From NCBI GenBank assembly GCA_028722515.1, contig JAQYGS010000035.1:1-50022 (forward strand): a stretch of 50,022 nt of DNA, read 5' to 3'. Shown piece by piece: positions 1 through 50,022 of the stretch (positions are counted from its first letter, which is position 1; every line of letters begins with the position of its first letter). Position numbers and translations under genes: made by a program. The DNA comes from Clostridia bacterium. Lineage in GTDB: Bacteria; Bacillota; Clostridia; Lachnospirales; Lachnospiraceae. The notes under the pieces were generated by a model, which saw only the letters and a program-made list of their open reading frames with translations, ran no database searches and was not told the DNA's origin.

Positions 1-614
1 CTGGATTTAATTTTATCAACTGCTTCCTTAACACGGCTGACGAACTCATCTTCATAGTCTGTAGAATCGCTGTCAGCATCCCCTTTCACATATTTAAGGA
101 ATTTTACCAGCGACCGGGGTACTTCATCTTCATTTTCCCCGTAGGTACTGAGAAAGATGGTGTGGCTGCCATCCTGCAGGGCAAGTTCTTTATCCTCTTT
201 GCACATATTATTAAATGTGTAACAATATTTTTTCCTGAAAAAAGGATCAAAGTCACAGACAAAAATAACATAGGAATCAGGAAGAAGGTCATATTCTGTT
301 CCCGATGTGAGAAGATCCATATCGATCTGGCTGTGGTAATACCGGGTTCGTTTACCCAGATTTTTCAAAAATCTGACCTGCATTTCTATGTTATAATGGG
401 TCCGGTTCTCATCCTCTGCAACTACATCCAGCCGGACTCCCTTGTATTCCGGGTGGTAGATAATGCTCTTTTCCTTGCTTACAGTTACGCTGTGGATTTT
501 AAACCCCAGCACCAGCTCCAGAAAATCCCTGCATAAATTTTCGTCAGACATTACTGCCCCAAACATAAAATTATCCTTAATAGTCAGCTCCTGCAATGTT
601 TTTTTGTATTCCAT
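1..614 (-). CDS. Rpn-family recombination-promoting nuclease / PD-(D/E)XK nuclease family transposase, C-terminus truncated by window edge
   Basis: Minus-strand frame is open from ATG at 612-614 to the window start, reading MEYKKTLQELTIKDNFMFGAVMSDENLCRDFLELVLGFKIHSVTVSKEKSIIYHPEYKGVRLDVVAEDENRTHYNIEMQV..., typical of this family (RLDV...YNIEMQ core). SD tcctcc (minus aggagg) lies just upstream. It is absent from the ORF track because no stop falls inside the window. Confidence 0.85.
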   Translation of the reverse strand, partial: MEYKKTLQELTIKDNFMFGAVMSDENLCRDFLELVLGFKIHSVTVSKEKSIIYHPEYKGVRLDVVAEDENRTHYNIEMQVRFLKNLGKRTRYYHSQIDMDLLTSGTEYDLLPDSYVIFVCDFDPFFRKKYCYTFNNMCKEDKELALQDGSHTIFLSTYGENEDEVPRSLVKFLKYVKGDADSDSTDYEDEFVSRVKEAVDKIKS

Positions 615-734
615 ATAATTTCCTCCTGTTTTAATACTGCGGAGGAATCCTATAAGATTATTATAAGAAAAACGAAGAGATTATACAACCCCATACAACA
701 AGAAAAAAATAAACGAGGCAATAATAGAACCCGT

Positions 735-926
735 AGGGAAATATATACCGTTGCAAACACGTGGATGGAAGAAATAATAAGGCCCGGAGGGAAATATATA
801 CCGTTGCAAACACGCTTGCGCTCGGCTTCACTCGCAGCGGTACTAAGTTCATTCAGATAAATCTGAATTCACTAAGTACCGGCGGCTTCGCAAGGTTTGC
901 AGCCGGTATATATTTCCCTGTCCGGG
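735..926. repeat. Large nested inverted repeat with an upstream direct copy of its left arm
   Basis: gggaaatatataccgttgcaaacacg occurs at about 736-761 and 789-814. The second copy (cccggagggaaatatataccgttgcaaac, 783-811) is matched by gtttgcagccggtatatatttccctgtccggg at 895-926. A second palindrome is nested inside: ggtactaagttcattcagat (839-858) / atctgaattcactaagtacc (861-880). Confidence 0.85.
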
Positions 927-1566
927 TTCCTATGTATTTCATCCGATAGATCCGCGGTGTATGTTCCACTTCACTGACAAAGGATTACTTCCCTTCAAGC
1001 CGGAAACAGTATCCGGGGTTCCAAATCCGTTACACAGCGACAATCTGCAAACGGCAAAATCAGCCTTCCGGGACGCTTACGAGGCTTCCGTCGTGAAGGC
1101 AGGACAGCTTCCGCCACGAATCAACTGTCTGAGCGAAGCGAGTTTTGTGAGTGGCGGAATAAAAGCTGTCCTGCCGCAACAGGAAACGCAGTGCGACCCG
1201 GAGACTGATTTGCCCTCAGCCTATCCGGGTTCGGTTATCTATTTCTTCCGTGGCACAGCGGTGTATGTTCTACTTCACTGGTAATAATTTATTTTCCTGC
1301 AGGTTGGAAACAGTGTTCAGGGTTGCAGATTAGTTACACAGCGACAATCTGCAAACGGCAAATTCAGTCTGCCGGGACGCTTACGAGGCTTCCGTCGTGG
1401 AGGCTGGACAGCTTCCGCCACGAATCAACTGTTTGAGCGAAGCGAGTTTTGTGAGTGGCGGAATAAAAGCTGTCCAGCCGGAACAGGAAACGCAGTGCGG
1501 CACGGAGACTGATTTGCCCTCAGCCGCAACAGGAAACGCAGTGCGCCCCGGAGACTGAATTTGCCC
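921..1566. repeat. Tandem roughly 300-bp palindromic repeat unit: two full copies and a partial third
   Basis: Unit A about 921-1221, unit B about 1222-1524, partial tail 1525-1566. Shared blocks include tccgggttc...gcggtgtatgttc.acttcactg, ttacacagcgacaatctgcaaacggcaaa, cgggacgcttacgaggcttccgtcgt, gacagcttccgccacgaatcaactgt.tgagcgaagcgagttttgtgagtggcggaataaaagctgtcc and aggaaacgcagtgcg. Each unit folds back on itself (1098-1117 with 1151-1175; 1402-1421 with 1455-1479; 1357-1370 exactly complementary to 1552-1565). Confidence 0.9.
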
Positions 1567-1844
1567 TTATTCTGCTTTGTCTTCAAATTCACCTTGCAGA
1601 TTTTCCCAGATTATATTATACTGAATTCACAGTCTTTGACGACTCCAGGTTCATTATAAAATCCAATGAAAAAAAACAAATCATAATCCGGCGGTTCTGC
1701 CACGATTTTTCCAAAATACAATATAATATAATGATCTCATGGTTGTGGGAGTGCGAAGCACGAAACGACTCATGTGGCATTTTTTGAAATTTAAAGCTTT
1801 TGACCCTGGTGTTACCCTGATTTTACAGGAACAGGAGGAACCTG

Positions 1845-2591
1845 ATGAATTTATTTGATTTTACATACTGCGGCAATTATAACCGGCAGATCCAGAATCT
1901 TGCCCGAATGGTGCCAGAGCGGTGGAGCTTTTCCAAAACTGAAGATAACGGAATCCTGAAAGGATATCTGGAACATACTTTTAAGAGGCTTTATGAAGAA
2001 GGCAAAGTCTGGGAGAGAAAAGAATACGCAATTTTTAATACAGGATTATTTAATTACTATTATCAGCCTATTTATGCATATTTTATTCCAAATCTTGTAC
2101 CGGACAGGCAGCCCTGGTTTCTGGATGGATTTTATACAGAGTATTATTTATTAAAAGAAGGAATTGCAGATCTTCCGGAAAAAGCCAGTTATGTTGACAA
2201 TCCTTCAGATCTGGTGTTTGATACCAAACTTCCCATAATTCCTCAGTACGATCATATTTTCGGAGATGAGGAAAATGCCAGACGTCTTCCTGAAGAAGTA
2301 AGAGACAGCAGTATGCGCGTTCAGCTTTTTGACGGAGCCCTCAGGCAGACAAAAAGGATGCTGGAAGCAGATTATAAAACTGCCATTCCTCAATACTATA
2401 ATCATTCCATTCAGCTTCTGATCCCCATATGCCTTCGCCATCCCGGAAAACCGGATCTGGCTCTGGCCTGTATGAAAACTCCGGATGGGTGCAAGTATCT
2501 GGGCAGAACATGCCTTACACTTAAGATGGCATATCATAATGCCAGACTCCTGGCAAGGCTTGACAACAGCTGGCTTATGCCCCAAAGCTGA
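1845..2591 (+). CDS. DUF3825-domain-like protein
   Basis: 248-aa ORF with SD aggagg. FDFTYCGNYNRQIQNLARMVPERWSF...ILKGYLEHTFKRLYEEGKV...AIFNTGLFNYYYQPIYAYFIPN matches my recollection of the DUF3825 family. Confidence 0.7.
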   Translation: MNLFDFTYCGNYNRQIQNLARMVPERWSFSKTEDNGILKGYLEHTFKRLYEEGKVWERKEYAIFNTGLFNYYYQPIYAYFIPNLVPDRQPWFLDGFYTEYYLLKEGIADLPEKASYVDNPSDLVFDTKLPIIPQYDHIFGDEENARRLPEEVRDSSMRVQLFDGALRQTKRMLEADYKTAIPQYYNHSIQLLIPICLRHPGKPDLALACMKTPDGCKYLGRTCLTLKMAYHNARLLARLDNSWLMPQS

Positions 2592-2613
2592 AGGGATGTT
2601 TTCTATAAATCGG

Positions 2614-2643
2614 TTGTTTAGGAAATGAAAATTATGATATAAT
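2614..2643 (+). promoter_or_regulatory. Putative sigma-A promoter for the ATPase/effector operon
   Basis: TTGTTT (2614-2619), 18-nt spacer, TATAAT (2638-2643), upstream of SD ggagggg and GTG start at 2681. Confidence 0.55.
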
Positions 2644-2680
2644 CAATTATGTACTAACTTTGTAAGTGGAGGGGATCATA

Positions 2681-4075
2681 GTGAGATTTGAAATAAAAAA
2701 TATTGGTGCAATTGTGCAGGCGGATATTGATGTAGATGGGATTACAATCATTGCAGGAGAAAATAATGTAGGAAAAAGTACAGTGGGAAAGGCACTTTAC
2801 GCTTTTTTACATAATATGAATTCCTGGAAGAGGTTTTATGATGATATTTGCAGCACCAGAATAGAACATTTTTTATATCAAAACAGTAGTCCTCTGGAGG
2901 ATTGGTGTATGAAAACCTCCGGCGCTAAAAGAAGAAGAACAAGCAGGTCAGATCAGTTGCAGAAAAAATATTCAAGAGATGAAAATTTTCTGGTTGCTAT
3001 TGAAGATTATCAGATCAACGAAGGTGATCTGAGTACAGATGAAGCAAAAGAAAATGTTGAAAGATTTTTAAAAAATTATTGTATAGATTATATATCTCTG
3101 TATAGCATTGATCATTCTTTAAGACAAAGCCAAATTATGATAAAATCTTGGATTGAAAAAGTACTTAAAGATATCCGGCTGCTTGAATTAGATGAACTGG
3201 AAATTCAGATGCAACAGTTAAAGCAGTCATTTCGGGAAATATTTAATTCACAATATCGAAGAATAGGCTCATCAGAAAGTCAGCTCACATTTATAGACGA
3301 TAATGGTAGAAAAGTACAATTTAATGTCAGTGATGAAAAAGAAGAATTAGATCAGCCTGTTAGAGTATCAAACCATATTTTTTTTATAGAGTCACCTAAA
3401 ATTTATGATCTTCTTTCAGATACCCGTTATGGTTATATGCAGAAGGAATATTTGCGATATCTAATGTCACCAAATATTTTCAAGAAGAATAATCAAGAAC
3501 CAAAATTTGAGAGGCAAGAGTATGTAGTAGAACAAATTGATAATAATAAAAATTCCAAAGAGATTACTGATCGACTTGAAAGAGTAATGGGAGGGCACGC
3601 TGAATTTTTACAAAAAATTGGTCTGGAATTTAAAGATAAGAACATTTCGGAACCTATTCACTCTGTAAATGTTTCGACAGGATTAAAATCTATGGCATTA
3701 TTAGAATATGCGTTGAGAATTGGAGCAATAGAAGAAGGAGATATCTTAATTTTAGATGAGCCAGAAATAAATCTTCATCCGGAATGGCAGGTAGAATATG
3801 CAAGAACACTTGTTAATTTACAGAAGGAATTTCATTTAAAGATTATTATAACAACTCATAGTCCTTATTTTATGCGTGCAATTGAATGTTTTGCTGATAT
3901 AAATGACACAATGGAAAAATTAAATGTATACAGAGTAAATAAATCAGAGGGAAGAACATTGGTGGAGAATGTATCTTACAGTGAATTTGGTATGACAGAT
4001 TTATATGATGCATTATCGGCACCTCTGGAAGAATTAGAATCATTATTAGATGAAAAATATGGAATGGAAGAATAA
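2681..4075 (+). CDS. AAA/OLD-like (ABC-type) ATPase, candidate defence-system ATPase
   Basis: Walker A GENNVGKST; signature-like NVSTGLKSMALLEYAL; Walker B DILILDEPEINLHPEWQ; H-loop IITTHSPYFMRAIE. GTG start at 2681 is preferred over 2666 because SD ggagggg (2668-2674) lies inside the longer ORF. Confidence 0.85.
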   Translation: MRFEIKNIGAIVQADIDVDGITIIAGENNVGKSTVGKALYAFLHNMNSWKRFYDDICSTRIEHFLYQNSSPLEDWCMKTSGAKRRRTSRSDQLQKKYSRDENFLVAIEDYQINEGDLSTDEAKENVERFLKNYCIDYISLYSIDHSLRQSQIMIKSWIEKVLKDIRLLELDELEIQMQQLKQSFREIFNSQYRRIGSSESQLTFIDDNGRKVQFNVSDEKEELDQPVRVSNHIFFIESPKIYDLLSDTRYGYMQKEYLRYLMSPNIFKKNNQEPKFERQEYVVEQIDNNKNSKEITDRLERVMGGHAEFLQKIGLEFKDKNISEPIHSVNVSTGLKSMALLEYALRIGAIEEGDILILDEPEINLHPEWQVEYARTLVNLQKEFHLKIIITTHSPYFMRAIECFADINDTMEKLNVYRVNKSEGRTLVENVSYSEFGMTDLYDALSAPLEELESLLDEKYGMEE

Positions 4076-4077
4076 TA

Positions 4078-4923
4078 ATGAATGTATTGAATGAAGTAGC
4101 ACAGGAAGATAAACAGATATTTGATTATGCTGATGAAAAAATAGCATCTGACATATATCAGGTATCCCTTTCCTATGCGGAAAGAGCACTTGACGGGATG
4201 GACGAAAGAGAAAGAGTCCTTAATAAAAAAAAGAACAAATGGTTGGAACAGGAAACAGATAAAGTACATCAGGTCTTTGTTTTAAATTTTGATAATATTG
4301 TTAATAAACTAAAAAACGGACGAAGCTCATGTGATGCTTTTTTTTATAATTTTCATCCAAACGGTGATGAGTATCATTATCTTGCAGAAATGAAAAATAC
4401 AAATAAGAAAAAAATTATATCTTTATTAAATGATGAGAGCAAGGATGGAATTTATAATAAAGTCAATGATTCTGTCCAAATGATAAAATCACAGTTGGAG
4501 TTTGGAGGAATACAGGAACATAACGATATTATTATACATACTCATCTTTTTATTGTATATTCAGGGAAAAACGATGTTCCTTCCAGAAAACCTCTCGAAA
4601 TGCCCCAAAAAACAAGAGTTGTTCGAGATGGAAAGGGAAAGCAGAGGCGAGCAGGAAGGATGAGTTTTGATTCTGGAAAAAATGAGCTTGAAGTGTACCA
4701 GCATTTTGGAGATAAAATTCACAACTTGGGACTTGCTTCCTGTGATGAAAAGACATTTCCAGGGGATGCTTTGCCACGTGCAAGGAAGATTTCCAAGGAC
4801 GGATCAAAACAGAGACGTTTTTCCCTGTTTTCGGCACATGATTTTTCTAATATTTTGGATTCGGGCTTCTTTGATGACTGGAACTGGGGAAGCTATCAAC
4901 AGTACTTCTGTAAGAAAAAATGA
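4078..4923 (+). CDS. Uncharacterised protein with PD-(D/E)XK-like motif pattern; candidate effector partner of the upstream ATPase
   Basis: 281 aa. CDAFFYNF...EYHYLAEMKNTNKKK...VNDSVQMIKSQL fits D...ExK...Q of PD-(D/E)XK folds. It starts 2 nt after the ATPase stop. Confidence 0.6.
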   Translation: MNVLNEVAQEDKQIFDYADEKIASDIYQVSLSYAERALDGMDERERVLNKKKNKWLEQETDKVHQVFVLNFDNIVNKLKNGRSSCDAFFYNFHPNGDEYHYLAEMKNTNKKKIISLLNDESKDGIYNKVNDSVQMIKSQLEFGGIQEHNDIIIHTHLFIVYSGKNDVPSRKPLEMPQKTRVVRDGKGKQRRAGRMSFDSGKNELEVYQHFGDKIHNLGLASCDEKTFPGDALPRARKISKDGSKQRRFSLFSAHDFSNILDSGFFDDWNWGSYQQYFCKKK

Positions 4924-5936
4924 GAAACAAAAGTCTTGACGCTGCCAAAGCAATAGCAGCCTTCCTGGTGGTATTTATTCATATTTCTTTTCCCGGTATG
5001 ACTGGCAGGATCATTAAAACGCTGGCCAGATCTGCAGTGCCTTTTTTCTTTATGGTATCCGGCTTTTTCTGTTACTATGGGGAAAAAAGTGCTGCCACAA
5101 AAATACCGGGGAAAATTGTCCATATCCTGAGGATTACCGTATTTTCACTGCTGTTTTACTTACTCTGGGGATGCCTTGTGCAAGTGATGAAAGGGCAGTC
5201 TGGCTTTAAATGGGCAGGGAAAATCTGCTGTGCCAAGAGTGTGAGAGATTTCTTTCTGTTTAATTTTACCTCTCCCATCAAACCTCACCTGTGGTTTCTC
5301 CCTGCGCTGATTTACTGCTATTGTCTGGATTATATGATTGAGAAATTTCACATGAGAAAGGTGGCCTTTATCCTGCTTCCTGTGCTTACCTGTATCCTTG
5401 TGTGGAGGGGACAGATCAGCAGATTTTTCGGAATCATTTATCCCGTAAGAGAGTACAGGAATTTCCTTTTTACAGGAATGACTTTCTATCTGCTGGGAAA
5501 ATTAATACACGTGTGGAAAGAAAAAGGAACATCAAAACTCTCGCCGGCCCTTCTTGTGACGGCAGGAGCAGCGGGAGCGGGAATCAGTATTGGGGAATGT
5601 GTTTTCCTGGGAGACAGAGAAATCTACGTAGGAACTGTATTTTTCACAGTAAGTGTATTTCTTTACTGTATTTTTTATGGACAAAGGATTAAGGTACAAG
5701 AGTGTCTCTCCAAAGCCGGAAAGAAGCTTACACTTCCCTTATATCTGTTTCATCCGGCAGTGATAGACGCTGTCAGAATTGTGGCAGGAGCATGGAAAAT
5801 TGAGGATAATCCTGTCTATCTGTGGAGCAGCCCCATAATTGTGTGTATAGTAACAGTCTGGTTGATTTTTGCTGTGGATAAGGTCTGGTCACTGATGAAA
5901 AAATGTGGTATAGTATTTGGAAACAGTGAAAAGTGA
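4920..5936 (+). CDS. Acyltransferase-3 family membrane protein
   Basis: 338-aa multi-TM protein, starting SLDAAKAIAAFLVVFIHISFPG...SAVPFFFMVSGFFCYY. It overlaps the previous ORF by ATGA (4920-4923). Confidence 0.8.
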   Translation: MRNKSLDAAKAIAAFLVVFIHISFPGMTGRIIKTLARSAVPFFFMVSGFFCYYGEKSAATKIPGKIVHILRITVFSLLFYLLWGCLVQVMKGQSGFKWAGKICCAKSVRDFFLFNFTSPIKPHLWFLPALIYCYCLDYMIEKFHMRKVAFILLPVLTCILVWRGQISRFFGIIYPVREYRNFLFTGMTFYLLGKLIHVWKEKGTSKLSPALLVTAGAAGAGISIGECVFLGDREIYVGTVFFTVSVFLYCIFYGQRIKVQECLSKAGKKLTLPLYLFHPAVIDAVRIVAGAWKIEDNPVYLWSSPIIVCIVTVWLIFAVDKVWSLMKKCGIVFGNSEK

Positions 5937-5953
5937 TATGCAAAGGAGAATCA

Positions 5954-6688
5954 ATGGCTGAGAATAATCAGGAAAAAGTAATGAAGGAGACAGGAGCCGG
6001 AAGGGCAGATCATGATGAGAGCGTGCTCAACCCGGAGCAGAAAGGGACATCCGATCTGTCAAAGAAGGAAAGACGCCTGATTGAAAAAGAAAAAATCAAA
6101 AATATGGGTATGAAGAAGAAACTGGAATACATATGGATGTATTATAAACCGGTGATCTTTGGCGTTATCGGAGCCATTGCCTTTATCATCGGGGCCTTTA
6201 ACTTTTATGAGCATTCCAAGATAAAGACAGTTCTTTCCATATCCGTGATCAACGCGGTGACATCGGATACAGATGCACTGGCACAGAAGATCAGTGAAAC
6301 TCTGGGCTGCGAGGATGATAAATACAGTGAGGTGGAAATCGGTATGAATCTGACCACCGGTGAAACCGGAGATGAACTGGAATATTATGCTCAGATGGCT
6401 TACGTAACCCAGGTTCAGGCAGGATCTGTGGATGTACTGATCATGCCGGAGGCATTGTATAAAAACCTTAACAAAGATGATATCTTCCTTAATTTGGAAG
6501 ACCTGCTGGGAAAAGATAACTTTGGAGCCTTTGAAGACCAGACAGATAAAACCCATCTGGCTCTTACCAACACTTATCTTTCAGAGAGCCTTGGACTACG
6601 ATATGAGCCTGTCTGTCTTGTAGTTCCCTACAACGCACCGAATAAAGAAAATGCCGCAAAATGGCTCACTTCCCTTGCGATGGATTAA
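5954..6688 (+). CDS. Conserved hypothetical single-TM protein with extracytoplasmic domain
   Basis: ATG at 5954 has SD aaaggag (track start GTG 5933 is less likely). KKKLEYIWMYYKPVIFGVIGAIAFIIGAFNFYEHSK is a membrane anchor. Confidence 0.7.
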   Translation: MAENNQEKVMKETGAGRADHDESVLNPEQKGTSDLSKKERRLIEKEKIKNMGMKKKLEYIWMYYKPVIFGVIGAIAFIIGAFNFYEHSKIKTVLSISVINAVTSDTDALAQKISETLGCEDDKYSEVEIGMNLTTGETGDELEYYAQMAYVTQVQAGSVDVLIMPEALYKNLNKDDIFLNLEDLLGKDNFGAFEDQTDKTHLALTNTYLSESLGLRYEPVCLVVPYNAPNKENAAKWLTSLAMD

Positions 6689-6694
6689 CTATTA

Positions 6695-6735
6695 AAAAAG
6701 CTGTCAGCCTTTTTCAGGCCAACAGCTTTTTTATT
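6695..6735. terminator. Bidirectional rho-independent terminator
   Basis: aaaaagctgtcagcctttttcaggccaacagctttttt: AGCTGT..GCC / GGC..ACAGCT stem flanked by A- and T-runs, between convergent genes. Confidence 0.8.
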
Positions 6736-6742
6736 TGCTTAT

Positions 6743-8323
6743 TTATTCCGCCGCATTTTCTGCGCCGGCTTCGTCCGTCTCTGCCTCAGGGATCTCATCC
6801 TCTTCTCCATTTAAGAGGGAATCAAGAACTTCCTGTGGCATTCCTGCCTGGGTCAGGTTATCCATAATGGCATTGAAATCCATTGTAGACGTATATTCCT
6901 GTAATTTCTGTTCGTTATCTATATCATATGCATCTGTAATAGAGGTCAGATCCGGCATCTGTAATTTCTCTCCCTTGGAAGAGGCAAGGGATAAGGTTCC
7001 AAGAGAGCTTCCGGCACTTGTTACAGAAAGATTAATGGAAGAAGTATCTCCTTCTGAGGCAAGGTTTAAAACCAATGCTAAATTCTCAATAGAGGAAGCC
7101 TGGTCATCTTCTCCGGAAGCAATGGGGGATACGGTATAAGTTCCCGTAATCTTTCCCTTCTTAGCAGAAGAAATATTGTAATCAGACACTTCAATGGCTG
7201 CGTAAGGAGTGGAATCCATAGTCAGCTGGTAATTTCCGCTTAGAAGACCATCTGTTACTTTTCCTGAACCTTCCAGAGAAATACTGGAGTCATCAGAATT
7301 AAGGGAAAGGAGGAGACCCCGATCCTCTTTATTTCCCGTTGTTTTCCAGGTGAAAACAGGAGTGGATTCCTGGCCATTTACAAGGGAAATATCCCGCCCT
7401 GCAACTCTTCCTTTTTCTGTTACCCACAAACTGGATACAAAGTATGAATCACTGTCAGAAGTCTGAGCTTTCTTTAACTGCTCCAGTCCCTTGTCTATAT
7501 CAGACTGGAATTTGTCATAGAATCCTTCGTTTTGTGGAAGCTGTGCTTCCCAGTTCTGAAGAATTTCTTTAATCTGCTCATCGGATCTGGCAGAAGTCAG
7601 GATATCTTCTGCGGCTTTTATCCCGGCTGCAGAGGTAATCTTGCCTTTATATAAAGTACAGTCCTGGCTCACACCACCTGCTGTAAGAATCTCTGGACCC
7701 GCTTCCTCATTGTCAATGTTGTCAAAAAATATATTTCCGTATCTGTCAAGAATTTCTTTCTGTAATGAAGCCTCCGGCATGGAATTTACAGCGGCAGAGG
7801 CAATTGTAAACAGATCGCTTAAATTCCCATCCGTTTCAGGAACTTCCTCTTCTTCAATATCTGACAGACTGGCCTTCATGTATTTATCAGAAAGCTCCGG
7901 TATTTTCGCGTACATTATCTGGTTTACAGGATCAATATAAATCTCCATAGAGCAGATCTGGCTGTCGTTCAGCAGTACCTTCAGGACAGTACCGAAATTA
8001 TCTTCTTCCAAAGCTGCATCCATAGAAACAGCTGCACCCTTAAGCCAGGAAACATCAAAAGGTGCGAGTAAACCAAGAAGAGAACGCCCTGCATCTTCAA
8101 GCTTCAGGGAAAGATTGCCATGTATTTCTGAGAGGAAAGCAGGATCCTTCTTTAAAGAATCTGCAACGCTTTCGGTTAATTTCTTCACCATTTTCCCCCA
8201 GGCTTCTTCCTCGGCCTGTGCATAAGTGTCTGCTGCAAAAGCAGAAGAAGGCACGGCGGTAAGACCTAACAGAGCAGCCATACTAAGAGCAGCTGTTTTT
8301 TTGAACAATGTTTTCTTTCTCAT
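6743..8323 (-). CDS. Secreted protein of unknown function with signal peptide
   Basis: Start at 8323 has SD (aggaatcctcc on +). MRKKTLFKKTAALSMAALLGLTAVPSSAFAADTY is a signal peptide; long acidic, Ser-rich body. Confidence 0.75.
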   Translation of the reverse strand: MRKKTLFKKTAALSMAALLGLTAVPSSAFAADTYAQAEEEAWGKMVKKLTESVADSLKKDPAFLSEIHGNLSLKLEDAGRSLLGLLAPFDVSWLKGAAVSMDAALEEDNFGTVLKVLLNDSQICSMEIYIDPVNQIMYAKIPELSDKYMKASLSDIEEEEVPETDGNLSDLFTIASAAVNSMPEASLQKEILDRYGNIFFDNIDNEEAGPEILTAGGVSQDCTLYKGKITSAAGIKAAEDILTSARSDEQIKEILQNWEAQLPQNEGFYDKFQSDIDKGLEQLKKAQTSDSDSYFVSSLWVTEKGRVAGRDISLVNGQESTPVFTWKTTGNKEDRGLLLSLNSDDSSISLEGSGKVTDGLLSGNYQLTMDSTPYAAIEVSDYNISSAKKGKITGTYTVSPIASGEDDQASSIENLALVLNLASEGDTSSINLSVTSAGSSLGTLSLASSKGEKLQMPDLTSITDAYDIDNEQKLQEYTSTMDFNAIMDNLTQAGMPQEVLDSLLNGEEDEIPEAETDEAGAENAAE

Positions 8324-8609
8324 AGGAATCCTCCTTATTCTGTATGATGTAGAATGAATCTTTGTCATTCTATATTCATCTTACCATGTGAAGACAGTTC
8401 CCGCCATAGTTTTTTTTACCATTTTATCGATCATAAACGTTATAAAAGTTCGCCGGAATATTGAGTATTAAAAGAGAAACTATTATAATAAAGTGTGTAG
8501 AGTGTGTAACCACCTAAGATAAAATATAACATAAAGTACATGCGATAAAACCGGATATGTAAGAGGCATTCCGGGAACTGATAGAATAATATTATTTCAG
8601 GAGGGTTGC

Positions 8610-9078
8610 ATGGCAAAGGAAAACAAAAATTACAAAGACAGTGTATTTACAGATTTGTTTTATTCAGACAGGGATGCAAAGGTTAATCTGCTCAGCCTCT
8701 ATAACGCTTTGTATGGAACTTCCTACACAGATTCCAATCTGATCCGGAAAGTCCGTCTGGAGGATGTCATTTTTAAAAATTTCAAAAACGATATTGCATT
8801 TACAGTAAATCAGACAGAATATTTTAAAGGACTATCTTGAAAGAAAGTCATCGGAGGTAGTGAATATGTTGATGGTGGAATATGATTACGACACAGACAT
8901 TAAGGTACAGAGAAAAGAAGCAATGGAAGAAGGCATTCAGCAGGGCATAGAGAAAAATACTTTGGATTCAATTAAGAAAGTGATGAATTCTTTACATGTT
9001 ACTGCAGAACGTGCTATGGAGATACTGGAAATTCCCCGGAATGATTATCAGAACTACCTGCGTAAACTGCGAAAATAA
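8610..9078 (+). pseudogene. Rpn-family PD-(D/E)XK nuclease/transposase pseudogene with internal deletion and frameshift
   Basis: N-terminal fragment MAKENKNYKDSVFTDLFYSDRDAKVNLLSLYNALYGTSYTDSNLIRKVRLEDVIFKNFKNDIAF is followed, in a different frame, by the C-terminal fragment ILKDYLERKSSEVVNMLMVEYDYDTDIKVQRKEAMEEGIQQGIEKNTL...; the catalytic core is missing. Confidence 0.85.
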
Positions 9079-9082
9079 ATTT

Positions 9083-9570
9083 CAAGTGCACAGTGGAGTC
9101 AGGCAATGCGCCCGACTAAGGATGCGTAATCCGGCAGGGGAGGAACACTGTCAAATAAGCTGCTTGTCGCATCATTTGAAGCTATTATAGCTCTAGGGGG
9201 GTCAGAAAAATGTACGGTTTCCATAGACTATTTCTACAGGCTTTCAGCGCCTTTTTTACATAAGAACGGCTGAATCATCAGCTGTGCGGACCGCTATCTG
9301 AAACTGCTGTATGGCTGGATAAAAGAGGAATTCCTGAAAAGCCGGTACGTACATCCGCTGTGACGAGACCCGGATACCTTATTGGTGATAAAGAAGACAA
9401 AGAGCCTGTGGATACATATCAGCATTTTGCATCTTTTTTGATTTACTATGCCGGGCTTAACATTATGGAAACTACATCCAATCATGAAATTTTCCGGATG
9501 TCCATGCGTCTGTCGTGAGAATGCCGAATCAAACAGACCCGCAAATCCGCAGGGGTGATGGCATGTCTTC
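9083..9570 (+). pseudogene. Degenerate coding remnants, possibly transposase-derived
   Basis: Short frame-broken protein-like stretches (e.g. YLKLLYGWIKEEFLKSRYVH, then in other frames CDETRIPYW and GDKEDKEPVDTYQHFASFLIYYAGLNIME). No intact ORF. Family assignment is uncertain. Confidence 0.35.
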
Positions 9571-9579
9571 TTTACATTA

Positions 9580-9609
9580 TAGACAGATAGCAAACAAATA
9601 TGCTATAAT
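9580..9609 (+). promoter_or_regulatory. Putative extended -10 promoter upstream of lepA, now followed by a group II intron
   Basis: TAGACA (9580-9585), 18-nt spacer, TGcTATAAT (9601-9609). Confidence 0.55.
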
Positions 9610-9619
9610 ACAGAATTAG

Positions 9620-11578
9620 GTGCGAGCTGCGAAATCAGCATAGCTGATTTCCCCTAGCGAGCGGAAGAAATTCTGCAAGCTCTGGTAAGCTGATAACAAT
9701 ACAGTAGGAAAATCCTATCAGGTAAGGTCTAGCCAACCGCCTGTACCGAGTCCTTGGAATCGAAATGGTAACATTAGGTTTAAGCGTAGGACAGGGAGCA
9801 ACAGAGCCGAAACGAAGGTGAAGTGATTGAGCTGGGAAATTATTATGAGGTTGGAAATGGTCGATGTGTTCTTTTTCACAGCAGACAACACTGCTATAAC
9901 CGCTATGGTGAGGTTATTGTGGCATCCCCCAGTCTGAGAGCTTGGCGAGGTTGATGATAAGTATGTTATCGGAACAGCTGAGGTTCTGTCATTTCCTCGT
10001 AAGAGGTATGGAAACCAAAACAAAGAAATGCGTCAGGAATCCAAATGAACGGCAGGAAGTCCGACACAGTCATAGTATCTAAGAAGTCTGTGAAAACAGA
10101 TGGAGAAAAGGGCTGTGCACTTTATAGCTTCAAGTGATAAGAAACTATGCAGACGAAAGAGAGCTGATGAACATGGTGAACGAGTTGCTTGGAATACAGT
10201 ACAATATCGCAAAAGCAAACAGAACTGACAGAAAGGTTCAAAATCTTGCGTCATATATCAATGAAGATACCCTAAGAGCAGTCCATAAAACTATGGATAG
10301 AAGAAAAGCGTATGGAATTGATAAGGTGACAAAAGAAGATTATGAACAGAATCTTGAGGAAAATCTTGCGAATCTTGTAAAACGGATGAAAAGTGGAAGT
10401 TACCGTCCGAATCCAACAAGGCGAGTCTATATTCCGAAAGAAACAAAAGGCAAAATGAGACCACTGGGAATCTCCTGTTATGAGGATAAACTGGTGGAAA
10501 ATGCGATTGCACAGATACTGGAGCAGATTTACGAACCGAAGTTTTATAATGAGAGCTTTGGTTTCCGTCCAAACAGGAACTGCCATCAGGCAGTGAGGGA
10601 AATCATAGAGATGGTACAGTATCGGAAGACGAATTATGTGGTGGAAGCAGATATCAGAGGATTCTTTGATAATGTAGACCATGAATGGCTGATGAAGATG
10701 CTGCCACATGACATAGCTGACAAAAGATTTCTTGAGATAATTGAGAAATTTCTGAAAGCGGGAATCATGGAAAATGGCAAATTCCTTGACAGCGAACGGG
10801 GAACCCCACAGGGAAATGGAGCCAGTCCAATACTTGCAAATATTTATCTGCATTATGTACTGGACAACTGGTTTGATGTAATTGTAAAGAGACAATGTAA
10901 AGGCGAATGTTATCTGATTCGCTATTGCGATGATTTTGTCTGTTGTTTTCAGAACCAATATGAAGCACAGGTATTCAGGCGGAGACTGGAAGAGCGCTTT
11001 GGGAAATATGGATTGGAGCTGGCGGAGGAAAAGACGAAGATTTTGGAATTTGGGAGGTTTGCCAGGCAAAACCGAAAAGCAAGAGGAGAAAGAAAACCAG
11101 ATACCTTTGACTTCCTTGGTTTCACGTTTTATTGCGGAATGGACGGAAAGAAGCAGTTTTTCCGTTGTAGGGTAAAGACCAGTAAGAAGAAATTCCGCAG
11201 CAAAATCAAGGCAATGAAAGAATGGATAAAGGTTCACAGAGCAATGCCACTAGAGCAGTTATTCAAAACAGTCAATGCGAAACTTCGTGGGCATTACCAG
11301 TATTATGGAGTGACCGACAATACGATAGAAGTGAAGAACTTTCTGATGCAGACAAAATGGTTATTGTTTAAGTGGCTCAATCGGAGAAGTCAGAGAAGAT
11401 GTTATACGATGGATACTTTCTTTAATGGTCTACTTAGAGCTTTTCCATTACTTGAACCAAGTATCAAAGTGAGTTTGTTTTACAGATAGTGTGTGAAAAT
11501 ATAGAGTGAAAAGCCGTATGCGTTAATAGCGCACGTACGGTTTTGAGTAGGGGTATGGGGAGTAATCCCCATATCTAC
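9620..11578 (+). mobile_element. Group II intron with intron-encoded RT/maturase
   Basis: 5' end GTGCGAG at 9620; RT ORF inside; domain V aaagccgtatgcg-ttaatag-cgcacgtacggtttt with AGC triad and CG bulge (about 11507-11545); domain VI stem atgggga-gtaa-tccccat followed by atatctac. The exact 3' boundary is estimated. Confidence 0.88.
10167..11489 (+). CDS. ltrA: Group II intron reverse transcriptase/maturase
   Basis: RT motifs KMRPLGI, FGFRPNRNCHQAV, ADIRGFFDNVDH, GTPQGNGASPILANIYLHYVLD, RYCDDFVCCF, DFLGFTF; maturase region GHYQYYGVTDN. No HNH domain is evident. The longer GTG start at 10134 is possible. Confidence 0.93.
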   Translation: MNMVNELLGIQYNIAKANRTDRKVQNLASYINEDTLRAVHKTMDRRKAYGIDKVTKEDYEQNLEENLANLVKRMKSGSYRPNPTRRVYIPKETKGKMRPLGISCYEDKLVENAIAQILEQIYEPKFYNESFGFRPNRNCHQAVREIIEMVQYRKTNYVVEADIRGFFDNVDHEWLMKMLPHDIADKRFLEIIEKFLKAGIMENGKFLDSERGTPQGNGASPILANIYLHYVLDNWFDVIVKRQCKGECYLIRYCDDFVCCFQNQYEAQVFRRRLEERFGKYGLELAEEKTKILEFGRFARQNRKARGERKPDTFDFLGFTFYCGMDGKKQFFRCRVKTSKKKFRSKIKAMKEWIKVHRAMPLEQLFKTVNAKLRGHYQYYGVTDNTIEVKNFLMQTKWLLFKWLNRRSQRRCYTMDTFFNGLLRAFPLLEPSIKVSLFYR

Positions 11579-11627
11579 TAGAGAACTCATTTAAAATCAG
11601 AAGAAAAATTAGGGAGGGAATTCCTGA

Positions 11628-13436
11628 ATGATAGATCAGAGCAAAATCAGAAATTTCTGTATTATTGCACATATTGACCATGGTAAATCAACACTTGCGG
11701 ACAGAATCATAGAGATGACCGGTACTCTGACGGAAAGGGAAATGCAGTCCCAGGTTCTTGACAATATGGAGCTGGAGAGGGAAAGAGGAATCACTATCAA
11801 ATCCCAGGCTGTCCGCATTGTATATAAGGCCAAAGACGGAGAAGAGTATATTTTTAATCTGATTGATACTCCCGGGCATGTGGACTTTAATTATGAAGTA
11901 TCCAGAAGTCTGGCTGCCTGCGACGGAGCTGTCCTTGTGGTGGATGCTGCCCAGGGAATTGAAGCCCAGACATTGGCTAATGTTTATCTGGCACTGGATC
12001 ATGATCTGGACGTGCTGCCTGTAATTAACAAAATAGACCTGCCGAGTGCAGAACCTGACCGTGTGGTAAATGAGATTGAGGATGTGATCGGGCTGGAAGC
12101 TCAGGATGCTCCAAGGATTTCAGCAAAGACAGGACTGAACGTGGAAGAAGTTCTGGAACAGATCGTGCATAAGCTGCCCGCTCCGAAAGGAGATGTGAAT
12201 GCTCCTTTAAAGGCACTTATTTTTGATTCTCTTTATGATTCCTACAAGGGTGTGATCGTGTTTTGTCGTATTATGGACGGACGTGTGAAAAAAGGAACCC
12301 AGATACGGATGATGGCAACAGGCTTTGTAACCGAAGTAGTAGAAGTAGGATATTTCGGGGCAGGCCAGTTCATTCCATGCGAAGAGCTGACTGCAGGAAT
12401 GGTAGGTTATATAACTGCCAGCATCAAGAGCCTGGGAGATACCCATGTGGGAGATACCGTAACGGACAATCAGAGACCCTGTAAGGAGCCGCTTCCCGGG
12501 TATAAGAAGGTGAATCCAATGGTCTATTGCGGACTTTATCCAGCAGATGGAGCCAAATATGGCGACCTGCGAGATGCACTGGAGAAACTGCAGCTAAATG
12601 ATGCTTCCCTTTTCTATGAACCGGAGACATCCGCAGCTCTTGGTTTTGGATTCCGATGTGGTTTCCTGGGACTTCTCCATCTGGAAATCATTCAGGAACG
12701 ACTGGAGAGAGAATACAATCTGGATCTGGTGACTACAGCGCCGGGAGTTGTTTATAAGGTCCATAAGACCAATGGGGATGTAATAGAGCTTACCAATCCC
12801 AGCAATCTTCCTGATCCTTCAGAGATAGAATATATGGAAGAGCCTATGGTCAGTGCAGAGATCATGGTTACCACGGACTATATCGGTGCCATTATGGATC
12901 TGTGCCAGGAGAGAAGAGGCCAGTATCTTGGAATGGAATATATGGAAGCAACCCGGGCACTTCTTAAATATAAACTTCCTTTAAATGAGATCATTTATGA
13001 TTTCTTTGATGCATTGAAATCTCGTTCCAGAGGATATGCTTCCCTGGATTATGAGCTTTGCGGATATGAAAGAAGCGAGCTTGTGAAACTGGATATTCTG
13101 GTAAATAAGGAAGAAGTGGACGCTCTTTCCTTTATTGTTCATGCAGATACCGCCTATGAAAGAGGCCGTAAAATGTGTGAGAAATTAAAAGAAGAGATTC
13201 CCAGACAGCTGTTTGAGATCCCTATTCAGGCGGCAATTGGAAGCAAGATCATTGCAAGGGAAACTGTGAAAGCCATGCGTAAAGATGTGCTTGCCAAATG
13301 CTATGGAGGAGATATTTCCCGAAAGAAGAAGCTTCTGGAGAAACAGAAGGAAGGCAAGAAGCGTATGAGGCAGATCGGTAATGTGGAGATTCCTCAGAAA
13401 GCATTTATGAGTGTGCTGAAGCTGGATGACAAATAA
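11628..13436 (+). CDS. lepA: Elongation factor 4 (LepA)
   Basis: [58 protein letters not shown]; 602 aa, C-terminal [34 protein letters not shown]. Confidence 0.98.
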
Positions 13437-13465
13437 ACCGGATGGATGTGAACAGGAGATTTTTT

Positions 13466-13714
13466 ATGAAAAAGTATAGAATATATTTGACTGTGTTCTG
13501 TGGTCTTCTTGCCTGTCTGCTTGTGTGCGGATGTGGGAAAAAGAAGGAGCAGGATGCTGAATCTTCGCAGGTGATTCCGATCAGCGCAGCACCGGAAGTA
13601 ACCCCCACTCCTGAACTTTCTCAGATCAATCCGGATGCGGTAGTGACAAACGGGAATCTGACAATGGTGAATGAATATCTTGCCAGGGGAGATAGTGATG
13701 ACAGCCAGCAGTAA
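13466..13714 (+). CDS. Small lipoprotein
   Basis: MKKYRIYLTVFCGLLACLLVCGCGKKK: signal sequence with a lipobox (LVCGC). It overlaps the hemW start. Confidence 0.7.
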   Translation: MKKYRIYLTVFCGLLACLLVCGCGKKKEQDAESSQVIPISAAPEVTPTPELSQINPDAVVTNGNLTMVNEYLARGDSDDSQQ

Positions 13715-14840
13715 ACGAAAAGATGACTTGGAAATATATGTGCATATTCCCTTCTGTATCCGCAAATGTGAATACTGTGATTTTCTTTCAGGACCTGCAG
13801 GACCTGATGAGCAGGAGAAATATGTACAGGCACTATTAAGAGAAATTCAATGGACAGAGGAAGGAAAAGGAAGGAGTGTATCCTCCATATTTATTGGAGG
13901 AGGCACTCCTTCTGTACTGGATGAGAAATGGATCGGCAGGATTCTGGAAGAAATAAAAAGTCACTTCCAGGTGGATCCTCAGGCGGAAATATCTATCGAG
14001 GTTAATCCCGGAACAGCTGATTATGGTAAATTCCTTTCCTACAGGCAGTATGGAATCAACCGGGTAAGCATAGGACTTCAGTCTCCGGATGACACAGAAC
14101 TGAAGATACTTGGAAGAATTCATACTTTTTCCCAGTTTCTCAAAAGCTATGAAGCGGCCAGAAAGGCTGGCTTTACCAATATTAATGTGGATCTTATCAG
14201 TGCCATTCCTGACCAGACATATGAAAGATGGGTCAATAATCTGAAAATCACAGCAGAACTGGAGCCTGAGCATATTTCTGCATACAGTCTGATTATTGAA
14301 GAAGGAACGCCTTTTGCCGGGAAAAAACTGAATCTGCCTGACGAGGATACAGAATATGAAATGTATGAGGCCACTGCCAGAATCCTTAAACAATACGGTT
14401 ATGAGCAGTATGAAATTTCAAATTATGCAAAAAAAGGGAAGGCCTGCAGGCACAATATCGGATACTGGACAAGGAAAGACTATCTGGGCCTGGGACTGGG
14501 TGCTTCTTCCCTGTATGGCACTTTCCGCTTTAAAAATACACAAAATATGGAAGAATATATGAAATACAGTGCTGTTTCGGACAAAATACGTATTGCGGAA
14601 CCAGAGCTTACCCTGCAGGATGAAATGGCAGAGTTTATGTTTCTTGGGCTTCGTATGACCAGAGGGATTTCTAAAACAGATTTTCAGCAGGAATTTGGAC
14701 TGCCCGTTGAGAAAGTTTATGGAAAAGTATTGGAAAAATACTTGAATCTCAAACTCCTGGAAGAAAAAGATGACAGGATTTTTCTTACCAGGCCGGGCAT
14801 TCATGTCAGCAATGCGGTGATGGCAGATTTTATTTTATAA
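13698..14840 (+). CDS. hemW: HemW-like radical SAM protein
   Basis: YVHIPFCIRKCEYCDF (CX3CX2C), FIGGGTPSVL, SIGLQSPDDTELKILGRIH, AYSLIIEEGTPF. SD aggggag precedes ATG 13698. Confidence 0.92.
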   Translation: MTASSKRKDDLEIYVHIPFCIRKCEYCDFLSGPAGPDEQEKYVQALLREIQWTEEGKGRSVSSIFIGGGTPSVLDEKWIGRILEEIKSHFQVDPQAEISIEVNPGTADYGKFLSYRQYGINRVSIGLQSPDDTELKILGRIHTFSQFLKSYEAARKAGFTNINVDLISAIPDQTYERWVNNLKITAELEPEHISAYSLIIEEGTPFAGKKLNLPDEDTEYEMYEATARILKQYGYEQYEISNYAKKGKACRHNIGYWTRKDYLGLGLGASSLYGTFRFKNTQNMEEYMKYSAVSDKIRIAEPELTLQDEMAEFMFLGLRMTRGISKTDFQQEFGLPVEKVYGKVLEKYLNLKLLEEKDDRIFLTRPGIHVSNAVMADFIL

Positions 14841-14915
14841 CCCCTTGCCAAACGGATGTTCGTGCATTATACTGAGAAATATGACGTAAATGACAGGAGG
14901 TAACAGGAGAAACCA

Positions 14916-17759
14916 ATGGCTTTAGATACATCGAAGAAAAATTTCATAAGGATCAGAGGAGCCAATGTAAACAATCTTAAGAACTTAAGTGTAGATATTC
15001 CAAGAGATAAGTTTGTAGTATTTACAGGGCTCAGCGGTTCCGGGAAATCTTCTCTGGCCTTTGATACTATTTATGCAGAGGGACAGAGGCGGTATATGGA
15101 GTCTTTGTCCTCTTACGCCAGACAGTTCCTTGGACAGATGGATAAACCGGATGTGGAGAGTATAGAAGGCCTTCCTCCTGCTATCTCCATTGATCAGAAA
15201 TCAACCAACAGGAATCCACGCTCCACGGTTGGAACAGTTACGGAGATTTATGATTATTTCAGATTACTGTATGCCCGGGTGGGTATCCCCCACTGTCCCA
15301 AATGTGGACGGGAAATTAAGAAACAGACAGTTGATCAGATGGTAGATACGATCATGTCTTTTCCGGAGCGCACCAAGATTCAGCTCCTTGCTCCTGTAGT
15401 CAGAGGACGTAAGGGAACCCATGCCAAAGTTCTGGAACAGGCCAGAAAGAGCGGCTATGTCCGAGTCCAGATAGACGGCATTATGTATGAACTTGCGGAA
15501 GAAATAAGTCTGGACAAGAACCTGAAACATAATATTGAGATCGTGGTGGACCGTCTGATGGTGAAACCGGGGATTGAGAAAAGACTGGCAGATTCCATAG
15601 AGACTGTTCTGGAGCTTGCGGACGGACTTCTCATGGTAGATACCATGGATGGGAATATCCATAATTTCAGCCAGAGTTTTTCTTGCCCGGACTGTGGTAT
15701 AAGCATTGATGAAATTGAACCCAGGAGTTTCTCGTTCAACAATCCCTTTGGAGCCTGCCCGGACTGTCTTGGGCTGGGATATAAGATGGAATTTGACATT
15801 GATCTGATGATTCCGGATAAGTCTTTAAGTATTAATCAGGGAGCTATTGCAGTAACAGGATGGCAGTCATGTACCACCCAGGGAAGTTTCTCCAGGGCAA
15901 TATTGGATGCTCTGGCAAAAGAGTATGAATTCAGCCTTGATACTCCTTTTGAAGATTATCCGGAGAGGATTCAGGATATTCTTATCAATGGAACCGGGGA
16001 ACATTGTGTAAAGGTACATTACAGGAGCCAGAGAGGGGAAAGTGTGTATGATATAGCTTTTCCCGGATTGATCAAGAATGTGGAACAGAGATACAGGGAA
16101 ACCGGTTCAGATTCTATGAAACAGGAATATGAATCTTTTATGAGGATCACCCCCTGCAAGACCTGTAAGGGCCAGCGTCTGAAAAAAGAATCTCTGGCGG
16201 TTACTGTGGCAGATAAGAATATATACGAAGTTACCAGTCTTTCCATAGAGAAACTGAAGAAATTTCTGGAGGAAATGAAGCTGACAGACCAGCAGTTGCT
16301 CATCGGGAAACAGATCTTAAAGGAGATTCGGTCAAGAGTCAGCTTCCTTTCTGATGTGGGATTGGATTATCTTTCTCTTGGACGGGCTACTTCCACACTT
16401 TCGGGAGGAGAAGCCCAGCGTATCCGTCTGGCCACCCAGATTGGGTCCGGCTTGGTGGGAGTGGCTTATATTCTGGATGAGCCAAGCATTGGCCTTCACC
16501 AGAGAGACAATGACAGACTGTTAAATTCTCTGATGAAGCTTCGTGATCTGGGCAACACTCTGATCGTGGTGGAACATGATGAGGATACTATGCGTGCCGC
16601 AGACTGTGTGGTGGATATCGGACCTGGTGCTGGCGAACATGGAGGAGAACTGGTGGCTATAGGTACAGCAGAGGATCTGATGAAAAATGAAAAATCCATT
16701 ACAGGAGCCTATCTGAGCGGAAGACTGAAGATTCCTGTTCCTTCCACGCGAAGGAAGCCAACGGGATTTCTAACAATTAAGGGTGCAGCCGAGAATAATC
16801 TGAAGAACATAGATGTGGAGATTCCGTTAGGAGTTATGACCTGTATTACCGGTGTTTCCGGCTCTGGCAAAAGTTCTCTGATCAATGAGATCCTTTATAA
16901 GGCCCTTGCAAGAGACCTGAATCATGCAAGGATCATACCGGGAAAACACAAAGAAATACTGGGAGAAGAGCAGCTGGACAAGGTGATCAATATTGATCAG
17001 TCACCTATCGGACGCACACCACGTTCCAACCCGGCTACCTATACAGGTGTTTTTGACCAGATCAGAGATCTTTTTGCTTCTACGGCAGATGCCCGGGCAA
17101 AAGGTTATAAGAAAGGACGTTTCAGCTTTAATGTAAAGGGAGGAAGATGTGAGGCCTGCAGCGGAGATGGTATCATTAAGATTGAGATGCAGTTCCTGCC
17201 GGATGTTTATGTTCCCTGTGAGGTATGCAAAGGCAAGCGGTATAATCGTGAGACACTGGATGTGAAATATAAGGGAAAGAGTATATATGATGTATTGAAT
17301 ATGACAGTGGAAGAGGCACTTCCGTTTTTTGAAAATATTCCATCCATCCGAAGAAAAATAGAGACTCTTAATGATGTGGGCCTGTCATACATCCGCCTGG
17401 GGCAGCCCTCCACAGAACTTTCCGGAGGGGAGGCACAGAGAATTAAGCTTGCTACAGAATTAAGTAAAAGAAGTACGGGAAGAACCATATATATTCTGGA
17501 TGAGCCAACAACAGGACTTCATTTTGCAGATGTTCATAAGCTGGTGGAAATTCTGAAGCGTCTGTCCGAAGGCGGAAACAGTGTGGTAGTCATCGAGCAT
17601 AATCTGGATGTGATCAAAACGGCGGACTATATTATAGACATAGGACCTGAAGGCGGAGACAGAGGAGGCAGGGTTATTGCCCGGGGAACTCCTGAAGAAG
17701 TGGCACAGTCTCCCGTTTCCTATACGGGAAAATATATCAAAAAGTACCTGGAAAAATAA
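14916..17759 (+). CDS. uvrA: Excinuclease ABC subunit UvrA
   Basis: [63 protein letters not shown]; two ABC signatures; zinc-finger cysteines; 947 aa. Confidence 0.99.
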
Positions 17760-17892
17760 AATAAGAAGGATACGGGTCTTTCCTTTTCGCAGGAAGTTGT
17801 ATATAATAAAAGGCAGTGCAGGTGAAGAATTCCGTCCGGAGTGATTCTTTCCTGTTGTAAAGGAACTATAGATGAGCAGAAAGGGGATTCTC

Positions 17893-18882
17893 ATGCCTGC
17901 AAGTGATATCGGAATCGATCTGGGTACAAGAAACAGTCTGGTATATTCCACAGGGAAGGGACTTGTTTTAAATGAACCCTCCATAGTGGTTTATGATAAA
18001 AATACGGAGAAGATCAGGGCAATCGGTGAAGAAGCCCGACAGATGGAGGGACATCTTACATCAGATATGGAGATCATCCGTCCCATCAGACAGGGAGTGA
18101 TCGTGGATTATTCGGTGTTGGAGAAGATGCTGAAGTATTTCATTTCCAGAGCAATGGGAAGAAGGGCTTTCCGCAAACCAAGGATCAGTATCTGCGTACC
18201 CAGTGGGATTACGGAAGTGGAAAGAAAAGCAGTGGAAGAAGTAACCTATCAGGCAGGCGCCAGAGAGGTATTTATGGTTGAGGAGCCCATTGCTGCCGCT
18301 ATCGGAGCAGGCGTGGATATTACCAAACCTTTTGGGAATCTGATCGTTGATATCGGAGCCGGAACCACAGATGTTGCCGTGATTTCCCTGGCGGGTGTTG
18401 TAGTTTCCAGTTCTGTAAAAATTGCTGGTGATGTGTTTGACCAGGAGATCATTAATTATGTGAGAAAGAATCATGGCCTTTTTATCGGACGTGACCTGGC
18501 TGAGAAGATTAAAATTCAGATAGGAACTGCATGTGAGGAAGCCAATCCCCGGACTATGGAGGTTAAAGGAAGAAATATCATTACCGGTCTGCCCAAAGTT
18601 GCTGCACTGACTTCGGAGGAAATCCGTTCAGCACTTAAGGAAGCCACAGGAAAAATTGTGGAAACGGTTCATGGCGTGCTGGAGAAAACACCGCCTGAGC
18701 TGGCAGCGGATATTGTAGACAGAGGAATCGTTCTCACCGGAGGGGGAGCCATGCTTCATGGGATGGATACATTGATTGAGAAGAGAACAGGAGTAAGCAC
18801 TCTGACTGTCCAGAATGCTATGGGTGTTGTTGCCATAGGCACAGGAAAATATGCAGAAATAATCACAAGATTTAACGGATAA
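17893..18882 (+). CDS. mreB: Rod shape-determining protein MreB/Mbl
   Basis: DIGIDLGTRNSLVYSTGKGLVLNEPSIVVYDK; IVDIGAGTTDVAVISLAGVV; GIVLTGGGAMLHGMD. SD aaagggg precedes ATG 17893. Confidence 0.95.
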   Translation: MPASDIGIDLGTRNSLVYSTGKGLVLNEPSIVVYDKNTEKIRAIGEEARQMEGHLTSDMEIIRPIRQGVIVDYSVLEKMLKYFISRAMGRRAFRKPRISICVPSGITEVERKAVEEVTYQAGAREVFMVEEPIAAAIGAGVDITKPFGNLIVDIGAGTTDVAVISLAGVVVSSSVKIAGDVFDQEIINYVRKNHGLFIGRDLAEKIKIQIGTACEEANPRTMEVKGRNIITGLPKVAALTSEEIRSALKEATGKIVETVHGVLEKTPPELAADIVDRGIVLTGGGAMLHGMDTLIEKRTGVSTLTVQNAMGVVAIGTGKYAEIITRFNG

Positions 18883-18888
18883 AGCTGG

Positions 18889-18920
18889 AGGTACTGCTAG
18901 GATGCAGTGCCTTTTTATTG
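18889..18920 (+). terminator. Terminator-like hairpin after mreB
   Basis: ggtactgc-taggat-gcagtgcc followed by tttttatt. Confidence 0.6.
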
Positions 18921-18951
18921 TATTTTTGGTTATAAAGACGGGGAGGTACCA

Positions 18952-21204
18952 ATGAGGGAAACTGTTACAGGATATATTGACCATATTATTTTCAGAAATG
19001 AAGACAACGGATATACGGTCATGGTATTAAAAAATGCAAAAAAAGAGCAGGAAATTACATGTGTGGGAAATTTTCCCGTCATCAGTCAGGGCATTACCAT
19101 TGAGGCATCGGGCACATATATCCACCATCCTGTGTATGGAAAACAGTTCCAGATAGACTCTTTTGTGGAAAAAATGCAGGAGGATACAGATGCAATGGAA
19201 CGGTATCTGGGCTCCGGGGCTATCAAGGGGGTTGGCCCGGCTCTCGCCGCAAGAATTGTCCGCCATTTTGGGGAAGATACTCTGCGTATTGTAGAAGATG
19301 AGCCTGAGAGGCTGGCAGAGGTAAAAGGAATCAGTGAAAAGAAGGCAAGAGAGATCGCTGTACAGATAACAGAGAAAGCGGATATGCGTAAGGCTATGAT
19401 TTTTTTGCAGAAATATGGCATCTCTCTGAATCTTGGAGTAAAGATATACCAGAAATACAAAGATTCTGTTTATACAGTTCTGCAGGAAAATCCCTATAAA
19501 CTTGCTGAGGATATTTCCGGTGTGGGTTTTAAGATCGCTGATGAAATTGCTTCACGAATAGGAATACATACAGATTCAGACTACAGAATCCGCAGCGGGA
19601 TGTTGTATACTTTGCAGCAGGCAGCAGGAGAAGGACATACATATCTTCCCAAGGACCAGCTTTTTTTCAGATGCGCACAGCTTCTGGACATTGATGAATC
19701 CTATCTGGAAAAACACCTGATGGATATGGCCATAGAGAGAAAACTGGTTCTGAAGGAAAAAGAAGGAGAAACCATTGTTTATCCCGGCCGGTATTACAAT
19801 CTTGAACTCAATACTGCAAGAATGCTTTGTGAGCTGAATATATTATGTCCTCAGGATGAAAAGCTGGTGGAGAAAAGGATTGCTGTCATTGAAAAGGAAA
19901 CAGGAATCACTCTTGATCCATTGCAGAAAAAAGCAGTAACCCAGGCAGCCGGCCATGGATTATTTATTCTCACCGGAGGCCCAGGCACAGGAAAAACAAC
20001 CATTATAAATGCGATTATTCGCTTTTTTGAGGATGAGGGAGCTGAGCTTATGCTTGCTGCTCCTACCGGCCGTGCTGCCAAACGTATGACAGAGACCACA
20101 GGATATGAGGCACAGACAATCCACAGGATGCTGGAGCTGAACGGAGCGCCTGAAGATGAACAGGAAGGGCAGAATATAAGATTTGAAAGAAATGCACAGA
20201 ACCCTCTGGAGGCAGATGTGATCATAATAGATGAAATGTCTATGGTAGATATTAATCTTATGCATTCCCTGCTTCTTGCCATTACGGCAGGTACACGTCT
20301 GATCCTTGTAGGTGATGAAAATCAGCTTCCCAGTGTAGGGCCGGGGAATGTGCTGAGAGACATTATACATAGCGGATGCTTTCCTGTTGTGGAACTTACC
20401 CATATTTTCCGCCAGGCTTCAGAAAGCGATATTGTTGTGAATGCCCATAAGATCAACCGGGGAGAACAGGTAGAGATTACAAATAAAAGCAGGGATTTCT
20501 TTTTCCTGAAAAGATATGATGCGGATATGATCATCCGTGTGGTCATTGCACTTATTCAGGAAAAGCTTCCACGTTATGTGGGAGCAAAGCCAGGCGAGAT
20601 CCAGGTGCTGACTCCGATGAGAAAAGGCCTGCTTGGAGTGGAGCGTCTCAACAGGATTCTTCAGAGATATTTAAATCCTCCGGATGCCTCAAAAAAAGAG
20701 AAAACTGTGGGAGATCACTTTTTCCGTGAGGGAGACAAGGTAATGCAGGTGAAAAACAATTATCAGCTGGAATGGGAAATCAGAGGCAAATATGGAATAG
20801 TGACAGAGAAGGGCATGGGAGTTTTTAACGGGGATACAGGAATCCTGAAGGAAATCAATGAATTTGCCGAAACCGCTGAAATTGAGTTTGAAGACGGGCG
20901 TTTCGCATTTTATTCTTTTAAACAGCTTGAAGAACTGGAACTTGCATATGCTGTCACGATCCATAAATCACAGGGATCTGAGTATCCTGCAGTTATTCTT
21001 CCCCTTCTTTCCGGACCCAAGATGCTTCTTAACAGGAACCTTCTCTATACAGCTGTGACAAGAGCACGTAAATGTGTTACAGTAGTAGGAAGTGAAGAGA
21101 CATTTGCGGATATGATCCGCAATGACAGACAGCAGAAACGTTACAGCGGGCTGGATGAAAGAATCAGAGAGCTTGCTGAAACTATGAAGAAAGGAGAAAT
21201 TTGA
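18952..21204 (+). CDS. recD2: RecD2-type ATP-dependent DNA helicase
   Basis: MRETVTGYIDHIIFRNEDNGYTVMVL; FILTGGPGTGKTTIINAI; VIIIDEMSMVD; AVTIHKSQGSEYPAVILP. SD ggggagg precedes 18952. Confidence 0.96.
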   Translation: MRETVTGYIDHIIFRNEDNGYTVMVLKNAKKEQEITCVGNFPVISQGITIEASGTYIHHPVYGKQFQIDSFVEKMQEDTDAMERYLGSGAIKGVGPALAARIVRHFGEDTLRIVEDEPERLAEVKGISEKKAREIAVQITEKADMRKAMIFLQKYGISLNLGVKIYQKYKDSVYTVLQENPYKLAEDISGVGFKIADEIASRIGIHTDSDYRIRSGMLYTLQQAAGEGHTYLPKDQLFFRCAQLLDIDESYLEKHLMDMAIERKLVLKEKEGETIVYPGRYYNLELNTARMLCELNILCPQDEKLVEKRIAVIEKETGITLDPLQKKAVTQAAGHGLFILTGGPGTGKTTIINAIIRFFEDEGAELMLAAPTGRAAKRMTETTGYEAQTIHRMLELNGAPEDEQEGQNIRFERNAQNPLEADVIIIDEMSMVDINLMHSLLLAITAGTRLILVGDENQLPSVGPGNVLRDIIHSGCFPVVELTHIFRQASESDIVVNAHKINRGEQVEITNKSRDFFFLKRYDADMIIRVVIALIQEKLPRYVGAKPGEIQVLTPMRKGLLGVERLNRILQRYLNPPDASKKEKTVGDHFFREGDKVMQVKNNYQLEWEIRGKYGIVTEKGMGVFNGDTGILKEINEFAETAEIEFEDGRFAFYSFKQLEELELAYAVTIHKSQGSEYPAVILPLLSGPKMLLNRNLLYTAVTRARKCVTVVGSEETFADMIRNDRQQKRYSGLDERIRELAETMKKGEI

Positions 21205-21905
21205 ACCGGATTCTGAATAATGTTTTAAATATTTTATATCCCAGATGCTGCCCCATCTGCCACAGAATATTGAAGGATCAGAACAGGATGATCTGTCCGG
21301 AATGTGAAAAAAGGATTCATCCTGTGGGCCAGCCAAGATGTTATAAGTGCGGCAAACCGGTACAGAAAGGAGAATATTGTCCGGACTGCCAGCACCATCC
21401 CCACCTGTTTGAACAGGGCCGGGGAATATTTGTTTATAATGATCTGATGCGCCGTTCTCTGATTAGGTATAAATATTATGGATGCAGGGAATATGGGGAT
21501 TTTTATGCAAGATCTATGTATATTTTTGCAAAAAAAGAAATTGAAATATGGAAGCCGGATCTGATCGTTCCCGTGCCTTTGCACAGATCTAAGCTTAGAA
21601 TGCGTGGATTCAACCAGGCTGCTGATCTGGCAGTGAAACTGTCACAATATACCGGAATTCCCGCAGACACTTCACTGGTAGAAAAAATCAGAAAAACAAA
21701 ATCCCAGAAAAAACTGTCCGCCTATGAAAGAAGAAAAAATCTGGAAGAGGCATTTCGGGTAAAAAGATCACTGCCAGGGTTTACTATTCTGGTCATTGAT
21801 GATGTATACACAACAGGAAGTACTATAGATGCCATGGCGGCTTGCCTTAGAAAAAAAGGAGCAGACAAAATCTTTTTTCTTACCGTTTGTATTGGAAGGA
21901 TATAA
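21201..21905 (+). CDS. comF: ComF family phosphoribosyltransferase-like protein
   Basis: TTG start overlapping the recD2 stop; CPICHRILKDQNRMICPECEKRI...CYKCGKPV; PVPLHRSKLRMRGFNQAADLA; ILVIDDVYTTGSTIDA. Confidence 0.93.
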   Translation: MNRILNNVLNILYPRCCPICHRILKDQNRMICPECEKRIHPVGQPRCYKCGKPVQKGEYCPDCQHHPHLFEQGRGIFVYNDLMRRSLIRYKYYGCREYGDFYARSMYIFAKKEIEIWKPDLIVPVPLHRSKLRMRGFNQAADLAVKLSQYTGIPADTSLVEKIRKTKSQKKLSAYERRKNLEEAFRVKRSLPGFTILVIDDVYTTGSTIDAMAACLRKKGADKIFFLTVCIGRI

Positions 21906-21995
21906 GAAAAAACACTTTTCATCAATAACGATATATGATACAATTAATCTGTATGATTATATGGAAAACTGTATAGAGAGAATAAGGAGTTATCT

Positions 21996-22430
21996 ATGTT
22001 AAATGAAGAAAAAATAAAAGTCATGAATAAACTCGCCATGTATGAGAAAGGTGAGGGCAGGAAATATCTTCCTGTGAGCAAATATTACAGAAGCGATTAT
22101 ATCGGGCTTGCAATGATCAAGAACTTTTTCCTGGTGACCATAGGATACGTTCTTGCACTGGCGGGTGTGGGGGCATATTTTGGCAATTATCTGATGGAGA
22201 ATATCCATAAAATGGATCTGGTCACGCTTGGAATTGATATTCTGATCGGATATCTGGCAGTCCTTGTTGTTTTTTCTGTTCTGACCTATATACAGTATTC
22301 CATAAAGTACCGCCGTGCGAAGAAGAGTGTGAAGCTATATTATGAAGAACTTACGAAGCTTAACAGAATATATTCACGCGAAGAAAAAAAATCCATGTCC
22401 AGAGGAGTATCAGGAGGGTATAAGAAATGA
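21996..22430 (+). CDS. Conserved membrane protein
   Basis: 144 aa with two TM segments, SD aaggag; stop overlaps the next start (4 nt). Confidence 0.75.
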   Translation: MLNEEKIKVMNKLAMYEKGEGRKYLPVSKYYRSDYIGLAMIKNFFLVTIGYVLALAGVGAYFGNYLMENIHKMDLVTLGIDILIGYLAVLVVFSVLTYIQYSIKYRRAKKSVKLYYEELTKLNRIYSREEKKSMSRGVSGGYKK

Positions 22431-23524
22431 CAGCATTACTTGAATTAAAACAGAAAATAAAGAATATATACGGGCAGTATGAGATTTATATCCTTCCTGT
22501 ATTTCGTTTCATTCTGGCATTTGTCTATCTTCAGTGGATCAATATGAATATGGGATATATGTCCCAGCTGAACAGCATTTATCTTGTTCTTATTATTTCA
22601 CTGATCTGCTGCATTTTGCCATCCAATGTACTTATTTTTGCAGGATTTGTCTTTATGGTAGGACATTGTTATGCTCTTGGCATTGAAGTAGCCGGGTTTA
22701 TGCTGGTTCTCATAATTTTTATGATGATTTTATTTTTAAGATTCAGTGCAGGAACCAATGTTGTTCTGGTGTTCACTCCTCTTTCCTTTGGAGTGGGAGC
22801 TCCGGTACTTCTTCCAATCGGCAGCGGGCTTCTTTCCAGTGCGGTTTCTGCTCTTCCTGCAGGCTGTGGTACGATTCTATATTATTTTATCCGGTTTTTA
22901 CGTGTGCAGCGCCAGATTCTTGAGAATCCGGATGTGGCTGTTATGGACAAGCTGAAACTTCTGACTGATGGAATCGTACAGAACTGGGGAATGTGGATCA
23001 ATGTTGTAGCATTCATCGCCGTAATTCTTCTGGTTAATCTGATCCGGACGCGGTCTTTTGATTATGCATGGAGAATAGCTATTGTTGTTGGAGGCGCTGC
23101 CTATATTCTTGTGGTTCTTGCCGGCGGCTTCTGCTTTGATGTTACCATCAGAATGATACCTCTGATCATTTATACAGTAGTTTCTGTCATCATATGCCTG
23201 ATTCTGGAACTCTTCGTTTTCGGCGGAGATTATACACGAACAGAAAGACTGGAATATGAGGATGATGAGTATTACTATTATGTAAAAGCAGTACCCAAGG
23301 CATCAGTTGCCACATCTGAAAGGAGCATTAAGAAGATTAATGCGGAACCTGTACCAGAGGAAAGAAAAACTCAGGATGACGTGGCTCCTTATGCAAACCC
23401 CATTTTTCACGAAAATGCAAAACCTGTCAAACAACAGGAAGAAGCTTCGCAGGCTTTTAAGAAAGCCGATATGAATGATGTTGATTTTGAAAAAAAACTG
23501 GAAGAGTCCTTAAAAGATCTGTAA
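22427..23524 (+). CDS. Multi-TM conserved membrane protein with charged C-terminal tail
   Basis: 365 aa with multiple hydrophobic segments; coupled to the previous ORF. Confidence 0.75.
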   Translation: MTALLELKQKIKNIYGQYEIYILPVFRFILAFVYLQWINMNMGYMSQLNSIYLVLIISLICCILPSNVLIFAGFVFMVGHCYALGIEVAGFMLVLIIFMMILFLRFSAGTNVVLVFTPLSFGVGAPVLLPIGSGLLSSAVSALPAGCGTILYYFIRFLRVQRQILENPDVAVMDKLKLLTDGIVQNWGMWINVVAFIAVILLVNLIRTRSFDYAWRIAIVVGGAAYILVVLAGGFCFDVTIRMIPLIIYTVVSVIICLILELFVFGGDYTRTERLEYEDDEYYYYVKAVPKASVATSERSIKKINAEPVPEERKTQDDVAPYANPIFHENAKPVKQQEEASQAFKKADMNDVDFEKKLEESLKDL

Positions 23525-23554
23525 TCTTTTGGGCTCGGAGGAAAGGAGAACATT

Positions 23555-24445
23555 ATGCAGGATATTACGGGAAGAATGCTGGAACTTTTACCTAATATAT
23601 CATTCCCGAGAATCGGCATTATAGACATTATACAGATTGCACTGATTGCATTTTTTGTATATCAGTTTATGGTGTGGATCAAATATACGCATGCCTATAC
23701 ACTTCTGAAAGGCATACTGGTGGTTCTCCTGTTTATATTTATTGCCTATATCTTTAAGATGAATACCATTTTGTGGATCTTTTCCAATCTGGCAAGTACA
23801 CTGATCGTTGGAGTTATCGTCATATTTCAGCCGGAACTGCGTAAAGTCCTGGAACAGCTTGGACAGAAAAAAATCATGTCTGCCTTGTTTCCTTTTGACG
23901 CAGGCAAGGAGGTAAAGGAGAGATTCACGGATAAGACCATCAGTGAGCTGATAAAGGCCTGTTTTGATATGGGAGAGGTGAAGACAGGAGCCCTTATTGT
24001 GATCGAACAGGATGAGATGCTGAACGATTATATCCGTACGGGAATCAATCTGGATGCAATTCTTACCAGCCAGCTTCTGATCAATATTTTTGAACATAAC
24101 ACACCTCTTCATGATGGGGCAGTTATAGTGAGAGGAAACAGGATCGTAGCAGCAACATGTTATCTTCCCTTATCAGATAATATGGAGCTGAGCAAGCAGC
24201 TGGGAACCCGTCACCGGGCAGGGGTTGGAATCAGTGAACAGACGGATTCTGTAACCATTATTGTTTCGGAGGAAACAGGCCAGGTATCTGTTGCCCAGAG
24301 AGGAAAGCTGATCAGAGGAGTAAACAGTGCCAAACTCCGTGAGATTCTTATCAGGGCGCAGAATAAGCAGGTGGTAGATAACAGCAAACTTCGATATTTA
24401 CTGAAAGGAAGAATGAAGCATGAAGAAGAGAAAACTGACAGATAA
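23555..24445 (+). CDS. cdaA: Diadenylate cyclase CdaA
   Basis: Three TM segments then the DAC domain: TPLHDGAVIVRGNRIVAATCYLPLSD and LGTRHRAGVGISEQTDSVTIIVSEETGQVSVAQRGKL. Confidence 0.96.
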   Translation: MQDITGRMLELLPNISFPRIGIIDIIQIALIAFFVYQFMVWIKYTHAYTLLKGILVVLLFIFIAYIFKMNTILWIFSNLASTLIVGVIVIFQPELRKVLEQLGQKKIMSALFPFDAGKEVKERFTDKTISELIKACFDMGEVKTGALIVIEQDEMLNDYIRTGINLDAILTSQLLINIFEHNTPLHDGAVIVRGNRIVAATCYLPLSDNMELSKQLGTRHRAGVGISEQTDSVTIIVSEETGQVSVAQRGKLIRGVNSAKLREILIRAQNKQVVDNSKLRYLLKGRMKHEEEKTDR

Positions 24446-25724
24446 TATTCCTCTTAAGATCATGTCTGTTGCTGTTGCTGTTATGTTATGGCTGATTGTG
24501 GTTAATATTGATAATCCTGTAGATACCAATTACTATACGATTACCAATGTGGAATTAAAGAATAAAGAATATGTAGAATCTTCTGACACCATAGGCAAAA
24601 TGTGTATGCCGGAAGAGAATCAGGATACGGTCCGGGTTGCAATTACCGCAGATAAGAAGACAAGGGATAAGATCAGGGTTACAGATATTACTGCCTTTGC
24701 AGATCTGCAGCAGGCAGTAAGTCTTGATACCAATCCGGTTATGGTTCCGATTACAGTAACCTGTCCGGGAATTGCACCGGGCGATATTAAAGTTACGCCT
24801 CAGAATCTCAGTGTTCATCTTGATGAGAAAGAGACACAGGAGTTTGTAATTAATGTGACAAAAGGAGATACCAAGCCGGGCAAAGATTATGAAGTTGGAA
24901 GCCTGACTGCCAATCCGGAGAAAGTCAGGATTACAGGTCCTAAATCTCTGATCAATAAAATTGATAAGGTAAATGCTGCAGTTGAATTGAGCGGTAATAC
25001 TCAGGACTTTTCTAAAGAGGTTAACCTGACGATTATTGATAAAAATCAGGAAGCTTTGACCGATTCTGAGATGAATTCTCTTAGAATTGAGAATAATGCC
25101 AAAGCGGAAGTAACTGCCAGATTGTGGAAGATACGTAAAGGCATAAAAATATCGGCCGGTTATGTGGGAAATCCTGCCGAAGGATTTCAGGTTGGATCAG
25201 TGAAAACGATACCGGATACCATAAGTCTGGCCGGCAGCACAGAAGCTCTGGATAATCTTGCACAGAATGATAATACTATTATCATTCCATCGGATAGCAT
25301 AGATATTTCAGGAGAGTCAGATGATGTGGAGAAGAAGATCAATATCACCGAACTTCTGCCTGAAAATGTGAAGCTGACCAGTGATTCCAGCGAAGATATC
25401 TGGGTAACTGTCAGTATTCTTCCTCAGGGAAGTGCAGAATTTAATTATCCAACCAAAGAAATTCAGGTGAACAATAAACCTGATGATCTTCAGGTTACTT
25501 TTGAGATGGCTCAGATCGAACTTCGTATCAAATCGAAAAATGATGATATGGACAATCTGAACATATCCAGAGATGTGAAGGTTTCTATTGATCTGAAGGA
25601 TAAGCATGAGGGAAATTATGAAGTGCCTGTCCAGGTTGTTCTTCCAGAGGGCTTTGAGCTGGTAGATGACGTGAATACGGAAGTTGTGATTTCCTCAGGC
25701 ACTCCGGCGAAAGAGAGTAAGTAA
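24420..25724 (+). CDS. cdaR: YbbR-like regulator CdaR
   Basis: N-terminal TM NIPLKIMSVAVAVMLWLIVVNIDNP and repeated YbbR domains; overlaps the cdaA 3' end. Confidence 0.93.
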   Translation: MKKRKLTDNIPLKIMSVAVAVMLWLIVVNIDNPVDTNYYTITNVELKNKEYVESSDTIGKMCMPEENQDTVRVAITADKKTRDKIRVTDITAFADLQQAVSLDTNPVMVPITVTCPGIAPGDIKVTPQNLSVHLDEKETQEFVINVTKGDTKPGKDYEVGSLTANPEKVRITGPKSLINKIDKVNAAVELSGNTQDFSKEVNLTIIDKNQEALTDSEMNSLRIENNAKAEVTARLWKIRKGIKISAGYVGNPAEGFQVGSVKTIPDTISLAGSTEALDNLAQNDNTIIIPSDSIDISGESDDVEKKINITELLPENVKLTSDSSEDIWVTVSILPQGSAEFNYPTKEIQVNNKPDDLQVTFEMAQIELRIKSKNDDMDNLNISRDVKVSIDLKDKHEGNYEVPVQVVLPEGFELVDDVNTEVVISSGTPAKESK

Positions 25725-25739
25725 TAAGGGGTAAATAAA

Positions 25740-26003
25740 ATGGTAAGCAAAAAGGTTATTGTAAATAATCCTTCAGGTCTGCATTTAAGGCCTGCAGGAA
25801 TTCTCTGCAATGAAGCAATGAATTATCAGTCATTGATCACATTTTCATATAAAGGCGGATCAGCAAATGCGAAGAGTGTGTTAAGTGTTCTTGGTGCCTG
25901 CGTAAAGTGTGGGGATGAGATTGAACTTGTATGTGAGGGAATTGATGAGGATAAAGCTCTGAATGCACTTGTAAAAATAATAGAAGATGGTTTAGGAGAA
26001 TAA
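25740..26003 (+). CDS. ptsH: HPr-family phosphocarrier protein
   Basis: VIVNNPSGLHLRPAGILCNEA (His-Leu-Arg-Pro active site), SANAKSVLSVLGACVKCGDEIEL; 87 aa. Confidence 0.9.
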   Translation: MVSKKVIVNNPSGLHLRPAGILCNEAMNYQSLITFSYKGGSANAKSVLSVLGACVKCGDEIELVCEGIDEDKALNALVKIIEDGLGE

Positions 26004-26018
26004 GAAGGGGAGATTATT

Positions 26019-28412
26019 ATGAAAAAGAAAATGGTTGCTCTGATGCTGGGGCTTACTCTGTGTTTTGGGCCTGCTGCTGAAGCAGGAGCAGAAACATTTG
26101 GAACACCTGAAGATCCGGATGCAGCAGTTGTTCAGATAGCATCAGATGAGATGGAAGATGCCTTCTCAACAGGTGAACTTCAGACAGGTGAAGAAGAGGC
26201 CGGGGAGGCTCAGATAAATGAACCTGAAGCTCAGAATATAACAGAAGAACAGGGATTTTCTGCAGGAACAGAAAATTCTGTGACAGACGAAGCTGCACAG
26301 GAGCAGAATGCGGACACGGCAGATTCCATACATGTAAAGTCAGAAGACTGGGTGTCTGAGAATAATTCTTATAAGCTTCGCCGGGCTTCTTCTGTTCAGG
26401 GGACAACTCCGGGTACAGGCTCTGTGGATGGATATTATACTTTGGCAGATGGTGTTCTTAAGATTACAACACAGCATCAGGGCAGAGAATACACAGGTTA
26501 TTATCTGTTTGACGAGAACGGTTATATGGTAACAGGACAGGCAATGGTACCTCTTAAGTCGGACAGTACTGATGAAACAGAAGTGCAGGAATATTTCACT
26601 CCGATTGAAAAAGCAGTTCTTTACCCGGAATTTCAGGGAGAGGCAGTCGCTCCATATAATTCAGATCTGGGTAAGCAGAAACGGAATCAGTGGATATGGA
26701 CCGGAACAGTATTTCAGTTTTATGATGCCACCGGAGCCTTCTGCCCCGTTGAACAGCTTCAGCAGCAATATCAGCAGCAGGGCACTTATAAGGGCTATAT
26801 TAAGATTGAAAATGATTATTACTATCTTAAGGAAGACGGCACTCCGTTAACCGGAGATATTGAGATTACTGCAGGTAATGAAACAAATCTGTATTATTTT
26901 CAGCCTGAGCCGGGTAAAGATGGAATCCCGGGAAAAATGTTCCACAAAGGATGGAGATGCATAAAGACAGCTGCAGGAGAGCGATGGCTGTATTATAATC
27001 AGGGAGTTACCAATCCTTCAGATATCGGAAAATATTATAAGAGAGGAATCACGGCAACTGTACTTGATAAGAAAATCAAAGGAAATGATACATATTTAAT
27101 TGATTCTAAGGGTTATATCCTGAAGAATACAATGAAGAAGGCTGCCAATGGTGCATACTACTGTACAGACAAACGAGGTGTAATTTATAAAAATAAACTG
27201 GTGAAGTACTCAGGCGCCAGATATTATTTTGACTCCAAGGGAAAGAGAGCTGCATGGCAGAACAGATGGGCGAAATGTACAGGGGCAGGAAACCATTATT
27301 ATTATTTTGGAAAAACTCCTGGGAAAGTCTCCGAGAAAAAAGGATGGCAGAAGGTTTGCGATCCAAACGGAAAATTTATCGGATGGTATTATTTTGATTC
27401 CAATGGAAACCATTATACAAATAAGCTTACTTCAGAAGGTTATTATTTTACACCTGATGGAAAACTGGCCAGTGGGTTGCAGACGATAAAAGGAAAGAAA
27501 TATATTTTTGAAACATCCACTTCCTCAGAACGTAAAGGAAAAATGTATAAAAATAATATGGTACGTTATAAAAAGAAGTGGTATTTTGCATCAAAAAGCG
27601 GACCTCTTATTAAAAGCGGGTGGAAGAATTATAACGGAAACTGGTATTATATTAAAAATTATGAAGTTCTTACTAACAGCTTCATAAAGAGAAACGGTGT
27701 CAATGGATATGTAGATTCTAAAGGAAAATATACAACCGGATGGGTTGTTGTAAGCAATGCCCAGAATCTTGTCCGTTATATAAATCCAGATGGAAAAGGC
27801 AAAGCTAAAGACGGATACGTAAGAAATGACAGCAAGATCATAGATGGAACCCGGTATTTCTTTGATAAAAATGGTTACAGAATTACAGATCTGACAAGCA
27901 GATTCACAGGTCCATACTTTATACGGGTTGACAAAACAAATGGAGTTGCAACAGTATATACAGACAGCACCATGGTTACACCTGTCAAGACTATTCGTGT
28001 TTCTGTAGGACTTCCAGGTACGCCAACCCCGGATGGATATTATAAACTGAAAAGTGAATACAGATGGCAGCCTCTTATGGGACCTTCCTGGGGACAGTAC
28101 GGAACTCATGTGGAAGGCGCCGGACAGGGAGGAATCTATTTCCATTCTGTAGCATGCTCTCAGCCTAATTCTTATAATCTTCCTTCTGGAGAATATAATA
28201 AACTGGGCAGTCCGGCATCTCATGGATGTATTCGGACCTGTGTGGCTGATGCCAAATGGATTTATGAGCACTGCAATGGAGCAACCGTTTATATAATGAG
28301 CGGCCCATATATCAGTGAAGACGTATTTAAAGGACCTCTTGGGAAGAAGCCGCTGACACCTCTGCGTGGATCTGGAAGATTTGACCCGACAGACCCGGCA
28401 GTAAATCAATAA
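26019..28412 (+). CDS. Secreted L,D-transpeptidase (YkuD) with cell-wall-binding repeats
   Basis: Signal peptide MKKKMVALMLGLTLCFGPAAEAGA; many Y/G/W repeats (YYFDSNGNHYTNKL etc.); C-terminal SPASHGCIRTCVADAKWIYEHC. Confidence 0.92.
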   Translation: MKKKMVALMLGLTLCFGPAAEAGAETFGTPEDPDAAVVQIASDEMEDAFSTGELQTGEEEAGEAQINEPEAQNITEEQGFSAGTENSVTDEAAQEQNADTADSIHVKSEDWVSENNSYKLRRASSVQGTTPGTGSVDGYYTLADGVLKITTQHQGREYTGYYLFDENGYMVTGQAMVPLKSDSTDETEVQEYFTPIEKAVLYPEFQGEAVAPYNSDLGKQKRNQWIWTGTVFQFYDATGAFCPVEQLQQQYQQQGTYKGYIKIENDYYYLKEDGTPLTGDIEITAGNETNLYYFQPEPGKDGIPGKMFHKGWRCIKTAAGERWLYYNQGVTNPSDIGKYYKRGITATVLDKKIKGNDTYLIDSKGYILKNTMKKAANGAYYCTDKRGVIYKNKLVKYSGARYYFDSKGKRAAWQNRWAKCTGAGNHYYYFGKTPGKVSEKKGWQKVCDPNGKFIGWYYFDSNGNHYTNKLTSEGYYFTPDGKLASGLQTIKGKKYIFETSTSSERKGKMYKNNMVRYKKKWYFASKSGPLIKSGWKNYNGNWYYIKNYEVLTNSFIKRNGVNGYVDSKGKYTTGWVVVSNAQNLVRYINPDGKGKAKDGYVRNDSKIIDGTRYFFDKNGYRITDLTSRFTGPYFIRVDKTNGVATVYTDSTMVTPVKTIRVSVGLPGTPTPDGYYKLKSEYRWQPLMGPSWGQYGTHVEGAGQGGIYFHSVACSQPNSYNLPSGEYNKLGSPASHGCIRTCVADAKWIYEHCNGATVYIMSGPYISEDVFKGPLGKKPLTPLRGSGRFDPTDPAVNQ

Positions 28413-28414
28413 AC

Positions 28415-28455
28415 AGATAAGAAGCGCTCTGGATTCTTTTTCAGGGCGCTAATTA
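28415..28455 (+). terminator. Terminator-like hairpin
   Basis: agcgctctgg-attctttttc-agggcgct, no strong T-run. Confidence 0.4.
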
Positions 28456-28476
28456 TTAGTATTATGGGAGAAAAAT

Positions 28477-29895
28477 ATGATGAAAAATAAAAGAAAACCG
28501 ACAGGATGGTCATCTGTTATAAAATTGGTGCTGGGGATATTTATTGGATGCCTGGTTATGTTTTCAGTGCCTGTTTTGGCAAATCAGCATTATGACCGTC
28601 GTCTGACAGTAGCTGAGGAAGAGCAGCAGGCTCCTGCTTTTGCATCGGCTTTTTCATCAGGATCAGAAAGTGAAACCAGTACAGTTAACAAGAATGCATG
28701 GAAAAAGATCAAAGGAGTCTGTTATAACGGAAGCGGTGTAAAAATACCCGGAGCCATTACAAGAGGAATTGATGTTTCCGAATGGCAGGAAAAAATAGAC
28801 TGGAAAAAAGTAAAAAGTGCAGGAATTGATTTTGCATTCGTACGTGTGGCTCATGGCCTGAAACATTTGGATACATATTATGATTATAATATGAAAAAAG
28901 CAGAGGAAGCCGGTGTGCCGGTGGGAACCTATATATACAGTACTGCAACCTCAACAAAGGATGCATTGAAGGAAGCACAGCTTGTGATCAAAAAAATGAA
29001 GGGGTATAAAGTATCATACCCTGTGGTTTATGACCTGGAATATCCAGGCGCACAGAAGCTTTCTTCCACCGCAAGATCAAAAATGGCTCTTACATTCTGT
29101 AATGAAGTACGCAAGGCAGGATATTATCCAATGATCTACTGCAATACATACTGGTATGATAACTATATAGACTGGGAGATTTTGTCCGGTATTGATGTGT
29201 GGATCGCAAGGTACGGAGATACCATACAGGCACCTGTAGTTTCGAAATATGAATATACCATATGGCAGGCTACAGATGGAAACACAGAAAATGGTCTTAA
29301 CAGTACAAGAGGTCTGATACCGGGAATTCCTTCTGGCAATGATGTGGATATTAATTTTGGCTATGTGGATTATACAAAAAAAATAACACCACGCTTTAAT
29401 GCAAAGTCTTCTTATGTCCCCTCATCCAAGCCGGACAGCACTGAAAATAAGGAACCCCAGAATCAGAAATCAGGATGGCAGACAGAAAATGGTAATACAT
29501 ATTATTATGTTAATAACAGAAAAGTGACAGGTCTGCAGAAAATTAAAGAAAAACTGTATTATTTTAATGAAAAAACCGGGATCTTGTATAAAAATGAGAA
29601 GATTATCACTTCAAAAGGAGATATTTATTATGCGAATTCCAAAGGGGTCTGCTATAATAATGGTTTCCAGAAAATAAAAGAAAGTGGAACATCACATACA
29701 TATTACTTCCAGAAAAATGGAAAAGCTTATAAAGGATGGTTGACACTGAATGGTAAAAAGTATTATTTTTATAAAGGTCAGTCAAAAATGTCCGGTATCA
29801 GGGCAGAAAACATTACACTTACAAGTTCCAAAAATGTGGTATCGGTATTTGACAAAAATGGTGTATGCATAAAACAGACAACACTGAAAAAATAA
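28477..29895 (+). CDS. GH25-family lysozyme with C-terminal cell-wall-binding repeats
   Basis: GAITRGIDVSEWQEKIDWKKVKSAGIDFAFVRVAHG; PVVYDLEYPG; YPMIYCNTYWYDNYID; C-terminal YYYVNN/YYFNE repeats. Confidence 0.93.
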   Translation: MMKNKRKPTGWSSVIKLVLGIFIGCLVMFSVPVLANQHYDRRLTVAEEEQQAPAFASAFSSGSESETSTVNKNAWKKIKGVCYNGSGVKIPGAITRGIDVSEWQEKIDWKKVKSAGIDFAFVRVAHGLKHLDTYYDYNMKKAEEAGVPVGTYIYSTATSTKDALKEAQLVIKKMKGYKVSYPVVYDLEYPGAQKLSSTARSKMALTFCNEVRKAGYYPMIYCNTYWYDNYIDWEILSGIDVWIARYGDTIQAPVVSKYEYTIWQATDGNTENGLNSTRGLIPGIPSGNDVDINFGYVDYTKKITPRFNAKSSYVPSSKPDSTENKEPQNQKSGWQTENGNTYYYVNNRKVTGLQKIKEKLYYFNEKTGILYKNEKIITSKGDIYYANSKGVCYNNGFQKIKESGTSHTYYFQKNGKAYKGWLTLNGKKYYFYKGQSKMSGIRAENITLTSSKNVVSVFDKNGVCIKQTTLKK

Positions 29896-29919
29896 AAATA
29901 CAGGAAAGAGGAGCAGAAA

Positions 29920-30477
29920 ATGGGAAAAATTAAAGTCACTCAGTGCGGAGATATCAGTGGATTAAAGGTTGTAGAGCCTGCTGTATTTGGAGATGCACGG
30001 GGATATTTTATGGAAACCTATAATTATAATGATTTCAAAGAGGCTGGAATCGATGTGGAATTTGTACAGGATAATCAGTCAAGTTCCCATAAAGGGGTCC
30101 TCAGGGGACTTCATTTTCAGATCAATTATCCCCAGGATAAGCTTGTGCGCGTGGTAAATGGTGAGGTATTTGACGTAGCAGTGGATCTGAGAGAAGGTTC
30201 CGAAACCTTTGGTAAATGGTTTGGAGTTGTCCTTTCAGCAGAGAATAAGAAACAGTTTTTCATCCCAAAGGGATTTGCACATGGTTTTCTGGTCCTCTCT
30301 GAACATGCGGAATTTGTATATAAATGTTCAGATTTTTATCATCCAAATGACGAGGGAGGCCTGATATGGAATGACCCTGACATTGGAATAGAATGGCCGA
30401 TTCCGGAAGGAATGGAGTTAAGCTTTTCTGATAAGGATACTAAGTGGGGAAGCTTCAGAGAATATAAAAATCGATAG
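29920..30477 (+). CDS. rfbC: dTDP-4-dehydrorhamnose 3,5-epimerase
   Basis: GDARGYFMETYNYNDFKEAGIDVEFVQDNQSSSHKGVLRGLHFQ; FFIPKGFAHGFLVLSEHAEFVYKCSDFY. Confidence 0.96.
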   Translation: MGKIKVTQCGDISGLKVVEPAVFGDARGYFMETYNYNDFKEAGIDVEFVQDNQSSSHKGVLRGLHFQINYPQDKLVRVVNGEVFDVAVDLREGSETFGKWFGVVLSAENKKQFFIPKGFAHGFLVLSEHAEFVYKCSDFYHPNDEGGLIWNDPDIGIEWPIPEGMELSFSDKDTKWGSFREYKNR

Positions 30478-30488
30478 GAATATACAAT

Positions 30489-31295
30489 ATGAAAAAAATT
30501 TTTTCTTTGCCGGCTGAACTTATTCACAGCAGAAAGCTGATTTTCAGTCTGGCAAAAAATGATTTTAAAACAAAATATGCAGGTTCATATCTGGGTATTG
30601 TGTGGGCTTTTATACAGCCTGTCGTGACAATTCTGGTATATTGGTTTGTATTTTCAGTAGGGCTGAAAGCCGGAAAAGCTTCTGATTATCCTTTTGTAAT
30701 TTATCTTGTGTCAGGAATTGTTCCCTGGTTCTTCTTTCAGGATGCTTTAAATGGTGGAACAAATGCACTTATTGAATACAATTATCTGGTAAAAAAAGTT
30801 GTCTTTAAAATCAGCATTCTTCCAGTTGTAAAAATAATATCTGCGTTATTTGTACATGTTTTTTTTGTATTTTTTGCATTGATTTTATGCGCTTGTTACG
30901 GATATTATCCAAGTCTGTATACCTTTCAGCTGATCTATTACAGCATATGTTCCTTTATTCTGGTTCTCGGACTTGTATATGCAACAAGTGCCATTGTTAT
31001 TTTTTTCCGTGATCTGACACAGATCATCAGCATTTTTCTTCAGGTCGGGGTGTGGATGACCCCAATTATGTGGGATGTGAATATGCTGGCTGATTATCCC
31101 TGGGCGATTACTCTGTTCAAATTGAATCCTGTATATTATATAGTAAATGGATACCGTGATTCAATGCTTGAACATGCAGGATTCTGGACACATCCCGGGT
31201 GGACATTTTATTTCTGGGTAGTAACAATACTTCTTTTCGTGTTTGGTTCCATAATATTTAAACGGCTGAAACCGCATTTTGCGGATGTGCTTTAA
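30489..31295 (+). CDS. Polysaccharide ABC exporter permease (Wzm-like)
   Basis: SLAKNDFKTKYAGSYLGIVWAFIQPVVTILVYWFVFSVGLK; 6-TM ABC-2 type protein. Confidence 0.93.
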   Translation: MKKIFSLPAELIHSRKLIFSLAKNDFKTKYAGSYLGIVWAFIQPVVTILVYWFVFSVGLKAGKASDYPFVIYLVSGIVPWFFFQDALNGGTNALIEYNYLVKKVVFKISILPVVKIISALFVHVFFVFFALILCACYGYYPSLYTFQLIYYSICSFILVLGLVYATSAIVIFFRDLTQIISIFLQVGVWMTPIMWDVNMLADYPWAITLFKLNPVYYIVNGYRDSMLEHAGFWTHPGWTFYFWVVTILLFVFGSIIFKRLKPHFADVL

Positions 31296-31309
31296 CAGAG
31301 AGGTTTGTA

Positions 31310-32128
31310 ATGGCAGATATTGCAATTTCAGTAAATGACGTGACAAAGATGTATAAATTATATGATAATCCAATGGATAGACTGAAAGAGTCCCTGGGTT
31401 TATCAAAAAAGAAAAGATATAAAGAACATTATGCCTTGAATAATGTTTCCTTTCAGGTGGGCAAAGGAGAGACGGTGGGTATAATCGGTACCAATGGTTC
31501 CGGAAAATCAACGATACTTAAAATTATTACAGGTGTATTGAGTCCCACAGAAGGAAATGTTACAGTAAATGGAAGAATCTCTGCACTTCTGGAATTAGGT
31601 GCAGGTTTTAATATGGAATACTCCGGTATTGAGAATGTCTATCTTAATGGTACAATGATCGGCTTCTCAAAAAAGGAAATTGATGCAAAACTTCAGTCTA
31701 TTCTTGATTTCGCTGATATAGGAGAATTTGTTTATCAGCCGGTGAAAACATATTCAAGTGGTATGTTTGTAAGGCTTGCTTTTGCAGTTGCCATAAATAT
31801 AGATCCCGAAATATTGATCGTAGATGAGGCCCTTTCTGTAGGAGATGTTTTTTTTCAGGCCAAATGCTATAAGAAATTTGAAGAATTTAAACAGATGGGT
31901 AAAACAATTCTGTTCGTAAGTCATGACCTGGGCAGTATCAATCAATATTGTGACCGTGTTGTTCTATTGAACAAAGGTGTCGTACTGGCACAGGGACTTC
32001 CGGGAGATATGATCGATCTGTATAAAAAGGTTCTTGTAGATCAGGTATCCGGCAGAGAAAACAGTGAAAATGCCTCTGAGGATAAGAGAAACAAAGAAAA
32101 GAAACACCAGAAAAAAGTGGAAAGTTAA
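31310..32128 (+). CDS. Polysaccharide ABC exporter ATPase (Wzt NBD)
   Basis: GIIGTNGSGKSTILKIITGVLSPTEG; YSSGMFVRLAFAVAINIDPEILIVDEALSVGD; ends in a charged tail and TAA TAA. Confidence 0.95.
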   Translation: MADIAISVNDVTKMYKLYDNPMDRLKESLGLSKKKRYKEHYALNNVSFQVGKGETVGIIGTNGSGKSTILKIITGVLSPTEGNVTVNGRISALLELGAGFNMEYSGIENVYLNGTMIGFSKKEIDAKLQSILDFADIGEFVYQPVKTYSSGMFVRLAFAVAINIDPEILIVDEALSVGDVFFQAKCYKKFEEFKQMGKTILFVSHDLGSINQYCDRVVLLNKGVVLAQGLPGDMIDLYKKVLVDQVSGRENSENASEDKRNKEKKHQKKVES

Positions 32129-32134
32129 TAAAAC

Positions 32135-32614
32135 ATGAAAGAAAGTATGCTTATCAGTCCCAATATTCAGAATTACGGAAACAAAAAAGCTGAAATTGTT
32201 GATTTTGGAATTTTTGATTCAGAAAATAATATCAGCAACACCATATATAAAATGCAGGAATTTACGATTGCAATGAAAGTGAAATTTCATGAAGATATTG
32301 TCAATCCTATTTTTGCATTCAGTATTAAAGATATCAAAGGAAACGAGCTTACAGGAACCAATACCTTGATCGAAAAAACGGATACGGGTCTTTTGAAGGC
32401 AGGAGAAGAGAGAGTAGTCAGTTTCCGCCAGGTTATGCGCCTGCAGGGAGGACAGTATCTGCTTCAGCTTGGATGTACCGGTTATGAGGGCGATAACTTT
32501 GTTGTATACAACAGACTATATGACAGCTGTTGTATTCAGGTTATTTCAAGTAAAACAACAGTAGGTTATTTTGATATGGACACGACAGTTAATTTCTCAA
32601 AAGGAGAACAGTAA
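32135..32614 (+). CDS. Stand-alone Wzt C-terminal (carbohydrate-binding) domain protein
   Basis: KAEIVDFGIFDSENNISNTIYKMQEFTIAMKVKFHEDIVNPIFAFSIKDIKGNELTGTNTL is typical of the Wzt C-terminal beta-sandwich; same frame as the upstream ATPase gene. Confidence 0.85.
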   Translation: MKESMLISPNIQNYGNKKAEIVDFGIFDSENNISNTIYKMQEFTIAMKVKFHEDIVNPIFAFSIKDIKGNELTGTNTLIEKTDTGLLKAGEERVVSFRQVMRLQGGQYLLQLGCTGYEGDNFVVYNRLYDSCCIQVISSKTTVGYFDMDTTVNFSKGEQ

Positions 32615-32616
32615 GA

Positions 32617-35472
32617 ATGCAGGAAGGTTTAAATAATCCCTTATTTTCTGTGATTATGCCTGTGTATAATGTGGAGGTAAAATGGCTGAAAAGAGCTGTC
32701 CAGACTGTAACAGAGCAGACATATTCCCACTGGCAGTTATGCATTGTTGATGATTGTTCTACAGACAAAAGAGTAAGGGAATTTCTTGAAACTTTGTCAG
32801 ACAACAGGATAAAAACAGAATATCTGGATGAAAACAGAGGCATCTCGGGTGCCACAAACAGAGGAGCAGAGCTGGCTGATGGAGATTATCTTGTTTTAAT
32901 GGATAATGATGATGAACTGGATTTGCATGCTCTGGAAATGTTTGCACGAAGAATCAGGGAAACAGGAGCAGATATTATATACAGCGATCAGGATATTGTG
33001 GATTTGAATGGAAATTACAGAGATCCTTTATATAAAACCGACTGGTCTCCTGAGTTAATCTTAAGCCAGATGTACGTAGGCCACCTGCTTGGATTTAAAA
33101 AAGAACTGTTTCAGGAAACAGGCGGTTTCAGAAGTGAATATAATGGCAGCCAGGATTATGATCTGTTTCTTCGCCTTTCTGAAAAAACAAACTCCATAGA
33201 ACATATTCCCGAAATTCTTTATCATTGGAGGGCAATTCCCAGTTCTACTGCAATGAATCCCGATTCCAAACCATATGCACAATATACAGGTCTGGCAGCT
33301 GTACAGGATCACCTGGACCGCACTCTGGGAAAAGGCAGGGCAAGTGTACAGGAGACAGAATCCTGTTTTGTTTATGATGTTCGTTATAATCTGGATCGTG
33401 AGCCGAAAGTTTCAGTTATTATTCCCACCAAAGATCATGTGGATCTGTTGAAAACTGCAGTGGAAAGTATAGAAGATTTCACAGAATATTCCAACTATGA
33501 AATAATTATCCTGGATAACAATTCAGTGGAACCGGATACTTTTGCTTATTTTAACAAAATAACGGAACAGTACGATAATATAAAGATTTATGCGGCTGTT
33601 TTTCCCTTCAATTGGTCAAGGCTGAATAATTATGGTATTTCCAAAGCAAAGGGAGACGTATTTATTTTTCTCAATAATGATATAAAAATTATTTCCAGAA
33701 ACTGGATGCGTCGTCTGGCGGAGAAGGTTGTACAGGATAATATTGGAGTTGCAGGAGGGTTGCTGCTTTATGAAGATGGTACTATACAACATGCAGGTGT
33801 TGTGGCCGGTATGGGTGGCTGGGCGGAACATGTTTTTAAGGGGATGAAACCTGTTCATTATGGTTCTCCGTTTCTGTCTCCCATGGTCACAAGAAATGTG
33901 ACTGCTGTGACAGGAGCCTGTATGGCTGTAAGCCGTAAGACCATAGAGAAAATCGGTGGTTTTAATGAAGATTTTATAATATGCGGAAGTGATGTGGAAC
34001 TGTGCATCCGGGCTATTCAAAATGGGTTCAGGAATGTATATGACCCTAATGTGAAATTATATCATATGGAATCCAGAACAAGAGATTCCTATATCCCTGA
34101 TGTTGATTTCAGACTGTCAGAAAAAATGTATGCTTCCTATCTGAAAAACGGGGATCCCTATTATAATAAAAATCTGGACTACTTTAGTGTACAGCCCTCT
34201 GTTTTGAAAGATAAACAGAGAACTTCTTTTCATGATTCAATGGAGTTCATAAAACGGGAATATCTGGATCTGAATTGTGCAGGTGGAAATGTGAATACTC
34301 ATATTGATGAGATTAATCCATATGTTTTCCGTAAAAGTCTGAGAAAAAGAAATAGAATTAATATTCTTCTTCCGTCCATTAATCCTGAGCATGTTTTTGG
34401 AGGAATTTCAACAGCACTTAAGTTTTTTGAAAAAATGGCAGATGAGCTTGGGTATGACAGACGGATTATACTTGTGGATGCTGTCCCCTCTGAAGAAGCG
34501 GTGAAACAGTATAAACAAAAGTATGAGTTTGTGTCTCAGGATCAGGACAGCGATGCAGAATATCAGATTGTTTCCTATAGTGAACGGAAGGGAACCCTGC
34601 CTGTGTCAGAAAATGATTATTTTATGTTTACCGGATGGTGGACTGCACACTGTGCACAGGAGGCATATGACGACTTTGAAAAGAAGGAAGGCATAGCTCC
34701 CAACATTTTTATAAACTTTATACAGGATTTTGAACCGGGATTTTATCCATGGTCTTCAAGGTATCTTCTGGCTGATGCAACATACAAAAATAAATATCCG
34801 CAGATTGCTGTATTCAATACAGGATTATTGCAGGATTATTTTCATTTTAATTCTTATCATTTCTATAAGGAATTTGCATTTGAGCCGGTATTAAACGATA
34901 AACTGAAAGTCTGCCTGGATAAGGCTGGGGATGGTTTTAAAAAGAAAAAACAGATTCTTATCTATGGTCGTCCGGGTACAGAAAGAAATGCATTCAAGCT
35001 TATAGTGGCTGCTCTCAGAAAATGGGTATGGTATCAGAATGATATCGATCAATGGACAGTGCTCTCTGCAGGAGAACAGCACGATGACGTTTACCTGGGA
35101 AATGGAAAGATTCTTCACTCAGTTGGAAAACTTTCTATTGAAGAGTATGGAAAGGTGCTTTCAGAATCATTTGCGGGCATTTCGCTGATGGCTTCTCCCC
35201 ATCCAAGCTATCCTCCTCTGGAAATGTCAGTATTTGGCATAAAGGTTATTACCAATACTTTTGCAAATAAAGATCTGAAAGAATTTAACAGTAATATTGT
35301 ATCTCTTCAGGTGGCAAGTCCCAATAATATTGCTTCCAGCCTGAATGAAATATGTAATCATTATGTGTCATACGTGCCACATATTGAGACTAACAGGGAA
35401 TATCTGGAAAACAGGAACGTATTTGGATTTATACCGGAAATTAAAGAGATTTTAGAGAAACAGGAGAGATGA
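32617..35472 (+). CDS. Multidomain glycosyltransferase (two GT2 domains plus C-terminal WsaF/GT4-like domain)
   Basis: FSVIMPVYNVEVKWLKRAVQTVTEQTYSHWQLCIVDDCSTD; VSVIIPTKDHVDLLKTAVESI; RINILLPSINPEHVFGGISTALKFFEKMADELG. Confidence 0.9.
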   Translation: MQEGLNNPLFSVIMPVYNVEVKWLKRAVQTVTEQTYSHWQLCIVDDCSTDKRVREFLETLSDNRIKTEYLDENRGISGATNRGAELADGDYLVLMDNDDELDLHALEMFARRIRETGADIIYSDQDIVDLNGNYRDPLYKTDWSPELILSQMYVGHLLGFKKELFQETGGFRSEYNGSQDYDLFLRLSEKTNSIEHIPEILYHWRAIPSSTAMNPDSKPYAQYTGLAAVQDHLDRTLGKGRASVQETESCFVYDVRYNLDREPKVSVIIPTKDHVDLLKTAVESIEDFTEYSNYEIIILDNNSVEPDTFAYFNKITEQYDNIKIYAAVFPFNWSRLNNYGISKAKGDVFIFLNNDIKIISRNWMRRLAEKVVQDNIGVAGGLLLYEDGTIQHAGVVAGMGGWAEHVFKGMKPVHYGSPFLSPMVTRNVTAVTGACMAVSRKTIEKIGGFNEDFIICGSDVELCIRAIQNGFRNVYDPNVKLYHMESRTRDSYIPDVDFRLSEKMYASYLKNGDPYYNKNLDYFSVQPSVLKDKQRTSFHDSMEFIKREYLDLNCAGGNVNTHIDEINPYVFRKSLRKRNRINILLPSINPEHVFGGISTALKFFEKMADELGYDRRIILVDAVPSEEAVKQYKQKYEFVSQDQDSDAEYQIVSYSERKGTLPVSENDYFMFTGWWTAHCAQEAYDDFEKKEGIAPNIFINFIQDFEPGFYPWSSRYLLADATYKNKYPQIAVFNTGLLQDYFHFNSYHFYKEFAFEPVLNDKLKVCLDKAGDGFKKKKQILIYGRPGTERNAFKLIVAALRKWVWYQNDIDQWTVLSAGEQHDDVYLGNGKILHSVGKLSIEEYGKVLSESFAGISLMASPHPSYPPLEMSVFGIKVITNTFANKDLKEFNSNIVSLQVASPNNIASSLNEICNHYVSYVPHIETNREYLENRNVFGFIPEIKEILEKQER

Positions 35473-35473
35473 A

Positions 35474-36385
35474 ATGTATGACAAAATAGGAAATGTTGTT
35501 CTCAACTATGATTTTTATACTGGTGAGGACCAGTACTGTGATGGAACAATTGAAGATGAACTGCTGACAATGGTTACAGAAGAACAGGATGTGATCAGTA
35601 TTTTAAAGAAAGATAATCGCTGGCCGGTTCTTTATCATCTGTCCCCGGTAAGACAGAACATTGTAGAGTGGTATCCTCTGGATAAAAATATGGAGGTACT
35701 TGAAGTTGGCTCAGGCTGTGGCGCAGTCACAGGTGCTCTGTGCAGGAAAGCAGGAAAGGTTACCTGTATAGAATTATCCCAAAAGCGTTCTCTGATCAAT
35801 GCAAACAGAAACAGAGATTTTTCCAATCTGGAAATTATAGTGGGAAATTTCAATGATGTTAAACTGGACAAAAAATTTGACTGCATTACTTTGATAGGTG
35901 TTCTGGAGTATGCAAGGTATTATACCGATACCGGGAATCCTTTTGTTGATTTTCTCAAAAATATCAGAAAGATGCTTAAGCCCCATGGAGTTATCATGGT
36001 TGCAATAGAAAATAAATATGGTCTTAAGTATTTTGCGGGTGCAAGAGAAGATCACACAGGTGTTTATTTCGACGGAATCCAGGGATATAAAGCCACAGAC
36101 AGTAAAGTTTATACTTTCTCTAAGAGCCAGCTGGAAAATGTATTAAAGGAAGCGGGTTATCAGAAACAGAAATTCTATTATCCGTTTCCTGATTATAAAT
36201 TTCCAACCGAGATTTTTTCCGATGAATATCTGCCAAAGCCTGAAGATCTGGCATGTTCAAAAGAAACATATGACAGCAGCCGCCGTTTTCTGTTTGATGA
36301 GACTGCTGCTTTCCAGGAGGTTGTACGCTCAGGGGAGTTTCCGGTATTTTCCAATTCATATTTAGTTGTAGCAGAACAGGAGTAA
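35474..36385 (+). CDS. Class I SAM-dependent methyltransferase
   Basis: MEVLEVGSGCGAVTGALCRKAGKVTCIELSQKR; FDCITLIGVLEYA; MLKPHGVIMVAIENKYGLKYFAGA. Confidence 0.9.
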   Translation: MYDKIGNVVLNYDFYTGEDQYCDGTIEDELLTMVTEEQDVISILKKDNRWPVLYHLSPVRQNIVEWYPLDKNMEVLEVGSGCGAVTGALCRKAGKVTCIELSQKRSLINANRNRDFSNLEIIVGNFNDVKLDKKFDCITLIGVLEYARYYTDTGNPFVDFLKNIRKMLKPHGVIMVAIENKYGLKYFAGAREDHTGVYFDGIQGYKATDSKVYTFSKSQLENVLKEAGYQKQKFYYPFPDYKFPTEIFSDEYLPKPEDLACSKETYDSSRRFLFDETAAFQEVVRSGEFPVFSNSYLVVAEQE

Positions 36386-36389
36386 AGCT

Positions 36390-37748
36390 GTGAAAAAAAT
36401 ATATTCTAAATTTACAAGGGAAAGAGATGTAAAATTTCAGATAGAAACATCCGTTTATGAAGATGAAAATAAACAGCTGTTTGTTGGGAAAACACCGCTA
36501 AATGAACAGGGATTATCTCACGTATTACGGATGCATGAAAATTATCAGTATTTTAAGAATAATAATATTAATTTTTTGCTCCCATGTGAAATACGTGATC
36601 AGGCTGTGATCTTTCCGTATGCTTCAGGGAAAAGCGTTTATGAGAAATTACTGGACAGCGCACATGATGGGGACAGGAATCAGGTTCTTAAGATTTTTCA
36701 GGAATACCTTCATATTTTTGAGCAGATGTATCCTGACAGGCATCCTTTCAGACAGTCAGAAGATTTTACCGAAATTTTTGGAAATGCAGAATTTGATAAA
36801 GGGATAATGGCAAGTTCCAAAATTAATATAGATCTTACATTTGATAATATTATTTATACAGAAGAAGGCATCAGAATTCTGGACTATGAATGGATCTTTG
36901 ATTTTGACCTCCCTGTAAAATTTCCGGTCTATCGTGCCATATATGCGCTCTTTATAAAGCACAGACAAATAATATCCAAAGTAATTTCTGATGAGGAATT
37001 ATATGAGATGGCCGACATAAGTAAGGAAGAACGCAATCTGTTTGAATGTATGAACCGAAAATTTATGGAATACGTGGAAGGTTATGACAGATCCTACACC
37101 AGACTGCTGGGTGCATACGTACGGCCAGAAGAAACAAATGAAGCCGGTCCTGACTATGCTCAGATCTTCTGGTCTGACAGAGACCAGTTCTCTGAGAGCA
37201 GAATGAAAAGTCAGGAGATATCTATTCATAACAATGTTAATCTGGAAATAAACCCAGAGGAATTTGAAGAAACCCGATATATTCGTATAGATCCGTCAAA
37301 TAATGCAAGTATAATCAGAATCCTGAGATTTGAAGCAGAAACGGATTCTGAGATCTGGAATCTTTCTGAAGATGAATATGATGTGAATGGAATGAAAATA
37401 CCTGGGAATTATCTTATTTTTACAAAAGAAGACCCACAGATCATAATTCCCGTTCAGAGAGAAAAGAACTGGAAAAAAATCCGGTTTGAATATGTAATTG
37501 AATATTCAGGGTTTGAGGATATCAGGGACTTGTTTGATATGCTTGATTCATACTGTAAAAGCAGAATCGGAAAACTGCAGGATAAAGTACAGGAGCAAAG
37601 TGATCAGTTAAGTCAGTGTGCAGAAATTATTCATCTTCAGCAAGATAAACTGTCTTATATTGAAGGGACAAAGGTATATCGCGCCTTATTAAAAAACAAG
37701 GTTGATTCCATTCATGTTTGGGATCAGTTAAAAGATCTGAACAAGTAG
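36390..37748 (+). CDS. Kinase-like (APH/protein-kinase fold) protein with C-terminal coiled coil
   Basis: FPYASGKSVYEKLL hinge-like; NIDLTFDNIIY (DxxxxN catalytic loop); ILDYEW (DFG-like); C-terminal RIGKLQDKVQEQSDQLSQCAEIIHLQQDKLSYIEGTKVYRALL heptad-rich. Confidence 0.7.
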   Translation: MKKIYSKFTRERDVKFQIETSVYEDENKQLFVGKTPLNEQGLSHVLRMHENYQYFKNNNINFLLPCEIRDQAVIFPYASGKSVYEKLLDSAHDGDRNQVLKIFQEYLHIFEQMYPDRHPFRQSEDFTEIFGNAEFDKGIMASSKINIDLTFDNIIYTEEGIRILDYEWIFDFDLPVKFPVYRAIYALFIKHRQIISKVISDEELYEMADISKEERNLFECMNRKFMEYVEGYDRSYTRLLGAYVRPEETNEAGPDYAQIFWSDRDQFSESRMKSQEISIHNNVNLEINPEEFEETRYIRIDPSNNASIIRILRFEAETDSEIWNLSEDEYDVNGMKIPGNYLIFTKEDPQIIIPVQREKNWKKIRFEYVIEYSGFEDIRDLFDMLDSYCKSRIGKLQDKVQEQSDQLSQCAEIIHLQQDKLSYIEGTKVYRALLKNKVDSIHVWDQLKDLNK

Positions 37749-37759
37749 GGTGGACAAAA

Positions 37760-40216
37760 ATGATGATGAAACAGAATTCTCCAATTGTGCAGAGGGATCG
37801 TCTGGATCTGAAAGATCCTTATGTTTACATTCTGCAGGGCAGCATGCCAAAGGAAGCAAAAGTACAGGCATTTCTGGATAAAACACCGGTGAAAGCAGAA
37901 ACAGAAACCTGGATTTATGTCAGTGCACTGGAAAGGTGTACAAATCCGGATTCAGTGAAAGATGATAAAGTAACAGTTCGGATTCATCTTCCATCTAATC
38001 TGAACACTTATAAAAAACTTTCTGTATATTATAAACTCAATGGAAAAAGATCTCTGTGGTTTTCCGTTTCGGTAAAAGATCTGATCAGCCGGCAGAAAAA
38101 ACCTCAGTTATTTATTGAGGAGCTAAAACGTGATACAGAAACAAATATATGCAGTATCAGAGGATGGGCTGTTGGCAAAGAACCGGTAGTTATAACTGTT
38201 ACTGACTGTCAGCATAATAAGCTGAATTATGAGGTTCAATATGTATGCCGTCCGGATGTCCGGTCAATCTATCAGGAATGCAGGATAGAAGAAAAATGCG
38301 GATTCTATCTGGAAATGACAAACATTCCGGTGAAGGATTTTATACTTTGTTTTTCTTCAGGCTCCCTGTATACAGAAAAAAAAGTCAGTATGAGAAAAGA
38401 GAAAATCTTTCAGGAAAAAATCCAGGGATATGCAGATAAAGGAATCAAATATCTGAAATCATATGGATTTCTGAAGCTTGCCCAAAAGACGGTAAGAAAG
38501 CTGACAGGGCAAAATGACAAGCCTGTTGATTATTCCAGCTGGCAGAAAAAACATTTTCCGGATAAAAAGACACTTGAAATACAGAAAAACACAAAATTCC
38601 AGAGAAACCCCAGATTCTCAGTTGTTGTACCTCTTTATAAGACTCCTGAAAAATACCTGAGGGATCTTGTAAAATCTCTTCAGGATCAGACATATCCCAA
38701 CTGGGAATTGTGCCTGTCCGATGGAAGTGGCGCGGATTCGCCTCTGACAGATCTTCTTCAGTCATTACAGAAGGAAGATTCCCGTATCAGAGTCGTCTAT
38801 ACAGGTAAGAAACTGAATATTTCTGACAACACTAATTGTGCAATTTCACAGGCTTCAGGTGATTTCATTGTATTTGCAGATCACGATGATGAACTGACAC
38901 CGGATGCTCTCTTTGAATGCACAAAGGCTGTAAATGAACATCCTAAGATCCAGGTGATCTATTCAGATGAAGATAAAATGACCATGGACGGACGGAATTT
39001 CTTTCAACCGCATTTTAAACCGGATTTTAATATTGATCTTCTGTGTACAGTGAATTACATCTGTCATCTTTTTGTTGCCAGAAAAGATCTGGTGGACCAG
39101 ACAGGACCTCTCCGGGGAGAATTTGACGGAGCTCAGGATTATGATTTTATTTTCCGATGTGTTGAAACAGCAGGAAGAGATAAGATATATCACATTCCCA
39201 GAATACTCTACCATTGGAGATGCCATGAGGATTCAACGGCAGAAAACCCGGAAAGCAAACGATACGCATTTGATGCAGGCAAGAGAGTTGTTCAGGCTCA
39301 TTATGACCGAACAGGAATAAAAGCGAAAGCAGATATGGGAGAATATCTTGGATTATACAGAACCAGGTATATCCGGGATTATGATCCTCTGATTTCAATA
39401 ATAATTCCCAATAAAGATCACATTGACGATCTGAAGAGATGTCTTGATTCCATTAACAAACATTCAACATACAGGAACTATGAATTCATAATTGTTGAAA
39501 ATAACAGTGAAGACCCGGAAACCTTTGAATTTTATAAACAGCTTGAGGCTTCAGATCCCAAAGCACATGTAGTATACTGGAAGGGAATATTTAATTATTC
39601 GTCTATTAATAATTTTGGTGAAAAATATGCAAAAGGAGAGTATCTTCTGCTTTTGAATAACGATACTGAAATGATCAATGAAGACTGCCTGGAAGAACTT
39701 CTGGGATATTGTATGCGCCCTGATGTGGGTGCTGTGGGAGCACGTCTCTATTATGAAGATGATACGATCCAGCATGCTGGTGTAGTTATTGGATTTGGCG
39801 GGATTGCAGGACATTGCTTCGTTTTCCAGCCAAGAGGGACCACCGGGTACTTTAACAGAATTATCTGTGCACAGGATTACAGTGCTGTTACAGCTGCCTG
39901 TATGATGGTAAAGAAAAAAGCCTATGAAGAAGTGGGAGGCTTAAGTGAAGAATTCCAGGTTGCATTTAATGATATTGATTTCTGTCTGCGTCTTGGCCAG
40001 GCAGGGTATCTTATAGTGTATAATCCTTACGCAGAACTTTACCATTATGAATCCAAATCCAGAGGTTTGGAAGATACTCCGGAAAAGGTGGCAAGATTTA
40101 ACGGAGAGATCGAGCTTTTTGAAAAGAAATGGCCGGATATACTTAAGAATGGAGATCCATACTATAATCCCAATCTTACTTTGGAAAGCCAGGATTTTTC
40201 ATTAAAAAGAATATAA
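37760..40216 (+). CDS. GT2 family glycosyltransferase (two GT-A domains)
   Basis: FSVVVPLYKTPEKYLRDLVKSLQDQTYPNWELCLSDGSG; FADHDDELTPDAL; IYSDEDK; ISIIIPNKDHIDDLKRCLDSI. ATG 37760 chosen over the track start because of SD agggtgg. Confidence 0.92.
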   Translation: MMMKQNSPIVQRDRLDLKDPYVYILQGSMPKEAKVQAFLDKTPVKAETETWIYVSALERCTNPDSVKDDKVTVRIHLPSNLNTYKKLSVYYKLNGKRSLWFSVSVKDLISRQKKPQLFIEELKRDTETNICSIRGWAVGKEPVVITVTDCQHNKLNYEVQYVCRPDVRSIYQECRIEEKCGFYLEMTNIPVKDFILCFSSGSLYTEKKVSMRKEKIFQEKIQGYADKGIKYLKSYGFLKLAQKTVRKLTGQNDKPVDYSSWQKKHFPDKKTLEIQKNTKFQRNPRFSVVVPLYKTPEKYLRDLVKSLQDQTYPNWELCLSDGSGADSPLTDLLQSLQKEDSRIRVVYTGKKLNISDNTNCAISQASGDFIVFADHDDELTPDALFECTKAVNEHPKIQVIYSDEDKMTMDGRNFFQPHFKPDFNIDLLCTVNYICHLFVARKDLVDQTGPLRGEFDGAQDYDFIFRCVETAGRDKIYHIPRILYHWRCHEDSTAENPESKRYAFDAGKRVVQAHYDRTGIKAKADMGEYLGLYRTRYIRDYDPLISIIIPNKDHIDDLKRCLDSINKHSTYRNYEFIIVENNSEDPETFEFYKQLEASDPKAHVVYWKGIFNYSSINNFGEKYAKGEYLLLLNNDTEMINEDCLEELLGYCMRPDVGAVGARLYYEDDTIQHAGVVIGFGGIAGHCFVFQPRGTTGYFNRIICAQDYSAVTAACMMVKKKAYEEVGGLSEEFQVAFNDIDFCLRLGQAGYLIVYNPYAELYHYESKSRGLEDTPEKVARFNGEIELFEKKWPDILKNGDPYYNPNLTLESQDFSLKRI

Positions 40217-40264
40217 AAAAACGGATCCTTTTATGGCTGTCATAATTGGGTCCGTTTTTTTGAA
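40217..40264. terminator. Bidirectional terminator between convergent genes
   Basis: aaaaaacggatcc...gggtccgtttttttg. Confidence 0.8.
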
Positions 40265-40273
40265 ATAAATTTT

Positions 40274-41542
40274 TCAGGATTTAATTATTCTGATCATTTT
40301 CCAGATAAGCAACAGAAGAATAATAAAGCCTATTGCACCAATCACGTAGAATGGCTCCTTCGAATGAGACTCGGAAAACTCTTTGGCCTCTTGCATATTG
40401 GAAGCACCTTGTTTTGTTATTTCATCATTATCTTCTGTAATTGAGTCAACCTGAGAGGTTCCTACAGGGGCTCCATTGAAAAAATACTGACGATCCGTAT
40501 AATCCTGTCCCTGGGAATCCTGAAAGGTCAGGGCATCTGCTGTGGTACCGGAAGGAACCATCACCGTTCCACCGGATAGGATATCAAAATCATTCTTGCT
40601 CAGATCAAGCTTCTGAAAATTTCCAAATCCATAATCCAGAAGGGTAACTGCTTCCGGGTCAGTCTGATCTGCTGCACCCTTTAATACTACGCAGATAAGG
40701 GTTGTGCCATTTCTCTGAGCAGCACATACGAGAGTACTGCCTGAATCATTGGTGTAACTTTCCTTACCTCCGATACATCCCTCATAATATACGGGGGATG
40801 TGTTATTTGTCATAGCAAAGGAACTTGTCAGTGAACGTATACCACCGGATACATTTGTGGCCGGAATGGTATAGGTGGAAGCACCGGCTATGGTGCGAAA
40901 TGTTTCGTTACTGATGGCTGCCTTCATGATCAGTGCCATATCGTGTGCGGTGGTATGCTGATTTGTGTCCGGTAATCCTGTGGGATTGGTAAATACAGTG
41001 TTAGTACATCCAAGCTGTGAAGCACGTTCATTCATCTGAGCCACAAAGGCGTCTACAGATCCACTTACGTGTTCAGCTACCTGAAGAGCAATATCATTTG
41101 CAGAGGCGAGCATCATTGCGTAAAGACATTGTTCCATAGTAAATGTTTCGTCCAGCTGTGCAGAAATGCTGGCACCTCCGTCTGTTACACCGGATACGCC
41201 GGTTTCGGTCATAGTAACCTGGTCCGTAAGCTGGCTGTTTTCCAGCGCAAGAAGACAAGTCATTATTTTAACCGTTCCGGCAGGATACTGAATCTGGTCC
41301 ATATCTTTTGCATAAAGAACAGTATCTGTGGATTCCTCCATAACAACAGCAGACTGAGAGGTAATCTCCGGCCCCTGAGGCCATCCGTCTATGGAATTGG
41401 TTGAAATTTGGGCAGGAACTGCTTCCTGACTGGCTGCGGCAGGATCCTCTGTCTGTTCCTCTCCATATGCCGGGATATTAAAAAGTAAACACAGACAAAT
41501 TCCTGCTGCCAGAGCTGCTCCTTTTAATTTTCTTTTTTTCAT
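40274..41542 (-). CDS. D-alanyl-D-alanine carboxypeptidase (S11) homologue, catalytic motifs degenerate
   Basis: Signal peptide MKKRKLKGAALAAGICLCLLFNIPAYG; SAVVMEESTDTVLYAKDMDQIQYPAGTVKIMTCLLALE; MLASANDIALQVAEHVSGS; C-terminal TM. Start refined to 41542. Confidence 0.88.
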   Translation of the reverse strand: MKKRKLKGAALAAGICLCLLFNIPAYGEEQTEDPAAASQEAVPAQISTNSIDGWPQGPEITSQSAVVMEESTDTVLYAKDMDQIQYPAGTVKIMTCLLALENSQLTDQVTMTETGVSGVTDGGASISAQLDETFTMEQCLYAMMLASANDIALQVAEHVSGSVDAFVAQMNERASQLGCTNTVFTNPTGLPDTNQHTTAHDMALIMKAAISNETFRTIAGASTYTIPATNVSGGIRSLTSSFAMTNNTSPVYYEGCIGGKESYTNDSGSTLVCAAQRNGTTLICVVLKGAADQTDPEAVTLLDYGFGNFQKLDLSKNDFDILSGGTVMVPSGTTADALTFQDSQGQDYTDRQYFFNGAPVGTSQVDSITEDNDEITKQGASNMQEAKEFSESHSKEPFYVIGAIGFIILLLLIWKMIRIIKS

Positions 41543-41678
41543 AGTAAATATATGCTCCTGTTTTGCGTAAAAATATTCATATAAGCACAGTATAACACAT
41601 TTGTACTCTTTCTTGCAAAAAAAATGGTACAATGTTAAAATATCTTTATTATGATATCATATAATATGGAGAAAAAAC

Positions 41679-43541
41679 ATGAGTAAAGGTGATTCCGCGG
41701 GAAATAAAATACAATGGGGAAGACTTTTGAAAAAACTGTCACCCTATACAATTCAGAAAGGACTGCGTTATCTCAAACATTACGGACCTTCCGAGTTTTG
41801 GGTACGTCTCCATGAACGCTTTGAGCCGGAAGAGATTCCCTATGGACCCTGGTATGAAACGTATGCTCCAACTAAGGAAGTACTTGACAAGCAGAAGAAG
41901 CACAGGTTCAAGAATGGTCCTTTATTCAGTATTGTGGTTCCGGCTTACAGAACACCTGAATTATTTTTAAGACAGATGATGGATTCTCTTATAAACCAGA
42001 CTTATGGAAACTGGGAATTATGCCTGGCCAATGCAAGTCCAGAGGATCTTAAGATGAATAGAATTCTGGAAGATTATAAAAAAAGAGACAGCCGGATCCA
42101 TATCATGAATCTTAAGGAAAATCTTGGTATTGCAGAGAATACAAACTGCGCTCTTTCTATGGCAAAGGGAGATTTTGTGGGTTTTCTGGATCATGACGAT
42201 CTGCTGGCACCTGATGCACTCTATGAGATTGCTCTGGCAGCAGAAGAGAATCCACTGGCTGATGTGATCTATACAGATGAGGATAAGGTAACTACAGATC
42301 TTTCCGAGCATTTTCAACCACATTTTAAACCGGATTTTAATCTGGATCTTCTTCGTTCCAATAATTATATCTGCCACTTTTTTACTGTGCGCCGTAAGAT
42401 TGCAGAGGAAGTGGGAGGTTTCAGGAAAGAATTTGACGGGGCTCAGGATTATGACTTTATATTTCGATGTGTGGAAAAGGCCAGGTCTGTTGCCCATGTA
42501 CCGAAGATCCTCTATCACTGGAGAACTCACAAGTCTTCTACTGCAGATAACCCTGCAAGTAAAATGTATGCTTTTGAAGCAGGAAAGCGGGCTATTGAGG
42601 GAAATCTTAAGAGATCCGGAACAGAAGGAACCGTAGAATGCACAAAAGACCTGGGATTTTACAGGGTGAAATACCCGGTGAAGGGTCAGCCGCTTGTTTC
42701 AGTGATCATACCCAACAGAGAGGAAAAAGATACACTTAAGTCATGTCTGGAATCTGTTCTTGAGAAAACCACATACCAGAATTATGAAATTATCATTGTA
42801 GAAAATAACAGCAGTTCAGAGGAAATATTTAACTATTACAGGGAAATTTCCCAAAATCCCAGGATCCGTCTGGTTCGCTGGAAGAAAGAATTTAATTATT
42901 CTGCCATTAATAATTTCGGAGTAAAAAGTGCAAAAGGAGAGTATCTTCTGTTTCTGAATAATGATGTGACAGTGATTGATCCTGACTGGATGAGTGAACT
43001 TCTTGGGGTATGTCAGAGAGAAGAAGTGGGAGCGGCAGGAGTCAAGCTTCTTTATCCTGATGACACCATTCAACATGCAGGATGTGTGGTGGGAATGGGA
43101 GGCATTGCCGGAAATCTGTTTGTAAATATGCCGTCCAATCGTACCGGATACCTGCATAAGGCATCACTTCTTCAGGATATGAGTGCAGTAACTGCCGCCT
43201 GTATGATGATGAAAAAAAGCGTATTTGAACAGGCAGGCGGTTTTACAGAGGAACTTGCCGTAGCTTTTAACGATGTGGACCTCTGCCTGAAAGTCAGAAG
43301 CCATGGACATCTGATCGTTTATGACCCTTATGCCAGACTATACCATTATGAGTCCAAATCAAGGGGAGCGGAAGACAGCAAAGAAAAGGTCAGGCGTTTT
43401 CAGTCTGAGATTGAATATATGAGGTGCCACTGGCCGGAGATCCTTAAAAACGGAGATCCATACTATAATAAAAATCTTTCCCTCACGAAATGGAATTATT
43501 CTCTGAAGCCTTTGCCGGGAATGGGAAAGAAGAAGGGATAA
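41679..43541 (+). CDS. GT2 family glycosyltransferase (paralogue of 37760-40216)
   Basis: FSIVVPAYRTPELFLRQMMDSLINQTYGNWELCLANAS; FLDHDDLLAPDAL; IYTDEDKVTTDLSEHFQPHFKPDFNLDLLRSNNYICHFF. Confidence 0.93.
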   Translation: MSKGDSAGNKIQWGRLLKKLSPYTIQKGLRYLKHYGPSEFWVRLHERFEPEEIPYGPWYETYAPTKEVLDKQKKHRFKNGPLFSIVVPAYRTPELFLRQMMDSLINQTYGNWELCLANASPEDLKMNRILEDYKKRDSRIHIMNLKENLGIAENTNCALSMAKGDFVGFLDHDDLLAPDALYEIALAAEENPLADVIYTDEDKVTTDLSEHFQPHFKPDFNLDLLRSNNYICHFFTVRRKIAEEVGGFRKEFDGAQDYDFIFRCVEKARSVAHVPKILYHWRTHKSSTADNPASKMYAFEAGKRAIEGNLKRSGTEGTVECTKDLGFYRVKYPVKGQPLVSVIIPNREEKDTLKSCLESVLEKTTYQNYEIIIVENNSSSEEIFNYYREISQNPRIRLVRWKKEFNYSAINNFGVKSAKGEYLLFLNNDVTVIDPDWMSELLGVCQREEVGAAGVKLLYPDDTIQHAGCVVGMGGIAGNLFVNMPSNRTGYLHKASLLQDMSAVTAACMMMKKSVFEQAGGFTEELAVAFNDVDLCLKVRSHGHLIVYDPYARLYHYESKSRGAEDSKEKVRRFQSEIEYMRCHWPEILKNGDPYYNKNLSLTKWNYSLKPLPGMGKKKG

Positions 43542-43544
43542 AGA

Positions 43545-44501
43545 ATGCAGGAAGTATCAGTCATAATTCCTAATTTTAACGGGAAACCTTACCTGGAAGG
43601 TGTTCTGAGAAGCCTGGAACATCAGAGTACAGATAATTTCGAGGTGATTCTGGTTGACAATGGATCCAGTGACGGAAGCTGTGAATACGTGTCACAGTTT
43701 TTCCCATGGGTTCGCCTGATCAGGCTGTCTGAGAATTTTGGCTTCTGCCGGGCAGTTAATGAGGGAATTAAAGCATCAGGCTCCCCTTATGTCCTTCTTT
43801 TGAATAATGACATTGAGGCTGATGAGTATTTTATTGAAGAAATGACAGCCTCCATTAAACGTCATAAAAAAGCTTTTTCCTGTGCTGCAAAAATGATTCA
43901 GTTTCACGACAGAACCAGGCTGGATGATGCAGGTAATTATTACTGTGCTCTTGGATGGGCTTTTGCAAGAGGAAAGGGTAAAGATATTCATTCTTATAAA
44001 AAAGAAGAAAAAATATTTTCTGCCTGTGCGGGAGCTGCTATATACAGAAGGGAAATTCTTGACAGGATCGGTTATTTTGATGAGGAACATTTTGCTTATC
44101 TGGAAGATATGGACATAGGATACAGGGCAAGAATCTTCGGATATGAGAACTGGTATGCTCCGAAAGCAGTCGTGTATCATATAGGAAGCGGAACAACTGG
44201 TTCCAGATATAACCAGTTTAAGATCCGTTACTCTTCCAGAAATAACATCTATATGCTGTATAAAAATATGCCGTTTCTGCAGCTTATTCTTAATCTTCCT
44301 TTTATTATTGCAGGGTTTGGGATTAAAATATTGTTTTTTGCATCGAAAGGCTTTGGAAGAGAATATCTTGCAGGAATTAAAAATGGCTTTCAGATCAGCC
44401 AAAAAAACAGAAAAGTACCTTTCAGGTTCCGGTACTTATTCAACTATGTAAAGATCCAGCTTGAATTATGGATCAATATATTACGGCGTTTCTTTGGCTG
44501 A
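43545..44501 (+). CDS. GT2 family (rhamnosyltransferase-like) glycosyltransferase
   Basis: VSVIIPNFNGKPYLEGVLRSLEHQSTDNFEVILVDNGSSDGS; LLLNNDIEADEYFIEEM; FDEEHFAYLEDMDIGYRARIFGY. Confidence 0.92.
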   Translation: MQEVSVIIPNFNGKPYLEGVLRSLEHQSTDNFEVILVDNGSSDGSCEYVSQFFPWVRLIRLSENFGFCRAVNEGIKASGSPYVLLLNNDIEADEYFIEEMTASIKRHKKAFSCAAKMIQFHDRTRLDDAGNYYCALGWAFARGKGKDIHSYKKEEKIFSACAGAAIYRREILDRIGYFDEEHFAYLEDMDIGYRARIFGYENWYAPKAVVYHIGSGTTGSRYNQFKIRYSSRNNIYMLYKNMPFLQLILNLPFIIAGFGIKILFFASKGFGREYLAGIKNGFQISQKNRKVPFRFRYLFNYVKIQLELWINILRRFFG

Positions 44502-44607
44502 AGGAAGCCATACATAGAAAATTTATAAAATTAATAAGAATATTTTGTTGCTTTTGCGTTTCAAGTATTATAATATAAAGGCAATGAAAAAATGAGGTGA
44601 CAAGGGA

Positions 44608-46011
44608 TTGTTAATGGACAATGAGAAAAATTTCGGTCGTCTCCATATGCTTATCGATGCGATCGTGCTTGCATTGTCATATGTTCTTGCATGGATGATC
44701 CGTTTTGTGGGTCCTATGTCTTCGACTGCTGTAAGAACCAGAAGCTTTGAGCAGTATATGATGATGCTGATCTTTATTATACCTCTCTACCTGCTTTTGT
44801 ATCAGGCCTTTACATTGTATACTCCTATGAGGATGCAGGGACGCCGCCTTGTGCTGGCAAATATTGTGAAAGCCAACACGCTTGGGCTTCTTATTCTAAT
44901 GTTTACATTTTATATGGTGGATGAAGGAGACTATTCCAGGTTCACTTATATTATGTTCTATGGAATAAATATCATTCTGCAGTGGGGAACACGGATGCTC
45001 ATATTTGCAATTCTCAAAAATATGAGAGAGCATGGGCTGAATCAGAAGCAGTTAATCTGTGTAGGCTACAGCAGGGCAGCAGAGGAGTATATCGATCGAG
45101 TACTTGCGAATCCCCAATGGGGTTATGTGATCAGAGGAATATTGGATGATAATGTACCGGCTGGTACTGAATATAAGGGAATCAAGGTAATAGGCAGAAT
45201 TGCAAATCTGAACGTGATCCTGCCGGCCAATCGTCTGGATGAGATTGCCATCACGCTTGGGCTCAGTGAATATTACCGTCTGGAGGAAATCGTAGCCTTG
45301 TGTGAAAAGTCCGGAGTACACACGAAATTTATACCGGATTATAATAAGATCATTCCAACGAAACCATATACGGAGGATATCCTGGGACTTCCTGTGATCA
45401 ATATCCGCTATGTTCCTCTGAACAATACGTTTAACGCACTTGTGAAGAGAACTATGGATATTGTGGGATCGATCATAGGTATAATTGTTACATCGCCTTT
45501 GATGCTTCTGATGTGTATTCTCATAAAGCTCACATCACCCGGTCCCCTGATCTATAAGCAGGAAAGAGTGGGACTTCATAATAAAACATTCTGGATGTAT
45601 AAATTCCGTTCTATGGAAGTGCAGCCTGAATCAGAAGAGAAGAAAGCCTGGACAGTTAAGAATGACCCAAGAGTGACAGGAATTGGAAAGTTTATGCGTC
45701 ATACCAGCATAGATGAGCTCCCTCAGCTGTTTAACATTCTGAAAGGTAATATGAGTCTGGTGGGGCCAAGGCCTGAAAGGCCTTTCTTTGTGGAGAAGTT
45801 CAGGGAGGAGATCCCCAGATATATGGTCAAGCATCAGGTACGCCCAGGTCTGACCGGGTGGGCACAGGTGAATGGATACCGTGGAGATACTTCTATCAGA
45901 AAAAGAATAGAATATGATCTGTATTATATAGAAAACTGGAGTATAGGACTGGACATCAAGATCATATTGTTAACGTTCTTCAAGGGATTTATTAATAAAA
46001 ATGCATATTAG
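44608..46011 (+). CDS. Polyprenyl-phosphate sugar-1-phosphate transferase (WbaP/WsaP-like)
   Basis: N-terminal TM block; CVGYSRAAEEYIDRVLA; KRTMDIVGSIIGIIVTSPLMLLMCILIKLTSPGPLIYKQERVGLHNKTFWMYKFRSM; SIDELPQLFNILKGNMSLVGPRPERP. Confidence 0.95.
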   Translation: MLMDNEKNFGRLHMLIDAIVLALSYVLAWMIRFVGPMSSTAVRTRSFEQYMMMLIFIIPLYLLLYQAFTLYTPMRMQGRRLVLANIVKANTLGLLILMFTFYMVDEGDYSRFTYIMFYGINIILQWGTRMLIFAILKNMREHGLNQKQLICVGYSRAAEEYIDRVLANPQWGYVIRGILDDNVPAGTEYKGIKVIGRIANLNVILPANRLDEIAITLGLSEYYRLEEIVALCEKSGVHTKFIPDYNKIIPTKPYTEDILGLPVINIRYVPLNNTFNALVKRTMDIVGSIIGIIVTSPLMLLMCILIKLTSPGPLIYKQERVGLHNKTFWMYKFRSMEVQPESEEKKAWTVKNDPRVTGIGKFMRHTSIDELPQLFNILKGNMSLVGPRPERPFFVEKFREEIPRYMVKHQVRPGLTGWAQVNGYRGDTSIRKRIEYDLYYIENWSIGLDIKIILLTFFKGFINKNAY

Positions 46012-46026
46012 ATAAGGGGAAAGAGA

Positions 46027-47451
46027 ATGTCTAAACCAGGTAAAAAGAAAAAGAAAGTATTGTTTGTTGTTGAAATTGTAGTGCTTTTACTGTTTATCGG
46101 CGGATTGTATGCGTATGGACAGATTTCATCCAAACTGGACAAGATTGAACAGCCTGAACTGGATGAGCAGAAAATTTATGTTAATGCAGAAGCTCCCTCA
46201 GTGACGGGGTATTCTACCTATGTCCTGTTTGGTATAGACACCAGAGGAGCAGGATCACAGTATTCTGCCAAGAACAGTGATACCATGATTATTGTTAGCG
46301 TTAACAATGATACAAAAGAAGTAAAAATGGCATCTGTTTACAGAGATACTCTTCTTAATGTTGGAAACGATACCTATACCAAAGCTAATGCTGCATATGC
46401 TTACGGTGGTCCTGAGCAGGCTATTTCTATGTTGAATACCAATCTTGACCTGAATATCACAGATTATGCCACTGCGGATTTTTCAGCACTTGTAGAAGTG
46501 GTAGATGAACTTGGCGGTCTTGATATTCCCTTATCTTATGCGGAAATAGAACATATGAATAATTACTGTCAGGAAACTTCCAAGGTAACGGGAAAGGATT
46601 ATACTCCTGTCGAGAAGCCTGATCCTGCACCTGCAGATCAGGAAGCAATTATCGGGACATATCATCTGAATGGTGTACAGGTTACATCCTATTGCCGTAT
46701 CCGTTACACCGCAAGTCTGGATATGGGCCGTACTGAGCGCCAGAGAAAGGTCCTTGGCATGCTTTTTGACAAAGCGAAAAAAGCCGGTTTATCCTCCATT
46801 TTCAATATAATGGATAAAGTATTCCCTATGGTTCAGACTTCACTGTCCAAGCAGGAGATTTTGAAGCTGATTCCAACGATGATAGGATATAAATTTGGAG
46901 ATACAACAGGATTTCCGTCTCAATATAAGTTCTCCAACGTAAAGGGAAGCATAATTGTACCGACTACATTGGAAAGTAACGTTGCAGAGCTCCATAAATT
47001 TCTATACAATGATATGAATTATACGCCTTCTTCCGAGATAACTGCCCGCAGTGAGAAAATTCTGGAAATTGTAGGAGGAGAAGGAAAGCTGGATGATGCA
47101 GCAGCAAATACTTCCCAGAATGACGGAACGGATAACGCTGATGATACCTTTATCTGGTCTGAAAATACAGAATCAGACGCAGGAACGGATGATTATTATT
47201 CAGAAAGCAGTGATACCGGATACACTGGCGGCAATGATAACGATTATGATGATACCGTAGATACTGGAGATACGGGAGATACTGGCTACGATGATACCGG
47301 GGACAGCGGTTATGATGATACCGTAGATACGGGAGATACCGGAGATACAGGGGACATTGGCTATGATGACACCGGGGACACCGGAGATACTGGTTATGAT
47401 GATACTGGAGATACGGGAGAAGATTTTGTCGATAGTGCTGTTGAGGAATAA
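46027..47451 (+). CDS. LytR-CpsA-Psr (LCP) family protein with Asp/Thr/Gly repeat tail
   Basis: N-terminal TM; YVLFGIDTRGAG...SDTMIIVSVNNDTKEVKMASVYRDTLLNV; RIRYTASLDMGRTERQRKVLGML; C-terminal YDDTVDTGDTGDTGYDDTGD repeats. Confidence 0.93.
   Translation: MSKPGKKKKKVLFVVEIVVLLLFIGGLYAYGQISSKLDKIEQPELDEQKIYVNAEAPSVTGYSTYVLFGIDTRGAGSQYSAKNSDTMIIVSVNNDTKEVKMASVYRDTLLNVGNDTYTKANAAYAYGGPEQAISMLNTNLDLNITDYATADFSALVEVVDELGGLDIPLSYAEIEHMNNYCQETSKVTGKDYTPVEKPDPAPADQEAIIGTYHLNGVQVTSYCRIRYTASLDMGRTERQRKVLGMLFDKAKKAGLSSIFNIMDKVFPMVQTSLSKQEILKLIPTMIGYKFGDTTGFPSQYKFSNVKGSIIVPTTLESNVAELHKFLYNDMNYTPSSEITARSEKILEIVGGEGKLDDAAANTSQNDGTDNADDTFIWSENTESDAGTDDYYSESSDTGYTGGNDNDYDDTVDTGDTGDTGYDDTGDSGYDDTVDTGDTGDTGDIGYDDTGDTGDTGYDDTGDTGEDFVDSAVEE
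47225..47425 (+). repeat. In-frame degenerate minisatellite encoding (Y)DDTxDTGDTGDTG
   Basis: Repeated gatgataccgtagatac(t/g)gg(a)gatac(c/g)gg units within the LCP gene. Confidence 0.85.
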
Positions 47452-47465
47452 TTAACAGATTGAAG

Positions 47466-47502
47466 AAGTAAAGGTCATCTGTCTGAAAGGATGGCCTTTT
47501 CT
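47466..47502 (+). terminator. Terminator-like hairpin after LCP gene
   Basis: aaggtcatc-tgtctgaaa-ggatggcctt followed by ttctttat. Confidence 0.5.
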
Positions 47503-47521
47503 TTATACCAGAGGGAGTATA

Positions 47522-48451
47522 TTGGATATGGAAAAAACCAGGGTGGATGTAATCATTCCCACATACAGGCCGGGCAAAGAGTTTCCAACTTTGCTGAAAA
47601 GACTGCAGGAGCAGGAATGCAGACCCGACAGGATCATTGTTATGAACACAGAAAAAAAATACTGGAAAAAAGAGTGGGAAGTAATCCCGAATCTGGAAGT
47701 ACATCATCTGGAACGGAAGGAATTTGACCATGGAGGAACCAGAAGAAAAGCTTCCTGTTTATCCGATGCTGATATTATGGTTTTTATGACTCAGGATGCA
47801 CTTCCGGCAGACAGAAGTCTGATCGGTAATCTAATACAGCCATTTGTTGAAAATAAAAATATAGGGGCGTCTTATGCAAGACAGCTTCCTTTACCTGACT
47901 GTGGTTATCTGGAACGTTATACAAGGTCTTTTAATTATCCGGAAAAATCTGTTGTAAAGACATCTGAAGATATGGAAAAACTGGGGATTAAGACATTCTT
48001 TTGCTCAAATGTCTGCGCAGCTTATGATAAAAAAATATATGAAAAAACCGGTGGATTTCCGGAACGTGCAATTTTTAATGAGGATATGATATGTGCAGGA
48101 AGAATGATTAAAGCAGGTTATGCGGTTTCTTATACAGCACAGGCCAGAGTGTATCATTCTCATAATTATACCGGGATACAGCAGTTTCACAGAAATTTTG
48201 ACCTGGGTGTATCACAGGCAGAGAATCCGGAAATATTTGATGGTGTACCCTCTGAAAAGGAAGGAATCCGCCTTGTTAAAAGAAGCATATCATATCTTGC
48301 CAGAACAGGCCATATATGGCTGATTCCCAGACTGATCTGGCAGAGTGCCGCCAAATATGCAGGCTATTTTCTTGGAAAGAGATTTAGAAAACTTCCCCAA
48401 AGAGCTGTCCTTGCCTGTACAATGAATAAAGAATACTGGAACGGTAACTGA
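47522..48451 (+). CDS. GT2 family glycosyltransferase (rhamnosyltransferase-like)
   Basis: VDVIIPTYRPGKEFPTLLKRLQEQECRPDRIIVMNTE; FDHGGTRRKA; VFMTQDALPADRSLI. Confidence 0.9.
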   Translation: MDMEKTRVDVIIPTYRPGKEFPTLLKRLQEQECRPDRIIVMNTEKKYWKKEWEVIPNLEVHHLERKEFDHGGTRRKASCLSDADIMVFMTQDALPADRSLIGNLIQPFVENKNIGASYARQLPLPDCGYLERYTRSFNYPEKSVVKTSEDMEKLGIKTFFCSNVCAAYDKKIYEKTGGFPERAIFNEDMICAGRMIKAGYAVSYTAQARVYHSHNYTGIQQFHRNFDLGVSQAENPEIFDGVPSEKEGIRLVKRSISYLARTGHIWLIPRLIWQSAAKYAGYFLGKRFRKLPQRAVLACTMNKEYWNGN

Positions 48452-48548
48452 AGCATTCTATTCACTGGTTTTTCCCACATCAGACACATTTTGAACACAA
48501 TTCATTGATATACTAAACCTATAAAAAGGACAGAAGGGATCATCGTAT

Positions 48549-49970
48549 ATGAATGATGAAATAAATAGAAACCAGAATCAGGAAGATCCTGATCCTCACA
48601 TTCCAGAGCAGATTTCACCAAGATACGAGCATTATCAGCTTCGTCAGGAACAGGATTCTTCTTTTCAAAAAATACCGGAGAAAGAAACCCATACCGGTTT
48701 TGGAAAAAAGATAGGAATGACTATACTTCTGGCTGTTATTTTCGGATTTGTGGCTGGCACTGTTTTTCTTGGAATAAATATGATTGCCGGAAGATTTACC
48801 GGTGGTAATGCCCAGATTGGCATTACACAGAGTGTAACAGAAAATAATGCTTCAGAAGGGACGGAAGTTAAATCCATACAGGATACAGTACAGGAGAATG
48901 GAACTGTAGCTGCAGTTGCACAGGCAACCATGCCTTCAGTGGTAGCCATAACATCCGTCAGTATTCAGAAAATTCCCAGTTTCTTTGGCTATGGCACAAG
49001 ACAGTATACCAGCGCTGGCAGTGGTTCCGGAATTATTGTGGGAGAAAATGACAAAGAACTTCTGATTGCCACAAACAATCATGTGGTAGAAGGTTCTTCT
49101 ACTCTAAGCGTATGTTTTATTGGAAATGATGTTGTAAATGCGGAAGAAGAGACCAGGAATCTTGTCAGTCAGGATGGGGATCTTAATATTGAAGATGCTG
49201 TTACTGCACAGATAAAAGGTACAGATCAGGAGAATGATCTGGCTGTAGTTGCAGTTCAGAAATCAGATATTCCACAGGATACTCTGAACCAGATAAAAAT
49301 AGCGAAAATTGGTAATTCAGATGATCTTGCAGTTGGAGAGCAGGTAGTTGCAATCGGTAATGCACTTGGATATGGACAGTCAGTTACTTCCGGCTGGATA
49401 AGTGCATTGAACAGGACTATCACCACAGATGACGGTGCAAGTAGTTCCGACCTTATTCAGACAGATGCAGCCATTAATCCGGGTAACAGTGGAGGAGCAC
49501 TTCTGAACCTGAAAGGAGAGCTCATTGGAATCAATTCTGCTAAATATGCAGATAATGCTGTGGAGGGAATGGGTTATGCCATTCCTATTTCCAAGGCACA
49601 GCCCATACTGGAAGATCTAATGAACCGACAGACAAGGGAAAAAGTGAAAGATGATAAAAAGGGCTATCTGGGAGTAAGTCTTGCCAATCTTACTTCTGAG
49701 GCAATACAGATGTATAATATGCCTTCCGGGGCTTTTATAAGAGGAGTGGATGAAGATACTCCTGCAGAGAAGGCCGGATTGTGCAAAGGAGATATCATTG
49801 TAAAGTTTGACGGACAGAAAGTAAGTGACAGTGATAGTCTTCTTACTCTCCTTCAGTATTATAAAGCCGGAGAATCTGTGAATGTGGAAGTTGCCAGACT
49901 TGATAACGGAGAATATGAAGAAAAAACTTTACAGGTTGTTCTTGGACTCAGACCTGAGACAGGGCAGTAA
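48549..49970 (+). CDS. HtrA/DegP-like trypsin-family serine protease with PDZ domain
   Basis: TM anchor GMTILLAVIFGFVAGTVFLGINMI; ATNNHVVEGS (His), NDLAVVAV (Asp), INPGNSGGALLN (Ser); C-terminal PDZ GAFIRGVDEDTPAEKAGLCKGDIIVKFDGQKV. Confidence 0.96.
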   Translation: MNDEINRNQNQEDPDPHIPEQISPRYEHYQLRQEQDSSFQKIPEKETHTGFGKKIGMTILLAVIFGFVAGTVFLGINMIAGRFTGGNAQIGITQSVTENNASEGTEVKSIQDTVQENGTVAAVAQATMPSVVAITSVSIQKIPSFFGYGTRQYTSAGSGSGIIVGENDKELLIATNNHVVEGSSTLSVCFIGNDVVNAEEETRNLVSQDGDLNIEDAVTAQIKGTDQENDLAVVAVQKSDIPQDTLNQIKIAKIGNSDDLAVGEQVVAIGNALGYGQSVTSGWISALNRTITTDDGASSSDLIQTDAAINPGNSGGALLNLKGELIGINSAKYADNAVEGMGYAIPISKAQPILEDLMNRQTREKVKDDKKGYLGVSLANLTSEAIQMYNMPSGAFIRGVDEDTPAEKAGLCKGDIIVKFDGQKVSDSDSLLTLLQYYKAGESVNVEVARLDNGEYEEKTLQVVLGLRPETGQ

Positions 49971-49982
49971 AGATGTAATATA

Positions 49983-50016
49983 CAGGGGATGCAAGAAGGC
50001 GTCCCTTTTTTTCAAT
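49983..50016 (+). terminator. Rho-independent terminator
   Basis: gggatgcaagaaggcgtcccttttttt. Confidence 0.65.
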
Positions 50017-50022
50017 TTATAA

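Follow-up and report, generated by a model that had tools for sequence, protein, structure and literature searches.

Long bulged palindromes with a GC-GNA-GC tip: dispersed intergenic repeats that may be recognised as folded DNA

The window, by which we mean the whole 50,022-nucleotide stretch of Clostridia bacterium DNA analysed here, carries two long inverted repeats in tandem near its start. We asked what kind of element these repeats represent and whether their fold, rather than their sequence, is conserved. A preliminary description of the locus had reported a compensated stem change between the two hairpins and had offered three readings, a MITE-like element, a structured ncRNA, or a protein-bound hairpin.

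Two tandem palindromes in the window

The hairpins of the preliminary description were recovered with arms at 1098-1117/1151-1175 (unit A) and 1402-1421/1455-1479 (unit B), an AATAA bulge in each, near-identical loops, and a single paired arm change, A to T and T to A, at 1101/1172. Both units folded far better than 200 dinucleotide shuffles, with z-scores of -7.0 (A) and -6.4 (B) as RNA and of -6.3 and -6.0 as DNA. Its positions were right, but the hairpins form only the upper half of two larger imperfect palindromes, termed P2 (Table 1). A second palindrome type, P1, adjoins P2 and also accompanies it at other loci of the same genome. The window pair probably originated when a 304-bp unit was duplicated in tandem following insertion.

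Table 1. Coordinates of the repeat features in the window (P2, main palindrome; P1, second palindrome type)
Feature	Position	Strand	Basis or remark
P1 (AGGGAAATATATACCG...CGGTATATATTTCCCT)	715..944	.	adjoins P2, just upstream
Tandem repeat, copy 1 (linker + P2 A)	954..1221	.	direct-repeat comparison
Unit A, full imperfect palindrome (P2; apex strand given)	1053..1215	+	RNA and DNA folds
Unit A, inner hairpin (that of the preliminary description)	1098..1175	+	sequence, inverted repeat
Unit A, conserved apex ACTGTCTGAGCGAAGCGAGTTT	1124..1145	+	same apex across genera and phyla
Unit A, mini-hairpin GC-GAA-GC	1133-1139	+	inside apex 1124..1145
Unit A, asymmetric AATAA bulge	1158..1162	+	sequence, fold; kept as AATAA/ATTA in other copies of the same genome
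Tandem repeat, copy 2 (linker + P2 B)	1258..1525	.	304-bp spacing, 89% identical to copy 1
Unit B, full imperfect palindrome (P2)	1357..1519	+	RNA and DNA folds
Unit B, inner hairpin	1402..1479	+	sequence, inverted repeat
Unit B, conserved apex ACTGTTTGAGCGAAGCGAGTTT	1428..1449	+	mini-hairpin at 1437-1443
Unit B, AATAA bulge	1462..1466	+	sequence
Third copy, right end of P2 only	1523..1561	.	direct-repeat comparison

Units A and B differ at 10 of 163 positions, and the compensated pair, which had been taken as a sign of selection on structure or of arm-to-arm copying, accounts for two of them. Because ten randomly placed differences include one or more such pairs with a frequency of 6.4%, this comparison by itself is a hint and no proof; the case for structural constraint became strong once other copies were compared. 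Two side observations concern the same repeats. Among P1 copies the apical stem re-pairs (TTCAGAT/ATCTGAA versus TTCTGC/GCAGAA), so P1 may covary too, and half P2 elements broken at or near the apex were seen at L005:61-129 and L003:1196-1297, as hairpin cleavage or deletion of the centre predicts.

Variable stems and a conserved tip

Six long copies were found in the genome of the window, three with stems of the GGACAGCTT...AAGCTGTCC type and three of the GCACACCTG...CAGGTGTGC type, all sharing the same apex and bulge, which proves the structural constraint that the A/B comparison could not. The covariation sought among collected copies was likewise present in two other sets. In Blautia (20 copies), 54 of 72 stem pairs showed two-sided changes, giving 319 two-sided cells compared with 97.4 ± 8.4 in shuffled alignments and 55-93 in slid structures. 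In a second Lachnospiraceae genus (13 copies) the changes affected 33 of 61 pairs, with 130 cells versus 45; these shuffled and slid controls remove the kinship of copies only in part. The conserved columns were the apex and the internal-loop motifs, together with the ends CAGC...GCGTCC in Blautia. The two arms of one copy agreed out to about 100 bp, whereas the same arm of two copies was near the alignment baseline.

Between copies at least 95% identical, 130 changes were one-sided and 6 two-sided. At 80-90% identity there were 1041 two-sided changes, of which the 809 Watson-Crick ones are about threefold the approximately 270 predicted by independence, in counts that ignore kinship of copies and in which mismatches are inflated by alignment errors. 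Independent divergence of the arms, the pattern that would speak against a structural reading, was thus confined to the closest copies. Since close copies change mostly on one side and the excess of two-sided changes appears at 80-90%, the process looks like stepwise compensation, not instant arm-to-arm copying. The outermost stems may have another history. In genome G606, palindromy continues past the shared core to a distance from the apex that varies among copies (58-258 bp). At one locus a similar terminator lies in each outer arm, the two in inverted orientation, and relatives have only one there. The outer arms may therefore derive from local DNA, in which case part of their covariation reflects independent origin.

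While stems turn over, the tip is retained far beyond Lachnospiraceae. Species-level genomes were scanned with the pattern ACTGTNTGAGCGNNNCGAGTTT, which gave at least 119 stretches at more than 100 loci, and the apex ACTGTYTGAGC-GNA-GCGAGTTT was found on otherwise unrelated, self-complementary stems in at least eight phyla. The matches listed include Bacteroidota, Pseudomonadota, Desulfobacterota, Nitrospirota, several Bacillota classes, a Thermotoga bin, Gastranaerophilales, and Patescibacteria; some hosts are metagenome bins, whose individual taxon assignments may be wrong. Most of the matches listed fold into hairpins bearing that apex, and a complementary run of at least 8 bases lies beside it in 70 of 109 matches, compared with 1.7% with shuffled partners. 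Genus mates of the window's host likewise carry long bulged hairpins with largely unrelated stems, their main common stretch being the apex.

The free NNN of the pattern was NAG in all 127 distinct matches listed (57 AAG, 30 CAG, 29 TAG, and 11 GAG), independently of the base at position 6 (Y), a rule that yields a GC-GNA-GC mini-hairpin. As DNA, this mini-hairpin is exceptionally stable; loops of the GNA and GNNA kind are particularly so in DNA, and RNA prefers GNRA. The apex loop was GNA in 211 of 216 cases. Variants have a mini-hairpin one pair longer (C-GNA-G) or four-base loops, and among the tetraloops GNYA outnumbered GNRA by 12 to 3 (p 0.035), as DNA GNNA loops would predict. Mini-hairpins of the GC-GNA-GC type serve as aptamer caps in published work. 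Copies on plasmids were not found by distant blastn with window positions 650-1620. As a separate observation, the exact apex occurs in 14 viral contigs (L265-L278), in several of them near a contig end.

Distribution and comparison with known elements

Hairpins were detected in 26 of 299 Lachnospiraceae genomes, where a reversed control pattern gave none, and in 8 of 250 genomes of the phylum, with up to 36 copies per genome. They often form inverted pairs 210-430 bp apart, and 227 of 234 lie outside open reading frames of 200 aa or more, as is the case for intergenic multi-copy palindromes of the REP/REPIN kind. One Blautia locus holds a hairpin in three species (G038, G059, and G035) and lacks it in a fourth (G001), the discrete presence or absence of a small non-coding unit that is typical of MITEs. 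The hairpins of G038 and G059 are essentially identical in a region 92% alike, whereas in G035 the hairpin occupying this site has stems that are very different yet re-matched. This sporadic, multi-copy, intergenic distribution supports the MITE-like dispersal that the preliminary description had listed among its options. At the loci examined, no conserved neighbour gene, cassette-like arrangement, or parent IS was seen; neither an exact target duplication nor a near-identical empty site came to light, and the nearest empty sites were too diverged. Replication-strand bias was absent in three genomes, with leading/lagging counts of 12/12, 5/7, and 10/16.

Several known systems share some of these properties. 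Integron attC sites are ssDNA hairpins read by structure, with extrahelical bases and an unconstrained stem sequence, and the hairpins described here resemble them by analogy, as shape-read hairpins with free stems, but have neither a gene-cassette arrangement nor a consistent neighbour. The ends of IS200/IS605 elements (IS608, ISDra2) are also bulged hairpins, recognised as single-stranded DNA; ours are much longer, occur in several genomes without an associated tnpA, and lack the lagging-strand bias of IS608-type ssDNA transposons. Bacterial MITEs of the RUP, NEMIS, and ERIC type are likewise non-coding, imperfect palindromes of 70-300 bp between genes. In our hairpins, however, no common terminal repeat or parent IS was found, the tip and not the ends is conserved, and many phyla are represented. 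TIR repeats and TIRtrons (Di Nocera 2013, PMC3733652) are longer inverted repeats, some self-complementary, repeated in the genome and forming dimers, but they are defined by a flanking Y1 transposase gene, and our hairpins occur in genomes without a Y1 match. REP, BIME, and REPIN elements with their RAYT are similarly intergenic, dispersed, palindromic, and bulged, often in inverted pairs and sporadic across phyla; they measure 20-65 nt, compared with 160-220 nt or more here, and our hairpins combine variable stems with a conserved apex. The REP foot tag (GTAG/GTGG or CGTC) was not seen at the ends of the window and G606 copies, and Blautia copies end in GCGTCC.

Favoured reading and its alternatives

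A tip that is the same across phyla, on stems that differ yet still pair, points to a mobile element whose shape is what is recognised. We put it at about an even chance that the window units belong to a non-autonomous family of dispersed, REP/MITE-like intergenic palindromes that are mobilised in trans after recognition of the folded DNA hairpin. One strand can form a long bulged hairpin with the GC-GNA-GC mini-hairpin as its cap, and a putative trans-acting enzyme would read the folded strand through apex and bulges, so that the stem sequence could drift freely provided that pairing was kept. A more specific proposal, held only tentatively, is that the family is a new class of shape-recognised DNA element, spread through most of the bacterial tree, in which the d(GC-GNA-GC) tip and the bulge pattern are read by a trans-acting enzyme of non-RAYT type that moves or copies the hairpin and leaves its stem free to become copy-specific.

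We infer, on indirect grounds, that the functional form is folded DNA (ssDNA or an extruded hairpin), because the loops follow DNA rules, with GNYA exceeding GNRA, and because the apex strand leans antisense, shows no 3'-end preference, and belongs to a sporadic multi-copy repeat. The apex strand was antisense to flanking genes more often than sense (62:36, p 0.011), a weak bias, and convergent and divergent sites were equally frequent (25:22). These counts, the lack of a conserved neighbour, and an Rfam search that gave no convincing match for the hairpins even at a permissive threshold make a structured RNA (cis-regulatory, terminator-like, or small RNA) kept for its RNA fold an unlikely explanation, and the ncRNA option of the preliminary description is not favoured. 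The strong covariation in Blautia and the second genus would fit it, as would the RNA folds of both strands (z -7 for one and -9 for the other) and an excess of G.U on the apex strand. G.T exceeded A.C there by 187 to 116 (p 5e-5, with the relatedness of copies still included), but this excess is neutral, fitting any single-strand fold of the apex strand, RNA included. A classical REP/REPIN identity of the hairpins, with a RAYT (TnpA-REP) tyrosine transposase as mobiliser, is more doubtful still. The idea was suggested by a RAYT gene lying between two hairpins in G085 and by Pasteurellaceae Pebbles2 loci; it gains from the dispersed, bulged, often paired intergenic hairpins and from the GCGTCC ends in Blautia, which resemble the CGTC tag that marks one REP superfamily (PMC3733652). 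However, RAYTs were present in 7 of 26 hairpin-positive and 50 of 273 hairpin-negative Lachnospiraceae genomes (p 0.30), G606 with 24 copies had none at the threshold of this association test, and the near-complete positive genomes G028 (26 copies) and G306 had no Y1 transposase match at all. The hairpins are also far longer than 20-40 bp and show no GTAG foot in the copies examined. RAYTs near some hairpins carry short GTAGGGGCG REPs of their own, and RAYTs of the RLKxYDYS kind are flanked by their own short GTAGGGGCG...CGCC repeats in three unrelated hosts (L222, L234, and L252).

The remaining alternatives concern how the arms come to agree. Selfish or neutral palindromes whose structure is not recognised could keep complementarity mainly by template switching during replication, since quasi-palindrome correction can make multi-base compensatory changes in one event, as has been documented (PMC8794818). 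The re-matched stems of G038 and G035 at one site are consistent with this, and so are outer arms that match each other and not other copies. Yet template switching would also erase the best-conserved parts of the elements, namely the apex and the asymmetric bulges, and the 130:6 ratio in close copies is mostly one-sided; we regard it as improbable. It is less probable again that local DNA supplies the palindrome, either created by each insertion or already present where it lands, with the outermost stems being inverted duplications of the flanks and covariation reflecting independent origin. The copy-specific reach of palindromy in G606 and the doubled terminator speak for this possibility, but Blautia copies have a fixed length and conserved ends together with copy-specific stems, and relatives with an empty site have diverged too far to reveal a pre-existing arm.

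A reverse transcriptase was also considered as the mobiliser of the folded-DNA family and rejected, being present in 19 of 26 positive versus 153 of 273 negative genomes (p 0.10) and absent from G408 with its 12 copies. As a separate observation, the window contains a group II intron (RF02005) at 9709-9942 and a reverse transcriptase match at 10431-11129.

The family is apparently undescribed, a variant of the dispersed palindromic repeats, set apart because it exceeds REPs in size, occurs independently of RAYTs, and shows no parent IS as a MITE would; open-literature searches by motif and by description found nothing matching. A tip conserved across phyla despite near-complete stem turnover implies a widespread, not yet named recogniser of DNA shape, and the apex strand could serve as bait for the binding or mobilising protein. 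The family also offers a test bed for how long hairpins keep complementarity, by stepwise compensation or template switching, and a warning against reading a functional RNA into every strongly covarying stretch of bacterial intergenic DNA. Two further arrangements were noted. Accessory hairpins ACTTTCTTTG...CAAAGAAAGT enclose hairpin pairs in Bacteroides, Pasteurellaceae, and Burkholderiaceae (L084, L118, and L152), and in the Blautia genome G028, eight alternating GNA hairpins form a tandem array interleaved with parS-like TGTTTCACGTGAAACA sites at L410:2146-4776, adjoining parA/parB.
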